Part shown: positions 1-64,000 of the stretch, one piece after another
Layout of the letters: each line of letters opens with the position of its first letter
Numbering within the stretch: position 1 is the stretch's first letter
Source: a virus
Direction: 5' to 3' (one strand)
Length of the DNA: 64,000 bases
Virus record (IMG/VR): IMGVR_UViG_3300022745_000026
Coordinates: 1-64,000 of that record
Translations under genes and position numbers: made by a program
The notes under the pieces: model-generated
Told to the model about the DNA's origin: nothing
What the model saw: only the letters and a program-made list of their open reading frames with translations
Databases searched by the model: none

Positions 1-231
<231 letters not shown>

Positions 232-235
<4 letters not shown>

Positions 236-381
236 AACGCACAACCTTCGCCGCGCTTGAAATCGGAGCCTATTTCAACGCTAACGGGAACCGATGCAAA
301 AAGGTTTCCACCCGAACGGCCCTGCTTGTCGCTTACGACCGAGTTTTTTACTTCAACCACTACGAAAGCGTCAGACTATGA
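232..381 (+). CDS. Small hypothetical protein (49 aa)
   Basis: Starts at the ATG that overlaps the preceding stop (ATGA) and reads M-K-R-T-T-F-A-A-L-E-I-G. It has no membrane segment or known motif and is mildly basic. Its stop again overlaps a following ATG. I do not recognise a function; reality is supported by the coupled start/stop arrangement used throughout this region. Confidence 0.6.
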
Positions 382-425
382 CCGACCAGGAAATCTTCAA
401 CAAAGTATCCGCCCACGCAACCTGA
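378..425 (+). pseudogene. 15-codon remnant resembling the start of a common phage protein
   Basis: The ATG overlaps the preceding stop (ATGA) and reads M-T-D-Q-E-I-F-N-K-V-S-A-H-A-T before a stop. The first 13 residues match, from memory, the start of a widespread small phage protein (M-T-D-x-E-I-F-x-x-V-x-x-H) that normally continues for 70-100 residues. Here nothing recognisable follows and the next gene begins 9 bp later. I read this as a gene truncated by deletion; a tiny coupling peptide is the alternative. Confidence 0.4.
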
Positions 426-434
426 AAGTAATAG

Positions 435-815
435 ATGACCACAAATCGTAGCCCTTCCACCGGAATCCCCTACGGCGTCATAAGCGCCGCCTCGCTGCAT
501 GAAGACACGGTAGCCGACTTGCTGTACGGGCCAGACGCCAAGCACCACGGATACCCCGACGACTTCAGCGAGGATTACTCCGAGCCATACCAAGACCCTG
601 AGCCTAGTGTCTCAGGGACGCTTGACGGCGTGACTTACGAAACACTCTGGCTTGGCGGGGCACTGAACTTCTTTATTTTTGACTCACCCGTCCTGCACAA
701 GGGGCAGCAATGCTCACCTTGTGTGCCCTTTGCCTGTGACTTGGACTCAAACGGGGAGTACCTTGGTTACGGCGTACCTGATGAATGGAGATTGACATGC
801 ACTACTACGAATTAG
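435..815 (+). CDS. Hypothetical phage protein (126 aa)
   Basis: The protein has G-I-P-Y-G-V-I-S-A near its N-terminus (residues 10-18), a motif I recall from small hypothetical proteins in many phages, then an acidic stretch. There is no membrane segment or catalytic motif. The 3' end overlaps the start of the next gene (797) by 19 bp in another frame. Function unknown. Confidence 0.65.
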   Translation: MTTNRSPSTGIPYGVISAASLHEDTVADLLYGPDAKHHGYPDDFSEDYSEPYQDPEPSVSGTLDGVTYETLWLGGALNFFIFDSPVLHKGQQCSPCVPFACDLDSNGEYLGYGVPDEWRLTCTTTN

Positions 816-1183
816 AGGGAGTTGTTTACCAGCTCAGCAACCCACTGAATGGAGGTGTTCGCCTCCCAAAGGCGCAAGGGAAGCGCCGCTACCGAGGGCA
901 GGCTGCCCAACACCTGCGGAGCTGGTTGCCGGAAGGCAGCACGGTCTACACGGTGGTGCGCTCAGTAGCCCGCTCCGGCATGAGCCGCCAGATCAGCGTG
1001 TTCTGCATCAACGGCTCAGAGATTAAGTGCATCGACTGGTTTACCTCTGTTGTCCTCGACTGGAAGTTGAAGGATGCTATTTGTGTGCAGGGCTGTGGCA
1101 TGGACATGGCTTATCACTTGGTTGAGGCCCTCTCTTACGCCCTATACGGTAAAGGCGGGGCGCTCACAAATCGTCGCCTATAA
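797..1183 (+). CDS. Hypothetical phage protein with R-S-V-x-R-S-G-M-S-R motif (128 aa)
   Basis: An upstream in-frame ATG at 785 exists, but GGAG at 786-789 sits 7 bp before the ATG at 797, so that start is preferred. The central motif V-R-S-V-A-R-S-G-M-S-R followed by a C-terminal H-L-V-E-A-L-S-Y segment is typical of a small protein family seen in the early regions of many phages. No biochemical role is known. The sequence looks soluble. Confidence 0.7.
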   Translation: MHYYELEGVVYQLSNPLNGGVRLPKAQGKRRYRGQAAQHLRSWLPEGSTVYTVVRSVARSGMSRQISVFCINGSEIKCIDWFTSVVLDWKLKDAICVQGCGMDMAYHLVEALSYALYGKGGALTNRRL

Positions 1184-1229
1184 TCACCACCCGGCCCGCC
1201 TAGGGCCAAATTTCACTAAGGAGTCTTTC

Positions 1230-2612
1230 ATGTATTTCTATGACCTGCAACTCATTCTTGCAAAGTCCCGCCCTTGGTATAAGCGGGAGCTGATGCAAGC
1301 CAAGCTGCACCCCGCAGTCGTAACTGCCCTCGTCAACAAACGCCCCAAAGAGTGGCACCTTGTAGTGCTGCAACACCCCCACATCGCAGAGGACAATACC
1401 AGACTGGCCTATACCCAGTCCGACTTGAAGGGTGAGGCCAATCTCCAGACGGTGACCAGCATCGGCAAGTATCTAAAGCGCCACTGGCCGGATACTCCTG
1501 ACCACATACTGCACTCTTGGGCATCGACTTACAGCCCAGATGCCTTCTACTTGCAGGATACCAAGCTGGACATTATCCGAGCGGTTGAGTTCGGGCCAAG
1601 TTCCTGCATGCAGTCCACTAATCGCTACTCCGGCAGCCCGTTCGATACCGATAACCTCCCCGCCCTCAAGGACGGCACCATAGACGAGGACGCACTGGAT
1701 ACCCACCCCTATGCCTGCTACGACCCCCAGTACGGCTGGAAAGTCGCTGTCCGAAAGTCCGGTGACAAAATCTTGGGCCGAGCCCTTGTCAACGGTACCA
1801 AGTTTGTCCGCTCCTACGCTGTGCCGGCTGGTGAGGGGCGCTCAGAGCCAGATGCCCACTTGGAGGCATGGCTAGAGAAGCAGGGCATCAAGCACACGAG
1901 TTCATGGCCCGAAGGCACTCGACTTGCCAAGTTGGACCACCCCAGGGAGGGCGGCCCGATGTGCCCCTACTTGGACGGTAGCAGGGACAACGTAGACGTG
2001 TACCGCAATTACTTGGAGATTGTGGCCAGTGGCGAGTATGAGGCGCAACAGACAGACGGTACACTTGAGGACCGTGGAGGTAGTACCTGCGAGGATTGTG
2101 GCAGTCGGGTTGTCGAAGATGAAACTTATTTCGTCGGACGGAACGAGGACCGCTGCGTAGGTTCTTGCTGTATCGGTAATTACACCATGGTGCGCTCGGA
2201 TACTGGTCGCCGTTACGACGAATATTATGTGCCGGATGACGAAGCGGCTCGCGTGAACGGCAAGAATTACGATACAGAGAACCTGCCCGATGACATCGTT
2301 TGTCTGGAGGACGGCGACTATGCCAATATTGACGATTGTGTCTGCATTGAGGACGAGTATTACCACCAAGATGACTACCGCGTATTCCCTCTTGAGGAAG
2401 AGACGGAAGATGGCGACCACTACGCACTCAAAGAGAATACATGGGTAGATGGGGACGGTAAGCGCTACCACGATGAGAAAGAGCACTGGGAAGATTACGC
2501 CGGTGACAAGTGGACCATGGATGAGCCATACGAAGAAGTTGACGGCGAGTTGTGGCGTGTATGTGATATTGAAGCAGAGCGTGCTGCTCAACAAGTTGGA
2601 GTTTTGATATGA
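1230..2612 (+). CDS. Large acidic early protein with Cys-pair region (460 aa)
   Basis: The frame is open further upstream, but AAGGAG at 1219-1224 precedes the ATG at 1230 (M-Y-F-Y-D-L-Q). The N-terminal 130 residues are mixed. Around residues 285-315 lie C-x2-C and a later C-C pair in a zinc-ribbon-like setting. The last ~140 residues are extremely rich in Asp, Glu and Tyr, with repeated E-D-x-Y/D-G-x-Y units. The acidic repeat could mimic DNA or bind cations, but that is speculation. It overlaps the next gene by 4 bp and is probably co-translated. Confidence 0.7.
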   Translation: MYFYDLQLILAKSRPWYKRELMQAKLHPAVVTALVNKRPKEWHLVVLQHPHIAEDNTRLAYTQSDLKGEANLQTVTSIGKYLKRHWPDTPDHILHSWASTYSPDAFYLQDTKLDIIRAVEFGPSSCMQSTNRYSGSPFDTDNLPALKDGTIDEDALDTHPYACYDPQYGWKVAVRKSGDKILGRALVNGTKFVRSYAVPAGEGRSEPDAHLEAWLEKQGIKHTSSWPEGTRLAKLDHPREGGPMCPYLDGSRDNVDVYRNYLEIVASGEYEAQQTDGTLEDRGGSTCEDCGSRVVEDETYFVGRNEDRCVGSCCIGNYTMVRSDTGRRYDEYYVPDDEAARVNGKNYDTENLPDDIVCLEDGDYANIDDCVCIEDEYYHQDDYRVFPLEEETEDGDHYALKENTWVDGDGKRYHDEKEHWEDYAGDKWTMDEPYEEVDGELWRVCDIEAERAAQQVGVLI

Positions 2613-3661
2613 ATTTACTAGAAGATTTGCACCGCGCAGTTAGCCTCAAACGAGGTTCTGGCACTATCACAGAAATGCAGTACGCCGCTTACTTGACGCA
2701 GCGCTTGCCTGTGTCGATGATTGATGAGGCTGGAAACTTGTATGTGGACTTGCGCACCGAGCCGCACCACAGGACCTGCTTTACGGCACACATCGACACA
2801 GTACACCACAAGTCGGGGTCCAATGTCTACACTATCGACGGACAGTTCTGGAAGGCAAGTGGGGATGCACTGGGTGCTGATGACGGTGCTGGTATAGCCC
2901 TGTTGCTGTACCTGATTGACCATCGAGTGCCTGCACTTTATGTTTTCTTCCGTGGTGAAGAGTGCGGCGGTACTGGCTCGGTGTGGGCGTCTGCCAATAT
3001 GGCAGAGCTGTTTAGCACCGTAGACCGTGCCATAGCGTTTGACCGTGCAGGTTACCATGATGTTATCACTAAGCAGGCAGGCGGTCGATGCTGCTCAGAC
3101 GAGTTTGCAACGTCACTCTCAGAGGCTCTTACAAACGAAGAGTTTACACGTGCCTTTACAGCTTGCGATACAGGTGTGTTTACTGACACTGCTAATCTAG
3201 TTGATATTGTGCCTGAGTGTACAAACGTAAGTTGCGGCTACTTTTCACAACACGGCGACCGTGAGAAGCAAGACGTAGAGTTCTTACAGATTCTAGCATC
3301 ACGGATTGTAGAGATCGACTGGGACGCACTGCCTGTCAAGCGGGAGATGTACCAGAAGCCCAAGTCCCGTTGGGCGCAGGACTGGGCTCACTGGGCTCAC
3401 TGGGGTGCTGACGACAGTGATGCTCCACGGTCAGGCGATGACACTGGTGAGGAACTCTACAAGGCGCTGGTTTTAGCCGAGCAAGGAGTCTACACTCCAC
3501 TGCGAAGCTTACTGTCTGACCACTTGGGTGCGGAGTACGCCCCCTACGTCAACAAGTTGAACTTCTCTACAGCCGCTATTGACACTGCCTTTGAGGCGAT
3601 ACTAGACGGAGAGGACGAGGATTATGTGTATTCATTACTTTACGGAGGGCACATGGTATGA
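2609..3661 (+). CDS. M20/M28-family-like zinc metallopeptidase
   Basis: The order of metal ligands of di-zinc exopeptidases is visible: H61-x-D63 (T-A-H-I-D-T-V), G-A-D91-D-G-A-G (bridging Asp), E117-E118 in F-R-G-E-E-C-G-G (catalytic base plus ligand), an Asp in F-D-R-A-G near 144 and a late His in Y-F-S-Q-H near 226. After about residue 250 there is a Trp/His-rich linker and a C-terminal helical extension not usual for the family. Predicted role is cytoplasmic peptide or amino-acyl hydrolysis; the substrate is unknown. The length of 350 aa fits the family. It sits in an ATGA-linked early operon. Confidence 0.8.
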   Translation: MNLLEDLHRAVSLKRGSGTITEMQYAAYLTQRLPVSMIDEAGNLYVDLRTEPHHRTCFTAHIDTVHHKSGSNVYTIDGQFWKASGDALGADDGAGIALLLYLIDHRVPALYVFFRGEECGGTGSVWASANMAELFSTVDRAIAFDRAGYHDVITKQAGGRCCSDEFATSLSEALTNEEFTRAFTACDTGVFTDTANLVDIVPECTNVSCGYFSQHGDREKQDVEFLQILASRIVEIDWDALPVKREMYQKPKSRWAQDWAHWAHWGADDSDAPRSGDDTGEELYKALVLAEQGVYTPLRSLLSDHLGAEYAPYVNKLNFSTAAIDTAFEAILDGEDEDYVYSLLYGGHMV

Positions 3662-3759
3662 GCGAAATTGATGCAGCTATCTTGGCCGGAAGTCTGCGAG
3701 AGCGCGGGTTCCGACCTAAAATCGTCCTTGGTGAGGGGGGTTTCGAGGTTCTTGTATGA
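3658..3759 (+). CDS. Small hypothetical protein (33 aa)
   Basis: ATG overlaps the peptidase stop (ATGA) and the stop overlaps the next ATG. The product begins M-S-E-I-D-A-A-I-L-A-G. It is too short for family assignment; the perfect coupling at both ends is the support for calling it a gene. Confidence 0.5.
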   Translation: MSEIDAAILAGSLRERGFRPKIVLGEGGFEVLV

Positions 3760-3929
3760 GCCCTGAAGATTACGGCTTGTCAGAGGCCGAGTTAAAGAGG
3801 AAGTGGGCCAACGGCCACCCTGTCTACACCAAAGCAGACTATATAATCCATAAAGTGAGTTGTGATTATTACTATTGGTTGTTCTTACAGCTTCGGTACG
3901 AAGCGTTTTATTGCGGAGATTTCTTATGA
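3756..3929 (+). CDS. Small hypothetical protein (57 aa)
   Basis: Begins M-S-P-E-D-Y-G-L-S-E-A-E-L-K-R-K-W and ends with an aromatic-rich segment (Y-Y-Y-W-L-F-L). It is linked by ATGA overlaps to both neighbours. The hydrophobic end is too short and too rich in Tyr to be called a membrane helix. Function unknown. Confidence 0.5.
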   Translation: MSPEDYGLSEAELKRKWANGHPVYTKADYIIHKVSCDYYYWLFLQLRYEAFYCGDFL

Positions 3930-4078
3930 ATACACACTACTTGACGACTGTACGTCGTTTGTTCAGTAACCCTTTAGCGCCGGATAGTACCAATCGGCAC
4001 AATCAGCGGGCGTGGATTAAATCTGTCAGGATGCTTGGAGACAAGTGGTTGCTGGCTAAACAAGTGGGGAAGTTATGA
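3926..4078 (+). CDS. Conserved small phage protein (50 aa)
   Basis: The frame is open back to 3875, but the ATG at 3926 overlaps the previous stop and gives the product M-N-T-H-Y-L-T-T-V-R-R-L-F. The segment N-R-H-N-Q-R-A-W-I-K-S-V-R-x-L-G-D-K-W-L is characteristic of a small, basic, helical protein family widespread in phages of Gram-negative bacteria. Biochemical function is unknown. A 4-bp overlap couples it to the next gene. Confidence 0.7.
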   Translation: MNTHYLTTVRRLFSNPLAPDSTNRHNQRAWIKSVRMLGDKWLLAKQVGKL

Positions 4079-4452
4079 GCATCGAACTCGGTAAGACTTA
4101 CGTTACAGAACTTAACACTAAGTGGCGCGTTGCTAGTGTCACAGGGCTCAAAGGTACGGAGGTCATCGTTGTAAATGATGACCTAGGTAAAATCCGATGC
4201 CTGGACCTGCAAGGTCAAGGGCCGGGAGGTGTCCCCGTATTGGTTCAAGAGTTCGATATATGGTCAGAGGTGGCCATAGATACACCTATCTGGGTGAAGG
4301 ACCACCCAGCGGAGGAGTGGATACCTAGACACTTTGCAAAACGCTCTGGCGGGTATGTTATGGCTTGGTCTAACGGGACTACCAGCCACTCAGCCCCGAC
4401 AGCAGACCCAACCACCCGCTGGGAGATGGCCACACTGGTGAAGCCAACATGA
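4075..4452 (+). CDS. Conserved hypothetical phage protein (125 aa)
   Basis: Starts M-S-I-E-L-G-K-T-Y and carries P-I-W-V-K-D-H-P-A-E-E-W-I-P-R-H-F at residues ~74-90, a motif I associate with small phage proteins of unknown role. The N-terminal 60 residues look like an all-beta domain (alternating V/I pattern). It is coupled by ATGA to both neighbours. Confidence 0.7.
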   Translation: MSIELGKTYVTELNTKWRVASVTGLKGTEVIVVNDDLGKIRCLDLQGQGPGGVPVLVQEFDIWSEVAIDTPIWVKDHPAEEWIPRHFAKRSGGYVMAWSNGTTSHSAPTADPTTRWEMATLVKPT

Positions 4453-4664
4453 ACAAGCACATTATCAACCTGCACCTAAACGTCCTCAATACTACCCTGA
4501 ACGGGCCTGACCCCGACAAAGACATTGACGACATGTACATCCCCAACCGCTACGTAGACAACCTTGTTAAAGCCTTGGTTCGAGACGCAGCGGACTTGTT
4601 AGACCAATACCCTAGGGTAGATGCTTCGGCAATCTTATTGAAATTCTACGGAATCAAGAAATGA
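4449..4664 (+). CDS. Hypothetical protein (71 aa)
   Basis: A mostly helical, slightly acidic product (M-N-K-H-I-I-N-L-H-L-N). It is the last gene of the first operon block before the AP2-HNH insertion. The 3' end is followed by an AT-rich promoter-like region. No family recognised. Confidence 0.6.
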   Translation: MNKHIINLHLNVLNTTLNGPDPDKDIDDMYIPNRYVDNLVKALVRDAADLLDQYPRVDASAILLKFYGIKK

Positions 4665-4681
4665 AACTTATAAATAAGGTA

Positions 4682-4690
4682 TGCTACAAT
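4682..4690 (+). promoter_or_regulatory. Extended -10 promoter for the AP2-HNH gene at 4815
   Basis: TGCTACAAT fits the extended -10 consensus TGnTAtAaT. No convincing -35 lies 17 bp upstream, which is acceptable for extended -10 promoters. The predicted start at about 4697 is 58 nt before the terminator-like hairpin in the leader. The matching promoter of the other AP2-HNH gene has the same layout. Confidence 0.5.
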
Positions 4691-4696
4691 GCACTG

Positions 4697-4814
4697 TGAG
4701 TGGTTTTGGGCTGCCGTGACTAGACGGCATAAGCGCAAAGCTTCTCGAAGCCCGCCGCCAGGAGTCCATGCTAGTTCCATGGGTTCTCTGGCGGTTTTTT
4801 ATTGGGATAAATCC
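4697..4814 (+). ncRNA. Structured leader RNA of AP2-HNH gene (copy 1)
   Basis: Between promoter and start codon lie a 6-bp hairpin (TGCCGT 4712-4717 / ACGGCA 4724-4729), a small GCTT/GAAGC hairpin at 4740-4751 and a two-tier hairpin. The outer stem is CCGCCAG (4755-4761) with CTGGCGG (4788-4794), the inner stem CCATG/CATGG, followed by six T. The distance from the outer stem to the ATG is 20 nt. The layout matches the leader at 55,057-55,171. I infer a cis-regulatory (attenuator-like) leader; it is not a class I recognise. Confidence 0.45.
4755..4801 (+). terminator. Rho-independent terminator-like hairpin inside the HNH leader
   Basis: A GC-rich stem CCGCCAG/CTGGCGG with a bulged extension and inner CCATG/CATGG stem is followed by TTTTTTATT. 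It would stop read-through from the upstream operon and also transcripts from the promoter at 4682-4690 before they reach the endonuclease gene. Confidence 0.7.
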
Positions 4815-5315
4815 ATGAAAAAACGAAAGATCAGGGTTGAGGGCGAAGTAGCCTACGTGCCACTAGCCGGCGGACAAGAGGCAATCATAGACGCAGAAGA
4901 TGCAGAATTAGTTGAAAAATATAACTGGTGCCTTACACGAGGCTACGTGGTGACGGGGCGATTAGCTAGTAGCGGCAAACAAAGGCTCTTATACCTGCAT
5001 CGGCTTGTAATGGGGGAGCCAGAGGGCAAGGCAGTAGATCATCGAAAAGGCAACAAACTTGATAATAGAAAAGTATTCCTTCGTGTAGCTACTACTTCAC
5101 AAAACAGTTGTAACCGAGGCCCACAGGCTAACAACACCTCCGGCCACAAAGGCGTCTACTGGAATAAATCCTCAAGAAAATGGGTAGCACAAATTGTGTG
5201 TGACGGCAGGCACATTTACTTGGGTCAGTTTATAGCCCTTGAAGATGCAGCACAGGCTTACAAAGAAGCAGCACTTAAACACCACAAAGAATTTGCAAAC
5301 TTAGGAACATCATGA
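4815..5315 (+). CDS. AP2-HNH homing endonuclease (copy 1)
   Basis: Start chosen at M-K-K-R-K-I-R, downstream of the leader hairpin; upstream in-frame codons run through the hairpin. An HNH core is visible at residues ~65-105 (L-H-R-L-V-M-G, V-D-H, L-D-N-R, N-S-C-N), followed by an AP2 DNA-binding domain at ~110-160 (N-T-S-G-x-K-G-V-Y-W, Y-L-G-Q-F, A-A-Q-A-Y). Such free-standing enzymes nick or cut phage DNA at a recognition site and spread by gene conversion. It is paralogous to the gene at 55,172. Its 3' end overlaps the next start by 4 bp, so it is fitted into the operon. Confidence 0.88.
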   Translation: MKKRKIRVEGEVAYVPLAGGQEAIIDAEDAELVEKYNWCLTRGYVVTGRLASSGKQRLLYLHRLVMGEPEGKAVDHRKGNKLDNRKVFLRVATTSQNSCNRGPQANNTSGHKGVYWNKSSRKWVAQIVCDGRHIYLGQFIALEDAAQAYKEAALKHHKEFANLGTS

Positions 5316-6067
5316 AACTGACCAAATACGACAAAGACACCATGTTGAGCGCAATTAAGCGCGACCTACCTGAAATTGACGACAGAGAGGCTATCCAAGC
5401 GGCTCTTGAGAAGGCAATGAGCCCTCTATGCCGCAAGTTATACAAGTTGACTCCGGGTGCGGTGAGCATCAAGTACACAGCATCTTATGACTTCTTTCAA
5501 GGTAACTGCTCACACGAATACTACGTCGGGGATGCCGACTTCACGGTAGTGCTCGAACCCTTCAAGGCCAAGAAGCGAGCGAGGGATGAAACTCTCGACA
5601 AGGTGAGCGCCGCACTTGCGGCTTGTACAACACTAAAGCAGCTTGAAGAGCGTCTACCGGAGTTCGTCAAGTACGCCCCGGTAGAGCTTACCAAGAGCAC
5701 CAACGCCTTGGTTGTGCAGAGCCCCCGTAAACGAATTGAAGGCCCTCGGCTGGCCAGTAGGAGCAAAGAAATGACAGCAGCAGAAAGACTTGACATTCAC
5801 CTGAACTCGGACAACTGGTTCCGAAAGACGGACTCAACGTACGGCCCATTCTTCTACTCAGGTGTTCGCCTACCCTTCAAGACGGATAACGGCATCACAA
5901 TCTCCATCCAGCAGAGTGACATTCACTGGTGCGACCACGGCTCTGCCGAGCTGTACAACTGCCCCTGGCATGAGTTGCTTGCCCCTTACGGGACAGACGG
6001 TGACCCCTGTGCCCATGTTCCACTGGAAGTGGTAGTGCAATACATTGAAGCGTTGGAGGCGGTATGA
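5312..6067 (+). CDS. Nmad5-like protein fused to a second small phage protein (251 aa)
   Basis: The N-terminal ~145 residues (M-K-L-T-K..., R-D-L-P-E-I-D, L-Y-K-L-T-P-G) resemble the Nmad5 group, putative nucleotide-modification-associated proteins of phages. From residue 154 the sequence restarts like an independent protein (M-T-A-A-E-R-L-D-I-H) with an aromatic-rich domain (N-W-F-R-K, I-H-W-C-D-H-G). An internal AGGAG 8 bp before that Met suggests two genes fused in frame. Function in DNA modification is inference from family naming only. Confidence 0.6.
   Translation: MKLTKYDKDTMLSAIKRDLPEIDDREAIQAALEKAMSPLCRKLYKLTPGAVSIKYTASYDFFQGNCSHEYYVGDADFTVVLEPFKAKKRARDETLDKVSAALAACTTLKQLEERLPEFVKYAPVELTKSTNALVVQSPRKRIEGPRLASRSKEMTAAERLDIHLNSDNWFRKTDSTYGPFFYSGVRLPFKTDNGITISIQQSDIHWCDHGSAELYNCPWHELLAPYGTDGDPCAHVPLEVVVQYIEALEAV
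5771..6067 (+). CDS. Possible nested product from internal start (98 aa)
   Basis: In frame with the 5312 gene, ATG at 5771 is preceded by AGGAG at 5758-5762 with 8-bp spacing, better than the Shine-Dalgarno of most genes here. The nested product is the complete C-terminal domain. It may be made separately, or be the relic of the start of a formerly separate gene. Confidence 0.4.
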   Translation: MTAAERLDIHLNSDNWFRKTDSTYGPFFYSGVRLPFKTDNGITISIQQSDIHWCDHGSAELYNCPWHELLAPYGTDGDPCAHVPLEVVVQYIEALEAV

Positions 6068-6267
6068 ACGACCCAGCGTTCCCCCACCACGACTCCGGCC
6101 ACGGGTCGCCCTACTATCCGGGACTCACCATGCGAGACTACTTCGCCGCAGCCGCTCTGCAAGGCCTCTTGGCAAACGATGCCAAGAACGGAACTTGGGG
6201 CGAGTACTCAACAATGGCTTATAACTTGGCAGATCAGATGGTAAAAGAGAGGAACTTCCACCCATGA
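6064..6267 (+). CDS. Conserved small phage protein (67 aa)
   Basis: Contains G-L-T-M-R-D-Y-F-A-A-A-A-L-Q-G at residues ~20-34, a signature of a frequent small phage protein family of unknown function. The Ala-rich helix is short and amphipathic. ATGA overlaps at both ends tie it to its neighbours. Confidence 0.75.
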   Translation: MNDPAFPHHDSGHGSPYYPGLTMRDYFAAAALQGLLANDAKNGTWGEYSTMAYNLADQMVKERNFHP

Positions 6268-6644
6268 AAACGCTACTACTCACTTCTTTGATTCTCCTCA
6301 CCGGCTGTGCGTCCAACGGGCCGAGCACTTTCGTCACAGCCAAGTATCCAATCCGGCCTGTGATTGACTACTCAGGTCCAGAAGAGGTCATCGCCAAGGA
6401 CCTCACAGCCTGTAATGACCTTTCCAAGCAAGTAGCTTCAACCGCTGACAATGCTCTCATGGGGGCCGCCGGCGGAGCCCTACTCGGCGGCTTATTCGCT
6501 GCGGCCATGTCTAGCAAAGAGCACACCCGAGAGCTTGCCCAGACAGGAGCCCTAACAGGCCTGTTAAAAGGCGGAAGTACAGATGACAGAAAAGTTATCG
6601 TGGCCAAGTGCATGGCCGGAAGAGGGTACCGTGTACTTGGTTAA
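6264..6644 (+). CDS. Glycine-zipper lipoprotein
   Basis: A signal peptide with lipobox (L-L-T-G-C, Cys15) predicts lipid attachment after export. Residues ~65-90 form a glycine-zipper segment (A-A-G-G-A-L-L-G-G-L), as in outer-membrane-associated Gly-zipper proteins. The C-terminus has C-M-A-G-R-G-Y, also seen in bacterial small lipoproteins. It may act in the envelope during infection (superinfection exclusion or spanin-like), but it lies in the early arm, far from the lysis genes, so I make no role call. Confidence 0.7.
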   Translation: MKTLLLTSLILLTGCASNGPSTFVTAKYPIRPVIDYSGPEEVIAKDLTACNDLSKQVASTADNALMGAAGGALLGGLFAAAMSSKEHTRELAQTGALTGLLKGGSTDDRKVIVAKCMAGRGYRVLG

Positions 6645-6711
6645 GCGTCTTTGGGATAAGTTCGGCGATTGGTGTGAGAAGTACCTAAAGGCTAATAAGG
6701 AGTTCCAATGA
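6583..6711 (+). CDS. Possible overlapping small protein (42 aa)
   Basis: A +1-frame reading starts inside the lipoprotein gene (M-T-E-K-L-S-W-P) with GGAAG about 8 bp upstream. It runs past the lipoprotein stop and ends in a TGA overlapping the next ATG (6708). The only support is position and coupling. It is Trp- and Lys-rich without a membrane segment. Confidence 0.3.
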   Translation: MTEKLSWPSAWPEEGTVYLVKRLWDKFGDWCEKYLKANKEFQ

Positions 6712-6965
6712 GAAAGCCAAAATACGAAAAAGGCACACCAAATAAGGTGTACACAGATGGTGACAATGGCTATATTAGTCTAGAGGACGGTCCCGAGATT
6801 GCTATTGATAAGGACTGGCTCTGGTACTATAAGGACCACTACTGGCAGGGGCAACAAGTGGGGCCTGTCTACTTCGTCTATTACGTTGACCTATCGGGGC
6901 CACGACCAAGGGTTGTGGGTATAGACGACCATCTCGCAGCAGCACAAACTATGACAAGGCATTGA
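6708..6965 (+). CDS. Hypothetical protein (85 aa)
   Basis: AAGGAG at 6697-6702 precedes this ATG. The product is acidic and aromatic-rich (W-L-W-Y-Y-K-D-H-Y-W). The middle, I-S-L-E-D-G-P-E-I-A-I-D-K-D-W, looks like a small beta-fold. No known family. Confidence 0.6.
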   Translation: MRKPKYEKGTPNKVYTDGDNGYISLEDGPEIAIDKDWLWYYKDHYWQGQQVGPVYFVYYVDLSGPRPRVVGIDDHLAAAQTMTRH

Positions 6966-6966
6966 T

Positions 6967-7158
6967 ATGAAATTTTCTGTTAAGAGAACCTCAGAGTGGA
7001 GAGGGTGTAGGCCCTGTCCGGAGGCTAAAGGCGAGACTGGAGAGTGGTACGTGGAGTTTTCCACTCTTGAAGAGTTAATGTTCTTTGTAGAGAAGCGGGG
7101 TGACGTAATTATCTCTAAGTACATGTCAATTGAAATTTACGACGGTTACAGGGAGTGA
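6967..7158 (+). CDS. Hypothetical phage protein (63 aa)
   Basis: Starts M-K-F-S-V-K-R-T-S-E-W, contains a C-R-P-C-P pair and ends with the motif E-I-Y-D-G-Y-R-E, a terminus I recall in small phage proteins. It lies 1 bp after the previous stop. Function unknown. Confidence 0.6.
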   Translation: MKFSVKRTSEWRGCRPCPEAKGETGEWYVEFSTLEELMFFVEKRGDVIISKYMSIEIYDGYRE

Positions 7159-7339
7159 CTATGAACTAATCTCTTGCGACGAATGCGCTGTCATTCTTGA
7201 CGGTGACAAGTTTTGTTTCCCGCTTGGAATTTATGGGGCCAATGACACTATAGACCCTTACAAGGGTGACTATAACCAGAGAACAGGGGAGTATTCTGCA
7301 TATGTAGAATGCCCAGTGTGCAAGTCTAAAATTTTTTAG
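7130..7339 (+). CDS. Small Cys-pair protein, TTG start (69 aa)
   Basis: No ATG is available in frame; a TTG at 7130 gives M-K-F-T-T-V-T-G. This overlaps the preceding gene by 29 bp and has no good Shine-Dalgarno, so the start is uncertain. Two Cys pairs (C-D-E-C near residue 16 and C-P-V-C near residue 61) suggest a zinc ribbon. Function unknown. Confidence 0.5.
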   Translation: MKFTTVTGSDYELISCDECAVILDGDKFCFPLGIYGANDTIDPYKGDYNQRTGEYSAYVECPVCKSKIF

Positions 7340-7347
7340 GATGATGT

Positions 7348-7632
7348 ATGAAACACAAACACGCAGATTTAATCCGAGAGTGGGCACTTGATACGAGTAG
7401 GGTTGTGCAGTATAGATACACGTCTACAAATGACTGGGATGACTGTGTAGACCACCCTGCATGGAATGAAGCAATCCATTACCGCTTTAAGCCAGAACCC
7501 AAGCCTGACTACCACACATACGGCTGGGCCATGAACGGCTCATTGCAGATAAATTACATTAGCAAGCCCAATATCAAGCTCACATTCGATGGTGAGACAC
7601 ACCAACTGAAAGCTGCGGAGGTTTTGAAATGA
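7348..7632 (+). CDS. Conserved hypothetical phage protein (94 aa)
   Basis: M-K-H-K-H-A-D-L-I-R-E-W-A at the N-terminus and the central H-P-A-W-N-E-x-I-H-Y-R-F-K-P-E are hallmarks of a small soluble protein common in phages of Gram-negative bacteria, with no known activity. AGGATGA precedes the start. It overlaps the next gene by ATGA. Confidence 0.7.
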   Translation: MKHKHADLIREWALDTSRVVQYRYTSTNDWDDCVDHPAWNEAIHYRFKPEPKPDYHTYGWAMNGSLQINYISKPNIKLTFDGETHQLKAAEVLK

Positions 7633-7883
7633 TCGAAGTACAAGAACTCGACCCCCAGCCCACAATAGAAATCCTCGTGCCGCCGCCCAAGCCCGAGGGC
7701 TGGCTGGCCTTCTACCGCTGGGATAGCAGCAGCTCTTGGCTGCTACTAAGCCCCGGAGTATCCGGCCACGACCAAGCTCGTAATCCTTGGCCCCTATTCC
7801 CAACAAAACAGGATGCAGCCTTGGCAGGACAAGCTGCGCTGCCGTCCGGCGGTACTGTAAAAGTAGTGAAGGTGACCCTATGA
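7629..7883 (+). CDS. Hypothetical protein, Pro/Trp-rich (84 aa)
   Basis: The N-terminal third is Pro-rich (L-V-P-P-P-K-P-E-G-W) followed by an aromatic patch. No catalytic motif or membrane segment. ATGA overlaps at both ends place it in the operon. Confidence 0.55.
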   Translation: MIEVQELDPQPTIEILVPPPKPEGWLAFYRWDSSSSWLLLSPGVSGHDQARNPWPLFPTKQDAALAGQAALPSGGTVKVVKVTL

Positions 7884-8158
7884 CTGACCACCACGACGAG
7901 GTTATTGAGATGCTTGAGTACGCAGTCACTCGGCTGGATGGCGGCTATTTTGAGCCACGGTCTGACCGAGATGTCGCCCTACGGGACGTACTGATACGGG
8001 TTATCGAGGGTCGTAAAAAGTCAGAGCCAGAACCCAAGTGCTTGTCCAACTGCCGCACTTGCGGATATGCACACATGCAGGAATTCTCTGACGGAGGGCA
8101 CTGCTATATGTTCAAAGATGAGCCCGTAGGGGTATGTTCAAAATGGTTAGGAGTCTGA
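7880..8158 (+). CDS. Hypothetical Cys-containing protein (92 aa)
   Basis: The frame opens earlier, but the ATG at 7880 overlaps the preceding stop and gives M-T-D-H-H-D-E-V-I-E-M-L. The C-terminal half carries C-x3-C-x2-C and later Cys residues (C-L-S-N-C-R-T-C-G, H-C-Y-M-F, V-C-S-K-W), likely one zinc site. Function unknown. Confidence 0.6.
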   Translation: MTDHHDEVIEMLEYAVTRLDGGYFEPRSDRDVALRDVLIRVIEGRKKSEPEPKCLSNCRTCGYAHMQEFSDGGHCYMFKDEPVGVCSKWLGV

Positions 8159-8159
8159 T

Positions 8160-8357
8160 ATGAAACTGAAAATTCTGGCCCTGACAGCGGCCCTACCAGC
8201 AATCATCCTGATGCTGAACCTTACGGCCTATGCCCTGACAGGCGCAGGCTTCTTGATGCCGGCTGCTGCACAAACTGTTCACGACGCCCGCATAGTTGTG
8301 GCCGGCCTATCAGCGGCAATCGCCGTAATACTATTCGGAGCAAGCCTTGAAGTTTAA
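8160..8357 (+). CDS. Small membrane protein, two TM segments (65 aa)
   Basis: Two hydrophobic stretches (residues ~5-25 and ~40-60) are joined by a short polar loop; the first could be a signal anchor. TAGGAG precedes the start. Position in the early arm argues against a holin. Function unknown. Confidence 0.6.
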   Translation: MKLKILALTAALPAIILMLNLTAYALTGAGFLMPAAAQTVHDARIVVAGLSAAIAVILFGASLEV

Positions 8358-8652
8358 GCCGCTCCCCACCATGCGAATCCCACAATTGCCCAACAAGAGG
8401 CTGGCCACCATGAAGCGTGGCCTTGCTCATATAGGCTTCTCAGCCGCCGCAGGCTTGGTGCTCAGCACCTTGCTCATCCTGCCTCTGCTTGATGCTTACG
8501 TGAGTCAAGTGCGAGTCGCCGCCACCGAGCAGGCGCTAGAGACCTTTGAGACCTCTTGGAAATCCCGCCTGCTCGATAATCAGTCACTCCTACGAACTGC
8601 CTGCACCACTTGGTGGTTTGGGTCCAACCATAAAGAACGGAATCTAAAATGA
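8347..8652 (+). CDS. Small membrane protein with one TM segment (101 aa)
   Basis: TTG at 8347 is used because GGAG at 8337-8340 sits 6 bp upstream; ATGs at 8371 and 8410 lack such a site. One hydrophobic segment lies at residues ~30-50 (A-A-G-L-V-L-S-T-L-L-I-L-P-L-L). A soluble C-terminal helix follows and ends in A-C-T-T-W-W-F. It overlaps the upstream gene by 11 bp and the next by 4. Function unknown. Confidence 0.55.
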   Translation: MKFKPLPTMRIPQLPNKRLATMKRGLAHIGFSAAAGLVLSTLLILPLLDAYVSQVRVAATEQALETFETSWKSRLLDNQSLLRTACTTWWFGSNHKERNLK

Positions 8653-9437
8653 ATATCAATGCTGAAATTATTGCCGACTCAATTAGTGAGGGTGGTGTAC
8701 GTCTTACAACTTTCTCTCTCACTTACCCCCGCGTCATCCATGGAGAACTAATGACCCATAGGGTTTTCTCACGTAATGCTATGAGTTCAAGGGCTATTCC
8801 AGTCTCTAAGCTAATTTCAGAAGTGTGGAACGACCCCTTCATTCCTATGGTCTGGGGCTCCAACAAGCCCGGAATGCAGGCCGGTGAAGAGGTCACCGGC
8901 TGGCGCTTGGCGCTTGCCAAGCTCACTTGGGTAGCAGCCTCCAAGGCCGCCTGCGTCTTCGCATGGGCCTTGTCCAAGTTGGGGCTGCACAAGCAGATCG
9001 GCAACCGAATCATGGAACCCTTCCAGTGGATGCGCACCGTACTCACCGCCACTGAGTGGGATAATTTTTTCGCTCTTCGAGACCACCCAGACGCCGAACC
9101 ACACTTCCAAGCCCTGGCTCGCCGCATGCGCTTCGAGATGGACATATCAACCCCCCGCGAATTGGTACTAGGCCAGTGGCACCTGCCCTACGTTGACTCA
9201 GTTTCAGGGATTGACTGCAAGATTTCTGCCGCCCGCTGTGCCCGAGTCTCCTACTTGACACACGAGGGCAAGGCACCGAGCGTTGAAGCTGACTTGGCGC
9301 TATATGAGCGCTTGGCCGGCGGCGAGCCTATCCATGCCTCACCCTTGGAACATCAAGCGACACCAGCCCTGAGCGCCACCACCCGCAGCGGTAACTTGAG
9401 GGGATGGGTTCAATTCCGTCAAGTGGTGCAAGCATGA
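8649..9437 (+). CDS. thyX: ThyX-type FAD-dependent thymidylate synthase
   Basis: The ThyX signature R-H-R-x2-S-x-N-x2-S-x-R appears as T-H-R-V-F-S-R-N-A-M-S-S-R at residues 36-48; the first Arg is Thr here. A central helical region H-K-Q-I-G-N-R-I-x-E-P-F near 120 and T-A-T-E-W-x-N-F-F near 140 match phage ThyX proteins. The C-terminal N-L-R-G-W-x-Q-F-R carries the conserved basic/aromatic segment. The enzyme makes dTMP from dUMP using methylene-THF and reduced FAD, feeding phage DNA synthesis. Confidence 0.85.
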   Translation: MNINAEIIADSISEGGVRLTTFSLTYPRVIHGELMTHRVFSRNAMSSRAIPVSKLISEVWNDPFIPMVWGSNKPGMQAGEEVTGWRLALAKLTWVAASKAACVFAWALSKLGLHKQIGNRIMEPFQWMRTVLTATEWDNFFALRDHPDAEPHFQALARRMRFEMDISTPRELVLGQWHLPYVDSVSGIDCKISAARCARVSYLTHEGKAPSVEADLALYERLAGGEPIHASPLEHQATPALSATTRSGNLRGWVQFRQVVQA

Positions 9438-9583
9438 CCAAGCCGCAAATTACCGCCATCATTATGCTCCTATCCCAAATCGAAGGATGGGCGTTAGCTA
9501 TAAAAGAGCCTATCCCGGAAGAGGTAGGTGACTCGCTGGAAAGAGCCTTTAAGGCCCTGTTGGAGGAGTTACTAGATGAGTGA
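9434..9583 (+). CDS. Hypothetical protein (49 aa)
   Basis: ATG overlaps the thyX stop. A helical acidic peptide starting M-T-K-P-Q-I-T-A-I-I-M-L-L and ending L-L-E-E-L-L-D-E. It overlaps the next gene by 8 bp. No family recognised. Confidence 0.5.
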   Translation: MTKPQITAIIMLLSQIEGWALAIKEPIPEEVGDSLERAFKALLEELLDE

Positions 9584-9755
9584 TGCCTACTACGAGAAGT
9601 TAATCCGATTGGTAACCATTGGACGTATGCGACGCAGGGCAGCCTACAGGGCAAAAGTCCTTGAGGATGACAAGTGGCGGCAAATGAACACCATGCACAG
9701 GCGACTCGGTAAGGGTTATTCGATGCTATTCAAACCAATTTTAAGGAAGATATGA
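9576..9755 (+). CDS. Small basic hypothetical protein (59 aa)
   Basis: Starts M-S-D-A-Y-Y-E-K-L-I-R and is rich in Arg/Lys (G-R-M-R-R-R-A-A-Y-R-A-K). GGAGG occurs at 9563-9567, before the start. ATGA connects it to the next gene. A nucleic-acid-binding role would fit the charge but is not shown. Confidence 0.5.
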   Translation: MSDAYYEKLIRLVTIGRMRRRAAYRAKVLEDDKWRQMNTMHRRLGKGYSMLFKPILRKI

Positions 9756-10444
9756 CAAACCTAATTGAGAGATTGAGAGAGACGGCCAGCAAGGGCGTGT
9801 TAGTTTGGGGAGACCTGCAAATGGAGGCTGCTGATACGCTTGAAGCGCTCAGCAGCAGGAACCGACAGCTTGTGGTTGAGTCCAGTAAGTATTGTGCCGA
9901 AGTTTCCCGAGGGATGTCAGACACCATCAGGCTTATGGAGGAGCGCGACGCTCTAAAAGTAGAACTACAAAACTCGATTACACGCAGACAAGAACAAAGG
10001 GCATCAGCCGATTTTGCTGTGGCTTCATTGAAATTGGAGCGCGACACCTTGCGAGCAGAGGTGTCAAAACTGGACGTGCTTCTTGAAGAATGCAAGATGA
10101 ATTGGTCAGTCGATATTATCCAGCTTATGGCAGATCACAAGCATGAAGTTGACAACATGACATACGACTTTGATATGGTAGACAGGTTCCTCAGACAGAA
10201 CCTGAGTGACGATGACTATGAGGAGTATTCGGAAGCTCTCTCAGCCATCGCGTATGCAGACCCAAGGGTGCCTGAACTCCGCTGTGCCAACCTCGACCTG
10301 CGTGACGAGGGCATCAAGCTGCGCCGCGAACTAGACCTGTTACTGCAGGCCCACGAATCGGTGCTCAACTACTGTGATACGCTTGGCGGTGATACCGTTG
10401 GCCGCCGCCAGACACTGGAAAGGATTAGACATGAACTGCTGTGA
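9752..10444 (+). CDS. Coiled-coil protein (230 aa)
   Basis: The N-terminus (N-L-I-E-R-L-R-E-T, A-A-D-T-L-E-A-L) is typical of phage proteins that begin with an 'ead/Ea22-like' helix. It is followed by long heptad-rich stretches at ~50-120 and ~185-215 with a Trp/Met-rich break between them. No enzymatic motif. Likely an oligomeric accessory protein; function unknown. Confidence 0.6.
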   Translation: MTNLIERLRETASKGVLVWGDLQMEAADTLEALSSRNRQLVVESSKYCAEVSRGMSDTIRLMEERDALKVELQNSITRRQEQRASADFAVASLKLERDTLRAEVSKLDVLLEECKMNWSVDIIQLMADHKHEVDNMTYDFDMVDRFLRQNLSDDDYEEYSEALSAIAYADPRVPELRCANLDLRDEGIKLRRELDLLLQAHESVLNYCDTLGGDTVGRRQTLERIRHELL

Positions 10445-10664
10445 CGATTATGGCCAATGTACCCAAGGGGCTAACTGCCCTGTAAGGGAGAATAACTCCA
10501 TCGAGTCCTTGGCCAAGAGCACCGCAACGCGGTATCGACCTGGCGCTCCGCCAATGTTTGAGTTCGACACCCAAGCGCTAAAGTCCTTTGTACTCGCTTT
10601 AGACTTCAACAGGTCAATGACCAAACGTAACCCCTACTTTAACTTCAAGCGTAAAAATGACTAA
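10431..10664 (+). CDS. Small Cys-motif phage protein (77 aa)
   Basis: The ATG at 10431 is chosen because M-N-C-C-D-D-Y-G-Q-C-T-Q-G-x-N-C-P-V-R is the known terminal motif of a frequent small phage protein. It overlaps the preceding stop by 14 bp. The four Cys could bind zinc. The rest is unremarkable. Confidence 0.65.
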   Translation: MNCCDDYGQCTQGANCPVRENNSIESLAKSTATRYRPGAPPMFEFDTQALKSFVLALDFNRSMTKRNPYFNFKRKND

Positions 10665-10785
10665 AATCGACTTTGCCCTTCTTATGTCCACTATTTGGAT
10701 AGCCCCGCACACCCCAGAACCGGTGGGTAAGCTGCTATCACTAGCTTGGCTTGTGGTATCTATTATTGAGGTATTTTTACGATGA
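10657..10785 (+). CDS. Small membrane peptide (42 aa)
   Basis: M-T-K-I-D-F-A-L-L-M-S-T-I-W-I-A-P-H is followed by a hydrophobic segment (L-L-S-L-A-W-L-V-V-S-I-I-E-V). Short phage proteins with the I-A-P-H motif and a C-terminal TM segment recur next to the Cys-motif protein upstream. ATGA couples it to the next gene. Confidence 0.6.
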   Translation: MTKIDFALLMSTIWIAPHTPEPVGKLLSLAWLVVSIIEVFLR

Positions 10786-11102
10786 TCGGCCTACCGGTTA
10801 CCCCCCTGCAGCGGGCAGTGATAGACCAAAAGATTGCCATTCTCATGCTAGATGAGGGCGAGGCCTGCGCGGAGCTTCTGACAGGTGTTGCTGCCACAAT
10901 GGAACTTGTGCTGCTGGCCTCAAAGAAGCCGCCCAAGGCCCTGGAGTCAGACTTCCGGGCCTGCCTACACCAGATAGAGCGCAATGCGCTGCAGAAGGCC
11001 ACGGTCAAGCTGATTATCAGGGGCCTTGACACCTGCCTTTGGCACGCCCCACGCATACCAAAGGCGGCCATCGACCAGGCATGGCTGAGGATGCAGCAAT
11101 GA
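10782..11102 (+). CDS. Helical hypothetical protein (106 aa)
   Basis: All-helical composition, Leu/Ala-rich, starting M-I-G-L-P-V-T-P-L-Q-R-A. Several Cys are spaced irregularly. No family recognised. ATGA links on both sides. Confidence 0.55.
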   Translation: MIGLPVTPLQRAVIDQKIAILMLDEGEACAELLTGVAATMELVLLASKKPPKALESDFRACLHQIERNALQKATVKLIIRGLDTCLWHAPRIPKAAIDQAWLRMQQ

Positions 11103-11338
11103 AGGTCGAGATTTATGGGCCATTGCCCTACGAGACTGAGCACCTGGCAGAACTGCTCAAGCTGATACCTTTAGATGCAAAGCATGTCGTTGTGCAGGCA
11201 CCACACCGCAGAGCTGTTGACCTCAAGGCCTGCCAGAGACCAGACACACTGGAACTTGCGGCCAGTGTAGACAACAGCAAATTTATTTTTTACTCACATC
11301 ACCCGACCAAGGGAATTGATGTAAAATATCAACCCTGA
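11099..11338 (+). CDS. Hypothetical protein (79 aa)
   Basis: The ATG overlapping the previous stop gives M-K-V-E-I-Y-G-P-L-P-Y, followed by alternating beta/helix patterns. It is the last gene before a short gap with no clear promoter, then the gene at 11,376. Function unknown. Confidence 0.55.
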   Translation: MKVEIYGPLPYETEHLAELLKLIPLDAKHVVVQAPHRRAVDLKACQRPDTLELAASVDNSKFIFYSHHPTKGIDVKYQP

Positions 11339-11375
11339 CTTCCTCAGATTCCCTTAACCACCACGAAAGACTATC

Positions 11376-11636
11376 ATGGCACTGACCATTCACAAAGACA
11401 TTCCTCTCCCCAAGCGCACCGTTAAGCGTGAGCACAAGTATGACTTCGCCTCTTTGGCTGAAGGCGACTGCTTCATCGAAGATGAAGTTGTAAGTGTGAC
11501 CAAGGTTATTAACCGCTTGTCTGCGGCTGTAACTAACTACCGCAAGTCCTATGGCGAAGGCGCTCCCAAGTTCGCAGTCCGTTCTGTTGTCATTGACGGC
11601 AAGGATGCTGTGGGCGTGTGGCGTGTAGCCGCTTAA
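11376..11636 (+). CDS. Conserved phage protein with D-F-A-S-L-A-x-G-D-C-F motif (86 aa)
   Basis: Starts M-A-L-T-I-H-K-D-I-P-L-P. The middle (Y-D-F-A-S-L-A-E-G-D-C-F) and C-terminal G-V-W-R-V match a small phage protein family, usually single-copy and of unknown function. It is followed directly by a strong terminator, so it ends a transcription unit; such positions often mark well expressed genes. Confidence 0.65.
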   Translation: MALTIHKDIPLPKRTVKREHKYDFASLAEGDCFIEDEVVSVTKVINRLSAAVTNYRKSYGEGAPKFAVRSVVIDGKDAVGVWRVAA

Positions 11637-11657
11637 TCGGACTCAATTCCACAACAA

Positions 11658-11683
11658 ACAGGGCCTAGGCCCTGTTTTATTTT
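11658..11683 (+). terminator. Rho-independent terminator
   Basis: A perfect 18-nt palindrome (ACAGGGCCTAGGCCCTGT) is followed by TTTTATTTT, 22 bp after the stop at 11,636. It separates the small-gene region from the ligase/replication block. Confidence 0.85.
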
Positions 11684-11692
11684 GCCTGAACT

Positions 11693-11869
11693 ATGACAAA
11701 CCCACAAAAACCCTACAAGCCGCCTGCAGATGACTACCAAGGGCTAGAACTGAAGCCCTATGACGGACGCCCCGGCTGCAACGCAATCTTGGCCTTCCCA
11801 AGCCGAATCGGACCCTACCGCCACTTCCCCGACGGCACCAAAGTATTTCAACCAATTGAGAAAACCTAA
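11693..11869 (+). CDS. Small hypothetical protein (58 aa)
   Basis: Starts 10 bp after the terminator tract, reads M-T-N-P-Q-K-P-Y-K-P-P and ends directly before the ligase ATG. It has no Shine-Dalgarno of note. The Pro/Tyr-rich composition suggests little fixed fold. Confidence 0.5.
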   Translation: MTNPQKPYKPPADDYQGLELKPYDGRPGCNAILAFPSRIGPYRHFPDGTKVFQPIEKT

Positions 11870-12727
11870 ATGTTTAAGCCCAATCTCGCATGTGAGGCCG
11901 CAGGCCCTGTAACTTTTCCAAAGCTCGCCTCCATCAAACTCGACGGAATCCGCGTTGTCACCAAGTTCGGCGGGGCGCTCACACGGTCGCTGAAGCCAGT
12001 ACCAAACTTGCACATCCGGGAGATGCTATCAAAGTACCCAAACCTGGATGGGGAGGTTATCGTCGGTTCGCCTGCAGCGCCAGACTGCTACCGCGCCACA
12101 AACTCTGCGGTGATGTCTCACGAGGGTGAGCCGGAATTTACGTTCTACGTGTTCGACGACTTGTCAGGTGCAGGACCCTACACTGAGCGCTTGGCCCGAC
12201 TGAAGGCACGGGACCTGCCAGACTTCATCAAGGTTCTGGACCAGACGTTGGTGTTCGATCAGGCTCAGCTAGATGCCTACTACAGCGATTCCCTTGAGCG
12301 CGGCTTTGAAGGCGCTATCCTTCGTAACCTAGACGCGGAGTACAAGTATGGGCGCAGCACGGCTAAGTCTCAGGACATGCTGAAGATGAAGCCATTTCAG
12401 GATTCTGAGGCAGTGATTCTGTCAGCTTACGAGGCGATGGAAAACCAGAACGAGGCCTTCACCAACGAACTCGGACAGACAGACCGAAGCACCCATGCAG
12501 AGAACAAGGTGGGCAAGGGTATGGTGGGCGGTTTCGTAGTGAAGGACTTGAAGACAGGTGTGGAATTTAACTGTGCTCCCGGCAAGCTATCTCATGCAGA
12601 GCGGACTGAATTATTCGGCCAGCCGTTGGAGGGCAAGATTCTGAAGTACCGCTCTATGTCGTATGGCGTGAAAGACGCACCCCGCTTCCCCCGGTTCATC
12701 GGATGGCGCTCTGCTTTGGATATGTAA
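11870..12727 (+). CDS. ATP-dependent DNA ligase
   Basis: Nucleotidyltransferase motif I is K23-L-D-G-I-R, with K23 as the AMP-accepting lysine. Motif III is L-D-G-E-V-I, IIIa F-T-F-Y-V-F-D, IV F-E-G-A-I-L-R and V M-L-K-M-K. The C-terminal ~80 residues (G-M-V-G-G-F-V-V, K-I-L-K-Y-R-S) form the OB-fold. At 285 aa it is a minimal T7/Chlorella-virus-style ligase. It would seal nicks during phage replication or repair. Confidence 0.92.
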   Translation: MFKPNLACEAAGPVTFPKLASIKLDGIRVVTKFGGALTRSLKPVPNLHIREMLSKYPNLDGEVIVGSPAAPDCYRATNSAVMSHEGEPEFTFYVFDDLSGAGPYTERLARLKARDLPDFIKVLDQTLVFDQAQLDAYYSDSLERGFEGAILRNLDAEYKYGRSTAKSQDMLKMKPFQDSEAVILSAYEAMENQNEAFTNELGQTDRSTHAENKVGKGMVGGFVVKDLKTGVEFNCAPGKLSHAERTELFGQPLEGKILKYRSMSYGVKDAPRFPRFIGWRSALDM

Positions 12728-12755
12728 TAATAGATTCTATTTAAGAAAGTGCTTT

Positions 12756-13355
12756 ATGAAAATTTTATGCGGGTGCGAGTATAGTGGAAAAATACGGCAG
12801 GCATTTAGGGACCTAGGCCACGACGCCATTTCATGTGACTTACTGCCTGCCGATGACGGCAGCCCCTACCACTACCAAGGTGACGTGTTTGACATTATCA
12901 ACGACGGGTGGGACTTGGCAACATTCAACCCTCCTTGCACTTACCTGTCCGTCAGCGGCATGCACTGGACGGCGCGGGGCTTACGTGACCCCAAGCTGAC
13001 CGAGGATGCTCTTGAGTTCGTACAGAAGCTGATGGACTGCAACATCCCCAAGTGGGCTTTGGAGAACCCTATCAGCATAATCAGCAGCCGAATCCGAAAG
13101 CCGGACCAGATCATCCAGCCCTACGAATTTGGCCACGATGCCAGCAAGAAGACGTGCCTGTGGCTGAAGGGGCTCCCGCTGCTCAGGCCAACCCAGTACG
13201 TCGAGCCTCGCATCGTCGATGGCAAGCGGCGCTGGAGTAACCAGACAGACAGCGGGCAGAATATACTGGCCCCAAGCGCAGACCGCTGGAAGCTGCGGTC
13301 CACTACGTTCGACGGAATTGCAAAAGCCATGGCAACCCAATGGTCTACCCTATGA
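12756..13355 (+). CDS. DNA cytosine methyltransferase-like protein
   Basis: Motif I-like C-E-Y-S-G-K (residues 7-12) for SAM binding, C-D-L-L near 28, and motif IV N-P-P-C-T-Y-L near 58 with the Pro-Cys dipeptide used by C5-cytosine enzymes. E-N-P occurs near 106. At 199 aa it is much shorter than typical Dcm enzymes and lacks a clear target-recognition domain. Short phage homologues of this type are known by annotation only. Activity (self-modification against restriction) is inferred. Confidence 0.7.
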   Translation: MKILCGCEYSGKIRQAFRDLGHDAISCDLLPADDGSPYHYQGDVFDIINDGWDLATFNPPCTYLSVSGMHWTARGLRDPKLTEDALEFVQKLMDCNIPKWALENPISIISSRIRKPDQIIQPYEFGHDASKKTCLWLKGLPLLRPTQYVEPRIVDGKRRWSNQTDSGQNILAPSADRWKLRSTTFDGIAKAMATQWSTL

Positions 13356-13522
13356 CACCCTGCTACCAATGCCTGACCCCTGCACCACTCAGCCCTAGGG
13401 CACGGTGCGTCACCTGCGAGTATCGGCGCTCAATCGCAAATGAGCAAGAGAACGAGATTCTCTACGCTGAGATAGACGCCCTAAAGCAGGAGATACAAAA
13501 ACTTCAAAAGGACTTGTCATGA
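13352..13522 (+). CDS. Zinc-knuckle plus coiled-coil small protein (56 aa)
   Basis: The ATG overlapping the methyltransferase stop gives M-T-P-C-Y-Q-C-L-T-P. Two C-x2-C pairs (residues 4-7 and ~19-22) are followed by a heptad helix (E-I-D-A-L-K-Q-E-I-Q-K-L). An upstream in-frame ATG at 13,340 is less likely. Function unknown. Confidence 0.6.
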   Translation: MTPCYQCLTPAPLSPRARCVTCEYRRSIANEQENEILYAEIDALKQEIQKLQKDLS

Positions 13523-13800
13523 GACCAATATCCGCCGGTGACCGCTGCCTTGTAGTGGGCGGCCTAGGCCAATCTAAGAGCCCGAACATCGGGCTGACTG
13601 TGACTGTTAAGTCCTTCCAAGGTGAGCATAGTGGTAGAGGACGAATCTTCCGCTGCACTGGTCAAGGTATCAAACAGTTGACTGACACAGGCTCCTATGT
13701 GGAGACAAATGAGGCGGACTTTGCCGTATCATGGCTCCAGCGAATCGACCCAACCCCAACTAAGAAAGAAGAATCCCGTGAACTTCAAGCAACCAATTAA
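13519..13800 (+). CDS. Hypothetical SH3-like small protein (93 aa)
   Basis: M-R-P-I-S-A-G-D-R-C-L-V-V-G-G followed by G-L-T-V-T-V and a late W-L-Q-R-I resembles small beta-barrel phage proteins that begin with x-G-D-x-C-x-V. ATGA couples it to the previous gene. Function unknown. Confidence 0.6.
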   Translation: MRPISAGDRCLVVGGLGQSKSPNIGLTVTVKSFQGEHSGRGRIFRCTGQGIKQLTDTGSYVETNEADFAVSWLQRIDPTPTKKEESRELQATN

Positions 13801-14008
13801 CATGGCCGGCGTACAGCGGATGATAAGCTACGAGTACAAACGCGGTGCAGAGGACTACAGAGTAGTGGTTAGAACTCACGCAACCGGAACCAGCATCACA
13901 GTGCTTCTCCTTGCTCCTCACGGAGCTAAGCACCCAGTGCTTTGGCATGCAGACTGCTTGGGCATGGACGTGTTACCCGCAACAGATTTTAAGGAAGTGA
14001 GAATCTAA
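13778..14008 (+). CDS. Hypothetical protein, GTG start (76 aa)
   Basis: The frame is open from 13,697, but GTG at 13,778 with AAGAAGAA upstream gives M-N-F-K-Q-P-I-N, matching the start of the next gene (M-N-F-K-Q-L-A-K). The 15 nt TGAACTTCAAGCAAC are identical in both. The product is beta-rich and has no known family. It overlaps the preceding gene by 23 bp. Confidence 0.55.
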   Translation: MNFKQPINMAGVQRMISYEYKRGAEDYRVVVRTHATGTSITVLLLAPHGAKHPVLWHADCLGMDVLPATDFKEVRI

Positions 14009-14349
14009 TGAACTTCAAGCAACTAGCTAAGTGGTACTGGTCCCCCAAGCACCCGACCTCCTACGTGCTTCCCCACCCCAAGGGCGGGCACCCGGCAGGT
14101 ATCGGGCTCTTGGTCAAGAAAGACCCAAGCCTGTGGCCCGCCTTTAACTTGTGCTGGGCCCGGTATGACTTGTCAACTTGGGCAGGGCAGGAGGCTGCTG
14201 TCATGTATGCGACAACAGCCAAGAAGATTTTAGAGCGACCGGCAGAAGGTGGCACACTTGGCGAACTAGCATGCCTACTTGGCCAAGACGGCTTCACCGC
14301 CTACTGTCAAGCGCACGGAATCAAGCTGCACCTCAGCTTGGTTCGCTGA
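14008..14349 (+). CDS. Hypothetical protein (113 aa)
   Basis: M-N-F-K-Q-L-A-K-W-Y-W-S-P with several Trp and a Gly-His-Pro loop; the helical C-terminus includes L-A-C-L-L-G-Q-D-G-F. TGATG junctions join it to both neighbours. No function assigned. Confidence 0.55.
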   Translation: MNFKQLAKWYWSPKHPTSYVLPHPKGGHPAGIGLLVKKDPSLWPAFNLCWARYDLSTWAGQEAAVMYATTAKKILERPAEGGTLGELACLLGQDGFTAYCQAHGIKLHLSLVR

Positions 14350-15737
14350 TGTACCCCAACTTCGCAGCGCTGGACGCTGCTACTGACTTCCGGACCAAGG
14401 CCGGATTCACACTCGCTGACAAGCAAGTGGCCGGCATTGAAGAGCTGGCCGCTTACCCACGCAACGCCAACTTCTCCGAGGTGGGCACGGGAAAGACGGT
14501 GATGTCCACAGCCGTCAGCCTGATGGCTGGCAAGGACACCACCTTGGTCTTGGTACCGCCAATCATCATCCCACAATGGTGCAAGTGGCTTCGCCGCTTC
14601 ACAGACTCTGTAACTGATTACCGAGGCACACCTACAGAGCGACGTAAATTAAACATTACTGCCAGATTTGTAGTGATGAGTCATGCAATCTTTCGTATGG
14701 ATTACGAGAAGCTATATCATGCACTGAACAGCTATGACTTGGAAGTAATAGTAGATGAGGCGCACTCACTAAAAAACCCATCTTCAATACTGTATAAAAA
14801 CGTAGCTAGACTCTCAGTAGGCCACAACTTACAGCTACTGACAGGTACCCCAACTTCTAAGCCGACTGATGCCTATGCCTATATAAAGCAGAAGACTCCA
14901 AAGGTTTATCGTACCTTCGGCCACTTCGAGGGCATGCACGTTGCAGAGCGAGACTTCTTTGGCAAGGTGACCCAGTGGCAGCTACTAGACCAGGTGGCTG
15001 CCAATCTGGCATTGCAGACAGTCAAGTTCACCAAGGAAGACCTCTTCGGGCTTGACCTTGACCCCCAGTTCCCGGACTGCACCTATGACCTTGACCCGGC
15101 CCACACCAAGTTGTACGAGCGACTCATGGAAGAGCAGCTACTACTTTTGGGTGACGGTACAAAAATCGACGCAACGACAAGCACCAAGTTGTTCCACGCA
15201 GCACAGCAAATTGTCTGTAACTGGGCCCACTTCAGTGGCGAGTACAAGCGTAGCGCTATTTACGACATCATCGACCAGACTATTGAAGAGGTGCGGCCGA
15301 CCGGCTCCAAGCTCATTATCTGGACGTTCTACAAGATGACCACCCGTAACGTCATGGAGTACCTGGCCGCTCAAGGCCACAAGGCAGTAGCCGCCTACGG
15401 GGAGGCCAACAGCAACAAGTCCTTCGAGCTGTTCATGGAAGACCCTACGGTACGTATCCTTGTCGCTCAGCCCCAGTCGGCAGGCGTAGGCCTCAATGCC
15501 CAAGGCGTTTGCAGCGAGATGCTCTTCGTAGAAACCCCGACGACACCGCTTCTGGCGAGGCAGGCTATTGGCCGAGTCGTCAGGATGGGCCAGAAACGCA
15601 AGCCGCGCATCAAGGTGGCTGTGGCCAATAACACCATCCAGACCAGACTACTGGGCATGCTGATGGCCAATGACGACCTTGTGAAGCGCGTGGAAAATAC
15701 ACGAGATTCAATTCGAGACTGGATTCGCGGAACTTAA
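14349..15737 (+). CDS. SNF2-type (SF2) DNA helicase/translocase
   Basis: The ATG in the TGATG overlap gives a 462-residue product. Walker A is V-G-T-G-K-T at ~46, DEAH box V-D-E-A-H near 135, motif III L-T-G-T-P near 164, motif V G-V-G-L-N near 381 and motif VI Q-A-I-G-R-V-V-R-M-G-Q near 404, which is the SNF2 form. This compact SF2 translocase could remodel DNA-protein complexes or branch-migrate DNA. It lies in the replication block between small genes and the primase. Confidence 0.88.
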   Translation: MYPNFAALDAATDFRTKAGFTLADKQVAGIEELAAYPRNANFSEVGTGKTVMSTAVSLMAGKDTTLVLVPPIIIPQWCKWLRRFTDSVTDYRGTPTERRKLNITARFVVMSHAIFRMDYEKLYHALNSYDLEVIVDEAHSLKNPSSILYKNVARLSVGHNLQLLTGTPTSKPTDAYAYIKQKTPKVYRTFGHFEGMHVAERDFFGKVTQWQLLDQVAANLALQTVKFTKEDLFGLDLDPQFPDCTYDLDPAHTKLYERLMEEQLLLLGDGTKIDATTSTKLFHAAQQIVCNWAHFSGEYKRSAIYDIIDQTIEEVRPTGSKLIIWTFYKMTTRNVMEYLAAQGHKAVAAYGEANSNKSFELFMEDPTVRILVAQPQSAGVGLNAQGVCSEMLFVETPTTPLLARQAIGRVVRMGQKRKPRIKVAVANNTIQTRLLGMLMANDDLVKRVENTRDSIRDWIRGT

Positions 15738-15774
15738 TTGCCGTAGAATCCGTCGCTTCACTTATGAAACCCCT

Positions 15775-16248
15775 ATGCAAGAAAATCCACAACTCTTACT
15801 TGAGCGTCAGTATTCTGACATCTTCGCTCAGCGACTCAGCCACGAATCAGTCTCCCGATGGGAAGCTGGACGCAGTGCCCACCGATTTGCCGCCTACAAG
15901 GACAAGCAACTGGTAATCTTCAGCCTGTTCTACGGGGAGCCACAGACAATCCGGGTGCTCACCTGTGTAGACGTGGGACTGACCATGACAGGGGGCCTGC
16001 ACTCCACTTGGGTAGACGGTGACGGCAAGACTGTAGAAGTAGGCCACACACCTGTAGAGGTCTCGAACAGCGTGTTCCTGTGGCATGTCTTCCACAGCTC
16101 AGTCTCCTACATCCCACACAAGGGCAACTTTGAGGTCAAGTTCCCGCTAGCCTACCGCAGCCCCCATAACGTGCACAAGCATGCCATTGAGGGCGTGCCC
16201 TATATCCTTGAGCGAGCAGTCTTCGACTCCACTTTTCCAGGAGTCTGA
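15775..16248 (+). CDS. Hypothetical protein (157 aa)
   Basis: Lies between the helicase and primase genes after a 37-bp gap. The N-terminus is helical and the rest beta-rich with many His/Trp (F-L-W-H-V-F-H-S-S-V-S). No recognisable family or catalytic motif. The preceding ATG at 15,764 is out of frame. Confidence 0.6.
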   Translation: MQENPQLLLERQYSDIFAQRLSHESVSRWEAGRSAHRFAAYKDKQLVIFSLFYGEPQTIRVLTCVDVGLTMTGGLHSTWVDGDGKTVEVGHTPVEVSNSVFLWHVFHSSVSYIPHKGNFEVKFPLAYRSPHNVHKHAIEGVPYILERAVFDSTFPGV

Positions 16249-16250
16249 CC

Positions 16251-19100
16251 ATGGCCAAGCTCTATAAATACTACCAACTTGTTGGTGGCCAAGAGGTGTG
16301 GCAGCCTATCCAAGCGGAGCAGACGCTGGAGAGCATACGCCCAACTTTCGTGACTATCTTGGCAGTCGATACCCTGCTGCCAGAGAAGCCAACGAGGGAG
16401 GCTCTGGATGCTGCCAAGTACAGCGGACCACTCTACTTTGACTTGGATGCTGAGGATATTCAGGACTCTATCACTGACGCCAAGGTGGCCGTGCAGCGCC
16501 TGCAGAGTTATGGGCTTCAGGCCTACGACTTTGAGGTGTACCTGAGCGGCAAGAAGGGGCTGCACATCATCATCCCGGAAATGGCGTTCAACCAAAAGCC
16601 GGTGCCCATGTACCGGCTGTTTGACGTTTACAAGGAAATCGCATTCAAGCTCTCCACACCCAGTACCGACCTACGGGTCTACACCGGGCGCAAGGGGCGC
16701 ATGCTGCGGACCTGTTACAACGTCCGGGAGAACGGTAACTACAAGGTGCAGATTTCGCTGCAGGAGCTTGAGTCACTGACACCAGAGACCTACAAGTCCC
16801 TGTGTGCAGCACCCCGGCATATGCCCCCAGCGCGGCCCGAGTTTCGGTTCCAGTTCGGACTATTATTCGACGAGGCAGTGCAGAAGGCAGGGGTCACGAA
16901 GAAGCGGCGTAAGCCCAAGGTGGTGACCCCCGGCCAGATTCAGCAGGACCTGCCAGTGGTGGTCAAGCTGCTCAACGGCGAGTCGGAAGCAGGCTTCAAC
17001 CTGATTGCAATGCAATTGGCCTTGTATGCCCGTGAGTCCGGCTGGAGTGAGGAGCAGTTCATCAACCGAGCCCAAGGCCTGATTGCCAACCACAAGGGAG
17101 GCTCTCGCTACGGCAGCGCCAAGGCGCGGGAGCGGGAACTCTGCAACATGCTGATGTATGTTGAGGACAACTTTGCCTACGAGTACAACAGCAGTGCCTT
17201 CGCCAAGTTGCTGACCCCTGTAGCAACCCCAGAGAGCCCCACAACAGAGGCCGGCGACATGCCCCTTGAGGACGGGGAGTACGACGGCTATGACTGCGGG
17301 ATTTACAGGGGGCCAGACGGGTACTTCACTAGAAATGATGAGGGGATTGAGAACTACTTCCTGCGCGGGATAGTCAAGGAAGTCACAACCTTGGTAGACC
17401 CAAATACAGGTGCCATCATGGCGCTCACCGGCAAGATGGCAGGACAGGACTTGACCTTTGCCCCCGAGGACTTCCAAAGTTCTTCTGCCATGCAGAGGGC
17501 GGTATCACGTACTGGAATCTCATTTACGGCCAGCGACATTGTGGCTAGAAAGTTGTATGAAATGCTAATCGACGAGTCAAAACGGGCAGGGGCCAACACC
17601 CTGCTGGTAGAAAAGGAAGGCCTAAGTTGGTTCAAGTCTGCTCGCTCGGATGAGGAGGAGCTTCGCAAGGGGTTCCTGATTTACGCAGATGAGCGGGGTG
17701 TGAGGCCGAGTGTTCATGTGCAGGGCGACTACCCGCTGAAGTTCAACGGTTACCCAGACCCGACAGGTAAGTTCCACTCAGACCTTAGCCGGTGCCCCTC
17801 TTTTGAGGATTACTTGGCTGTGGAAGGGAATAGGGAAAAAGCCCAAGAGGCTCTGTGGAACTTGTTTAGGGCACAACCTGCCGAGGTGCTTGGTAAGCTC
17901 TTGGGCTGGCAAGTGGCATGCTTCTACCGTAGCGTATTCCATCTGTGCTACGGCAAGTTCCCCTTGCTGCACGTTGTAGGGCAAGCGGGCTCAGGCAAGT
18001 CGGAGACAAACCTTGCCTTGCTGCGCCTGCACTACCACCATGCTGACCCGGTGCAGATCAGCCCAACGTCTACGGTGTTTGCCATCCAGAGCTTTATGAT
18101 GTCTTCCGCCAGCATCCCGCTGTTTGTGGACGAGTACAAGCCCAATGACATGCCGTTTGAGAAGCACCATGCCATGAAGCTGATGCTGCGGGATGCCTAC
18201 AACTGCCGGCCTGTGATGCGCGGCGGCGGCAAGCGGGGGTCAGAGGGTTTTGCGAGTGTGAACGAGCAGACCTTGACAGCCCCCACAATGTTCGTAGCCG
18301 AGGCGATTGAAGCTGAGACGGCGCTCTTGGAGCGGGTGGTCTTGGCCACGTTCCGCCGGTTGCCAGGGATTAAAGGGGCTCAGCAGTTCGCCCACTTCCA
18401 GCGGTTCCAGCAGAACCAAGTTGTCCTGTCCCATATAGGGGCGTTCATACTGCAGAACATGCTGGCGCGGCTGGACAGGGAGAGCTTCTCCTCGAAGTTC
18501 GACGCGCTCTACGCAGCGGCCCGTGCCAAGCACTGCTTGCAACCCGGAGACTTGGACACCTTATCCCCGGAGGAAATCAAGCGTAAGGGGCATGGCAGGG
18601 AGCGTATTGTCTTCAATTACGCAGTGGCAGAGTTTGGCCTTGGAGTGTTCGGCTGGGTATTGAAGACGCAGTTCGGTGATATGTTTGACAAGGAAATGGC
18701 TGAGTTGAGAAACGCATGCTATAGCCGTATGTCAGACTTGGTATCCAATACCGTACCAGAGTACGTCAGGGTGCTACAGCACCTCGGTGATATGAGCCAC
18801 TTGCAGCCAGACTCCCAAGCTAAGCTAAACTATGGCTATGAGTTCCAGCTCAAGGACATGGGTGGACGCAGAGTTCTAGAGTTAGCGGTGAGGCCAGCGT
18901 ACAATAAGTACCGCATATACTGCAAGAACTTGGGGATGAAGCCGCTGTTCAACGGTGAGGACTCTTTAGCCTTGGCACTGAAGGATTGTGGTCAGTTCAT
19001 GGATATCTCTGCTGGCACTAAGCACCTACCGGCAGCGACTACTAGGCTGGACTATGAATCGCTGGTCGAAGCCGGGATGACTATTTTTGCAGAAAAGTGA
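16251..19100 (+). CDS. Primase-helicase fusion (AEP-type primase + DUF927-like ATPase)
   Basis: The N-terminal ~220 residues carry archaeo-eukaryotic primase marks: Y-F-D-L-D-A-E near 62 (metal-binding acids) and S-G-K-K-G-L-H-I near 98, with Y-T-G-R-K-G-R near 145. A helical linker (~230-330) follows. The C-terminal ATPase has Walker A V-G-Q-A-G-S-G-K-S near 575 and Walker B L-F-V-D-E-Y near 623. At 949 aa it probably primes and unwinds at the phage fork. Downstream there is a promoter, so the replication operon is split here. Confidence 0.85.
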   Translation: MAKLYKYYQLVGGQEVWQPIQAEQTLESIRPTFVTILAVDTLLPEKPTREALDAAKYSGPLYFDLDAEDIQDSITDAKVAVQRLQSYGLQAYDFEVYLSGKKGLHIIIPEMAFNQKPVPMYRLFDVYKEIAFKLSTPSTDLRVYTGRKGRMLRTCYNVRENGNYKVQISLQELESLTPETYKSLCAAPRHMPPARPEFRFQFGLLFDEAVQKAGVTKKRRKPKVVTPGQIQQDLPVVVKLLNGESEAGFNLIAMQLALYARESGWSEEQFINRAQGLIANHKGGSRYGSAKARERELCNMLMYVEDNFAYEYNSSAFAKLLTPVATPESPTTEAGDMPLEDGEYDGYDCGIYRGPDGYFTRNDEGIENYFLRGIVKEVTTLVDPNTGAIMALTGKMAGQDLTFAPEDFQSSSAMQRAVSRTGISFTASDIVARKLYEMLIDESKRAGANTLLVEKEGLSWFKSARSDEEELRKGFLIYADERGVRPSVHVQGDYPLKFNGYPDPTGKFHSDLSRCPSFEDYLAVEGNREKAQEALWNLFRAQPAEVLGKLLGWQVACFYRSVFHLCYGKFPLLHVVGQAGSGKSETNLALLRLHYHHADPVQISPTSTVFAIQSFMMSSASIPLFVDEYKPNDMPFEKHHAMKLMLRDAYNCRPVMRGGGKRGSEGFASVNEQTLTAPTMFVAEAIEAETALLERVVLATFRRLPGIKGAQQFAHFQRFQQNQVVLSHIGAFILQNMLARLDRESFSSKFDALYAAARAKHCLQPGDLDTLSPEEIKRKGHGRERIVFNYAVAEFGLGVFGWVLKTQFGDMFDKEMAELRNACYSRMSDLVSNTVPEYVRVLQHLGDMSHLQPDSQAKLNYGYEFQLKDMGGRRVLELAVRPAYNKYRIYCKNLGMKPLFNGEDSLALALKDCGQFMDISAGTKHLPAATTRLDYESLVEAGMTIFAEK

Positions 19101-19127
19101 TTGCATTGCCAAAAATGGCAGTATAAT
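19101..19127 (+). promoter_or_regulatory. Promoter with overlapping palindrome
   Basis: TTGCAT (19101-19106) and a perfect TATAAT (19122-19127) are 15 bp apart. In the spacer lies the palindrome TGCCA-AAAA-TGGCA (19107-19120), a plausible operator. A similar palindrome occurs at 59,098. The resulting leader (to 19,201) contains a CCAAGC/GCTTGG hairpin and a weak ribosome site. Confidence 0.6.
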
Positions 19128-19201
19128 CTCTAAAACCCAAGCACCCAGCTTGGTTGGCAGGCCGGAAAGAACGGTCAAATTAAACTGAAAGTAAAATTAT
19201 C

Positions 19202-19888
19202 ATGGCATTAACTAAAATCACACCCGCATTTGAGTCACAAGACGAGACCTCTAGCGCAGCACCAGAAGCAGCAACAGTAACTACAGCAGTAGCAACTACC
19301 AAGCCTTCCGCCGTAGTCGCCAAGCCAAGCTTCAGCAGCATCACCAACCCGATTACAGGGCTGAAGGATGCAGTCAAGGTGGCTTATGATAGCTTGACCT
19401 GCCTCGTAGCATCTAACGGCAACTTCCTAGAGCGGGAGAGTAAAAAGTCAGTCGGTGACGAGATTGTGTTTGAGTTGCTTAGCTGGCAAGATAGCTATGT
19501 TGTCCAAGCTGGCGATGACAAAGCTGAAAAAACTACAGTTCGGTATAGTGACGACGGCGTAGTCTGCTCGGACGGCACCTTGGTCAAAGAACACCTTGAG
19601 ACCTTACGGGAGCTTGGTTATGAGAAGGCAAGTGTAAAAGAGCGAGCAGTAGTAGTTGGGAGTGTAATCACTTGCACTAAAGGCCCACAACTGGTTGACG
19701 ACTTGGTTCAATTTGACCTGAGCCCCAAGTCCAAAGGCAAGTTTAGCCGATACCAGTTGATGGCTCTTAATGCGTTGCGACTCGGCAAGGCAACTGCTGA
19801 ATCAGTTACAAAGGTTCGTGCTCGCACTGAGATAGCGCAGGCAGGTTCTAACGCCTACACGGTAGTTGTGTTTGAGATAGCTAATTGA
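19202..19888 (+). CDS. Hypothetical replication-region protein (228 aa)
   Basis: The first 50 residues are a disordered Ala/Thr/Pro-rich segment. The remainder alternates beta and helix with no Walker or metal motif. The position, first gene after its own promoter and just upstream of exonuclease and polymerase, makes a single-stranded-DNA-binding protein conceivable. The acidic C-terminal tail typical of those proteins is missing, so I leave it unassigned. Confidence 0.6.
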   Translation: MALTKITPAFESQDETSSAAPEAATVTTAVATTKPSAVVAKPSFSSITNPITGLKDAVKVAYDSLTCLVASNGNFLERESKKSVGDEIVFELLSWQDSYVVQAGDDKAEKTTVRYSDDGVVCSDGTLVKEHLETLRELGYEKASVKERAVVVGSVITCTKGPQLVDDLVQFDLSPKSKGKFSRYQLMALNALRLGKATAESVTKVRARTEIAQAGSNAYTVVVFEIAN

Positions 19889-19892
19889 CACT

Positions 19893-20594
19893 ATGGGCAG
19901 GCCAAACCTTAACGTAGTAGGTAAGGTAATTGGCACACTCAAGGTAGTAGCAGAAGGCACACGTACCGAAAAAGGGTATCAAAGGTATATGTGCCTCTGC
20001 ACTTTGTGTGGTGCCGAATCACTGAGAGCGAAGTCGCACCTGATAGCCTCTACACCCTTGTACTGCAAACTTTGTCATATACCGGAGAGACTGAGAGGGG
20101 TCGATAGCCCGTTGGCTTCACACGCTGGCTCTTACTCCTATACTTACACCAAGTGGAAACAAATGTGGGCTAGGTGCCGCAGGTACCCCAACTATGCTAC
20201 TCGTACCCCACAAGGGGCGTGGTCTAAGTACGAAAATTTCTTAGAAGATATGGGGGAGTGCCCAGACGGTATGACGTTGGAAAGGCGTGATAACAATAAA
20301 GGTTACACATCCGACAACTGCTACTGGGCCCCTTACTCTAGGCAGCTGACAAACACCGGTCGTAACCTTTATGTGCATCTGAACGGTAGGTACGTAACCT
20401 TCACTTTTGCCTGCGAATATCTAGGGTTAAGTGCCGGGTCAGTCTACAGGCGCCTAAGCAAAGGTGTTGGTATAAAGGAAGCGTTTTTGGGTAGGCTGGA
20501 CAGTGATAGGTTCTTCAAGGGGACAGAAGCTCTACAAGTAGGCCTATCAGAATCGGAGTATCAACTCTTTATAAATAACTACACTGACTCATAA
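19893..20594 (+). CDS. Homing-endonuclease-like protein with zinc finger and HTH (copy A)
   Basis: Three parts are visible. An N-terminal Cys cluster (C-L-C-T-L-C-G at ~32-38 and later C-K-L-C-H) comes first. The core has W-K-Q-M-W-A-R-C, F-L-E-D-M-G, L-E-R-R-D-N-N-K-G-Y and N-C-Y-W-A. A C-terminal helix-turn-helix (F-A-C-E-Y-L-G-L-S-A-G-S-V-Y-R-R) ends the protein. The core pattern is shared with many phage proteins annotated as HNH or Vsr-like homing nucleases; the exact fold is uncertain. It is wedged 4 bp after one gene and 1 bp before the DnaQ-like gene. Confidence 0.7.
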   Translation: MGRPNLNVVGKVIGTLKVVAEGTRTEKGYQRYMCLCTLCGAESLRAKSHLIASTPLYCKLCHIPERLRGVDSPLASHAGSYSYTYTKWKQMWARCRRYPNYATRTPQGAWSKYENFLEDMGECPDGMTLERRDNNKGYTSDNCYWAPYSRQLTNTGRNLYVHLNGRYVTFTFACEYLGLSAGSVYRRLSKGVGIKEAFLGRLDSDRFFKGTEALQVGLSESEYQLFINNYTDS

Positions 20595-20595
20595 G

Positions 20596-21246
20596 ATGAA
20601 CAATTACCTAATTTTAGATACAGAGACAACTGGCCTGAACGGTTCAGTCTGTGAAATCGCATGGGTCACCATGGACGAGAACCTCAACATCCTCGACCAG
20701 CACGAGACCCTTGTGGACCCCGAGCGCCAGATTGAACCTGGTGCATTTGCCATTCATGGAATATCTAACGATATGTGCGATGGCAAACCTAAACTTGCTG
20801 ATGTAGCAAAACTACTTCCAGAGTCTGGGTGGATGATTTGTCATAATGCACCCTTTGATACTCGAATGATTGCTAGTGTTTACACACCAGCAGCAACCCT
20901 ATGCACTCTGGCCTTGTCCAGAAAATACATTACAGGCACCACCAACCACAAGTTGGCCACCCTGCAATCGGAACTTGGTCTACCCGACCGCAAGTCCCAC
21001 TCGGCCTTGGGAGACATCTTGACAGTGCATGACTTGCTGCAGGTAATCCTGCCGAAGACCGGCACGACACTGGAAGCGCTGTTCAAGCGAGCCAGTGCGC
21101 CCAAGATGCTGCATGTCATGCCCTTCGGGAAGCACAAGGGTGTTCCAATCCTTAACGTGCCCGCAGACTACCGCGCATGGCTCTTGGGTAAAGCAGGGCT
21201 CGACCAAGACCTCAAATACACCTTGGAGAAAATGAAAAATGTTTGA
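20596..21246 (+). CDS. DnaQ-like 3'-5' exonuclease with C-terminal DUF3820-like domain
   Basis: DEDDh motifs: L-D-T-E-T-T (Exo I, residues 7-12), C-H-N-A-P-F-D (Exo II, ~86) and H-S-A-L-G-D (Exo III, ~137-142). After ~160 a small domain M-P-F-G-K-H-K-G...V-P-A-D-Y-x-x-W-L matches DUF3820, often fused to such exonucleases in phages. It could proofread or process DNA ends. The 3' end overlaps the MazG-like gene by 8 bp. Confidence 0.85.
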   Translation: MNNYLILDTETTGLNGSVCEIAWVTMDENLNILDQHETLVDPERQIEPGAFAIHGISNDMCDGKPKLADVAKLLPESGWMICHNAPFDTRMIASVYTPAATLCTLALSRKYITGTTNHKLATLQSELGLPDRKSHSALGDILTVHDLLQVILPKTGTTLEALFKRASAPKMLHVMPFGKHKGVPILNVPADYRAWLLGKAGLDQDLKYTLEKMKNV

Positions 21247-21664
21247 TGACATCAAGAAGTTCAATACGATGTACGGGTTCCCCTGCCCGGACAAGCCCAC
21301 CCTGCCAGACGGATTCCCCCTGAAGCTGCTCAACTTCACGAAGATTCTTCGTGATGAGCTGGATGAAGGGTTTGACATTATCGAAGCCTACAACAAAGAA
21401 GGTTCGACTGATTTAGAAACCTTGACTAACCTTGCTGACTGGTTCTCTGATGTTATGATTTACTGTGCATCGGAGGGAACCAAGTATGGTCTTCCTATGC
21501 AACAGGTGATTGACATTATCATGCAGTCTAACTTCAGCAAGATGGGAGCAGATGGAAACCCAATCAAAGACCAGTATGGGAAACTACAAAAAGGACCTAA
21601 TTATTGGAAGCCAGAACCAAAGATTTCACAACTTTTATCGGAGAAACTAAATGACAACACGTAA
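21239..21664 (+). CDS. MazG/HisE-like nucleotide pyrophosphohydrolase
   Basis: All-alpha protein with the metal-binding pattern of all-alpha NTP pyrophosphatases: R-D-E-L-D-E (residues ~38-43), L-A-D-W-F-S-D-V (~65-72) and I-I-M-Q-S-N-F-S-K-M near 96-105, then G-P-N-Y-W-K-P. The family hydrolyses NTPs or dNTPs to NMP and pyrophosphate; phage versions may adjust nucleotide pools or ppGpp. Substrate not predictable here. Confidence 0.75.
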   Translation: MFDDIKKFNTMYGFPCPDKPTLPDGFPLKLLNFTKILRDELDEGFDIIEAYNKEGSTDLETLTNLADWFSDVMIYCASEGTKYGLPMQQVIDIIMQSNFSKMGADGNPIKDQYGKLQKGPNYWKPEPKISQLLSEKLNDNT

Positions 21665-22010
21665 AATGCCTCTTGTCCTCGTTCAAAAACGAGGCCGCCC
21701 AGCCAAGGAAGCACCAAAGGAAGTACCAAAGGCTGCTCCAACCTTGGTCACCATCCTAGCGGAGCGAGGCTCTCGCTACGGTACTTTCCAAGGCCACGCT
21801 AACGTCACACAAGACTTTAAGCGGCTGCTGAAGAAGCACTTGGATTCTCGAAATAAGGTGCTGACAGATACACAACAGGAAGCCCTTGAGATGGTGTTCC
21901 ACAAGATCGGACGAATCGTAAACGGAGATGCCAATTACGATGACTCTTGGACCGATGTGGCAGGATATTCAAAATTAGTTGCAGATGAGCTGCAAGGTAA
22001 CATACGCTAA
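21651..22010 (+). CDS. Conserved phage protein (DUF6378-like, 119 aa)
   Basis: After a Pro/Lys-rich N-terminus, the motif I-L-A-E-R-G-S-R-Y-G-T-F-x-G-H-A near 42-57 and the helical E-A-L-E-M-V-F-x-K-I-x-R-I-V-N-G...D-V-A-G-Y resemble a small phage family found near nucleotide-metabolism genes. Function unknown. A terminator follows the stop. Confidence 0.65.
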   Translation: MTTRKMPLVLVQKRGRPAKEAPKEVPKAAPTLVTILAERGSRYGTFQGHANVTQDFKRLLKKHLDSRNKVLTDTQQEALEMVFHKIGRIVNGDANYDDSWTDVAGYSKLVADELQGNIR

Positions 22011-22015
22011 AACCA

Positions 22016-22039
22016 AAGCCCTCTTCGGAGGGCTTTTCT
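22016..22039 (+). terminator. Rho-independent terminator with UUCG tetraloop
   Basis: Stem AAGCCCTC/GAGGGCTT closes a TTCG loop and runs into TTTTCTT, 6 bp after the stop at 22,010 and before the polymerase gene. Confidence 0.85.
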
Positions 22040-22054
22040 TACATTAGGAAATAT

Positions 22055-25000
22055 ATGAAAATTGCATTCGATTGTTCATCAATTATGTGGACATGCCTCT
22101 CAGTAGGCAAAGACCAAGAAGGTTTTAACGCTGTTACAGAAGACGGCAAAGATTACTGGATAAATACCCAAGCATACGGCTACGAGAACGCCGTAAACTC
22201 CATCATCACCTCTCTCAAGAAATTCAACCTGACCCCCAAGGATGCCATCCTTGTGTTCGAGGGCCAGTCCAGCAAGGTCATGCGCGGCATGATCGACAAA
22301 GAGTACAAGGCCGGTCGCGGCAAGCGCCCCAACGAAGCCTACGTCGAGTTCAACAACCTCAAAGGGCAGTTGCAGAGCGTCTTCTTCAAGCTAGGTGCCC
22401 TGTCCCTGACACAAGATTACGTCGAGGGCGATGACATCCTTGGCTGGCTGGCCCAGCACACGGAAGAAGACCTTGTAATCCGCTCTGGCGACGGTGACTT
22501 GGCTGTGCTATCCGGCGTCAACGCCTACGGCGCGACAATCCACACCAGCATCGGTGACCGCGACTTGGATGAGAACCCCTTTGGGCCGTTCGAGAACCGT
22601 TGGATTAGCGTGTACAAGGCGCTGGTCGGTGACTCCTCCGACAACATCAAGGGTATCAAGGGCTTTGGCCCCGCCGCCTTCGCTGAGTTCTACCGCGACT
22701 ACGGGGACGCCGGACTTGAAGAGCTGGCCCGCTTGGCTGAGATCGGCAACTTGGACGAGTTGCACCCCGAGTGCGGTGTCAAAGTGGTCAAGAAGATTTT
22801 TGACGGCTCTGCCGAGTTCATCAAGTCATGGAAGCTGGCCAAGATTCACACCGAGTGGGTCAATACCCTACAGAACCCGTTGAAGTGGTCCCCCGGCCTG
22901 ATTCGCGGCAAGGTGGATGATGAACGGCTGGCGAAGTGGCAGGGGCAGTCCCACCTTGTCTCCGGCTCCAAGTGGGAGTCATTCAAGTCGTGGGCCAAGC
23001 CTCTGATTGCCCGGTCCGACTTCGTGGCACTGGACATTGAGACTTCAACACCTGATGAGTCTGACGAGTGGGTCGAGTCCAACGGGGGCATCGTTGATGT
23101 CATCGGCTCTGAGTTGTCCGGTATGTCACTCACCTTCGGCGACAATCTGCAGTACACCGTCTACATCCCGGTGGACCACACAGACACCGACTGCGTACCC
23201 CTCGACGACGTGGCCGACTTCGCCATGAACCTGGGCAAGCAGTTGGTCATCCAAAACGTGGCATTCGAGGGCCCGGTGCTCTATAACGCTTGGGGTGAGC
23301 GCTTCAAGAACAACAGCTACGAGGGCTACTTGCCCAACTGGTTGGACACCAAGCTGGAAGCCTCCTACGTCAACGAGAACGAGTCCTTGGGCTTGAAGAA
23401 GCTGGCCAAGATGTATTTCGGCTACGACCAAGTTGAGTACAGCGCTGTAACAACCTTGGAAGGCCCTATCGGCACCCTGCAGGGTGGCCAGTTGCTGAGC
23501 ACCTTTGACAAGTGTGTCAAAGAAGCTGTAATCCGCGAGGTCACGGCGGCTGACGTAGAGATGGAATCACAGAAGTATGCCGTGGCAATGGACGCATGGG
23601 AGCGAGACATGCGCTCACTGGACTGTGAGACTCCGAGGCCTACCGCCACGGTCTTGGTCGAAGGCGGCACAATCGAGGTGGAGCCAGCGGTCTTCGAGGC
23701 CACCGAGCGCCGCCAGTATAAGATGCGTGAGTTGTCCGCTGCACACGTCAAGTCCTACGCTTGTGATGACACCATCGTCACCGCCTCGTTGCACAACTTC
23801 TTCAAGTTGCACATGCAACTTGAGCACCACTGGAAGGTGTACTTGGACGTTGAGATTGACGCGTCTTACCTGCATGCCCAAAGCTACGTCCACGGCGTTA
23901 AGGTTGACGTTGCCAAGCTCTACGAATTGGCGGAGCTGGATGCGAAGACCAAGGTTGACGCCGAGGCCGTGCTGCATAAGTACCTAGTCACCCACGGGTG
24001 GGAGGGCACTGTTGCACCTGTGTTCGAGAAGCTGGACGCAGCGGCTATCAAGCAGGCAGCACTGATTTGTGGTCAAGAGCTGAAGACGGCGATACGCACA
24101 CCGGCAAAACTTGTCCCAATGATTCAGGACAAGCTCTTGGCAGACTTGGTGTCCGCTGATGACGCCGCCGCTGTGACATGCTACGTGCATCGCCGCTTCG
24201 TCGCCGCGCCGGAGTTCAACGCAGGCAGCCCCAAGCAGATTACCAAGTTGATGTACGACGTGATGGGCTTGCCCCTGCGCTTGTTCAACAATGGGCCAGG
24301 TACACGCTCCAACGAAGCTATCCGCAACGCCATGGACGTGCCACTGACCTTGGAGGCCTACAACGCGATGCCGCCACCACCCGGTGCTCGGCTGCCAAAC
24401 CCTTCGACGGACACTACGGCGATTGCCTATGCTTTGCTGGATGCTCCAGAAGAAGAGAAGGCTGCGCTCGAGGCCTTGAAGCTGATTAAGATGGTTCAGA
24501 CACGTAGTGGACTGTACTATGAGACTTACCCTAAGTTAGTCCACTGGAAGACCGGAAGAATTCACTCTAACCACAACCAGTGTGGAACTAATACACGCAG
24601 GGCCAGTAGCTCAGCTCCAAACCTGCAACAGCTCCCAAAACATGCTAAGATTGAAGGACAAGCTGCAAGGTTCCGCGAGGTAATCGTGCCACATAAGCGT
24701 AACGCCGTTATCGTCTCGATGGACTTCTCTAGTCAAGAGATTCTGCTCTTGGCTGAGTGGTCCAAAGACCCGGTTCTGCGTGAAGTATTCGTAGGTGACT
24801 CACCAAAAGATATGCACTCGATTACTGGCTTAGGCATTTACAACGGACGCAATGAGGCTATAACTTATGAGCAGTTTGTCGCAGCTAAGGATGACAAGTC
24901 TAATCCACTTCATGAGGCTGTAAAAAAGTGCAGAGCTTTAGGTAAAGCTGTTAACTTCGGAAGCCAATATAGGATTAAGCCAGGAAAACTAAGTCGCATG

Positions 25001-25528
25001 CTGATGGTAAATAAACAGGATGCTACAGACATGCTTGAGGCTAAAGCTGTAGCCTTCCCAGTAGCTGAGGCATGGGCTGAGACCGAGATGGCAGCCATAT
25101 ATGAGCACGGCACCGTGAAGACCTTGTTGGGGGCTGTTCGCCACCTGGCCAAGATGATTGACCAAGCGTCCAGCGGGGATGAGGAAGGGCCCCAGCGCCA
25201 AGCCTTGTCGTTCCGAATCCAAGGCTCTGCAGCCGAGATGACCAAGTTGGCTGAAGGCCGTATGTGGAAGGCCCGACTGGAGCAGGTGTTTGACTGTGAG
25301 GTCATCGCACCGATTCACGACGAGTGTGTGTTCTCTGTAGCTGTCCCGGACTTGGTGCCCTTCATGGGCGCTGCCCATGCCTGCATGGTGGGTGATTATG
25401 CTGGCATGGAGTTGCCAATCAAGAGTTCCATCTCGTTCGGCCCGTCTTTTGGCGAGCAGATTGAGATTGGTGATTTGCCTGTCGAGGCTGCCATCGTCGG
25501 CGGCCTGAAGAAAATGGAGAAAGCATGA
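22055..25528 (+). CDS. Full-length family A DNA polymerase I (5' nuclease, 3'-5' exo, polymerase)
   Basis: Residues 1-~290 form a FEN/PIN 5' nuclease (V-E-G-D-D-I-L near 124, G-D-G-D-L, G-D-S-S-D-N-I-K-G near 192). The 3'-5' exonuclease follows with D-I-E-T-S near 327, N-V-A-F-E for Exo II and Y-A-C-D-D for Exo III. The polymerase has motif A M-D-F-S-S-Q-E near 889, motif B R-A-L-G-K-A-V-N-F-G near 960 and motif C H-D-E near 1089. At 1157 aa it is larger than E. coli PolI (928). Most phage PolA enzymes lack the fused 5' nuclease. The Exo II Asp is Glu here. Confidence 0.93.
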   Translation: MKIAFDCSSIMWTCLSVGKDQEGFNAVTEDGKDYWINTQAYGYENAVNSIITSLKKFNLTPKDAILVFEGQSSKVMRGMIDKEYKAGRGKRPNEAYVEFNNLKGQLQSVFFKLGALSLTQDYVEGDDILGWLAQHTEEDLVIRSGDGDLAVLSGVNAYGATIHTSIGDRDLDENPFGPFENRWISVYKALVGDSSDNIKGIKGFGPAAFAEFYRDYGDAGLEELARLAEIGNLDELHPECGVKVVKKIFDGSAEFIKSWKLAKIHTEWVNTLQNPLKWSPGLIRGKVDDERLAKWQGQSHLVSGSKWESFKSWAKPLIARSDFVALDIETSTPDESDEWVESNGGIVDVIGSELSGMSLTFGDNLQYTVYIPVDHTDTDCVPLDDVADFAMNLGKQLVIQNVAFEGPVLYNAWGERFKNNSYEGYLPNWLDTKLEASYVNENESLGLKKLAKMYFGYDQVEYSAVTTLEGPIGTLQGGQLLSTFDKCVKEAVIREVTAADVEMESQKYAVAMDAWERDMRSLDCETPRPTATVLVEGGTIEVEPAVFEATERRQYKMRELSAAHVKSYACDDTIVTASLHNFFKLHMQLEHHWKVYLDVEIDASYLHAQSYVHGVKVDVAKLYELAELDAKTKVDAEAVLHKYLVTHGWEGTVAPVFEKLDAAAIKQAALICGQELKTAIRTPAKLVPMIQDKLLADLVSADDAAAVTCYVHRRFVAAPEFNAGSPKQITKLMYDVMGLPLRLFNNGPGTRSNEAIRNAMDVPLTLEAYNAMPPPPGARLPNPSTDTTAIAYALLDAPEEEKAALEALKLIKMVQTRSGLYYETYPKLVHWKTGRIHSNHNQCGTNTRRASSSAPNLQQLPKHAKIEGQAARFREVIVPHKRNAVIVSMDFSSQEILLLAEWSKDPVLREVFVGDSPKDMHSITGLGIYNGRNEAITYEQFVAAKDDKSNPLHEAVKKCRALGKAVNFGSQYRIKPGKLSRMLMVNKQDATDMLEAKAVAFPVAEAWAETEMAAIYEHGTVKTLLGAVRHLAKMIDQASSGDEEGPQRQALSFRIQGSAAEMTKLAEGRMWKARLEQVFDCEVIAPIHDECVFSVAVPDLVPFMGAAHACMVGDYAGMELPIKSSISFGPSFGEQIEIGDLPVEAAIVGGLKKMEKA

Positions 25529-25845
25529 CCGCAGACCAGAAGCCCGAAACCATTCAGCAGGTGCTATCAGAGTTGTTTGGCAACCCTTGTGGAAACATAA
25601 CTCTAACATTTGAGTCGGCTGACCGACTCAATTTTGGAGGTTTTACACAGGCCACTAAGGTAGTAAACATAGACTTCCACCTATGGAGCGATAGCGGTCT
25701 AGACTATGGCCCAGACTACCGGGTAGGGTCCGTGATAGTTACAAGTGCCAGTAGGCAGGACTTTATACACAGGCTCTGGCACTGCCGCGCTACCCTTGTA
25801 TATGGACCAGAAACAGACAGAATACTTAGGAGCTTACTAGCATGA
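25525..25845 (+). CDS. Hypothetical protein (106 aa)
   Basis: ATGA-coupled between polymerase and the nuclease gene. A helical N-terminus is followed by a mixed beta domain (L-D-Y-G-P-D-Y-R-V-G-S-V-I-V). No family or catalytic motif recognised. Confidence 0.55.
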   Translation: MTADQKPETIQQVLSELFGNPCGNITLTFESADRLNFGGFTQATKVVNIDFHLWSDSGLDYGPDYRVGSVIVTSASRQDFIHRLWHCRATLVYGPETDRILRSLLA

Positions 25846-26258
25846 CTACCACAAACCGAGGCAAGGTAGCTGAGGGTCAGGTGAAGAAGATTCTGTCTTC
25901 TATCACTAGACAAGACTTCGCGTGGAACCGGCTGCCTGACGCCCACGCGGGGTCAAGGCAGCCGACCTTGGCCGACTTCCTACTTGTAAATCGAGGGCTG
26001 CCGATTCTGCTTGAGGTAAAAGAGACAGCCCATGACTTTAGGTTACCCGTAGGTAACTTCAAGCTAGAGAATAGGGCTAGGATGCGGATATTCCAATTAG
26101 CAGGTGCGAAGTGCGTTATACTGATACACCATAGTAAGACTAAAGTGTGGCGGTGTACCGGCCTTGACTACTTCGGTACGCAAGATACCGGGTCTTGGGA
26201 CCTTAGAAATACATCAGAACTTAACTTAAAAGAGGCAATAGAATTATGCTTACAGTAA
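25842..26258 (+). CDS. PD-(D/E)XK nuclease (Holliday-junction-resolvase/VRR-like)
   Basis: A conserved Asp in A-D-F-L-L-V-N-R-G near residue 45 and L-L-E-V-K-E-T near 57-63 (E-x-K) form the PD-(D/E)XK site. Preceding G-K-V-A-E-G matches the N-terminal helix of RecU/HJR-like and VRR-NUC nucleases. It probably resolves or trims branched DNA in phage recombination, consistent with the SbcCD pair downstream. The 3' end is overlapped by the homing-type gene by 13 bp. Confidence 0.75.
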   Translation: MTTTNRGKVAEGQVKKILSSITRQDFAWNRLPDAHAGSRQPTLADFLLVNRGLPILLEVKETAHDFRLPVGNFKLENRARMRIFQLAGAKCVILIHHSKTKVWRCTGLDYFGTQDTGSWDLRNTSELNLKEAIELCLQ

Positions 26259-26965
26259 AACGCATTACCCGTCCAGGCCTTCCAGAGGCTGGACGTATTT
26301 TTGGAAACCTGACTCTAGTAGGCACCCATGAGGTCGTAGGTAAGCACAGGTATGTAGATGTAAAGTGTACTTGTGGAGTAGAGAAATCCGTTAGATTCGA
26401 TGGCATACTCGCTGGTCAGGTGGTATCCTGTGGTTGTGTAAGAAATGAAAGAAACAGGGTTGTAAACTTACGACACGGCAAAGGAGGTAAGGTGGCCGGC
26501 AGACACCCCATGTACAATACATGGTCTGACATGATACAGAGATGCTCTAATAAAAAATCAGCTGTTTATAAGTATTATGGGGGACGAGGCATTACGGTAT
26601 GCGACGAGTGGTTGGATTTTTGCAATTTCGACAGAGACCTAGCTAGTACATGGTTTATCGGTGCTTCGCTGGAAAGGATAGACACTATGTTAGGGTACGC
26701 CCCAGCAAACTGTCGTTGGGCTACAATGGAAGAGCAACACGAGAACACTAGAAGAAGTTACTTATTGACTTTTGAAGGGAAGAGCTACTCTACCAAAGCA
26801 TTGGCTATACACCTAGGAATATCTGTTGACTCTTTACGCCGCAAACTAAGAATATACCACGACTATAGTCTAGAGGCTATAGTCCAGTCTATACAAAATC
26901 ACACATACCTACACGTAACAGGTACAGACTCTCCCAACCAATTTAAGAGGTACAAAACATGCTAG
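26246..26965 (+). CDS. Homing-endonuclease-like protein with zinc finger and HTH (copy B)
   Basis: Same architecture as the gene at 19,893. Cys cluster C-T-C-G / C-G-C-V lies at ~50-80. The core has M-Y-N-T-W-S-D-M-I-Q-R-C, Y-Y-G-G-R-G-I-T-V-C, L-E-R-I-D and N-C-R-W-A-T. The C-terminal HTH is T-K-A-L-A-I-H-L-G-I-S-V-D. It overlaps both neighbours (13 bp and 7 bp), so its insertion left the flanking nuclease and SbcD-like genes intact. Expected role is self-spreading DNA cleavage; catalytic residues are not certain. Confidence 0.72.
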   Translation: MLTVKRITRPGLPEAGRIFGNLTLVGTHEVVGKHRYVDVKCTCGVEKSVRFDGILAGQVVSCGCVRNERNRVVNLRHGKGGKVAGRHPMYNTWSDMIQRCSNKKSAVYKYYGGRGITVCDEWLDFCNFDRDLASTWFIGASLERIDTMLGYAPANCRWATMEEQHENTRRSYLLTFEGKSYSTKALAIHLGISVDSLRRKLRIYHDYSLEAIVQSIQNHTYLHVTGTDSPNQFKRYKTC

Positions 26966-27966
26966 TATGTTGCTCCGATTTACACTTGGGGGCTATTCGT
27001 AGCTCCGGTACTACACCAGCCACCCAGTGGGCTCTACGACAGCACGCACTGCAGGAATTTGCAGGCTTTCTTCCTACAGAAGGTGACCTACTCATAAACG
27101 GGGACTTATTTGATACGGCAAATGTACCAATCAGTGATGTGCTAAAGACATATGAGATTCTTAGTGACTGGCTTGAGGCTCACCCCAGTTCTAAGCTGTA
27201 CAACTCTGCAGGTAATCACGACCTAAGCAAGACTTCTACAACGCTTTCTAGTTTTCAGTTCCTAGGTAAGCTCCTAAGCCGAAACTTCCCTGAGCGCTAT
27301 GTGCATATCGAGCAGCCGACCATGACACCCTACGGGTATGTGATTCCCCACTTGGTAAACCAAGATGTGTTCGACGCCGCTCTTGCAGCCACACCAGAGT
27401 GTGAGTACGTGTTCCTGCATGCCAACTACGATAACTTCTTTGCCAAGCAGGCGGACCAGAGCTTGAACGTCTCCAAAGAGCAGGCCGCAGCCCTGCCCTG
27501 CAAGACAGTTATCTTTGGTCACGAGCACCATGCTAGACGCTTGGGCAAGGTCCTGATTCCGGGTAACCAACTGGCTACCTCGGTCTCTGACTGGCTCTCA
27601 GACGGCGATAAGTACAAGGTGGTCATCCGTGGCGGCTTTGGGGTTCACTTCGAGACGACAGCCCTCCGGGACCAAGAGTTTATCGAGATGAGCTGGCGTG
27701 ACCTGCATCCCACCGGGCACAAGTTCATCCGAGTGAGCGGCAGTGCGGCGCAGGAAGAGGCCCACGAAGTTGTCAATGCCATAGCCGCCTTCCGGCGCAC
27801 ATCCGAGGCATTTGTCATCACCAACGCAGTGCAGATTGCAAGTGTCGAAGGCTTGTCCGCTGACTTTGAATCAACCCTGGAAGCTGCTAAGGGCTTTGAT
27901 GTCATCAAGTGTCTGCTTGAGACGCTTGACACTGAAGAGCGGGTTGTTGTTGAAAATCTACTTTAG
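26959..27966 (+). CDS. SbcD/Mre11-like metallophosphoesterase
   Basis: Calcineurin-type motifs: C-S-D-L-H-L-G (residues 5-11), N-G-D-L-F-D near 48, A-G-N-H-D near 85, L-H-A-N near 153 and G-H-E-H-H near 188. At 335 aa it matches T4 gp47-type nucleases. With the downstream ATPase it would form an Mre11-Rad50-like complex that processes DNA ends and supports recombination-dependent replication. Confidence 0.88.
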   Translation: MLVCCSDLHLGAIRSSGTTPATQWALRQHALQEFAGFLPTEGDLLINGDLFDTANVPISDVLKTYEILSDWLEAHPSSKLYNSAGNHDLSKTSTTLSSFQFLGKLLSRNFPERYVHIEQPTMTPYGYVIPHLVNQDVFDAALAATPECEYVFLHANYDNFFAKQADQSLNVSKEQAAALPCKTVIFGHEHHARRLGKVLIPGNQLATSVSDWLSDGDKYKVVIRGGFGVHFETTALRDQEFIEMSWRDLHPTGHKFIRVSGSAAQEEAHEVVNAIAAFRRTSEAFVITNAVQIASVEGLSADFESTLEAAKGFDVIKCLLETLDTEERVVVENLL

Positions 27967-27974
27967 GAAATAAA

Positions 27975-30032
27975 ATGCTTAACTACTTAAAACTTACTAA
28001 TTTCAAACGTCACGAGTCCTTGGAAATCAACTTCGGCGGCGGTCTTCAGCTTATCCGTGCGGCTTCCGAGGCAGGTAAGTCCTCTATGCTACAGGCCATC
28101 GCCTACGCCCTATACGGGGCACGGGCCTTACCTATGTCCTTGGCCGCTACCGTCACCTACGGCAAGCCTGAGACCTCGCTTCGTGTTCTGCTTCGCTTCT
28201 CGTTTAATGGCTCTGAATTTGAAGTAGAGCGCCATAAGGGCGGTGCTGAGCTGCGCGGTGATGGCGTTACGGCCTCTGGCCAAGCTGAGGTCACCGCTTT
28301 CGTGGACCGCCTGTTCGGCTGCTCTGCTGCCGTTGCCACATCCCTGATGTTCGCCAACCAAGGGGCTCTGCGTGGCGCTCTGGAAGGTGGCCCCGGCGCG
28401 GCGGTGTCGCTGATTGAGAAGCTGGCCGACGTGGACGCACTTGACCGCCTGGTCGAGAAGGCCCAAGAGCAACTACCCTCCGGCAACACCAAGTTGCTTG
28501 AGGCTCGTATCACTGAGCTGGCTGAGGTGAAGCCACCCGTGGCTGACTTCGCAGAGCTGGAAGGGCTCTTGGCCGAGGCTAACAAGTTCTTGGCTGTGGC
28601 CACTGCCCAAGTTGAGGCGTGCAGCGCCTTGGCTGCTACAGACACATCAGCAGCGAGCAAGTTGCTGGCTGATGCAGCCAACGCTAAGGCAGGCTTGGTT
28701 AAGGCCTCGGAAATCTATAAAAACCTATCTACGGAGGCAGAAGTCGAGGTGCCCACCCTGCTGGACACCCAATACTACCGCGATAAGGCCACCGCGCAGT
28801 CGGCGGCGGCGGCCCTGCGGGCACAGTACGCTGAGTTCACTCGCATCGACCAGTATGAGCACGTCGCCACAAGCGAGGCGGAGTTTGCCGATGGCAGCCT
28901 CGCCGCCGTAGCCCGCCAGAAGGCAGTACAGGCGGAGATTCTGCAGGTCACCCGTGAACTTGCCCAAGCTGAGATGGCTATTATCCAAGGGAAGCTCTGC
29001 GACTTCTGCGGCAAAGACTTCTCCGAGGTGCCGGAAGTTATCGCCAAGAACACCGCATGCGCTGCGCTGGCCGAGTCTGCCCAAGTCCGCATGACAGCGC
29101 TCAAGGCCGAGGCAGTCGTGCTGGCCGCCCAAGTGCAGGATGTGCGTGACACCTTGTCTGCAGCTAAGGCCTTGGATGCCCAAATGGCTCGTCTGCCAGT
29201 CGAGGCCTTCGGCGGTTACCCTCGTAAGTACAAGTGGGTCGGCGGCGATGTGCCAGAACTGGACACCGCCGACTACAACAAGTTGCTGCGTGAGGTGGAG
29301 GCCAAGAACTCTGCGAGACAGTACACCTTGGCCCGGGTGGAGGCCGCCCGCAAAGGCTTGGCTGCACTGGACTTGCCTGCGCTTCAGGCGGTGTCAGATA
29401 ACCTACAGTCGCAAGTTGGTAGGGCGACTGAGCTTTTGGCAGACTCCGCCAAGTGGAAGGCTGAGTTGCGTACCGCTCAGAATGATGAGAAACAGGCGCA
29501 GGCTGAGGCTGCGGGCATAGCCATGGCCCTGGCAGTGGCCAAGGGTCAGTTCGAGGCTGCACAGGATTCCTATGCGGCATCCCAAGCGGCGTTGGCCAAG
29601 GCTAAGGAAGACCTGGCCACCTACACACTGAATAACCGGGTCATCAAGAAGATTCGTGAGGCTCGCCCCTTGGTCGCCAAGCAGCTATGGGGCACCGTCT
29701 TGGGCACCGTATCGCACTACTTCAGCCAAGTACGTGGTACCCAGTCGGTAGTCACCCGCGAAGGTGGCGGCTTCCTTGTGGACGGAAAGCCTGTGGAAGG
29801 GCTGTCCGGCTCCACGCTGGACGCCCTAGGTCTGGCTATCCGTATCGCGCTGACCCGCACATTCTTGGCCAACGTGCCATGGCTTATACTTGACGAGCCT
29901 GCAGCAGCCTGTGATAACAACCGCGAAGCAGCCATGCTTGGGGTTGTAGCAAGTTGTGGTTTTCCACAGGTGCTGATGGTAAGCCACAGTGAGCTGGGTG
30001 AGGCTTTCGCCAGCAGCGTAGTAACTTTTTAG
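27975..30032 (+). CDS. SbcC/Rad50-like SMC-family ATPase
   Basis: Walker A is A-A-S-E-A-G-K-S at residues 29-36, with Ala where the first Gly usually stands. A zinc-hook-like C-D-F-C-G near 342 sits between two long Ala-rich coiled-coil arms. The signature L-S-G-S-T near 611 and Walker B W-L-I-L-D-E-P near 635 complete the site. The length of 685 aa is between T4 gp46 and bacterial SbcC. It is the partner of the SbcD-like gene 8 bp upstream. Confidence 0.9.
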   Translation: MLNYLKLTNFKRHESLEINFGGGLQLIRAASEAGKSSMLQAIAYALYGARALPMSLAATVTYGKPETSLRVLLRFSFNGSEFEVERHKGGAELRGDGVTASGQAEVTAFVDRLFGCSAAVATSLMFANQGALRGALEGGPGAAVSLIEKLADVDALDRLVEKAQEQLPSGNTKLLEARITELAEVKPPVADFAELEGLLAEANKFLAVATAQVEACSALAATDTSAASKLLADAANAKAGLVKASEIYKNLSTEAEVEVPTLLDTQYYRDKATAQSAAAALRAQYAEFTRIDQYEHVATSEAEFADGSLAAVARQKAVQAEILQVTRELAQAEMAIIQGKLCDFCGKDFSEVPEVIAKNTACAALAESAQVRMTALKAEAVVLAAQVQDVRDTLSAAKALDAQMARLPVEAFGGYPRKYKWVGGDVPELDTADYNKLLREVEAKNSARQYTLARVEAARKGLAALDLPALQAVSDNLQSQVGRATELLADSAKWKAELRTAQNDEKQAQAEAAGIAMALAVAKGQFEAAQDSYAASQAALAKAKEDLATYTLNNRVIKKIREARPLVAKQLWGTVLGTVSHYFSQVRGTQSVVTREGGGFLVDGKPVEGLSGSTLDALGLAIRIALTRTFLANVPWLILDEPAAACDNNREAAMLGVVASCGFPQVLMVSHSELGEAFASSVVTF

Positions 30033-30040
30033 GACACCTG

Positions 30041-30361
30041 ATGAAAAAATCAACCCTCACACCCTCAGAGAGCAAGGTATTTTTTGCCCTGCCAGGGACC
30101 CGCATGGACCTATTGGTCAAGACAGGCCTATCCGAGGGTACGATAGCCTCGGTCTTAGCCCGGCTCACTGCTGCAGAGGTGGTGAGGGTTTCAGGTAAGT
30201 CGGCTACAGGTATCGCAGGCCGACCCTCGGCCACCTATGAATTGGTGGCCACCCCTATCACTGTCTACTATGATGGGGTACGGGTCCCCTTTGCCGAGCC
30301 TACAAAAGTACGGGCCCCTACGGACCCGCTCTTCTTGGCTTTCTTTAACCCAGCTACTTGA
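30041..30361 (+). CDS. Winged-helix DNA-binding protein (106 aa)
   Basis: Residues ~8-70 read like a winged helix: L-T-P-S-E-S-K-V-F-F-A-L-P, D-L-L-V-K-T-G-L-S-E-G-T-I-A-S-V-L-A-R-L and a wing R-P-S-A-T-Y-E-L. The C-terminus is unstructured. As the last gene of the early arm it is a candidate regulator of gene expression, but could also be a small DNA-binding accessory. It overlaps the holin gene tail to tail by 8 bp. Confidence 0.65.
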   Translation: MKKSTLTPSESKVFFALPGTRMDLLVKTGLSEGTIASVLARLTAAEVVRVSGKSATGIAGRPSATYELVATPITVYYDGVRVPFAEPTKVRAPTDPLFLAFFNPAT

Positions 30362-30860
30362 TAGTGGCTTGGGCTAGTAGTTCTTTAGTACGATCACTGC
30401 CTGCGTTCTTTCCGAACCAATAGGCACAGGCGCTAGTCCAAGCCGTACCAAGTGCTCCTAACATAATCATTAGTGGCGCGGATTCTTTAGTTTCAGGGTA
30501 AAACAGCATAACAGTTAAAACCCCGAAGAATCCCATAGTTATCAGATATGTAAGCACTGCAGGAGTTGCAGACCTTGAAGACATCTGCATATCCCGCGCA
30601 GATTTTCTATCATCTACTGAAATCTGCTCTAACTTGATCTCATGGTCAGCCATAAACTTTTTGAAGTCTACTTCTGCCAACTTGATTTGGGAAATCTGCT
30701 CTGGAGACATCTTCCCACTATTTAGAACTTCTGTAACAGACTCTAGAGTTTTGGCCTCAATACCCAGCTTATCTGCAATGAACGATGCAGCGGCACCCCC
30801 GAGGGGCCCACCGAGAGCTGTGCCCAACATTGGAGCTAGTGCTTTAATCCAGTCGTTCAT
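30354..30860 (-). CDS. Holin with C-terminal TM segments (3-TM holin family-like)
   Basis: An N-terminal Gly/Ala-rich hydrophobic helix (L-G-G-P-L-G-G-A-A-A-S-F) is followed by a charged cytoplasmic stretch with D-D-R-K-S-A-R-D-M. Two strong TM helices lie at ~115-135 and ~140-160. This pattern matches the '3-TM holin' family of phages and gene transfer agents. It would time lysis by releasing the endolysin. ATGA-coupled to the endolysin gene, last gene of the late operon. Confidence 0.8.
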   Translation of the reverse strand: MNDWIKALAPMLGTALGGPLGGAAASFIADKLGIEAKTLESVTEVLNSGKMSPEQISQIKLAEVDFKKFMADHEIKLEQISVDDRKSARDMQMSSRSATPAVLTYLITMGFFGVLTVMLFYPETKESAPLMIMLGALGTAWTSACAYWFGKNAGSDRTKELLAQATIK

Positions 30861-31297
30861 GCGAAGGCCCTTGTTCCGTCTTGGTCTATGATTAGGGCTT
30901 GAAGTTTTGGTTTATCACTAAAACTCACATGAACCCATCCACCACCATCCTTATCAAACTCCCTAATAAGTTGGTCATACTTTATAGGACTGTCAATGAT
31001 AGCCCGAACGATGCGGTCTACGGAGCCATAGGTTGAACAAGTAAAATCTACAGCTTCTGCCTTCAGGTGCTGACTTGTACTTCTAGAACCTAAAAGTCCA
31101 TTGAGAGCAGGACAGCGATAACCAGAGCTAATCCTAATTGGATTAGACCGAAGAAGAACTCGAATTTCCTCAAGTCCGAGACAGGCTCTTTTTGCTGCTT
31201 CATACAGTTCACTCGGTAAGGTGTTGTCGATTCCATGGCGAGCTGCTGTCTGGGATGCACAGAACTCTTCAAGGGTGAAGTGGGGTGATAGGTTCAT
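30857..31297 (-). CDS. Endolysin, peptidase M15-like
   Basis: M15A peptidase pattern: S-S-G-Y-R-C-P-A-L-N (residues 57-66), then zinc ligands H77 (S-Q-H-L-K-A-E-A-V-D-F) with D84, and H123 in W-V-H-V-S-F. No signal peptide, so export depends on the holin. It would cleave peptide cross-links in peptidoglycan. At 146 aa it is a single-domain enzyme, as usual for Gram-negative hosts. Confidence 0.88.
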   Translation of the reverse strand: MNLSPHFTLEEFCASQTAARHGIDNTLPSELYEAAKRACLGLEEIRVLLRSNPIRISSGYRCPALNGLLGSRSTSQHLKAEAVDFTCSTYGSVDRIVRAIIDSPIKYDQLIREFDKDGGGWVHVSFSDKPKLQALIIDQDGTRAFA

Positions 31298-31695
31298 TTG
31301 CGCTCCAGCAGGTTGATTCGGGCATCCATGCGGGCATCGGCGATGCTGAGCTTGGTTAAGTCAGAGTGGATAGCTTGCAGATCGGAGAATACGTACCCAG
31401 AAATCCCAAGAATCATGACTTGGGCAGTCCCAAGAACCCAAGCTAGGACCCGCCAAGCACCGCGACCTTGATTCAGCATCTGGGCATCTGCCTCAGCTTT
31501 GGCCTCGAACGCAGACAGGTGGTTATCCAACTTGTCGGCTACTTCTCTTGTAGCCTCTGTATTGGCCACCATGGAGGCATTTATGCTGTTCAAGATGATT
31601 AAGAAGGCCCGCTGCTTAGGGTCGTTCTCACCAGAAATCAGGGCTTCTATATCGCCCACCCGGTTGTCTGTACTGCGACGGCTGTGGACTGTCAT
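31294..31695 (-). CDS. Membrane protein of lysis cassette (133 aa)
   Basis: A long N-terminal helical/coiled region (residues 1-75) precedes one TM segment at ~82-105 (V-L-A-W-V-L-G-T-A-Q-V-M-I-L-G-I) and a charged C-terminal helix. ATGA overlaps on both sides place it between a small 2-TM protein and the endolysin. It could be a holin-associated or spanin-related protein; no lipobox or classic spanin pair is seen. Confidence 0.65.
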   Translation of the reverse strand: MTVHSRRSTDNRVGDIEALISGENDPKQRAFLIILNSINASMVANTEATREVADKLDNHLSAFEAKAEADAQMLNQGRGAWRVLAWVLGTAQVMILGISGYVFSDLQAIHSDLTKLSIADARMDARINLLERK

Positions 31696-31877
31696 TTTTC
31701 TGATACCGGCTGAGTTGTGATGATACGCAGCAGAGTGATAGCCACGCTGATAGCAATGCCTACGAACATCTGCTGAACCTGGTTCAGCGGCAGTAGGCCA
31801 ACGTAGCCCTGCAAGATTGAAAGCACTGCCAGTGCCAAGGCGAACTGTACAGTCCGGGATTTGAGTAGTTGGAACAT
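31692..31877 (-). CDS. Two-TM small membrane protein, holin-like (61 aa)
   Basis: ATG at 31,877 with AAGG 8 bp upstream (M-F-Q-L-L-K-S-R-T) is preferred to a TTG at 31,919 in frame. Two hydrophobic segments (~10-28 and ~35-53) are separated by a short polar loop. First gene of the lysis cassette, just after a terminator-like hairpin. It may be a second holin or antiholin. Confidence 0.6.
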   Translation of the reverse strand: MFQLLKSRTVQFALALAVLSILQGYVGLLPLNQVQQMFVGIAISVAITLLRIITTQPVSEK

Positions 31878-31910
31878 CGCAAGGACCTTGTGATTTGGGT
31901 TATACGAAGC

Positions 31911-31952
31911 ATAAAGCAAAACCTGCAGAACCCTTATGAGGTGCTGCAGGTT
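31911..31952 (-). terminator. Terminator-like hairpin upstream of lysis cassette
   Basis: A 9-bp perfect stem (AACCTGCAG/CTGCAGGTT) with a 15-nt loop is followed, on the minus strand, by TTTTGCTTTAT. It lies just after the 70-aa gene. It would end or reduce transcription from the tail-fibre operon before the lysis genes. Confidence 0.65.
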
Positions 31953-31969
31953 CCGATGAGATTGGCAGT

Positions 31970-32182
31970 TTAGCGAAGCTCAGGCGGACATTGGTTGCGT
32001 GTGCGCTCACTGATGAAGCTCTCATAGCAGTGGTTTTTATCAAACCAGAGCAGGGTGTCGATAACCTTGGCCAGCCTTGGGCTAGTCCGGTAAGCTCGAC
32101 TGCTGACGGTCTCGTCAGCCCAGCCACCGGCCAAGGTATTTACCAGCTGGTCTACTGCGATTGCAAATTGCTTGAAGCTCAT
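31970..32182 (-). CDS. Small conserved phage protein (70 aa)
   Basis: M-S-F-K-Q-F-A-I-A-V-D-Q-L-V-N-T-L-A-G-G-W-A-D-E-T-V-S-S-R-A-Y-R fits the small 'DQL-NT-GGWADE-SSRA-R' protein often found near phage lysis genes. H-C-Y-E-S-F ends the conserved part. Function unknown. It overlaps the upstream gene by ATGA. Confidence 0.75.
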   Translation of the reverse strand: MSFKQFAIAVDQLVNTLAGGWADETVSSRAYRTSPRLAKVIDTLLWFDKNHCYESFISERTRNQCPPELR

Positions 32183-32565
32183 GGCTGGGGTTCCTCATGT
32201 GCGGGAGTTGGCTCTGGTTCTGGAGTTGGCTCTACATAGGGGTGGCGCAAGTCCCAGACTATCTGAGCCTCGGCACTCAGGGTTTTATCCGCTGGGTCAG
32301 CCTCAAAGTCCAGCACCTCAAGCAACAAGGCCATGTCAGACCTTGCCTGAGTATTAGCCAAGGCTTGAGCTTCCGTGATTGCCTGCACCATACCAATCTC
32401 CTGCATCTCTTCTGCTGTAGCCGTTCGCATCCCTGCGATGTGCCCCAGCATGATAGTCTGCAGCTCCGTCTGCCTCTGCGGTGAGACATGAGAAGCTATT
32501 ACGGTACGTCCGTGAGACAGAATATCTGCTTCACTCCATATGTCGTTTTTTAGAAAGTCAATCAT
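32179..32565 (-). CDS. Protein downstream of fibre gene, candidate fibre chaperone (128 aa)
   Basis: An N-terminal helical domain (M-I-D-F-L-K-N-D-I-W) and central A-D-K-T-L-S-A-E-A-Q-I lead to a Pro/Glu repeat tail (P-E-P-E-P-T-P). It sits directly after two fibre genes, as fibre assembly chaperones often do, but no chaperone family is recognised; the call rests on position. Confidence 0.5.
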   Translation of the reverse strand: MIDFLKNDIWSEADILSHGRTVIASHVSPQRQTELQTIMLGHIAGMRTATAEEMQEIGMVQAITEAQALANTQARSDMALLLEVLDFEADPADKTLSAEAQIVWDLRHPYVEPTPEPEPTPAHEEPQP

Positions 32566-32567
32566 GA

Positions 32568-35249
32568 TTAAACCCTAACACACATCAAAGAAATCCAATC
32601 AGACACAGAGGCACCGACTGACAAGGTAGCTGTCTCTTGAAACCCGTCACTAGACCGGCCCCAAAAAGTTCCAGTAGTAGCCTCACGCATCAATGTACCA
32701 TTCTTGTAGAGCGCCTTGATGGTGAAGCCCTTGGGTGCTACGAACGCTGTCTGCGATGCAGTGGCGGTGTAGTCAAAGAACGCAGGCACACGACCCAGCG
32801 CCTTACGTGCAATATCCTTACGGCGCAGTTCGTCACGTAGGTACATCGCTGGGGCATACACCTTGCCGCTAGATGCACCGCCTGTGAGCACCACACCCTC
32901 ATTTGCCGAGAGACTTGTGATTGCGCCAGTGGATGTAGCTTCTGAGTCGATGCGTAGCAGATCACGGAAAGAGGTGCGACCCCATGAGGTGCCCACTTGC
33001 AGCGTGTCAGCCACATCGTCGTAAGCAAGTGCAGTGACTGCTGTGGATGTACCAGCGATGGTGCATTGAGCGTTGGCTTGGAACAGCGGTAGTTCGGTCC
33101 GATAGATGTGAGCGATTTGGTCTGCGCTGGGGGCTGTTGCGGAGATGCGCCAGAGGGCCATAGAACTGCTACCGATGCCGCCGCCACCGTCCACCGCATT
33201 GCACCCAATTCGCAATTTTCCAAGTGCGTTTGTGAGCGTTGTTGCAGCAGCAGCATTCGTAATAGCCGCTTGTATTCCGTTGATATAGAGAATCAAATTC
33301 GTGCCACTTTTAACGGCCGCCACGAATGAAGATACCCCAATCGGTAGTGCTGAAGTTCCAGTAGCGGAGAAATTGCCACCAGAGGTAACCAAGGTAATGT
33401 CAGGCAACCCCGTTGTTGCGGCTACCGATAGTCGCCAGCGAGGGGTGGATGATGTTGCGTCGGCGCGGTCCACCAATACCTGAAGTGGTGTGATGGTCGC
33501 AAGGTTGACCCAACCCATCACACAGAAGTCACCCGTACCAAAGTCCAGATTGGCACTGTAAGGCTGCTCAAGGTAGTTCGATGCACTGAACCCAGAGTAG
33601 GCTACCAAGCCAGCACCCGAGGCCACTGCAGCCTTGGTGAGCGTACCGTTGAGGACGAGTCCGGTGTTCTTGACAGAGCGGTCTGCGTCGGCGAGTTTTA
33701 CGCTGATGTTGTCAAACCCTAAAACTCCACCACTGATATTTGCATCATCCCCGGCACTCACATACATAGAAGTCGCTGTTGCAACAAAATCTAGTGAAAA
33801 ACCTAGAGCACTGGCAGAAAATGTGCTAATAGCTGTAGTCGCAGAGGTACCGGCAGAGTTAGAACCAATACCAACAAATGCCCTGCTTGTTCCGCTTACA
33901 ACCCTTGCGGAACCTTGCAGCCTATATGTTTTTCCAATAACACAGGCCACTGTTGACATCTGACGACCGTAGCCAGCAGATACTGTAACTTGCATCTCTC
34001 CAGCGACAGCGGCGGACGTAGAGGCGTAACTAGCAGACGTGGTCCACCCACTCGTATCCGTAGTGAACGTCCCATTAGTCACCAACTCACCACTGGCCGT
34101 AATAGTCTCGGCTACCGTGTCGGCAAGGTAGGCACCGCGAATATCACCGGGGAGCCAGCCGCTGTTGTAGGCGTTGGTGATGTAGGCAAGCAGACTGTTA
34201 GCAGATACTGCTGGGTTATGTCTCACCGTAGACATACCAGCAGTTGACCCCATTACGGGGTTTTTAGGCCCGACCAACGCAGTGTTGCTTGACCCACCCA
34301 GAGGCCATGCGGTAAAGGGTGTGGTAACTGATGTGAGCGCGAAGCTGGCAGAAATACCAAGTAGTGGAACAAACGTCAAGTAGTTGTTTCCGTTACCTTT
34401 CAACCATAGAGTAGTCCCAGCTATAGAGACATAACTTGCAGCGCTGGTGTTGGCGCTATTCACAACCGTCCCATCGTCCTTAATCACACTCACACCACCA
34501 GCAGTAGCCACAGCAATAGTCGGCACTGGCAAACCCGTTGCGGGGTCTATTGGGGCGGTGTCTAGGACAGTGACGGCTAAGTCGTTGACTACCGGATTCA
34601 CAATAGCAGGAATAGTCCCACTGGTTATAGGCCCTGTAGCTGCATTTCTATTGACGATACGGTTTGCGTTGTACAGGTTCCCATTGGCATTCCTGAACCG
34701 AGTGTAGTCAGACACAAAGTCAGCTTGTGCCAAGTGTAACACTGAACCTACCACAACCTGACCATTTGAGGCTGAAAGTGACGTTAGACTGCCGTTATAT
34801 AGTGTTCCACCACTGGAAGCTGTGAACACCATCCACATCGGCACACCGGGCTGAGTCAAGTCATAAATCACCACCCGTGCAGACTCAGCAATGATAGCTA
34901 CTTGTGCAGGAAATTCCCGCACATTCCCACGATAGACCTGGGTTACTGCAGGGCTGGCGGACCCAAGCTGGTAAAACAAGCCGTCGGTACTGTTCTGGAA
35001 GTAGCTCCCAACCCCTGCCCCTGGTGTGGCCCAAGCTGCCGTAGCCGTAGCTACTTGGCCGAGCCAGTTGGTACCGCCCAAGGTCTCGGTGTACCAAGAC
35101 CTGTCAGCGCATCGCTTGCGCCAAGCGCCACCGTCAGAGTCCTTGCTGGTGTCATATATGATGGACTTTACCACCGTACCCTTATGTATATTTGGGCTGA
35201 AGGCCCCAAGGTTGAGGCTTCCTACTTCCAACGTGTTGTAGTCAATCAT
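32568..35249 (-). CDS. Tail fibre/receptor-binding protein B with LamG and CBM-like modules (893 aa)
   Basis: Residues ~25-60 (K-S-I-I-Y-D-T-S-K-D, R-K-R-C, W-Y-T-E) are shared with the longer fibre at 35,253. A beta-rich central part follows. One carbohydrate-binding-like module is bounded by N-G-T-F-T-T-D-T-S-G-W and F-D-N-I-S-V-K (~390-520). A LamG-like domain follows (Y-S-A-N-L-D-F-G-T-G-D-F) and the end (D-E-L-R-R-K-D) is again shared. It is probably a paralogue produced by duplication. Likely on the outside of the tail tip for host binding. Confidence 0.7.
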   Translation of the reverse strand: MIDYNTLEVGSLNLGAFSPNIHKGTVVKSIIYDTSKDSDGGAWRKRCADRSWYTETLGGTNWLGQVATATAAWATPGAGVGSYFQNSTDGLFYQLGSASPAVTQVYRGNVREFPAQVAIIAESARVVIYDLTQPGVPMWMVFTASSGGTLYNGSLTSLSASNGQVVVGSVLHLAQADFVSDYTRFRNANGNLYNANRIVNRNAATGPITSGTIPAIVNPVVNDLAVTVLDTAPIDPATGLPVPTIAVATAGGVSVIKDDGTVVNSANTSAASYVSIAGTTLWLKGNGNNYLTFVPLLGISASFALTSVTTPFTAWPLGGSSNTALVGPKNPVMGSTAGMSTVRHNPAVSANSLLAYITNAYNSGWLPGDIRGAYLADTVAETITASGELVTNGTFTTDTSGWTTSASYASTSAAVAGEMQVTVSAGYGRQMSTVACVIGKTYRLQGSARVVSGTSRAFVGIGSNSAGTSATTAISTFSASALGFSLDFVATATSMYVSAGDDANISGGVLGFDNISVKLADADRSVKNTGLVLNGTLTKAAVASGAGLVAYSGFSASNYLEQPYSANLDFGTGDFCVMGWVNLATITPLQVLVDRADATSSTPRWRLSVAATTGLPDITLVTSGGNFSATGTSALPIGVSSFVAAVKSGTNLILYINGIQAAITNAAAATTLTNALGKLRIGCNAVDGGGGIGSSSMALWRISATAPSADQIAHIYRTELPLFQANAQCTIAGTSTAVTALAYDDVADTLQVGTSWGRTSFRDLLRIDSEATSTGAITSLSANEGVVLTGGASSGKVYAPAMYLRDELRRKDIARKALGRVPAFFDYTATASQTAFVAPKGFTIKALYKNGTLMREATTGTFWGRSSDGFQETATLSVGASVSDWISLMCVRV

Positions 35250-35252
35250 GAA

Positions 35253-38200
35253 TTAGCTCCGGGTTGTCTGTACACTGACTTGTATGCCAGCGCTGATTCC
35301 AGACGTAAAGGTGATGATGTTTTGGAACCCGTCGCTGCTGACGGAATAATCTGCAGGCGATTTTCGCACAATGCCGTTGACGTAGACAGCTCTTACATCA
35401 CCATTTTTTGCAAGAGTGAATACCGTCTGGCCTGCAGTAGCGTAGAACTCCTGCCAGATCAGCTGCTTGGCCAAGGCTTTGGAGGCTGTGCCCTTGCGGC
35501 GAATCTCATCCCGCAGGTACATTGAGGGTGCGCTGACGTACCCGCTGGTGGTGCTTCCAGTCAGCACTACGCCATCGACAGACGACAGGGACGATAGGGT
35601 AGAGGATGTAGTAGCCTCTGACTCCACACGTAGCAAGTCCCGGAAGCCTGAGCGACCCCAAGACGTGCCTACGTGTGCCGTATCGGTGCCTTCGTCGTAA
35701 GACAGGGCTGTAACGGATGTCGAGGTGCCTGCGATAGTGCATTGAGCACCTGCTTGGAACAACGGCAGTTCAGTTCGGTAGATGTGGGCAATTTGATCTG
35801 CGCTGGGGGCAGTGGCGGAGATGCGCCAGAGTGCGAGGGACGCGAGTGCGGGATTTCCTGCCGCATGATCTACGCCGAGCCTGAATAGTGCCGTGGCGTT
35901 ATTCATGGTAAGCGTTGCAGCGGTAGCCGTGGCAACTTGCACAGCATTAACGTACAAATAGACCGATGCTCCCGACTTCATACAGGCAATGAATGCAGGG
36001 CTTCCAACAGTTACAGCCCCGCCGGAGATTGGTACAGAGGTAGTTCCGTCCGTTGTGGTGAAATTCACAACACCTGTACTAGCTGCAATGTAAGCATAGA
36101 TTCTTGAACCTGATGGGGTTGTGTTTTGTCGCCCAAACAAGTAGCCAAGTGAGGATAGTGAGCTCGGCGTAACCCACCCCATCACACAAAAGTCACCCGT
36201 ACCGAAGTCCAAGTTAGCCGAGTAAGGCTGCTCCAAGTAGTTCGATGCACTGAACCCAGAGTAAGCCGCCAGATTTGCGCCCGAAGCCACAGCAGTCTTG
36301 GTCAAGGTTCCATTTAGTACCAAGCCGTTGTTCTTCACAGACCTGTCAGGTTCGGCGAGCTTTACGGAGATGTTGTCGAAAGCGGTGGTCTGCGTTGCAG
36401 TGCCGCCGTTAAGTAATCCCAAGTAGTGAGTTGTTTGTGTTGCTATAAAGCTGGCAGTGAGTCGCCCAGAAGCTGAAGTCTGGCTATTGACAACCTCACC
36501 TGCATTGGCAGTAGAGTTTGACACCCGCAGAGTAGCATTGGCAGCTGTCCCCGGCGTGATAGTTATACCTACAAAGTAACTACGCCCGACCACACAGGAG
36601 ATTGCTTGATACGCTGCACCAAAGGTCTGCGATGCTGCGATAGTGAGAAGGCCTGCACCGCCAGACTGCACAAAAGTCGCGCCATTAAGAACAGTCCATC
36701 CACTCGTGTCCGTAGTAAAGGTTCCGTTGTTAATCATCTCACTGGTGACTTTACAAGAGATATTGTCAAAGTCGTTGTATTGACCTGTGGAACCGCCATC
36801 ATTACTGAGGGTTATACCAAGGTTTGCTGCTGTTGCGGTGAAGCTCAGGGTGTTAACGCCGGCGGCCAGCCCGCTATATGCGTAGTCTGCACCGTTGACT
36901 CCGCCAGGGCCCAAGCTGATTGATGCAGCAAAGGATGTACCTGTAGCAAAGGTCAAGCTGACAGTATAAGTACGGCCCACCAGCAATCCGGTAATCAGCT
37001 GGAACGCTGTACCAGAAGACCCTCCTGCAGCGATGGTTACCCGCATGGCACCGGATACAACACTCAGGGTAGAGTTTCCAGAGGTCCACCCGCTTGTGTC
37101 TGTAGCGAATGTACCGTTAGTCACCAACTCAGTGCCTGAGCCGTCGGTGATGGTCTCGGCAGTGGTAGAAGCCAAGGCGGCCAAGCGGGAGTCTCCAACT
37201 TGCCAGCCAGTGTTATACGCATTGGTGACCCGCGCCCTCATCGACTTGCTTGGGAAGGCTTTGTTCAGCTTATTGAGCGTGAAGGCACTGTCTATACGAT
37301 GGAATATATAAGGGGCTGCAGGGATGATCTGAGACTGGTCCTCAGCGCCGCCAGAGAATAGATACCCCATACCAGAAGTAGGGGCCCAGCTTGCGGCGAT
37401 AGAGCTTAACTCTTGGAAACGGAAAGTATCTGTAGTGGCGTAGCGATTTCCCATGAACAGTGTAGAACCTACAAACCCGACTGAATCCACACGCTCTGTA
37501 TTCAGACTGTTAAGCACAGTTCCATCTTGCTTGATTACGGATACACCCCCAGCCGTGGCTACGGCAATAGTTGGCGTTGGCAGCCCTGTATAGGGGTCTG
37601 TTGGTGCATTTTCTAGGGTCGTAAGTGACACGTCATTGTTAGTACCTGCAGGCAGGTAAGTGGTGTACAGAACTTGACCCATAACCAAGGTACCGTTACG
37701 GTTGGCTATGTTAGTGATGTAGTAGTTGGAGGCTGTAGCGTGGGTGCGGCTTCCACGGTCTGCAGTGAAATATACTAAAACAGTTCTATCATTCTGAGCC
37801 ACGGCCAAGGTGCCATTGGCGGCTGATAGTGAGTTGTTACTGGCAGCGAAGTAGCCGCCAATTCCATTGGTGAACACCATCCACATGGGGCAGCTTGCCT
37901 GAGTCAGGTCATAGATTACAACCCGTGCGGTCTCAGCTACGACGGCTACAAGTGCGGGAAATTCCCGCGTGATGCCTCGGAATACCTCAGTCGCTGAACT
38001 TACAGCGCTACCTGTCACAGCCTTATACGCAGTAGCCACCGTACCAAGTTCCAGCTGGGCACCCCAGATATAGTGGCCTTGCCCCGTCAGGAATGTTCCA
38101 AGCAGAACAATGTCATGGGTGTTAGCCGCACTTGAAGTGGCGGTATAGGTCATGGAGCAGCGGAACCAGCCGCCGCCCAAAGCCAGGATTGAGGAGGTGC

Positions 38201-39542
38201 AGTTAGTAGCGGTACTGACTGCGCCGGTGTTCAGGTTGAAGGCGGCAGCTGCTGCGCGGGTGGTGTTGTCCAAGCGAACAGTACCGTCCCCGCCAGTACC
38301 TAGCTTAATATAGGCACTATATGTATAGGTTAGGCCAGATGTGACAACAGGATTAGCGTAGACATATGGCACAGCATTAGAGAGTGAGCTTAGCTGTACG
38401 CCAGATACACCGCCATCAGGGGTTAATACAGAAACAACGGTACGTGTCGCAGAAGTATCGGTAGCCCACCCTACGTTAAAGAGTGTGGTATCTGGTAGTA
38501 AGTTTCCATTTAGCCGGTAAAACTTATTATCAGCAGTTAGCTGATACATAGCTCCGCTTGTATCTACTGAAACATCAGCCAGTTTTACAGAAATATTATC
38601 AAAGTCTGCATACTCACCGCTTACCCAGTTGCTACCCCCAGACACAGTAACGAAGGTAGTCGTGGTTGTAGCTACGAAAGAGCCATAAGTTGTAACACCA
38701 GACACAGACCCCATAGTGAGGTTTAATAGGTTACTACCACCAGAGGTAGTTCCAACATAGAGGAACGAATTTTTACTTGCGGCATTGGCAGTGGTGAGGG
38801 TGGCTGTGATGTAATAGGTCTTTCCTACAACCGTGGTGATAGGCGTAGCTTGCGTAGCATTCGGGCCCGCACCGGTGCCAGTCACCCGAATACCCCCAGC
38901 GACGACGGATAGTGTGGCAACTCCACCTACCCATCCACTGGTGTCTGTAGCGAAAGTGCCGTTAGTCACCAGCTCTGGGTTCGCCAGAGACGCAACATAT
39001 GCTCGGGCAGTAGCTTCACTAGGCTGGCGGCCAATCCATCGGCTACCCCCAAGAGCTTCCGTGTACCAACTCTTGTCCGAGCAGCGCTTGCGCCACTCTC
39101 CACCATCAAAATCCTTCGACGTATCGTAGATGATAGACTTCACTACAGCTCCACCATGCAGCATCTTACCGATGCCTGCCAACTGCTCTGCGGGGGCCGT
39201 ACTGGCTGCCCACGCTGCGAGGGCTAAGTCCTTCGCAGCGGCAGCGCTGGCTGCCGCTGTAGAAGTAGCGGAAGCGCTGGCTGCTGCTGCAGTAGCGCTG
39301 GCTGCAGCGGCAGCGGCATTAGTGATGGGGTTTGTAGCAGTGACAACGGCAGAAGCAGCGACGGCAGCGGCAGATGCAACTTGGGCTGCAGTCGTCAGCG
39401 TGTTGTTCTCTACGTTCTGAGCGTTCATGGCCGCAACGGCACCGGGGAGCCAAGCATGGTAGGCATCAGCCCTCACCGCAAAGTTCGGGGTGTCAACCCG
39501 ACTTGGTGCCGGTGTCGTATTGATTGGGATGGTTACGGTCAT
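35253..39542 (-). CDS. Tail fibre/receptor-binding protein A, multi-module (1429 aa)
   Basis: The N-terminus (residues 1-55, P-N-F-A-V-R-A-D-A-Y-H-A-W-L-P) resembles phage fibre attachment regions and is followed by an Ala-rich helix (~60-120). The shared K-S-I-I-Y-D-T-S-K-D block comes next. Three modules each start N-G-T-F-x-T-D-T-S-G-W and end F-D-N-I-S-(V/C)-K. A LamG-like domain and an end domain (D-E-I-R-R-K) are shared with fibre B. Galactose-binding-like folds are inferred from the pattern. Confidence 0.72.
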   Translation of the reverse strand: MTVTIPINTTPAPSRVDTPNFAVRADAYHAWLPGAVAAMNAQNVENNTLTTAAQVASAAAVAASAVVTATNPITNAAAAAASATAAAASASATSTAAASAAAAKDLALAAWAASTAPAEQLAGIGKMLHGGAVVKSIIYDTSKDFDGGEWRKRCSDKSWYTEALGGSRWIGRQPSEATARAYVASLANPELVTNGTFATDTSGWVGGVATLSVVAGGIRVTGTGAGPNATQATPITTVVGKTYYITATLTTANAASKNSFLYVGTTSGGSNLLNLTMGSVSGVTTYGSFVATTTTTFVTVSGGSNWVSGEYADFDNISVKLADVSVDTSGAMYQLTADNKFYRLNGNLLPDTTLFNVGWATDTSATRTVVSVLTPDGGVSGVQLSSLSNAVPYVYANPVVTSGLTYTYSAYIKLGTGGDGTVRLDNTTRAAAAAFNLNTGAVSTATNCTSSILALGGGWFRCSMTYTATSSAANTHDIVLLGTFLTGQGHYIWGAQLELGTVATAYKAVTGSAVSSATEVFRGITREFPALVAVVAETARVVIYDLTQASCPMWMVFTNGIGGYFAASNNSLSAANGTLAVAQNDRTVLVYFTADRGSRTHATASNYYITNIANRNGTLVMGQVLYTTYLPAGTNNDVSLTTLENAPTDPYTGLPTPTIAVATAGGVSVIKQDGTVLNSLNTERVDSVGFVGSTLFMGNRYATTDTFRFQELSSIAASWAPTSGMGYLFSGGAEDQSQIIPAAPYIFHRIDSAFTLNKLNKAFPSKSMRARVTNAYNTGWQVGDSRLAALASTTAETITDGSGTELVTNGTFATDTSGWTSGNSTLSVVSGAMRVTIAAGGSSGTAFQLITGLLVGRTYTVSLTFATGTSFAASISLGPGGVNGADYAYSGLAAGVNTLSFTATAANLGITLSNDGGSTGQYNDFDNISCKVTSEMINNGTFTTDTSGWTVLNGATFVQSGGAGLLTIAASQTFGAAYQAISCVVGRSYFVGITITPGTAANATLRVSNSTANAGEVVNSQTSASGRLTASFIATQTTHYLGLLNGGTATQTTAFDNISVKLAEPDRSVKNNGLVLNGTLTKTAVASGANLAAYSGFSASNYLEQPYSANLDFGTGDFCVMGWVTPSSLSSLGYLFGRQNTTPSGSRIYAYIAASTGVVNFTTTDGTTSVPISGGAVTVGSPAFIACMKSGASVYLYVNAVQVATATAATLTMNNATALFRLGVDHAAGNPALASLALWRISATAPSADQIAHIYRTELPLFQAGAQCTIAGTSTSVTALSYDEGTDTAHVGTSWGRSGFRDLLRVESEATTSSTLSSLSSVDGVVLTGSTTSGYVSAPSMYLRDEIRRKGTASKALAKQLIWQEFYATAGQTVFTLAKNGDVRAVYVNGIVRKSPADYSVSSDGFQNIITFTSGISAGIQVSVQTTRS

Positions 39543-41128
39543 GTGGATAGCCCTTGAATATCAAAGTTGCATAGGGAAGTAGAGTAGTATTCTACATTGA
39601 TGGAGAAGTTTCGGATGTTTCCGAAGGTGGTGAGAGTGGCATATTCAGCCTCATCCGTGGTAATCCATGTGCAGGGTGTGGCCCTAAGCCCTGACAGGGT
39701 GTGGTAGACACTTCCGAGTTGAGCCTTGTCAAACAGCGTATCTACCTTTAGGTCCTTACTGTAGCCCTTCTGAACGAAGGTTGTAAGTCCATTTGCATCA
39801 GTTTTCTTAATGCTGTAGTCAGTGATACCTATAGACGCCCCGTACTGTGAACCACCTAGATCAACTACCTGTCCAATACTTATATGCCCACACTGTACAG
39901 TTGAAGGCCCAGTAATCCTTATAGTTATATAAGATGAGCTATACATAGATAGGCTTGTATCCACATAGTCGGTCTCCTGTATTACAGTGGAGAAGTAGTA
40001 TTGATACCAGTTTGATATATCTGCACCATCCAGGTTCTTCTTGACCACACTCATCAGCGGTCCACCTGGCTCAGACAGCACACTCACCTCAAGCGTCCCG
40101 CCGACCAAGCCGAAGATTCCGATGCCGGAACAGTAACCGGGTTGCAGAATATAAATCTGCTCCATACTGGACGAACTGGCGGTGCTGACCTGGGAGTCGA
40201 AAGCCGCCCAAGTGTTAGATGGCCCCTTGTTCAGCCAGTAAGTCGGCGATAGGTCTGGGGCATGCCCTACGTTAGGGGACAGGATGCACTCCCACACCTG
40301 ATTCAAGTAGGTCACCCGGTCATTGATGGTATAGGTGGTACCCGCTGCGTAGGCCGCATTGGCATCAACCAAGTTGGTGTAAATCAGACCGCCGGTTGTT
40401 ACATCGGCTGCCCGTGAGGCAGTGACGTGGGTTGTAGCGCAGTAGCTGGATAGCCCCCCCTGCTCATACTGTGCTCCCCACAGATAGGCCCCGGAAGCCC
40501 CATCCCCTGCGTATGAGCTGGTAGACCCGCTGACTAATTCAATACGGCTGGTCGCTGAGCCGGTGGTTAAGGCAGTGGCAGTCACAGCGATTCTGTACAT
40601 TCCGTTTGCAAGTGCCGTAACACTGCAGGTCAGCGTACCTGTACTGGTGAAGGCCCCTGTAGCCAAGTCAAATATAGCAAAGTCAGTAGGGGCGAAATTT
40701 GGTGAGTAGCCGGGCGAGATTCCTACTTGACGAGCCCCGGAGTAGGCTTTTATATGAACTGAGAAAGTGTAGGGCTGTCCTGCGGTGACGCTGCGACCTG
40801 CAGACGTGATGGTGTGTGCCCCTGTGCTACTATCCTCGACCAGTCGGTCCATAGATGCAGTGCCATCAGGTGCCGTTGCGGTGTTTACCGCAACGGTGGT
40901 GCCTGTTTTTGTCCATGCTACGTCCCCGAACTGGCTGCTATGAATTTGCAGGTTGGTGGTAGCCAACTCAGCCAAGAACCCATTACACACACCAGTAAGC
41001 GGGTCAAAGGTGATGCGTGGGACATTAGCTGCTGCAGTCTGCAATACCCCAGAGCTATCCACGTAGGTCGCCGTGCTCGCTCTGGAGAATGACCCGGCAG
41101 TCACCGGGGTTGGCTTGATTACTTTCAT
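39539..41128 (-). CDS. Tail-tip/baseplate candidate with CBM-like N-terminus (529 aa)
   Basis: F-S-R-A-S-T-A-T-Y-V-D-S-S-G near residue 13 and N-L-(Q/I)-x-H-S near 58 match N-terminal domains found in phage carbohydrate-binding tail proteins. A G-A-x-L-W-G-A-Q-Y-E-Q-G motif follows near 215. Later parts (V-Y-L-N-Q-V-W-E-C-I-like) resemble CBM5/12 chitin-binding modules. It is ATGA-linked to tape measure and fibre A. Its place after the tape measure suggests distal tail, but no classic distal-tail or gpJ motif is visible. Confidence 0.6.
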   Translation of the reverse strand: MKVIKPTPVTAGSFSRASTATYVDSSGVLQTAAANVPRITFDPLTGVCNGFLAELATTNLQIHSSQFGDVAWTKTGTTVAVNTATAPDGTASMDRLVEDSSTGAHTITSAGRSVTAGQPYTFSVHIKAYSGARQVGISPGYSPNFAPTDFAIFDLATGAFTSTGTLTCSVTALANGMYRIAVTATALTTGSATSRIELVSGSTSSYAGDGASGAYLWGAQYEQGGLSSYCATTHVTASRAADVTTGGLIYTNLVDANAAYAAGTTYTINDRVTYLNQVWECILSPNVGHAPDLSPTYWLNKGPSNTWAAFDSQVSTASSSSMEQIYILQPGYCSGIGIFGLVGGTLEVSVLSEPGGPLMSVVKKNLDGADISNWYQYYFSTVIQETDYVDTSLSMYSSSYITIRITGPSTVQCGHISIGQVVDLGGSQYGASIGITDYSIKKTDANGLTTFVQKGYSKDLKVDTLFDKAQLGSVYHTLSGLRATPCTWITTDEAEYATLTTFGNIRNFSINVEYYSTSLCNFDIQGLST

Positions 41129-44100
41129 GTTGCAGGGACCTCAGTAGTTTGTAGCGACTCACCGCCTTGAGTTACTTTCTTGAGCACTGCGCTGGTGTAG
41201 CCGGTGCTGCCAGCGATAGCGCGTAGCTCGTAACTCATATTCTCCAGTTGGCGGCTCTGTTGGCGCATGATCTCAGCTTGCTGGGCAATCAAGGCTTCCA
41301 GTTGTGCTGTATTGCTTCCTCCGGTGCCGTCAAGCAGGCTCTGAGTCTGTGCTGCATTATAGATGCGGCTGGGGCCAGTTGCCTCTAATTCGGGGCCATT
41401 CTCGCCCACCAAGCGCAACCCTCCGGTATGGAATCCACCTGTAGCGAAGGCGGGTATCGACTGGCCTAAGATGGCGGCAATGACCGCCCGCAATCCGCTG
41501 GCAGTTTTATCGGAGCCAGCGGCTACAGCGGCAGCGATTACATCCTGTGCGCTTCCGGTAGATGCCCCCAAGGCCAGCAGCTTCTTGTCGATCATGTCTA
41601 GGAGAGCTAAGCTCTCAGACTTGTAGTCACCCATGGCCAAGATGTTCTTGTCCACCAAGGCTGCAACGCTCTCAGAGTCAGCCAGAACTTTGCTGACTAG
41701 GCTGTCTTGTCCGGTAGCCTGCAGAGCTTCGATCAGCGGGTTGATGAGGGAGTTCACCTTGTCGCCGGCAGCCGCCAAGCCTTCGCCTGTGGCGCTTTGG
41801 GCCAGCAGGGTTGCTTGAGCGAATTGAGACTTCAGGTCTTCAGCCTTCTGAACATCAGTCATTTGGCTGAATTTGTAGCTGCGGATTGTCTCGCGGATAC
41901 CTGCGGCAGATTTGGCTAGCAGGTCAGCCAAGGCCTTCTGGGACTCATAGTATTTGACGGTCTCATCCTTCAACTTCGCCAGCTGGGTCACTGAGGTAGA
42001 AGCCGAGTTCACGAAGTCCTGCATAGCCTTTTGGTAGGCCAGCACTGCCGCCTTGGCTACCGCTTGGGCGGAGGTTACTTGTGCCTGCAGAGCGTCACGA
42101 GTCGTAGTCTCAGCCACCAAGTTTTGGTTTGCTGCTGTCAGTGCCCCCTGACCATTTCCTCCCAGCTCGGTGATGATCTGGTTGCGTAGAGCCTGAGCCG
42201 AGTACATCTTAGCCTCAGAATCCTTCAGGGCTGCTTGGGCGCTTGTAAGAGCGTTGACAGCATCAATGTAGGACTGTGGGGTGTAGGCCTCTGAACTGCG
42301 GTTCCACCAGTCACCGACATCCCTCATCGCTCTGCTCGGGGTGGCGTTCACTACATCCTGAGCTTTAGCCACTGCGCTGTACTTGTTTGTATAGTCAAAG
42401 TAAGCGTTACCGTAGTTGCTGGTAGCCGTGGTGTACCGAGTAGCATTGGCCTGTGCAGTATCAGCAGCAGCTTGGGCCGCAGTGATACGAGCGTTGGCGG
42501 CTGCGAGTTGCGTTGTCAGGGTGTTGAAGTTCGCGGCGGTGCTTAGAACTCCGCTGTTAGATGGGGCACCAGACTGCACGGAGGCAATGCGGCTCTCAAT
42601 CTGAGATTTTGACATCGACTCAGGGGCAATGATGCCGATGGCGGCATCCCGCACTGCGATGCGCTCGGAAGAGATGTCACCCAAGACCTTGCCAATTCTA
42701 CCGGCCAAGTCCTCGAATACCTTGGTGACTGTAACCATGAAGGTTTCAGTGTTCACAGAGGCCAGCGCAGCCGACAGCTTGGTGAAGTCGATGTTGGCAG
42801 AGTCTGCAGCTATCGAGAGGCTGTAGATTTGCTGCTGCAGTCGGTAGGCCGCCTGCTGGGAGTCAGTAAATCCAGAAGTCAGCGGAGGTATTTGGGCCTT
42901 GAAAGCCAGAACACTGCTTGCGCTGTCGCCCATGATGGAATTCATGAACAGCAACTCGTTGGACATGGCTGCAGAGGCTGCGGTGGCAGCGGCCAGCGAG
43001 CTGACCACTGGGGTAGCTGCAGTTGATGAGAGCAGCGTCAGGCTGGAGGTGACCAAGCCCAAGGACTGGACCACATCTCTTTGGCTTCCAGTGACAGCTT
43101 TCAAAATAGCCTCAGATGCAGTGACTGCGGCTTTGGAAGCCTCGTCAGCGAGCGTCTTCAGAGCTTCCGCTGTGGTGGCGAACTCAGGGGCCAAGTTCAG
43201 CAGCACGGCATGGGCTGTACGACCGGCCTCAGTGTTCAGGTCAAGGCCCTCTACAAGTGCCCGGAACCCTGCGTTTGTGCTTGGCAGGGCGTAGCCCAGC
43301 AGTGCCAAGGCCTTGCGCATCTTAGTCTGACTGTCTGCCACCTTCTCACCGCTGGTGTAGTAGGTGTCGTAGAAGGCTTGGCTGGAAGCGATGAACTTGT
43401 CCAGACCGCCGTGGGCCTTAATCAGCTCGGCAGCGGCTGCAGCTCCCGAGATACTCACTGCGAACAAGGCGTGGTGGGTAGCTGTGAGCCAGTTGTTCAC
43501 TGTGGACATACCAGAGGCCAGACGGGCCAAGGTCTCACGGGCCGACTCGCCTTCCAGGGCCATGCCGGCAATGTTAGGCACCAGCTTCAGGGCCAACTCG
43601 TCAGCCATACCCGTAAAGACCGCCAGTACGGTGTCGGAGGTAGCTCCGGCGGCTAGGTCTATGCTCTTGCTGTAGTTGGTGATGGAATCAGTGGACAGGC
43701 CCATAGCCTTGGCGGAATCTGCTGCCGCAGTCTTAACACCCTCAAAGGCAGTGGTCCAGCGCTTGGCGATTCCAGCATCAATTGCTGAAGTCTCTGTCCA
43801 AGTGCGGTCACTGGTGAACCAGCCCCCTTGCTGGTACATGTTGGCGTAATTCTGGCCGCTGAAGCCAGAAGAGCTGAAGGTGCCTCGTGTGCCCTGCTCC
43901 CGCACCTGAGTTTCACCATGACCGAAGGCACGACTGACCAGCCCACCAATGACACCCGCCACAGGTCCAATGCCGGGAATCATACTGGCAATGCCTGCGA
44001 TGGCATCAATGTTCAGGCCGTCAATCTTGAAGCCGCCGGACAGGGCTTTGCTGAGGCCGTAACCGCTGACGCCGTTCATTACAGAGCCTGCAATAACACC

Positions 44101-47100
44101 AGCCAGTTGGGCCCCGCCTGCTTGAGCAGCCATAGTGGCCGACTGCAGGGTAGCAGTGTTGGTCATACCTGCGCCGAACTCGCCCAACAACTGGTTAGCC
44201 CCCTCACCCAAGCCAAGGGAGCTGGTGATGCTGGCTGACTTGTCCATCAAAAAGTTACCTACACTAGCACCTACGTTCATGCTGCCTGTCAGCTTGTCGT
44301 ACAGGCCGCTCAGACTAGCGAGTATGGTTGAACCTGGACCACCTAGACCACCCAGAGCACCGGGTCCGCCCAATCCGCTGAGGAACCCTGTACCACTGAA
44401 AGCGGGGCCGCCCATCATAGAGCTGAACATGGCTTGCATGTTCACCTTGATCGGCTTGCTAAGCTCATCTTCCAAGACCTTCTTCAGGTTCTTAGCGCTC
44501 TCTTCGCCGCCGGCGGTAAGACCACCGATTACAGCGTCAGCCAAGGACCCTGCCAGCTTGTCGCGCTCGGAGTTGGCCAAGATTGTTTTTGCGGTTTCCG
44601 CTGCGCGTTGTGTGATTCCGGCAGCCTTCTCGCCTTTTAGTTTATCCATCTCCGACCGGAGCGCTGCGATTTGAGCGTTGTACTTTTCCATCAGCTCGGT
44701 GGCAGCGGTGATGGGCACACCACTATCCATTTGGGATGCAATCAAGGCGTCCAAGTTCGCTTGGGCCTCCTTCAGGTTGGGCACCAGCTTGTCGTACTGG
44801 TCATTCAAGGCTTCCTGTGCGGCTGCTGAAGCCTTTACACCTGCAGCGTAGGATGGGTCAGCGTAGCGTAGAGACTCGTCAAGCGCAGCGGCTGCGGCGG
44901 CCTTGACTTGGGCCTTGTCCTGTGCGTCCCAGAATTCTTGGGAGGTCTTCTTCAGGTCGTGCAGGGCCTTACCGACTTTGATGACTTCAGACTCTATCAG
45001 GCGGAAGGTTGCGCTGGCTGCTTTAGCCTTCTCGGCGGAGATTTTCTCGAAGAAAGATTCGGCAGAGTTCTGGGCGCTGGAAATCTTAGTTTCCATATCC
45101 TTGACTGCCTTAGCCACTTCCTCTGATGTAGCTTGTGGGTTTGATTTTTTCCACTTATCAGTGGCTGACACGATGTTCAGAATACTGGTGGCATAGGCAT
45201 CAGAGTAGGTCTTTGCATCATGCTCAAGTAGCGCAGTCTTCTCGTCAGAGAATGCCCGAGTCATAGCTAGAAGTTCAGCAAAATACTGCCCTTCTGTAAT
45301 CATCTCTGCGTCCCGCTTCACCTTTAGGATTGCCAGCTTATCTGACTCTAATTTATCGAATAGGGCAAGCGCTGTTGTGTGACGCTTAGTCAGCTCAGTC
45401 AGGGTATTGTCTTGGGTGAGGTCAAGGGCAACCTTATGTGGCTTAGCCTTGCCGGCTTTAGCATCAAAAATATCTTCTTCAGAGCCTTGGATTCCACGAC
45501 GCTTAGTTTTAGATTCCGCCAAGTCGAAAGAGGCTATCTGCTTCTTGATTTGAAATAGCCTATTAGTGTCTGTAATAGTCTTTATCACGTCAGTGGACTG
45601 CTGCTGACGGATTTTTACCAACCTAGACTCCAATTCAGCTTGAGCTGTGGCATGTGCCATCTCTGGGTCATACATACTGTTACGTATAAAGTACAACTCA
45701 GACTCGGCGGCCAGCAAGCGCTCGATACCGGCCAGTTGGCGGTAGTATTCGTCAACCCGGCGCACAGCGGCTTCACCATAGGCCTTATCAGCAGCCTGAC
45801 TGGCTGTCAGACCGTCTTTGCGGGCCTTCAAGGCAGACTCAGAGGCGGCCAGTTCGCTGGTAAGGCTCTCATTAAACAGGTTCATCTTCGCTTTGATGGC
45901 GGCAGACGATTCTTGCAGACCCTTCAGAGTTTTGGCGTCTTGCTTCTCCAGCGCTTCCTGAGCGCTCTCACCAGCAAAAATCCACTTGACAGCCAGAGCG
46001 CCGACGGCGGCAGTGGCGGCAATCACACCCAAAGTAACTGCTGCTATCCCGGCAACGAGCGCCCCCGTGGCCAAGGCTGACCCGGCAGCCAGTATTCCGG
46101 GGGCCAGAAGCTCTAAAGACATAGCCACGCCTGCAATACTGGAGCGCAGGGCTGCCATCACAGTGGACCCTACAGCCACCTCAGCCATGAACGCTGTAGT
46201 TGCTGCCCGAACTGCGACGAATCCGGTAAGCAGTGCCGTCAGGGCTTCCTGGCCAAACAGTATGTAAGCTCCAGCTACGCCAAGCATTGCTTCCTTGTGC
46301 TCCCAAGCGTATTTAGTAGCGTCTACGAAGGCTAGACCCACGTTGACGGTTCCCTTGACCAAGTTCGCTAGGCCTGTCTGGAAACTGTCACTGCTGAAGG
46401 TCTGGTGCAGTTGGTCAGCAAACACCATCAGGGAGTCAGACACAGAGCCAAACGCCTTGACTAGGCCAGTCTCTAAGGAGGCTTTCAGCGCATCCAAGGA
46501 CCCTTGAGGGGTCAGGCGCTTCTCAGCTGAAATGATAAAGTTCTTTCCGGCGGCGTTCTCAGTAGACTCTTTGCTCTTGGCTGCCATGATGTCGAATGCT
46601 TCGTTCACCGCCCTCACTCGGACGGCTGCAGCTTCAGCCTTCTTACCCTTGGCTTCAAGGGCCTCAGCCTCCTTGAGGTGCTCAGGAACCATAGACTTCA
46701 TGGTCTCCAAAGCCTTGGCTTGGGCAGCTGCAAAGGTCTTAGAGCCCCGCTCGTTAGACAGGCCTGCGAAGTAGCTGTCCTGTGAGGCCTTGGTCTTATT
46801 GATGGTGGCCAAGGTCAATTCACGGAATATCTCGATGGTGGGCTTGAGTTCACCGTCAGCCTCTCCGCCTATCTGGCGAATGTTAACTTTTAGCTGCTTC
46901 AGTGCCTCAGCTACTTTACCGCTGGTCTTAGTGATCTCAGTATAGAAATTACGATAGCTGGTACCTGCTGCTGAGCCTGTAATACCGATCTGTGCCAGTG
47001 AGCCCAAGCCTTCAGCAGTGTCAGCCAGAGATAGGTTAAAGTGCTGAGCTACTACAGAGGCAGTCTTAAACGCTTCAGCCATATCAGACACCGAAGCGAT

Positions 47101-49149
47101 AGTATCAGAGGCGGTCTTAGTTATGATGTCCTGTAAAGTCTCATACTGCTTTGCAGTGAACCCATAGGCTTGGCCGACGGCGACGGTGACTTCTGCAGCC
47201 TTTTGCATAGCCACGCCCCCCGCTGAGGCAAACCGCATCGTAGGCTCAAGAGCAGCCATTGCGTCGGCGGCGTTCAAGCCGGCCAGGGAGAGGACCTCAA
47301 GTCCCTTGGCAGCTTCCAGCGGACCGTACATACCCTTGTTACCCAACTCCAGCAGGCGGTCACGCAGCATAGCCATGTCTGCAGCCGAAGTGCCAGCTAC
47401 TTCAGAGATACCAAACAGGGTGGTCTCAAACTCCTTGCCTGACTTGATAGCCCCCATCAAGCTGAAGGACACCGCAGCACCCGCCAGCAGCGGTAGGGTG
47501 TTACCCCAAGTGAGCCATAGGGCTCCGAAGCCCGATGCCAAGCCTCGTACGCTGGAGTGTAGGTTGTTACCGGATAGCGAGAGTTTCTCGAAGCTTCCAG
47601 CCAAGGCCTCTGCCTCTTTGGCATGAGACGGTAGGTTCAGGGCTGGGAGAGCCTCGGCAATTGGCTTGAGCGGGGCGACACGCATCGCGTTGTACGGTGT
47701 GTAGGAGCCGACAACCTCGTTGCCGCCCAAGCGTTGGCCAGTGTTACCTATGTTTGCAGCTTTTTGAGCCGCCAACTGGGCCTCCCACCAAGCTGCCCCT
47801 GCTGGTTTGTAGCCTTCCATTGTAGAAGCCTTCATAACTCGGGCTGTGGTCTTTTCTAGGGCTGCAACTTCCTTCAGGAGCCCAGCCTCATACCTCTGCA
47901 TAGCCCCCTGCTGAGTAGCCAACTGGGACTCCCACCAAGCAGGCCCTGCAGGTTTGTAGCCTTCCAATGTGGAGGCCTTCATAACTCGGGCTGTGGTCTT
48001 TTCTAGGGCTGCAACTTCCTTCAGGAGCCCAGCCTCATACCTCTGTGCGGCCTCCTGCTGAGTCGCCAACTGCGACTCCCACCAAGCAGGCCCTGCAGGT
48101 TTGTAGCCTTCCAATGTGGAGGCCTTCATAACTCGGGCTGCAGCCCTGTCCAGCACGGCAGCATCCTTAGCAGCAGCCTCTACCCGAGCCAGCTCTACCT
48201 TCTTGGCGGCCAACCTGATAGCTTCTGCCTCTTTATCAGCCATAGTGCTGATAAGGGCTATCCGAGTCTCATCATGCTTGGCCAATACCAGCCCACTGCC
48301 TTGTATGCCTTGGCGAACAGTACCCACAAAGTCGGAGCCATACTTCTTGGTGGCCAGCTTCTCAGCGTCGGCAGACCCACTCTCTAGCATGCGCCGAATA
48401 CTCTCGGAGCGCTTTTGAATGTTGGCCAGCATGGTGCTGGAGCCTTTTTCGCTAATCTGCTGTAAGGCCGTATTGGTGTCTGTCGCGTACTTGACATTCA
48501 GCGCCATATCTCGCTCGGCATCGGACATGCTTCTGCGGCGGGCAGCAAGCGCCTCCCGCTCGGCTTGGCGCTTCAAGCCCTCCACACGCTTGAACTCGGC
48601 AAGTTGAGCGGCCTGGAACCCGCCCAAGTTAACCCCTTGGCTCCGCCAAGCTGCCAGCTCTTCACCCTGCAACTGACCCATCACAGCTAGTCGATGTTCG
48701 TAAGCAGACTTCAGTGCCGTGGTTTGCATATGCACCAAGTTGAGGGATAGCTTATTGCCGCTCTCAATCTCCTCAAGCATCAACTCTTGGGCGTGTTTGA
48801 AGCTCCCGGCAATTCCGGTCTTCTCCATGGACTTCATTGCTTCCGACATCCGACCAAGGCTGGACTTGGATGAGGTGCCTAGCTGTTCTACTTTTGAGTC
48901 ATAAGCCGCCGCAGACTTTATGAAGGAGCCGAAAGACTCCTCCTGAGCTTTTAAGTTCTTAGCGGTGCTGGGGGAGGCAAAGGCATGCGCGAAATCCACA
49001 CCAGCAGGAGCAGCAGTCTTTAGGGCGGTGGCGGCTTTGGTGGCCGTATCGCCAAGCTTGTCCAGGCTTTTATCCAGGCGGTCGAGCTTAACCAGGTCTC
49101 CCTCGGGGATATTAACGCCTATCTCAAGTTTGTCATTGCCTTCGCTCAT
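41125..49149 (-). CDS. Tape measure protein (2674 aa)
   Basis: The N-terminal ~500 residues are coiled-coil and contain a three-fold 49-residue repeat. The phage-tail minor core follows at ~540-720 (G-N-T-L-P-L-L-A-G-A-A-V, G-L-E-V-L-S-L-A-G-L-N). Hydrophobic segments lie near 1000-1060. Ala-rich helices follow, and the end carries the diagnostic G-G-L-R-L-V-G-E-N-G-P-E-L near 2595. AGGAG precedes the start. By the usual ~0.15 nm per residue, it predicts a tail near 400 nm if all of it spans the tube. Confidence 0.93.
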   Translation of the reverse strand: MSEGNDKLEIGVNIPEGDLVKLDRLDKSLDKLGDTATKAATALKTAAPAGVDFAHAFASPSTAKNLKAQEESFGSFIKSAAAYDSKVEQLGTSSKSSLGRMSEAMKSMEKTGIAGSFKHAQELMLEEIESGNKLSLNLVHMQTTALKSAYEHRLAVMGQLQGEELAAWRSQGVNLGGFQAAQLAEFKRVEGLKRQAEREALAARRRSMSDAERDMALNVKYATDTNTALQQISEKGSSTMLANIQKRSESIRRMLESGSADAEKLATKKYGSDFVGTVRQGIQGSGLVLAKHDETRIALISTMADKEAEAIRLAAKKVELARVEAAAKDAAVLDRAAARVMKASTLEGYKPAGPAWWESQLATQQEAAQRYEAGLLKEVAALEKTTARVMKASTLEGYKPAGPAWWESQLATQQGAMQRYEAGLLKEVAALEKTTARVMKASTMEGYKPAGAAWWEAQLAAQKAANIGNTGQRLGGNEVVGSYTPYNAMRVAPLKPIAEALPALNLPSHAKEAEALAGSFEKLSLSGNNLHSSVRGLASGFGALWLTWGNTLPLLAGAAVSFSLMGAIKSGKEFETTLFGISEVAGTSAADMAMLRDRLLELGNKGMYGPLEAAKGLEVLSLAGLNAADAMAALEPTMRFASAGGVAMQKAAEVTVAVGQAYGFTAKQYETLQDIITKTASDTIASVSDMAEAFKTASVVAQHFNLSLADTAEGLGSLAQIGITGSAAGTSYRNFYTEITKTSGKVAEALKQLKVNIRQIGGEADGELKPTIEIFRELTLATINKTKASQDSYFAGLSNERGSKTFAAAQAKALETMKSMVPEHLKEAEALEAKGKKAEAAAVRVRAVNEAFDIMAAKSKESTENAAGKNFIISAEKRLTPQGSLDALKASLETGLVKAFGSVSDSLMVFADQLHQTFSSDSFQTGLANLVKGTVNVGLAFVDATKYAWEHKEAMLGVAGAYILFGQEALTALLTGFVAVRAATTAFMAEVAVGSTVMAALRSSIAGVAMSLELLAPGILAAGSALATGALVAGIAAVTLGVIAATAAVGALAVKWIFAGESAQEALEKQDAKTLKGLQESSAAIKAKMNLFNESLTSELAASESALKARKDGLTASQAADKAYGEAAVRRVDEYYRQLAGIERLLAAESELYFIRNSMYDPEMAHATAQAELESRLVKIRQQQSTDVIKTITDTNRLFQIKKQIASFDLAESKTKRRGIQGSEEDIFDAKAGKAKPHKVALDLTQDNTLTELTKRHTTALALFDKLESDKLAILKVKRDAEMITEGQYFAELLAMTRAFSDEKTALLEHDAKTYSDAYATSILNIVSATDKWKKSNPQATSEEVAKAVKDMETKISSAQNSAESFFEKISAEKAKAASATFRLIESEVIKVGKALHDLKKTSQEFWDAQDKAQVKAAAAAALDESLRYADPSYAAGVKASAAAQEALNDQYDKLVPNLKEAQANLDALIASQMDSGVPITAATELMEKYNAQIAALRSEMDKLKGEKAAGITQRAAETAKTILANSERDKLAGSLADAVIGGLTAGGEESAKNLKKVLEDELSKPIKVNMQAMFSSMMGGPAFSGTGFLSGLGGPGALGGLGGPGSTILASLSGLYDKLTGSMNVGASVGNFLMDKSASITSSLGLGEGANQLLGEFGAGMTNTATLQSATMAAQAGGAQLAGVIAGSVMNGVSGYGLSKALSGGFKIDGLNIDAIAGIASMIPGIGPVAGVIGGLVSRAFGHGETQVREQGTRGTFSSSGFSGQNYANMYQQGGWFTSDRTWTETSAIDAGIAKRWTTAFEGVKTAAADSAKAMGLSTDSITNYSKSIDLAAGATSDTVLAVFTGMADELALKLVPNIAGMALEGESARETLARLASGMSTVNNWLTATHHALFAVSISGAAAAAELIKAHGGLDKFIASSQAFYDTYYTSGEKVADSQTKMRKALALLGYALPSTNAGFRALVEGLDLNTEAGRTAHAVLLNLAPEFATTAEALKTLADEASKAAVTASEAILKAVTGSQRDVVQSLGLVTSSLTLLSSTAATPVVSSLAAATAASAAMSNELLFMNSIMGDSASSVLAFKAQIPPLTSGFTDSQQAAYRLQQQIYSLSIAADSANIDFTKLSAALASVNTETFMVTVTKVFEDLAGRIGKVLGDISSERIAVRDAAIGIIAPESMSKSQIESRIASVQSGAPSNSGVLSTAANFNTLTTQLAAANARITAAQAAADTAQANATRYTTATSNYGNAYFDYTNKYSAVAKAQDVVNATPSRAMRDVGDWWNRSSEAYTPQSYIDAVNALTSAQAALKDSEAKMYSAQALRNQIITELGGNGQGALTAANQNLVAETTTRDALQAQVTSAQAVAKAAVLAYQKAMQDFVNSASTSVTQLAKLKDETVKYYESQKALADLLAKSAAGIRETIRSYKFSQMTDVQKAEDLKSQFAQATLLAQSATGEGLAAAGDKVNSLINPLIEALQATGQDSLVSKVLADSESVAALVDKNILAMGDYKSESLALLDMIDKKLLALGASTGSAQDVIAAAVAAGSDKTASGLRAVIAAILGQSIPAFATGGFHTGGLRLVGENGPELEATGPSRIYNAAQTQSLLDGTGGSNTAQLEALIAQQAEIMRQQSRQLENMSYELRAIAGSTGYTSAVLKKVTQGGESLQTTEVPAT
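47775..48150 (-). repeat. Three-copy 147-bp direct repeat in the tape measure gene
   Basis: Copies are spaced exactly 147 bp (49 codons); the shared AGCCTTCCA block begins at 47,811, 47,958 and 48,105. Each encodes M-K-A-S-T-(L/M)-E-G-Y-K-P-A-G followed by W-W-E-(S/A)-Q-L-A and Y-E-A-G-L-L-K-E-V. The third copy (by transcription the first) is least complete at its upstream side. The copies are nearly identical in DNA, so the duplication is recent. Confidence 0.9.
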
Positions 49150-49203
49150 CGGGTGCTCCTGTAGGATTAGCGATTTTACTCGCTGCCATCGTCATTCACT
49201 AGC

Positions 49204-49239
49204 GACAAAAACGATAAAGCCAGCACTGAGGCTGGCTTT
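49204..49239 (-). terminator. Terminator after the G/GT chaperone genes
   Basis: AAAGCCAGC/GCTGGCTTT with a 6-nt loop, followed on the minus strand by ATCGTTTTTG, overlaps the end of the GT frame. It would reduce transcription into the tape measure gene. Confidence 0.65.
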
Positions 49240-49962
49240 ATTTGCTTTTCTCTGCCTGAAAAGACTTGTAGGCCCTATCAAGTACCCTTATACCCCACCA
49301 TAGGTCTTGGGCATCATGCAGCCCTATTCTATGGTGAGCACAGTAGGCGTTGAACTCTACCAAGGTAAGCCGGTTTACCCCAGCCATCGCCGCCTGCCTC
49401 GTCTCTGACAAATCCCAGAAGACCTGCATTGTGTAGCTCAGGTGCTTCTGGATTGTCGGCCTTCTGGCCAAGGCTGCCGGCTTTATGCCTGAATTTTCTT
49501 CAAACTCAAGCAGTTCCTTTATGGAGGCACCCCACTCAAGTTCCCAGATCAGGCAGTCCTCTAGTTTTTTGCGTCTTCAGCCTCTTGCTCGGCCTTGAAC
49601 GATTCAAAGTCTTCGCTTACGGACGAGATGTAGCGGCGGAAGTCCTTGATGGCCAACAGGCGCTTAGCATTCTCAATGCTATATTCCAGCTTCTCGCCCT
49701 TGATAGATACGTCACCCTTCCAACCCAACAGGATTGTCTTGGCCATAACTTCGCCCATCAGGCTCTCATTGAGCGCTTCAGCAGCCTCGCCCTTAGACTC
49801 CAAAGCAACTTTGTTACGCTTGTACATACTGGCCAAGAGGCGGTTGTACTTGGCGTTGCCAGCACGAGCTACCAAGAAGCTCACGCCGTTGCCGTACTCG
49901 ACCCAGCGTCCGTCTTGCTCAGCTTTTTCATCTACAGCGAAGGTGGAAAAAATATCTAACAT
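49238..49962 (-). CDS. Tail assembly chaperone gpGT-like, made by -1 frameshift (~241 aa)
   Basis: Translation of the gpG frame slips back one base on A-AAA-AAC (minus strand, 49,570-49,564) directly before the gpG stop and continues L-E-D-C-L-I-W-E-L-E-W-G to the stop at 49,238. The T part has no ATG or ribosome site near its beginning and is open exactly from the slip site, which is strong support. The T domain links gpG to the tail tube protein in lambda. Confidence 0.88.
49561..49962 (-). CDS. Tail assembly chaperone gpG-like (133 aa)
   Basis: The start M-L-D-I-F-S-T-F at 49,962 has AAGGAA upstream; the frame is open 33 codons further, but that part lies in intergenic sequence next to the TnpB element. 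The N-terminal half is mixed, followed by S-L-M-G-E-V-M-A-K-T-I-L-L-G-W and a charged helical tail ending A-E-D-A-K-N. It lies between tail tube and tape measure and ends in a slippery site, as lambda gpG does. It guides tape measure and tube assembly. Confidence 0.88.
   Translation of the reverse strand: MLDIFSTFAVDEKAEQDGRWVEYGNGVSFLVARAGNAKYNRLLASMYKRNKVALESKGEAAEALNESLMGEVMAKTILLGWKGDVSIKGEKLEYSIENAKRLLAIKDFRRYISSVSEDFESFKAEQEAEDAKN
49564..49570 (-). promoter_or_regulatory. Programmed -1 ribosomal frameshift site
   Basis: Minus-strand heptamer AAAAAAC in the zero-frame phase A-AAA-AAC, immediately followed by the TAG stop of gpG. It is one of the strongest bacterial slippery heptamers and matches the known position in tail chaperone pairs. 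Confidence 0.88.
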
Positions 49963-50002
49963 AGGATTCCTTGTGGTGGTGGTTGATTGATTCCGGTACA
50001 GA

Positions 50003-50017
50003 GTATATCGCAAAGTG
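50003..50017 (-). promoter_or_regulatory. Possible promoter upstream of the tail chaperone
   Basis: Minus strand reads CTTTGCGATATACTCTG, containing a TATACT -10. It differs in one place from TTTGTGATATACT ahead of the AP2-HNH gene at 55,172. No -35 is clear. It lies just outside the right end of the TnpB element and about 40 bp before the chaperone start. Confidence 0.35.
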
Positions 50018-50140
50018 ATAGACCCACGGCTAAAGCCGGGGGCTTCATGCTTCACAGGCAATAGCCGCCACGGATGACTTACGCCCCCGCTTTGGTCTTA
50101 CATCGCCTCCACATGCAGTAACGACCAATCCGGCCGCTAA
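50010..50140 (-). ncRNA. Predicted omega/right-end RNA of TnpB
   Basis: By analogy with studied TnpB elements, the guide RNA scaffold overlaps the 3' end of tnpB and ends in the conserved right-end hairpin seen at 50,023-50,042. The guide would be taken from the flank to its left (below ~50,010, intergenic phage DNA). Boundaries are not visible in the sequence and are approximate. Confidence 0.4.
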
Positions 50141-51219
50141 CATTCTTTTTGCTTCATTGCGAATATTGATTGCGGCGTTCACGTCTCTATCGTGAATTTC
50201 ACCGCAAGCAGCGCAAGTCCAGCCCCTAACCTCCAAGGGCATTGATGGGGCTTTAGTCAAGCAGCCAGAGCACAATTTGCTAGAAGGGAACCACCGATTG
50301 ACTTCGATGTACCCCTTGCCGGCTTTTTGTGCCTTGTACTTGATGAACCCCGTGAACATACCCCAGCCCGCATCGCCAATTGACTTTGCTAAGTTGTGGT
50401 TTTTCATCATGCCTTGCACATTCAACCCCTCGACCGCTATAACTTGGTTTTCGTCAACAATACGGCGAGACAGTTTGTGCAGGTAATCTTTTCGCTGATT
50501 TGCAACCTTGGCGTGAACCTTGGCTACCAAGACGCGAGCCTTGTTTCTATTAGCAGAGCCTTTTTGTTTGCGCGCTAGCTTTTGCTGTTTGCGCTTGAGG
50601 TTCTTTTCTGCTTTTCTAAAGAATCGTTTTGTGTCAAATTTAGAACCATCGCTTGTTACGGCGAAAGTCTCAAGACCAACATCAACACCAATGAATTTAC
50701 CCTTGTAGGAGGGTGCTGGCACTTCTAGGCCGTCATCCATCAGGATTGCAGCGTAGTAGTGACCGCTTGCATCTTTCGATACCGTGACCGTCTTCATAGT
50801 GCCAACTAGCTCACGATGCACTACAGCTTTGACGTGGCCTATTTTGGGCAGGTAAATCTTGCAACCGTCAACAATCTTGACACCCTGTGGGTATTGGATG
50901 GATTGCTTACCCTGTTTACTTTTGAACTTGGGGTACTTCGCACGCTTCTCAAAGAAATTGACGAATGCACGGGACATATGCAGGCTAACGCTTTGTAGGA
51001 CTTGGCTATGCACCTGAGTCAACCAATCAAATTCTTCTTTTAGCGCAGGCAGGCGTGCATTCAGTGCAAACTGACCTAGCCCTTTGCCTGTTTCTTTGTA
51101 AGTCTCTTGTGTTTTGCCAAGCTGTTATTCCAGAACCAACGCGCACAACCAAATGCCTGAGCTAGCTTTTGCTGCTGCTGCATGTTCGGGTAGATGCGTA
51201 TATGGGTTGCTTGAAACAT
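50045..51219 (-). pseudogene. tnpB: tnpB (RNA-guided nuclease), frameshifted
   Basis: The intact C-terminal part carries the RuvC Asp in I-G-V-D-V-G, the Glu in A-V-E-G-L-N, the zinc finger C-S-G-C...C-A-A-C and the last Asp in H-D-R-D-V-N-A-A. The N-terminus starts at 51,219 (M-F-Q-A-T-H-I-R-I-Y-P). After N-N-S-L-A-K, at an A4 run (51,112-51,115), one A is missing compared with what would keep the frame; it then hits a stop. Restoring one A joins Q-E-T-Y-K-E-T-G to the rest. The downstream frame alone lacks the N-terminal ~65 residues. It may be a true decay or a sequencing error. Confidence 0.82.
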
Positions 51220-51324
51220 TTGCTTATTGTATATCTAATTTATGATAAGTGCAACAAGTTGTTCAAATTATTCCGAAGTTGCCTTATACCCCAAGCCTGG
51301 GGGCGGGATTTACGGAAAACTGTT

Positions 51325-51357
51325 AAAAAGGCTCCGAGAAATTTCTTTCCCGGAGCC
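51325..51357 (-). terminator. Terminator of the tail tube gene
   Basis: GGCTCCG/CGGAGCC with a short AT-rich loop, followed on the minus strand by TTTTTAAC, starting 33 bp after the tube gene stop. It is the only strong terminator between tube and chaperone. The TnpB element lies downstream. Confidence 0.8.
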
Positions 51358-51389
51358 AAAAGGTTGGTACCACCCAACCACCACGAAAT

Positions 51390-52607
51390 TTAGACAGCTG
51401 CCACGCCGAAGGCGTCTAAAAACACTACCTTCTGCAGGGTAGCATCAGCATTAGAAGCGTCACGCAAAGCAGTGAACTTAACATCAGCCATCAAGTCAGC
51501 ATCCTTGCCACCAGCGGTAATCTGGTAGGAAGAGATAGTAACTGCAGGCAGAGAGAACACATAACCGTTACCTGCGCCATCCATTGTGGAAAAGGCCAAG
51601 GAGGTCAAGGTGTTGTTCACGAACTTGTCGAAGATAGTCTTGTCGGCAAAGTAGATGGACATAGAGCCAGTCAGGGCGATAGTTCCGCTACCGATACCAA
51701 CGCTACCCAAGGAGCACAGAGCATCTTGTTCGCGCAGAGCATTGTCGTAGTCCAAGCTGAGGGACTTGACGAAGGTGCTGGACAATGGGACACCGCCCTC
51801 CCACACTTGGCAAGAGCTTCCTGTGACGCCGGACTGGATGTCGAAGGTGTAGCTGGACACTGGAGTTCCAGGCAACACAGTCGCAGTAGTCATGGCTGCT
51901 TGCTTACCAACAAACGAGAAGTTGATGGTAGACAGATTACCCGACTGGATGGAAATAGCCATCTTGCTTGGGGTCATTCCAGTGAAGGCTTCAAACACGC
52001 CCACGTCAGTCATGTTCTTCTCAATGGTGTAAGAAGTCTGAGTGGTTCCATGGGTCAAGCGGCGAGTCTGCACAGAGCAGGTGGCGACAGCAGTGCCTAC
52101 GGTAGCAGGGGTGCCAGCATCCAAGGTGATTACGGTGGCCGTCGGGGCAGTCACAGAACTCACGCGGAAGAGCTTACCGTTGTTCACACCGCCAGTTGTC
52201 AGACGGAACCACTGACCTTTTTTCAGGTTGGTGAAGGCGCTGGTAGTGGTGGGGGCCACAGAAGCAGTGATGGTGGTAGCAGTGAAGTCTGCAGTGAAAG
52301 TGGTGCCGATACCGTTGGTACCATGGACAGAGAACGTGCTCTGCAAGGTGGATTCCATCAGGCGGTCGTACTCGCGGTACTGCATCTCACCGTTCAGGTC
52401 CCCGGAGCACTTAGCACCAGTAGGGACCATGCTGGAGGACGAGCGGGTAGAGTTGATTTCCGTAGACACAGCTTTGGTGATGTCATAGGTCAAGCTCTCG
52501 CCGGTGATACGAATATTCAGGGGGTTACCTGCAACAGGGGTAACGCCGAAAGTGGCTTCAGGGATGTAGCGTACCTGTGCGGCGCTAGTGCTTGCGAGGA
52601 TGGGCAT
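51390..52607 (-). CDS. Major tail tube protein (405 aa)
   Basis: M-P-I-L-A-S-T-S-A-A-Q-V-R-Y-I-P-E-A-T-F-G near the start, T-Y-D-I near 38 and E-I-N-S-T-R-S near 50 match the 'Phage_tube_2' type tail tube proteins of siphoviruses. Beta-sheet-rich throughout with Gly/Thr-rich loops. AGGAGCCACAT precedes the start. It polymerises around the tape measure. The length of 405 aa is on the large side and suggests an added outer domain. Confidence 0.85.
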   Translation of the reverse strand: MPILASTSAAQVRYIPEATFGVTPVAGNPLNIRITGESLTYDITKAVSTEINSTRSSSSMVPTGAKCSGDLNGEMQYREYDRLMESTLQSTFSVHGTNGIGTTFTADFTATTITASVAPTTTSAFTNLKKGQWFRLTTGGVNNGKLFRVSSVTAPTATVITLDAGTPATVGTAVATCSVQTRRLTHGTTQTSYTIEKNMTDVGVFEAFTGMTPSKMAISIQSGNLSTINFSFVGKQAAMTTATVLPGTPVSSYTFDIQSGVTGSSCQVWEGGVPLSSTFVKSLSLDYDNALREQDALCSLGSVGIGSGTIALTGSMSIYFADKTIFDKFVNNTLTSLAFSTMDGAGNGYVFSLPAVTISSYQITAGGKDADLMADVKFTALRDASNADATLQKVVFLDAFGVAAV

Positions 52608-52686
52608 ATGTGGCTCCTAGTAAAAGATGTTGAAGTTTGCACTTTTATCTGGAACCTGTAGCCCATTTACTGCTGAGTGCGGCACT

Positions 52687-52712
52687 CCTGTCAGTGGGTC
52701 ACTGACGACAGG
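52687..52712 (-). other. Hairpin between tail terminator and tail tube genes
   Basis: CCTGTC/GACAGG-type stem with an inner TCAGT/ACTGA stem. There is no T tract on the minus strand, so it is more likely an RNA-processing or mRNA-stabilising structure than a terminator. The rest of the 108-bp gap shows nothing but the tube gene ribosome site. Confidence 0.4.
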
Positions 52713-52715
52713 TCA

Positions 52716-53129
52716 TTAGTTGTCATCAGCCCAGAATGGAACTAAGGCCGGATAGTAGACCCACCCCTTGAACGCCTGCTCTCTGGCGAAGGAGGCCATG
52801 CGAGTGCGGACACCGCCGAACTGAGAGCGCTGCAAGGCTCGATAGAAGTGCTCCAAGAGCACCAAGGCCTTGGCTGACCCTGCTCCTTCCTTGGTAGCCG
52901 CCTGCAGGTGTATCTGGCCGACCTTCCGATGTATCGGGTTTGCACTCAGGTCTGCTTGTGCGCCGTCCAAGAATCGGATGTTCACCACCAAGAACGGGTC
53001 AAGCTGCGTTGCCGTATCGACTATGATTCGGTTGTCGTATTCAATGACAAGTGGGTAGCCTGTAAAGCTGGCCTTGGCAGCTTCTACAGCAGTAACTATA
53101 CTTTGACGGTGTTGTTCAAGTGTGGCCAT
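52716..53129 (-). CDS. Tail terminator protein (137 aa)
   Basis: M-A-T-L-E-Q-H-R-Q-S-I-V-T-A-V-E-A-A with I-E-Y-D-N-R-x-I-V near 30 and P-F-L-V-V-N-I-R-F and a middle R-K-V-G-Q-I-H fits the small alpha/beta gpU-like tail terminators that cap the tail. Placement directly before the tail tube gene supports this. 1-bp overlap with the upstream gene. Confidence 0.7.
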   Translation of the reverse strand: MATLEQHRQSIVTAVEAAKASFTGYPLVIEYDNRIIVDTATQLDPFLVVNIRFLDGAQADLSANPIHRKVGQIHLQAATKEGAGSAKALVLLEHFYRALQRSQFGGVRTRMASFAREQAFKGWVYYPALVPFWADDN

Positions 53130-53659
53130 TATGAAATCCAGTTGTATTTGTACTTCTGTATAATATAGTCTACAAAAGCTATGCCTTCTAAGTGGCGATG
53201 TATAGGCCGGTAGTTGGGGTCCATGTTTCCGGTCTTGATGCTACCGGAGATTGGAGAGGAGTTGACAAGTGTTACCTTGGTATTGTATTTTATCGTGCTG
53301 ATGACAGCCAGCCCGCTTGCCAAGGGTTCTTGTATAGCCTCTGGATGGCCTGCATACCTTACCTTATCGTAGTATTCCTTGATCTGGCTGGAATCCCTAT
53401 GATTAATACTACGGTACTCGTTATCTAGTTCAGTCTTATACCAGTTTTTAGTGTAGCCAGTGTGTGGACTATTAGCTGTAACTACCTGCCAGTTAGAAAC
53501 GAAATCTCCAGAATACTGTGGAGATTCCTTTAGAACTGCTTTCAAAACCTGTGTAACTTTTTTCTTGACGAACTCAGTCGGCCTACTCTTGATGAGGGCT
53601 CTTTGGGCTTTCGTTTTGCTCAGAAACGAATTTAAGTTCTTTACTTCAATTCCGGCCAT
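53129..53659 (-). CDS. Head-tail joining protein, HK97 gp10-like (176 aa)
   Basis: The ATG at 53,659 (M-A-G-I-E-V-K-N-L) is chosen because upstream codons overlap the preceding gene. Helical start, then S-G-x-F-V-S-N-W near 60, Y-T-K-N near 80, then H-P-E-A-I-Q and beta strands; order resembles gp10-like neck proteins. The end (Y-I-I-Q-K-Y-K-Y-N-W) is basic/aromatic. Function inferred from position and this pattern. Confidence 0.6.
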   Translation of the reverse strand: MAGIEVKNLNSFLSKTKAQRALIKSRPTEFVKKKVTQVLKAVLKESPQYSGDFVSNWQVVTANSPHTGYTKNWYKTELDNEYRSINHRDSSQIKEYYDKVRYAGHPEAIQEPLASGLAVISTIKYNTKVTLVNSSPISGSIKTGNMDPNYRPIHRHLEGIAFVDYIIQKYKYNWIS

Positions 53660-53661
53660 AC

Positions 53662-54495
53662 TCAACCTCGACGGATGTGCAGGCTCCAAGCATCTTGGTC
53701 TGAGACTATGGCAATAATTCTCCAACTCTCAGAATTAACCACTACGTTTTGACCGACTACTGGGCTAACTGACGACTTAGCAACAATCAACGCCATGTCA
53801 CCAGCCAAGTTGCTTGGGCTTGCTTGCGTGCGAAACTCATAGACCTTGTAGTAGTCCAAGAGGATTGACGGCACCGTCACGCTGGCAGCGCTGTAAGTGT
53901 CGAGCACGGGATTGTACACGCCAGTGCTGGTGAAGGTGGAGGAAATTACGCCGTAATCAATTTCGTCGCATTGAGCTGTCTTGAAGCCTTCCAAGGACAG
54001 GTGGACCGTGCGTACACGGTAGAGGGTTGGGCCCTGCTTAACCAAGGTCCCTTTTGCGATTACTGCATTCTTGCTGAAGTGGAAAATCCAGAATGGGTCA
54101 TACTGGGCGTCAGTGACGCCGTTCACAGTGTCCTTCAGGTAATCCCGCTGCCCATGCTGTGCGGTAACTACGGTGCCGGAGCATGCTTGGCCAGGTGTGA
54201 CAAGGCTGAATAGCCCGCTGCTTGCCTTCATCCAGTAAGACGCTCGGATAGCCCCTCCCCGCCACTCATCCAGTATTCCATCACCAACTACCCACATCTC
54301 ATTCAGTACGTTGATTGTGGAATGCGTGGGAGTGGTGATGGATGGGTCAACGCTCAGTACCCGGCGCTTAGCTGTACTGCCGTCGGGCGAGGCCTCTAGG
54401 AAGGTTGACACCTGTGCCTTGAACAGCAGAGCATTGTTGTAGGCATCGTACACCTGGCAGGTGTCAAATCGGCGGGCAGCAGCCTTTAATTTCAT
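53662..54495 (-). CDS. Neck/head-closure candidate (277 aa)
   Basis: Beta-rich protein lying between the connector and gp10-like genes. Residues 1-100 and ~180-277 each look like separate beta domains; the C-terminal A-L-I-V-A-K...V-G-Q-N-V-V-V-N-S-E-S-W-R-I-I-A-I is typical of head-closure-type barrels (gpFII/gp16-like). At 277 aa it would be larger than usual head-closure proteins. Call is by synteny. Confidence 0.5.
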   Translation of the reverse strand: MKLKAAARRFDTCQVYDAYNNALLFKAQVSTFLEASPDGSTAKRRVLSVDPSITTPTHSTINVLNEMWVVGDGILDEWRGGAIRASYWMKASSGLFSLVTPGQACSGTVVTAQHGQRDYLKDTVNGVTDAQYDPFWIFHFSKNAVIAKGTLVKQGPTLYRVRTVHLSLEGFKTAQCDEIDYGVISSTFTSTGVYNPVLDTYSAASVTVPSILLDYYKVYEFRTQASPSNLAGDMALIVAKSSVSPVVGQNVVVNSESWRIIAIVSDQDAWSLHIRRG

Positions 54496-54980
54496 GCTGT
54501 CACCGGGTCTTTGGCCAGGCCTGCAGCCACTGTGAATATTGGCGTGATACTCTGGGGAGGGGTGTAGCCGTTCAAGAGGGTAAGGGAGGCTTGTAGCCGT
54601 GCCCGAATGCTGACATACCCTGCATTCACCCCGTTGCGGACAGTCTCGAAGGGGTCTGCAAAGCGCTCAAATGAGGCCCGACCGTCTGTAACCTTTAGGG
54701 GGCTGAATAGGGGCAGGGAGGTGAGCAGTAACTTGCTGTAGGCATAGGCAGAAAACATGTTTGCTACTGCGAACACCTTGGTCTGCAGGGCTGTCCGGGA
54801 CATGACAGGGGTGGCCAAGATGGAGTCCAGGAGTGCCGGCAAGGTCGAGTCTATGTCCGACAGCTCAAGTTCCAGTTGGTCGGTGAAGACCTTTAGGTCA
54901 AGTGTAGCGTCTTCGAGTTCTTCGTCGGAAACTCCAAGGACCGCTCGAACTTCATCTGGGGTGGTGCGTGTTAGGGCCAT
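54492..54980 (-). CDS. Head-tail connector (gp6-like) protein (162 aa)
   Basis: Helical protein with T-P-D-E-V-R-A-V-L-G-V-S-D-E-E-L near the start, a frequent opening of gp6/gp15-like connector adaptors (four-helix). C-terminus is less ordered. It is the first gene of the joining block after the AP2-HNH insertion and couples by ATGA to the next. Confidence 0.6.
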   Translation of the reverse strand: MALTRTTPDEVRAVLGVSDEELEDATLDLKVFTDQLELELSDIDSTLPALLDSILATPVMSRTALQTKVFAVANMFSAYAYSKLLLTSLPLFSPLKVTDGRASFERFADPFETVRNGVNAGYVSIRARLQASLTLLNGYTPPQSITPIFTVAAGLAKDPVTA

Positions 54981-55041
54981 GCGTCGATTATGGGCGGCTT
55001 TGTAGTTTTTGGGTGCTTAGGTGGTGGAAGATGGCAGTTTG

Positions 55042-55050
55042 TGATATACT
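55042..55050 (+). promoter_or_regulatory. Extended -10 promoter for AP2-HNH gene at 55,172
   Basis: TGATATACT fits TGnTATAaT. It faces right, against the surrounding late genes, so the endonuclease has its own promoter. The predicted start (~55,057) is 55 nt before the GC hairpin, nearly the same as copy 1. Confidence 0.55.
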
Positions 55051-55056
55051 GGCTTC

Positions 55057-55171
55057 AACAGCTTCTGAATACCTGTAGGAAGGGTAGAATTCAAAAGCTG
55101 TTAAAGGCCTACCGCCTGTGCTTTCGTGTTCCTACCACGGAGGTGCAGGCGGTTTTCTTTTGGAGATTGAG
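55057..55171 (+). ncRNA. Structured leader RNA of AP2-HNH gene (copy 2)
   Basis: The predicted transcript begins with AACAGCTT (55,057-55,064), which pairs perfectly with AAGCTGTT (55,095-55,102), plus inner TGAA/TTCA. The second hairpin has outer stem CCGCCTG (55,112-55,118) with CAGGCGG (55,146-55,152), inner CGTG/CACG and then TTTTCTTTT. The ATG follows 19 nt later with GGAG. Compared with copy 1, the sixth stem position changes from A-T to T-A, keeping the pair. Confidence 0.5.
55112..55161 (+). terminator. Terminator-like hairpin inside the HNH leader (copy 2)
   Basis: Stem CCGCCTG/CAGGCGG with TTTTCTTTT after it. No + strand gene lies upstream within the region, so this structure cannot serve an upstream gene; it only affects its own transcript. 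That argues for attenuation. Confidence 0.65.
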
Positions 55172-55666
55172 ATGAAGAAGAGACCGATTCGGATTGAAGG
55201 TGACGTGGCTTATGTGACCTTAGCTTGTGGGGCGGAAGCAATCATAGACGCAGAAGACGCTGAGCTGGTGGGTCAGTATAATTGGAGCCTATGCACTGGG
55301 TATGCAGCTACAAGCCTATACCCTGTCGGAGAGAAACGTAGAAGCATAAAACTGCATCGACTTGTTATGGGGGAACCTGAAGGTTTTGAAGTAGATCACA
55401 AGTACGGCATCAGGCTGGATAACAGAAAAGCACATTTGAGGCTGGCCACAAGATCAGATAATAACCATAATGCCAAGGTCCGTCGTGACAATACCTCCGG
55501 TAGGAAAGGCGTTTCGTGGCATAAAAAAGTTAAAAAGTGGTTCGCCCAAATAATGTATATGGGCAAACAAAAGCATTTAGGCTACTTTTCCGACCCTGAC
55601 GCTGCCTATGAGGCCTACTGCCAAGCAGCACTTAAATACCATGGCGAATTTGCCAGAACAGAATAA
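55172..55666 (+). CDS. AP2-HNH homing endonuclease (copy 2)
   Basis: GGAG precedes M-K-K-R-P-I-R-I-E-G. HNH core: L-H-R-L-V-M-G, V-D-H-K-Y-G, L-D-N-R-K and N-N-H-N at ~62-105; AP2 domain N-T-S-G-R-K-G-V-S-W near 110 to the end (H-L-G-Y-F, A-A-Y-E-A-Y). It is clearly paralogous to the gene at 4815 over its whole length. It is inserted between the capsid and connector genes in opposite orientation to the late operon. Confidence 0.88.
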   Translation: MKKRPIRIEGDVAYVTLACGAEAIIDAEDAELVGQYNWSLCTGYAATSLYPVGEKRRSIKLHRLVMGEPEGFEVDHKYGIRLDNRKAHLRLATRSDNNHNAKVRRDNTSGRKGVSWHKKVKKWFAQIMYMGKQKHLGYFSDPDAAYEAYCQAALKYHGEFARTE

Positions 55667-55667
55667 T

Positions 55668-55693
55668 AAAATGGCCCTAAAAGGGCCATTTTT
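55668..55693. terminator. Bidirectional terminator
   Basis: AAATGGCCC-TAAA-AGGGCCATTT has T tracts on both strands (TTTTTACTTTTT on +, TTTTATTATT on -). It ends the AP2-HNH transcript and also the capsid-side late transcript after the 63-aa gene, so joining genes need read-through or another promoter. Confidence 0.8.
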
Positions 55694-55883
55694 ACTTTTT
55701 AGGCTTACTCTCGTCTGGGTCCACCCATCTCTGGATGACGGGCTGGCCTTTGACCCAGTCCGTCTCCTTGGCTTTAGTTGGTACCCGTGGTTCAAAGCGG
55801 CAACCGCTTTCTGGGTCTACAAACGGAAATCCAGCTGTGTTGATTAACCAGGTGCCTGTCTTGTCGTGGATGGTTTGATTCAT
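55692..55883 (-). CDS. Small conserved protein next to capsid gene (63 aa)
   Basis: M-N-Q-T-I-H-D-K-T-G-T-W-L-I-N-T-A-G-F-P-F-V-D-P-E-S-G-x-x-F-E-P-R-V-P: such small proteins with a terminal F-E-P-x-x-P are common beside capsid genes, function unknown. Soluble, Pro-rich end. Confidence 0.65.
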   Translation of the reverse strand: MNQTIHDKTGTWLINTAGFPFVDPESGCRFEPRVPTKAKETDWVKGQPVIQRWVDPDESKPKK

Positions 55884-55890
55884 AGGTATT

Positions 55891-55914
55891 CAGGGGAGAC
55901 TTTCGCCTCCCCTG
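55891..55914. other. Hairpin after the major capsid gene
   Basis: CAGGGGAG/CTCCCCTG with an 8-nt loop. On the + strand it is followed by TTATTTTAATT, but on the - strand by AATACC, so for the capsid transcript it looks like a stabilising or processing hairpin rather than a strong terminator. Confidence 0.5.
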
Positions 55915-55923
55915 TTATTTTAA

Positions 55924-57138
55924 TTAGCTGATTGTCAGCACATCAAAAGGACGCAGATCGCTGTCGCCTAATGAGCGGAACACTTCCTCAGCCCAGTCAA
56001 GGCGCATAGCTGTACTGCGCTTCATGGCGTAAGCCTCAACAGCAGTGTAAGCTGCTGCAGTGTTGGTAACACGAGAGATAGCTACCGACGCATCCAAGGC
56101 ATACACCGTGTTAGCTGGCACTGGGCCACCTTCAGCAGCGGAGTCAACCAAGAAGATGCGAACGTCGTTGCCAAAGCCTACGTTAATCAAGCCTGCTTGT
56201 GGGTCTACACGAGTCAGAGTTGGGTCGTAGTTATTTGAGCCTGGACGACCTGTGCGGCCCTCAATTTTCAAATACGTGTCTAGGTCCATCACTAAATGAC
56301 TGATCTTTCGGTATTTACGGCTCCTGGCCAAAAACTTGACAAAGGCTTTGTGAGTCAGAACGCCACCTGTAGCTGCTGCATCCAGAGATGTAGAAGTCAC
56401 TGCAGCAACTGCACCTACGTTCAGGTCACCATCTCCGTTGTACAGAGCATTGATATAGCGGTAAACCCGCTCGTCACGCTCGATCTGCAGGTAGTGAGCT
56501 ACGGTACGAGTGACATAATCTATGTTCGTATTGCGCAGAGCAGCATCAGTCCACTCCATGCCGATATTCCAAGCGCCAATGCGACGGATACGGTCGCTGG
56601 TCTTGAAGAACAGCATCTTGGGTGGTTCAGCGCCTTGAGCAACGCGAGCTGCTTTAGAGTCCTCTGGGCCGCCAAGTGTTTTGTAGTCCACTACGGGCTG
56701 TTCAAAATGCTCCGTGTCAACACTGATGTTGTTGGCAATCATTTGCTCAAACACGCCAGAGTCGGTAGTGCGGTCTTTTTGCATTTCGGAAGTGATCTCA
56801 CCAATAACAGCGATGTTCACAAATGCGCGAGAAGCAGTGCCGAAGGGGCTTGCGTTTTGCTGGGTGTTGGCAGAGAAGCCGGAAGAGCCTGCAGAGCCGT
56901 CCAACAGAGCACCAATTTTGGTGGCACGGAAGCCGAATGGGTTATTGCTGCCAGGGCGAACCAGGCCGATGGACGCTTTGAACTGGTCAAAAGCAGTACC
57001 AACGGACAGGTCTGCATCAGCAAACTTACGGTTCATCTCAGCGATTGGGTCGCCGGACTTCACCATTGCCACTAATTCTTCAGCACTGGGTGCCCACTGT
57101 TGTGTTCCGCCCGAGCGGTCGATGTATGCAACTTGCAT
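55924..57138 (-). CDS. Major capsid protein (404 aa)
   Basis: AAGGA 8 bp upstream sets the start at M-Q-V-A-Y-I-D-R-S (an earlier in-frame start at 57,183 overlaps the decoration gene). The body has H-F-E-Q-P near residue 145, I-G-A-W-N-I-G-M-E-W-T-D near 190 and L-R-P-F-D-V-L near the C-terminus. With the S49 protease/scaffold upstream it fits an HK97-fold capsid. The N-terminal ~100 residues may be a cleaved delta domain, judging from helix content. Confidence 0.82.
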   Translation of the reverse strand: MQVAYIDRSGGTQQWAPSAEELVAMVKSGDPIAEMNRKFADADLSVGTAFDQFKASIGLVRPGSNNPFGFRATKIGALLDGSAGSSGFSANTQQNASPFGTASRAFVNIAVIGEITSEMQKDRTTDSGVFEQMIANNISVDTEHFEQPVVDYKTLGGPEDSKAARVAQGAEPPKMLFFKTSDRIRRIGAWNIGMEWTDAALRNTNIDYVTRTVAHYLQIERDERVYRYINALYNGDGDLNVGAVAAVTSTSLDAAATGGVLTHKAFVKFLARSRKYRKISHLVMDLDTYLKIEGRTGRPGSNNYDPTLTRVDPQAGLINVGFGNDVRIFLVDSAAEGGPVPANTVYALDASVAISRVTNTAAAYTAVEAYAMKRSTAMRLDWAEEVFRSLGDSDLRPFDVLTIS

Positions 57139-57160
57139 GTTAGTTCCTTTCAATATTTGA

Positions 57161-57637
57161 TTAGTCGCGGCCAATGACACCAACAGTGCCTACTGCGCCG
57201 GTGCCTACTGGGCCCAAGCTCAGAACACGCCACAGATACTGTTGAGTACCTTGCGAAGTTGCCTTGCAGACTTTGGGATAAGTTGTGAGGGCAGTGCCTT
57301 TTGGTACTTGAGTACCAGCAACAACCCAGTCACCAACGGAAATAACGCCGACGCCGGGGGTAGCTTGCAAGCCGTCAAAAGTCACGCGAGCGCGACCTTC
57401 GCAATAGACCGAGCCGATGGAGTAGCCGTTTTGAGGGGCCATTTCCACTGCATAGATCAGGGCTTCAATGTTATCGCCAGCCACAGCCAGGTCATAACGG
57501 GACTCACCTGCGAGTTTGACGATCTTGCCAACCTCTTTGGTGTCTACTTGGTTGCTAGTACCCGAACCTGCGCCCAGACGTACAGCCATGGCCGCTTCGT
57601 CTGGTGCTGTTGGGGAGATGAAATGGTCGAGAGCCAT
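57161..57637 (-). CDS. Head decoration-like protein (158 aa)
   Basis: M-A-L-D-H-F-I-S-P-T-A-P-D-E-A-A-M-A-V-R, followed by a beta-barrel-like body with G-x-x-x-x-G-D-W-V-V-A-G-T near 100. Capsid decoration proteins and 'DUF2190'-type proteins sit in exactly this position before the capsid gene. Small Gly/Val-rich end (V-G-T-V-G-V-I-G). Role inferred. Confidence 0.6.
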   Translation of the reverse strand: MALDHFISPTAPDEAAMAVRLGAGSGTSNQVDTKEVGKIVKLAGESRYDLAVAGDNIEALIYAVEMAPQNGYSIGSVYCEGRARVTFDGLQATPGVGVISVGDWVVAGTQVPKGTALTTYPKVCKATSQGTQQYLWRVLSLGPVGTGAVGTVGVIGRD

Positions 57638-57649
57638 AGTCAGGGTCCT

Positions 57650-58150
57650 TTACTTTGATTGAGAAGATTTCACCGCATGCACGAATAATGGGTTCACCAG
57701 TGCAGCTACGGGCTTATCCGATACTGCGTCTGATTTGGCTGCGGTAACACCACCCACCTTGAATTTGGATTTGAACAACTCGCTCACTCTGCTGTGTTCT
57801 GCCATGACTTCAGAGTCAGCGACGGCAGCTACATCCAAGTTTAGTGGTACGCTCATAGCCTTGATGCTGCTGCGTGCGAAAGCCAGAAGCCCAACATGAG
57901 AAGCCTCTAAGGCAGTCATCTGTGCTTTGATGGTTTCGGACTCAGCGATAGCTGCATCATGAGCCAACTTTGCTGACACGAGTTCAGCTTGCAGGCTTTC
58001 GATTGTAGGCTCAAGAGATTCAGCTGCTGCAGCCACTACGGTCTCAGTGACGACAGTAGCAGTAGCGGCCACAGCAGATTCTGTAACTTCTTCTAGGTCA
58101 ATACCAGCAGCCAGTGCTGCAAGGTATTCTGGGGTAATCGGTTTAGGCAT
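57650..58150 (-). CDS. Nested head scaffold protein (166 aa)
   Basis: In frame with the protease, an internal ATG (M-P-K-P-I-T-P-E-Y-L) has AAGGAG with 6-bp spacing (minus strand AAGAAGGAGCAACTATG). The product is the helical scaffold domain alone. This mirrors lambda Nu3 inside gpC. Strength of the internal ribosome site, stronger than that of the protease itself, is the main evidence. Confidence 0.78.
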   Translation of the reverse strand: MPKPITPEYLAALAAGIDLEEVTESAVAATATVVTETVVAAAAESLEPTIESLQAELVSAKLAHDAAIAESETIKAQMTALEASHVGLLAFARSSIKAMSVPLNLDVAAVADSEVMAEHSRVSELFKSKFKVGGVTAAKSDAVSDKPVAALVNPLFVHAVKSSQSK

Positions 58151-59011
58151 AGTTGCTCCTTCTTGCGCCTGATTATCGTCCTGTACTTCAGCAACTAAGG
58201 TAGGCTTAGTGCGAACTGCGGGTTTATTGGCAGAAGATTTCAAGGATTTTGCGTAGATGAAGGCGTCAGTGAGGGACCCAAGGCTGTCTATCAGCCCCGC
58301 GTTCACTGCTTGCTTGCCTACAAACTCTTTCCCTTGGCCGAAGGCTGCATCTGCAGCAGTCAAGCTCATGCCACGGCTATCGGCCACATGGGTCAGGAAC
58401 ACATCATAAAGTGCGTTTGCTTTTGCCTGTGCATCGGCCAAGGCTTTATCTGTCAGGTCCTCATAAGGGTTCATCAGGGCTTTGTCTGTACCTGCACGGA
58501 TTACGGTGACCTTGATACCGTCATTGGCCAACTGTCGGGCCCGACTTGCATGCACCATCAGCACCCCAAGTGAGCCAGTGATAGAGGTCTCGCTTGCATA
58601 CATCTTGCTGGCGCTAGACCCGAGCCACAGGGCTGCCGAGGCCATAGTACCACCTGTGTACGTGACTACAGGTTTGATCTTGTTCACTTCTGAGATCAGC
58701 TTAGCTGCGTCATTCACGCCCGCGACTGCACCGCCACCGGAGTCAATGTTCAGAAGGATGCTGTTTACAGACTTGTCAGCCACTGCCTGTAGGATTGCAT
58801 CCTGAATGTCAGTGTACCCCACAATCCCAAACATACGCATGAAGCCTGCCGAGCCAGATACCAAGCTGCCTTCAATGTTAATCATGGCTACACCGTCCTG
58901 CACATCAACCATAGATGGCAGGCCATAAGGGTCAGTGGGCTTGGACTCGACTTTGGCAGCCTCAAAAGCATCGTAAGATGCTTGGGTGCCCAACCAGATA
59001 TTTTCAAACAT
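57650..59011 (-). CDS. Capsid maturation protease S49 (SppA-like) with C-terminal scaffold
   Basis: Start at M-F-E-N-I-W-L-G with GGAG 8 bp upstream; an ATG 12 bp earlier is less likely. The ClpP/SppA fold shows N-I-D-S-G-G-G near 95, the nucleophile Ser in M-A-S-A-A-L-W near 123, and the general-base Lys in G-T-D-K-A near 175. After ~280 the protein is Ala/Glu-rich and helical, as in scaffold domains. It digests scaffold and capsid delta domain during head maturation. 453 aa. Confidence 0.88.
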   Translation of the reverse strand: MFENIWLGTQASYDAFEAAKVESKPTDPYGLPSMVDVQDGVAMINIEGSLVSGSAGFMRMFGIVGYTDIQDAILQAVADKSVNSILLNIDSGGGAVAGVNDAAKLISEVNKIKPVVTYTGGTMASAALWLGSSASKMYASETSITGSLGVLMVHASRARQLANDGIKVTVIRAGTDKALMNPYEDLTDKALADAQAKANALYDVFLTHVADSRGMSLTAADAAFGQGKEFVGKQAVNAGLIDSLGSLTDAFIYAKSLKSSANKPAVRTKPTLVAEVQDDNQAQEGATMPKPITPEYLAALAAGIDLEEVTESAVAATATVVTETVVAAAAESLEPTIESLQAELVSAKLAHDAAIAESETIKAQMTALEASHVGLLAFARSSIKAMSVPLNLDVAAVADSEVMAEHSRVSELFKSKFKVGGVTAAKSDAVSDKPVAALVNPLFVHAVKSSQSK

Positions 59012-59097
59012 TAAGGTCTCCATTCAGTGGGGCTACAGGCCCGCTCAGTCGAGTCTACCCTATGCAGGGTGGAACCGGCGGACTCTGGAGAGCCAAG

Positions 59098-59113
59098 TGC
59101 CATATAAATGGCA
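59098..59113. promoter_or_regulatory. TGCCAT-ATAA-ATGGCA palindrome
   Basis: A perfect 6-bp inverted repeat with 4-bp centre in the 108-bp gap before the protease gene. It shares TGCCA-N-TGGCA with the promoter at 19,101-19,127. It may be an operator or mRNA hairpin. The rest of the gap has a small ACCCT/AGGGT hairpin. Confidence 0.4.
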
Positions 59114-59119
59114 GTCTCA

Positions 59120-59626
59120 TCAGGAGCTTACAGCAAAAGCATTCTCTGCTGCCTGTCGGGCTGCCCGCAGGTTGGTCTCAGCCGCCGAGCTATTTCCTTG
59201 CATGTAACCCCATACGGCAGAGGCTATGGACTCAGGGGTCATACCTGTTCCACCCGTGGATGCTATGCTGATAGCCTGCACCGGCTGTGAGTAGTTCACC
59301 CGCACAGTGAATCCTCCGGCGGTATTGACAAATGGGTCTCCGCCACCTTCAACAAGCAGTATTCCGCTGGTTACATTCAGGGTGTGGTTGGCCTCTTGAG
59401 GTCGGATTCTCCAGCCATTCTGCAGGTAGACATAGAAAGGCACTGATGTGCCCGCAGCGACGTCAATCGCATCCCCACCGAGTAGGCGCATCGCCTGAAG
59501 ATACTTTCCGTTATCCGAAGCAGCATGCCACCGCACCCAGTCACTCCACAGTGACTGGACGCTCAGAGTTGTGGTGCCAAGTGACAGGGTGATTAGCTTG
59601 GTCGCACCATTGAACTGCGTGGTCAT
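59120..59626 (-). CDS. Virion structural protein candidate (168 aa)
   Basis: M-T-T-Q-F-N-G-A-T-K-L-I-T-L, beta-rich with W-S-D-W-V-R-W near 30 and G-I-L-L-V-E-G-G-G-D near 92, then an Ala-rich helix. Such proteins accompany the 457-residue structural protein upstream in other phages by my recollection. Exact place in the virion unknown. Confidence 0.55.
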   Translation of the reverse strand: MTTQFNGATKLITLSLGTTTLSVQSLWSDWVRWHAASDNGKYLQAMRLLGGDAIDVAAGTSVPFYVYLQNGWRIRPQEANHTLNVTSGILLVEGGGDPFVNTAGGFTVRVNYSQPVQAISIASTGGTGMTPESIASAVWGYMQGNSSAAETNLRAARQAAENAFAVSS

Positions 59627-59635
59627 TCGGGCCCC

Positions 59636-61009
59636 TTAGATGTAGGCGCGGTCGGTTTCAGCCACTAAAGAGATGGTGATGCCTTTTGCGCGAGAGATAG
59701 TACCCCCGAATTGTACGGGCTTTGCGCTTCCTGGCTTACCAGCGACCACAGTGACGTTGGCATCGGTGCCGGGTGTACGCCCACCTTGGGTATTTGCATC
59801 ATAGTCAAATGTGAAGCCGACGCTTCCTGCACTGAAGGTTCCTGTGATCGGAGTACCTGTGCTGTCGTTCACCGTGACAGCACCGGACTCGCCGAAGTCA
59901 TCCAGTACACCGGGCAGTGTCGTGAACAGCATGCGGTAGTAGCTGCCAGAGCCCACAAGTGGTAAGTTAGCCGTAATATTGCCGCCAGAGATATAGGGGT
60001 AGCTGCGCTGAACACTATTCTGGTCTGTAAACACAACCCGGTTGACATCGTTGCCGTTCAGGTTGGAGATGAACACGCCCTGAGTAGTGTAGAGGGTGTC
60101 ACCCAAGAAGTTAACAAGCAGGCTGGCCGTCTTGCCAATGACGGTGCCGGCACCGCTGTCGATGTCGGTGTTCTGGCGCAGCAGGTACTGAACCTTGGTG
60201 TAAATCTGCTCCAGCGTCGCACCGTTGCCGTTGATTACAACTCGGAATGGGTAGTTGGTGCCGCCGATACTCTGATTCTGGTTTGTAGCTGAGTAGGTGA
60301 CAGTGATGTTGTCGTAAGGCGCGGAGGCCATAGCAGAATCAAGGTCTGTAATCTTGGTGTCAGCCTCATTGGAAAGTAGCAGGTTGACGATATACGCCCC
60401 TGTAGCCGTCTTGCCAGTATCGGCCAGCACGGAGTCCTTGTACTTATAGCCCTGCTCGCGGACGTAGCCCTTGAAGTAGGAACGATTATCGAACCCGCCG
60501 CTGCTGACATCCCCGTAGACCTGCACACCGATGTTTGCAGCATCAGTGAAGGTGAAGTTGGCCGAGGTGCCGCCGCTGGTCTTCTGGTAGTAGAGCTGGG
60601 CACCGCTATTCACCGTGCCCAAAGACACGATTCCGACGTAGACTCGGTTCAGTGAGCCTGTGGAGGTGATGGCGGGTAGGGCGCTGCTGCTGGAATACTC
60701 TTCCCAGCCACCATCACGCAGCATGTTGCGGGTGGTGTCATCCGCGGGCTTCCAGCTGTTATAGAATTGGCCATCAGTACCGAAGCGGTACTGTCCAGAC
60801 AAGGCGTCCAAGGCGTACATCGGGAATGGGCTATCTTGGTAAGTCGTTGTAGTCCACAGGTCGATGAACTTAGAGTAGAGTGCTTGGATAGCCACCCCAT
60901 CCTTGGCCACCAGGTTTCCTGCAGCCACCAAGGTGAATGTACGGGCTGCTTCATTGATAAGCAGCTCGGTGCCTACGTTGAGCTGCCCTTTAGATGTGAT
61001 CTTTGCCAT
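59636..61009 (-). CDS. Virion structural protein, fibre-like (457 aa)
   Basis: M-A-K-I-T-S-K-G-Q-L-N-V-G-T-E-L near the start, F-P-M-Y-A-L-D-A-L-S-G-Q-Y near 63, then L-R-D-G-G-W-E-E-Y near 98. Strongly beta-rich with Gly/Asn turns, no enzymatic motif. I believe it belongs to a family of uncharacterised phage structural proteins; its position before the head protease is unusual for a tail fibre and suggests a head-associated fibre or whisker. Confidence 0.6.
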   Translation of the reverse strand: MAKITSKGQLNVGTELLINEAARTFTLVAAGNLVAKDGVAIQALYSKFIDLWTTTTYQDSPFPMYALDALSGQYRFGTDGQFYNSWKPADDTTRNMLRDGGWEEYSSSSALPAITSTGSLNRVYVGIVSLGTVNSGAQLYYQKTSGGTSANFTFTDAANIGVQVYGDVSSGGFDNRSYFKGYVREQGYKYKDSVLADTGKTATGAYIVNLLLSNEADTKITDLDSAMASAPYDNITVTYSATNQNQSIGGTNYPFRVVINGNGATLEQIYTKVQYLLRQNTDIDSGAGTVIGKTASLLVNFLGDTLYTTQGVFISNLNGNDVNRVVFTDQNSVQRSYPYISGGNITANLPLVGSGSYYRMLFTTLPGVLDDFGESGAVTVNDSTGTPITGTFSAGSVGFTFDYDANTQGGRTPGTDANVTVVAGKPGSAKPVQFGGTISRAKGITISLVAETDRAYI

Positions 61010-61017
61010 GTCTACTC

Positions 61018-63600
61018 CTACTGATAGTTTCTATCTGCCACTTGTGCGACAGGGATGGTTGCGGCAACGCCTGGCAACAGGTAGTTGCGTATGAAAAATG
61101 GCACATACCCGGCGCACAGGATACCAATATCCACGTTCTGGATTGTAAGGTATCCATAGGTATAACTGCTGGTTGCAATGCTGTCCCCAGTGTCAATTAC
61201 GTTGGTTGTCCCTGCTTGATAGACCACAATGTCTGACCCAGGCTGGATGCCAGAGACTGTCAAACCTATGGTGTCGAGCGGGTATAGCGCTGCATTTTGA
61301 ATGGCGAGTGTGGTAGTTCCGTTGACAACAAAACTCGTCAATACGTTAGTCGTATTCGCTACGGCGCATGTAATTCTAAATTTGAACTTAAATCCGATCG
61401 TCGGGCTGATACCAGTCTCGGCTAGCAAGTTTGCGTTACTAACAGTCTTGAATGTTCCACTGAACCCAGAACCTTTATCTAAATCATACTCAAAATTGTG
61501 ATTCACTAAACCCGTTCCGGTGTTTGCAAAGCTAGTCAACCCGGTCCACCCAAGGATATAATAGTTCCATGTCCATGTTATAGAATCACCGACGTTCTGC
61601 ATAACCAGGTAACCAGTAGATGTAAATTTGGGTGTACCCGCATTTACCGTGTAAGCGCTGGCTGTAGACAGGGACTTCTCTGTAAATACTAAAAATGCGC
61701 GTGTTGTTGTGTCAGCAGTGAAGGCATCATAGAAATGCATCCCATCAACGTGAGTGTAAGAAGTCGGAACAGAGCCGTTATTCTGCCTATTTCCACGAAC
61801 AGTCGAGTTGTACCAGTTGGGGCCCTGTACAAGCGCAGCATTGGTGTTGTAGCAGTTCTGAAATCTAACAGATTGCGTTGTATTCGTAGAACTTGACAAT
61901 CCAATACGTAGGTTATTAGTCCAGATGCGCTGGAACTTGATATTCTTATTCAATCCACCGTCAGCATAGATATAACCAGTTCTAAAGGATGCGTTCGATC
62001 CACCCTCGTATGGTACTGCTGATGTTCCTGTCCCGGTAACAAGAATATCAGAGCAGGTGTTCATATAAACTAAACCACTAAGGGCATGAACATCAGAAAC
62101 ACCAACCCAGTTAGCAATATTAGTAAGAGCACCCTGCTTACAATTTGACATCAACTCTATTGCCTGAGTTGGTACTGCGGAACCAGTTGTAGCCTTTGGG
62201 TTATCAGCATAGTAGACATTAGTTACTGTCCAGTTAGAACACGCAGACATAATCAAGCGCTTACCAACAAGTTCTACGTTCGTAACCGTCAGGCTGTCGC
62301 ATGTATTAAAAAATATAGGACCGGCTAGGGCCGTTGCATCAGACGCGTATTGACCACGAACATCAGTAATAGTCCAACCGCCATACAGGTTTACAAAGTA
62401 AACCGCATACCCTGCTGTAGAGATTTGCTGCGATCTTAGACCACTAATATTTGTAGCTGTACCGCCATTTAAGCACTGCTGAATTACAAATGCGTTTGAG
62501 GCATACGGTGTTGATTGATTTGAGCAACCAATATGAACATTATTTAATATCGAAGGGGTAGAAGTTTCTGCCAAAACAAACTGCTCACAACCGTGCATAT
62601 TCTGGATATTAACAGAGTACGGTTGTTGAATATTCCAATACCAAGCCCCTGTCACTCTATCTACGCTAACAACACCAGAACTTGAAGTCGCAGTTTCATA
62701 TCGAGTACCGACTGTACCACTTGGAACAGAATTAACCCCATACCCGATTGTTAAATTTGTGTTACTGCATAAGATGTTTGGAATTCTAATGTTGCAACCA
62801 GAAACTGGTAAATCACCTGCAGCAGCAGCATCTCTACCCATGCCGATAGTCATTAGATTGTTATCAGAAATTCCAACATACCTGCATCTATTATCTGTAC
62901 TCAAACTTGATGCAAGGAATAAATTTCCAGCATTAGCCCAGAATTTATATACACCAGACCCCGGTGAAGTCTCTATCTCAACCCCGCCTACAACCGTTGT
63001 TCCAGAACCAAATGACGGTAGCTGAACTGTTTGACCGCGAACTCCCGTGGTTGTACCCAAACTAAACCAATCGCCAGACACCGTGAGTGAGTTGAGTCGG
63101 TTAATCGTCAAGGCCATCGTTTCTACACCAACAATCTCAACCCATCCAGTCTCCTCTGGGCCTGTCGCTGTCGCAGAAATCCCCGTAAGAGGCCCAGCGG
63201 CAAAGCTCCCGCCCGCCACATTGCGGACCTTCAGGTACCCAGTCGCTGGCATAGCCGCGCCAGCAGCCGTTACCGTCCCACCGACGCGAGTAGACATCAC
63301 ACACAGCAATTCAGCAGTAACACCGCTGGAGGATATTACCGTTCCAGAAGCGGGTACATTCCCAGAACCAGAAGTGAATGCAATTAGCTTTACGTTTAAG
63401 CCAGAAATCGTAAGAGTTCCGCCTAAGTTAGCTGACAAGTTAATATTACCAAACGGCCCAGTTGCAGTGGACGTATTTGGTCCATATCGAGTATCTGAGT
63501 CGATTGTTAAATTACCGCCATTGACGTTATATGTGTCATTACCGCCCTTACCAGTCAGGGCGGTCATATTGGTGGTCGTTGTTATCGTGAAGGTTGTCAT
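61018..63600 (-). CDS. Beta-helix-like surface protein (860 aa)
   Basis: N-terminus M-T-T-F-T-I-T-T-T-T-N-M-T is Thr-rich. Residues ~290-600 show repeated short strands with Asn/Ser turns (V-T-N-V, I-T-D-V-R, L-V-T-G-T), the look of a parallel beta-helix. The end is again beta (Y-G-Y-L-T-I-Q-N-V). Such helices are found in phage spikes and polysaccharide depolymerases; catalytic residues cannot be pointed out. It may decorate the capsid or recognise glycans. Confidence 0.6.
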   Translation of the reverse strand: MTTFTITTTTNMTALTGKGGNDTYNVNGGNLTIDSDTRYGPNTSTATGPFGNINLSANLGGTLTISGLNVKLIAFTSGSGNVPASGTVISSSGVTAELLCVMSTRVGGTVTAAGAAMPATGYLKVRNVAGGSFAAGPLTGISATATGPEETGWVEIVGVETMALTINRLNSLTVSGDWFSLGTTTGVRGQTVQLPSFGSGTTVVGGVEIETSPGSGVYKFWANAGNLFLASSLSTDNRCRYVGISDNNLMTIGMGRDAAAAGDLPVSGCNIRIPNILCSNTNLTIGYGVNSVPSGTVGTRYETATSSSGVVSVDRVTGAWYWNIQQPYSVNIQNMHGCEQFVLAETSTPSILNNVHIGCSNQSTPYASNAFVIQQCLNGGTATNISGLRSQQISTAGYAVYFVNLYGGWTITDVRGQYASDATALAGPIFFNTCDSLTVTNVELVGKRLIMSACSNWTVTNVYYADNPKATTGSAVPTQAIELMSNCKQGALTNIANWVGVSDVHALSGLVYMNTCSDILVTGTGTSAVPYEGGSNASFRTGYIYADGGLNKNIKFQRIWTNNLRIGLSSSTNTTQSVRFQNCYNTNAALVQGPNWYNSTVRGNRQNNGSVPTSYTHVDGMHFYDAFTADTTTRAFLVFTEKSLSTASAYTVNAGTPKFTSTGYLVMQNVGDSITWTWNYYILGWTGLTSFANTGTGLVNHNFEYDLDKGSGFSGTFKTVSNANLLAETGISPTIGFKFKFRITCAVANTTNVLTSFVVNGTTTLAIQNAALYPLDTIGLTVSGIQPGSDIVVYQAGTTNVIDTGDSIATSSYTYGYLTIQNVDIGILCAGYVPFFIRNYLLPGVAATIPVAQVADRNYQ

Positions 63601-63603
63601 TTA

Positions 63604-63783
63604 CTACCTCAGTTTTATCCATTTGTCTAACGGGCACTTGGCCTCTGTCAGGACAACCTTGCCAGCAAGAACACATTTACACTTACCACATACATCAGCT
63701 CCCATAACAACAACGACCTCCGGGCACTTTTTACAGATAGCCCTTCGGTCTTGTTGCTGTTGCTGGGTAGCAATGTATGTCAT
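63604..63783 (-). CDS. Small Cys-rich protein (59 aa)
   Basis: Too short to be noticed easily: M-T-Y-I-A-T-Q-Q-Q-Q-Q, then C-K-K-C-P, V-C-G-K-C-K-C and K-C-P-L-D-K-W. The Cys spacing matches small phage proteins with a zinc ribbon (C-x2-C...C-x2-C-x-C...C-P) located near structural genes. AGCACTT precedes the start. Function unknown. Confidence 0.7.
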   Translation of the reverse strand: MTYIATQQQQQDRRAICKKCPEVVVVMGADVCGKCKCVLAGKVVLTEAKCPLDKWIKLR

Positions 63784-63789
63784 AAGTGC

Positions 63790-63821
63790 TCCAAAAGGGT
63801 GTGAGTCTAGCTCACACCCTT
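63790..63821 (-). terminator. Terminator upstream of the Cys-rich gene
   Basis: An 11-bp perfect stem (AAGGGTGTGAG/CTCACACCCTT) with 5-nt loop; on the minus strand it ends in TTTTGG. It lies just after the stop of the partial gene at the right edge and so closes that transcript. Confidence 0.75.
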
Positions 63822-63831
63822 ATAGGACTAC

Positions 63832-64000
63832 TTAAACGCCTTGACCCAAGCCCATGCGCGAACGCATTGCGCCACGGAACACTGCACCGATAGCGGAACA
63901 GTCAATGTCCATTACTTCGGCTTTGGTGACGAAGTGGCCATGCTCATGCTCATTACGAGCGTCAAGTTCTGCAACGGCGGCATTGGCGGCGGCAGCAGCG
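63832..64000 (-). CDS. C-terminal part of a head-region protein (5' end outside window)
   Basis: Frame enters from the right edge with Ala-rich A-A-A-A-A-N-A-A-V-A-E-L-D-A-R-N-E-H-E-H, then V-M-D-I-D-C-S-A-I-G-A-V-F-R-G-A-M-R-S-R-M, and stops at 63,832-63,834. Portal or terminase genes are expected on this side, but these 55 residues are not diagnostic. I leave it unassigned. Confidence 0.55.
   Translation of the reverse strand, partial: AAAAANAAVAELDARNEHEHGHFVTKAEVMDIDCSAIGAVFRGAMRSRMGLGQGV

Follow-up and report, generated by a model that had tools for sequence, protein, structure and literature searches.

Setting of the two AP2-HNH genes

The 64-kb stretch of DNA analysed here (the window) comes from a phage record of 72,691 bases and carries two genes for AP2-HNH endonucleases. 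The region upstream of these genes raises the question of whether their expression is governed by a structured leader RNA and, if so, of what kind. Both genes lie on the + strand and are about 57% identical to each other. Copy 1 (4815..5315) matches the Pfam families HNH_3 and AP2; copy 2 (55172..55666) matches HNH_3, with AP2 slightly under the cut-off. The same-strand gene upstream of copy 1 stops at 4664, and the stop codon of copy 1 shares bases with the ATG of the next gene at 5312. A terminator in the leader would therefore also lower expression of the downstream operon, barring other promoters. Copy 2 is oriented antisense to the structural genes. On the + strand no gene precedes it, in agreement with the initial annotation of this DNA, and the terminator scan placed a bidirectional terminator at the end of its cassette (55668..55692, + strand).

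Organization of the two leaders

The initial annotation had described the same arrangement before both genes, namely an extended -10 element, a 5' hairpin (H1) and a terminator-like hairpin (H2), followed by a T tract and, 19-20 nt later, the ATG. All of these elements were found in the sequence at the places claimed. For copy 1, the consensus scan gave a promoter at 4661..4690 (+ strand; 9/12 with TG), in which a -35-like ATGAAA (4661-4666) is followed by an 18-nt spacer before the extended -10 TGC-TACAAT (TGCTACAAT; 4682-4690). Transcription is predicted to start at about 4697. In RNA folds H1 (4697..4747) stands at the 5' end of the RNA, and H2 follows at 4754..4795 (fold -25.2 kcal/mol, z -3.8). 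The outer stem of H2, CCGCCAG/CTGGCGG (4755-4761/4788-4794), encloses 26 nt, and a T run 3' of the hairpin (4795-4800) precedes the ATG at 4815. Copy 1 H2 was not reported by the consensus terminator scan. The copy 1 leader also reads as an open reading frame in frame with the endonuclease (4689-5315, 208 codons), the ATG of which overlaps the -10 element; annotation tools may thus place the start of this gene too early.

For copy 2, the extended -10 TGA-TATACT (TGATATACT) is located at 55042..55050 on the + strand, with a predicted transcription start at about 55057; the promoter scan found no -35 element above threshold. H1 was folded at 55058..55101. H2 (55111..55153; fold -30.9 kcal/mol, z -5.5) was reported by the terminator scan and consists of 18 pairs and a 7-nt loop, followed by TTTTCTTTT. 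Its outer stem, CCGCCTG/CAGGCGG (55112-55118/55146-55152), encloses 27 nt, and the ATG is at 55172. A Shine-Dalgarno sequence, GGAG, follows the T tract, belongs to neither hairpin and is unpaired in the centroid fold.

In both copies H1 is folded with an apical 5-pair stem above a 3-nt bulge on its 3' side, and the predicted transcription start is at the base of H1. Compared with dinucleotide shuffles, the whole leaders gave z values of -4.9 (copy 1) and -5.8 (copy 2). The layout of each leader is that of an attenuator: a promoter is followed by a G+C-rich hairpin and a T tract, and the space left before the gene is too small for a second promoter. The A-T to T-A difference between the outer stems, previously put forward as a compensatory change, is indeed present. 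It is a lone change between paralogue leaders that are otherwise unalignable, and so weighs little. The case for a functional structure is carried by complementarity between the hairpin loops and by covariation in relatives, not by this change.

Complementarity between the two hairpin loops

A feature overlooked in the initial annotation is that, in both copies, the H1 and H2 loops are complementary to each other. In copy 1, segment A (GACUAG, 4718..4723) within the H1 loop and segment A' (CUAGUU, 4771..4776) within the H2 loop can form six base pairs, five Watson-Crick and one G.U. In copy 2, segment A (GUAGGAA, 55075..55081), which is kept in the related loci L012-L014, can form seven Watson-Crick pairs with segment A' (UUCCUAC, 55129..55135), which makes up the entire H2 loop. 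When both window strands were scanned blind for units in which a hairpin precedes a second one with a complementary loop and then a T tract, the copy 1 leader ranked first and the copy 2 leader second among 24 matches. H2 is followed by a T tract on the + strand, in the relatives as well as in the two window copies. Of seven leaders compared, six folded better on the sense than on the antisense strand, which disfavours a structure of the antisense strand.

Taken alone, the pairing in copy 1 was not significant (p 0.07 in a test of a 5' segment against the terminator loop, p 0.81 in an ungapped-helix test); it rests on the layout common to both copies and is weak by itself. For the relatives of copy 2, L012 and L013, the same tests gave p 0.00-0.02 and 0.057, respectively.

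The kissing form in relatives

Upstream regions of AP2-HNH genes from IMG/VR and genome collections were positive for such a unit in 17 of 227 cases, compared with 2 of 678 control segments taken as reverse complement, from gene interiors or from farther upstream (p 4e-9). Shuffled sequences reached the positive threshold in 0.1-0.3%. The kissing form, in which a 5' hairpin presents A in its loop, occurs in the window copies, L015, L194 and phages of a group described below. Its pairing sequences vary freely, e.g. GUCGCAA/UUGCGAC (L015), CCGCGAG/CUCGCGG (L194), CUCUCAC/GUGAGAG (L143), GCACUAC/GUAGUGC (L132) and others. Three loci with related AP2-HNH genes (L017-L019) have a promoter and H1 together with a large hairpin, the loops of the two hairpins being partly complementary, and lack a T tract; this is perhaps a decayed or different version of the leader.

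A long form without a strong 5' hairpin

Many AP2-HNH leaders lack a strong H1. Their 5' segment A (8-19 nt) is instead open, and is complementary to an A' that lies within the terminator loop and often adjoins the 3' arm of the terminator. This long form was missed by the first, stem-based scan and came to light among its negatives. Examples of A/A' are UGUCAGAGCUAA/UUAGCUCUGACA in L168 and UGGAACGCAGA/UCUGCGUUCCA in L178; in L334 the helix reaches 19 bp.

For terminators located 5-45 nt ahead of an AP2-HNH gene, pairing between a 5' segment and the loop gave p<=0.01 in 20 of 38 (median p 0.01); for other terminators at the same loci this value was reached by 37 of 1476 (median 0.49). The signal was weaker in 60 further loci with 14 adjacent terminators (p<=0.01 in 1/14, p<=0.05 in 5/14). 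By eye, a complementary segment was seen in most of these 14, and we think, having judged this after seeing the result, that stem prediction had absorbed loop bases. With the ungapped-helix test, 64 of 287 AP2-HNH loci had a terminator-like hairpin just upstream, and p<=0.01 was obtained for 27 of the 64 (0.6 expected) and p<=0.05 for 38, shuffle p-values counting related loci as separate. In the positives, A mostly begins about 95-115 nt upstream of the match start.

Five long-form leaders could be aligned. Two-sided changes were present at 5 of 11 A:A' pairs and at 5 of 10 pairs of the terminator stem (B:B'), 98% of the cells were paired, and none of 500 shuffles equalled either the paired percentage or the covariation score. 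A conserved CAAUYC stretch is found 3' of the terminator 5' arm in L178, L402, L141, L374 and L209; in L178, L402 and L141 a small hairpin comes next, in some cases with a loop of the GNRA type.

Covariation in a second group and genes behind its leaders

A further set of leaders belongs to phages whose hosts we take to be Bacteroidota, going by their TTG..TAnnTTTG promoter pattern. An exact match to one H1 sequence was present at 21 loci, and a search that held the H1 stem constant but allowed any loop gave 58 stretches. Where the stem belongs to a leader, the loop variants GUAGCAG and GUGAUAG, which had not been part of the search pattern, were accompanied by complementary terminator loops. 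In 25 aligned leaders the kissing helix was 95.4% paired, with two-sided changes at six of its seven pairs, and the stems of H1 and H2 likewise covaried. The whole-structure covariation score was 0.48, compared with 0.05-0.13 in slid controls. Covariation analysis, named at the outset as the check on a cis-regulatory RNA, thus gave strong two-sided covariation of the loop pairing in those leader sets that could be aligned.

The products of the genes behind these leaders include N6/N4 methylases, HTH_36 proteins, ParB-like proteins, T5orf172, HNH-helicase and AP2-HNH. There are one or two leaders per record, and in most two-leader records the pairing sequences differ (GUAGGAG vs GUAGCAG; GUAGGAG vs GCACUAC; GUAGCAG vs GUGCAAG); those of G037 are near-identical. 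Leaders with GUAGCAG and GUAGGAG lie about 2 kb apart in L223, L228, L230, L232, L236, L239 and L242, and constitute a compensated difference at one position within one genome. In genomes of this type the two leaders precede a ParB-methylase and a replication-type gene.

R1, a covariance model built on this set, found no match in the window genome. The unity of the class is therefore architectural only, and a single covariance-model family for all leaders was abandoned.

Distribution of the element and rejected identities

Most AP2-HNH genes lack the leader, and those within operons have none. The initial annotation had named AP2-HNH genes without such hairpins as evidence against its proposal; many were found, along with others that carry the leader. 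Inspection of cultured phages and plasmids, whose AP2-HNH genes are mostly in operons, did not turn up the element, and leader DNA gave no match in the phage collection. It is also absent from L001 and L016, which are closely related to copy 2. L001 (2430-2505), which occupies the genomic site of copy 2, has kept the gene and a T-rich stretch but has neither the hairpins nor the -10 element; a new -10-like TACAAT lies just upstream, making this a natural leader-less version. The suggestion that the leader travels with the endonuclease was thus not borne out, and an endonuclease-specific leader was ruled out by the occurrence of the same leader before methylases, HTH_36 and other genes.

The initial annotation had not recognised a described class in the leader. 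A search of Rfam 15, including HEARO and riboswitches, gave no window match above the gathering cut-off, and among 11 leader-bearing loci it returned two tRNAs only. Shine-Dalgarno/anti-Shine-Dalgarno pairing, considered because of the GUAGGAG in the H1 loop, was ruled out by other loop variants that lack the motif. An HDV-like fold of the long form was considered and dropped, there being no apparent equivalent of P4 or of the catalytic strand. The leader does not fit a classical attenuator with an overlapping antiterminator either, since the models that covary have A paired to bases of the terminator loop and not of its stem.

A candidate attenuator with possible gating by capture of the RNA 5' end

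The architecture common to the leaders is well supported at the sequence level. Promoter, A, B, A', B', T tract and start codon follow each other in this order, B:B' being the predicted terminator stem and A, near the RNA 5' end, being complementary to A' in the terminator loop; both helices covary. The order A-B-A'-B' corresponds to an H-type pseudoknot, with the predicted intrinsic terminator as its second stem. We regard it as probable that the leader is a cis-acting transcription attenuator with a pseudoknotted terminator, in the kissing-hairpin version in the window copies. The terminator usually stands about 10-30 nt ahead of the start codon, and the gap between T tract and start codon is mostly too short for another promoter; expression must therefore pass the terminator, which is why the element is read as an attenuator acting in cis. 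The earlier proposal of a cis-regulatory leader stands in so far as the leader is structured, ends in a gene-proximal terminator, recurs before AP2-HNH genes and covaries in relatives.

Polymerase starting from the leader promoter would mostly halt at the T tract with a transcript about 100 nt long. Since A' exits the polymerase ahead of B', A:A' can form before the terminator, and it may set how often B:B' closes in time, thereby tuning or gating read-through. A ribosome, a protein, another RNA or nothing at all might release or occupy A. We lean, by a modest degree, towards A:A' lowering rather than raising termination, the direction being a matter of inference. The 7-nt kissing loops would let both hairpins stand together, so that gating is not forced by the structure. 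The purpose might be to hold a strongly promoted cassette gene (endonuclease, methylase or replication-type protein) low or conditional. It is plausible that the leader limits downstream expression; the free turnover of its sequence leaves no obvious sensor, so that conditional control is a guess.

Alternatively, the unit could be a separate small RNA gene acting in trans via the A or A' loop, with the downstream gene fed by leaky read-through. Its targets might be other transcripts or, when a second phage superinfects, the copy of the leader which that phage carries; P4 and plasmid antisense control work in this manner. Promoter and terminator alone predict an RNA of about 100 nt, and the differing pairing sequences of several two-leader genomes look as if cross-talk were avoided. 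We nevertheless hold this to be unlikely: A and A' in one RNA would pair with each other first, a terminator placed 10-30 nt ahead of a start codon nearly always would be needless for a free-standing RNA gene, and the two G037 leaders are near-identical in sequence.

Less likely again is that the pairing stabilizes or compacts the terminated or read-through RNA, protecting its 5' end, with no control of termination. This would accord with the position of A close to the predicted 5' end, with the long-form A:A' abutting the terminator stem, and with a structure that is kept while its sequence is not, but it leaves unexplained why a terminator immediately ahead of a gene should form the core of the unit.

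An ordinary strong terminator of the upstream gene with chance loop complementarity, as the gene ending at 4664 might suggest for copy 1 and as the AP2-HNH-adjacent terminators without loop pairing in phage Slash and L215 illustrate, is very improbable given the lack of an upstream gene on the strand of copy 2 and an enrichment and covariation well beyond controls. The same low probability is assigned to leader-peptide attenuation, in which a ribosome on a short 5' ORF chooses between A:A' and B:B': an ATG lies at or near A in the long-form leaders L168, L141, L154, L057 and L142, with ORFs of about 26-36 codons to the gene start, but the ORFs differ, the frequent ATGA supplies a stop at the gene start, and such ORFs are missing from the window copies and from most leaders of the kissing form. 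The short ORFs of these five leaders and of L087 stop at the AP2-HNH start with an ATGA overlap, and may be leader peptides or due to chance.

Relation to known systems and implications

Several known systems share parts of the architecture of the candidate attenuator. The lambdoid PR'-tR' and HK022 put systems likewise combine a promoter, a short structured leader, a terminator and genes. The PR'-tR' gate needs the Q protein and put RNA needs the conserved put sequence, whereas the phage leaders have no sequence conserved across groups. Leaders with an H-type pseudoknot or with paired hairpin loops are also those of the preQ1-I and guanidine-II riboswitches, but the phage leaders have no conserved binding-site sequence and no Rfam match, and their pairing turns over freely. 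P4 CI RNA immunity resembles them in complementary segments within one leader and in premature termination; in contrast, no processed trans-acting RNA is known for the phage leader, and its A' lies inside the terminator loop.

In pT181-type attenuators, 5' leader hairpins, a gene-proximal intrinsic terminator, a kissing contact and the possibility of orthogonal sets are shared features, but their leader makes its kissing contact with a separate antisense RNA (PMC3753616); the phage leader has both partners in one transcript, one of them being the terminator loop. RNA structures just upstream of phage homing endonuclease genes, thought to limit expression, are also found in the T4 family, where hairpins of I-TevI, segB and mobE sequester the ribosome site; seg43 of Aeromonas phage 25 has a plain hairpin before the gene (PMC2988022). 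The unit described here differs in being terminator-like, and a T4-type sequestering hairpin does not fit copy 2, given the position of its unpaired GGAG. No description of capture by a terminator loop, or of kissing leaders ahead of homing endonuclease genes, was found in the literature consulted.

Terminator-loop capture stands a fair chance of being a distinct mechanism. We put forward more tentatively that the leaders form a widespread unnamed class in phages, in which the terminator loop captures the 5' end of its own RNA, by kissing between 7-nt loops or by a long pseudoknot helix adjoining the 3' arm of the terminator. Capture would then serve as an antiterminator that is topological and shares no bases with the terminator stem, and would control mobile and early genes. 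If so, an RNA could use its own 5' end to control an intrinsic terminator by way of the terminator loop; such a simple switch without conserved sequence would have been overlooked by sequence-based RNA surveys. It would explain how phages carry self-promoted endonuclease and methylase cassettes without over-expression, and the leaders would represent a large natural set of orthogonal attenuators.
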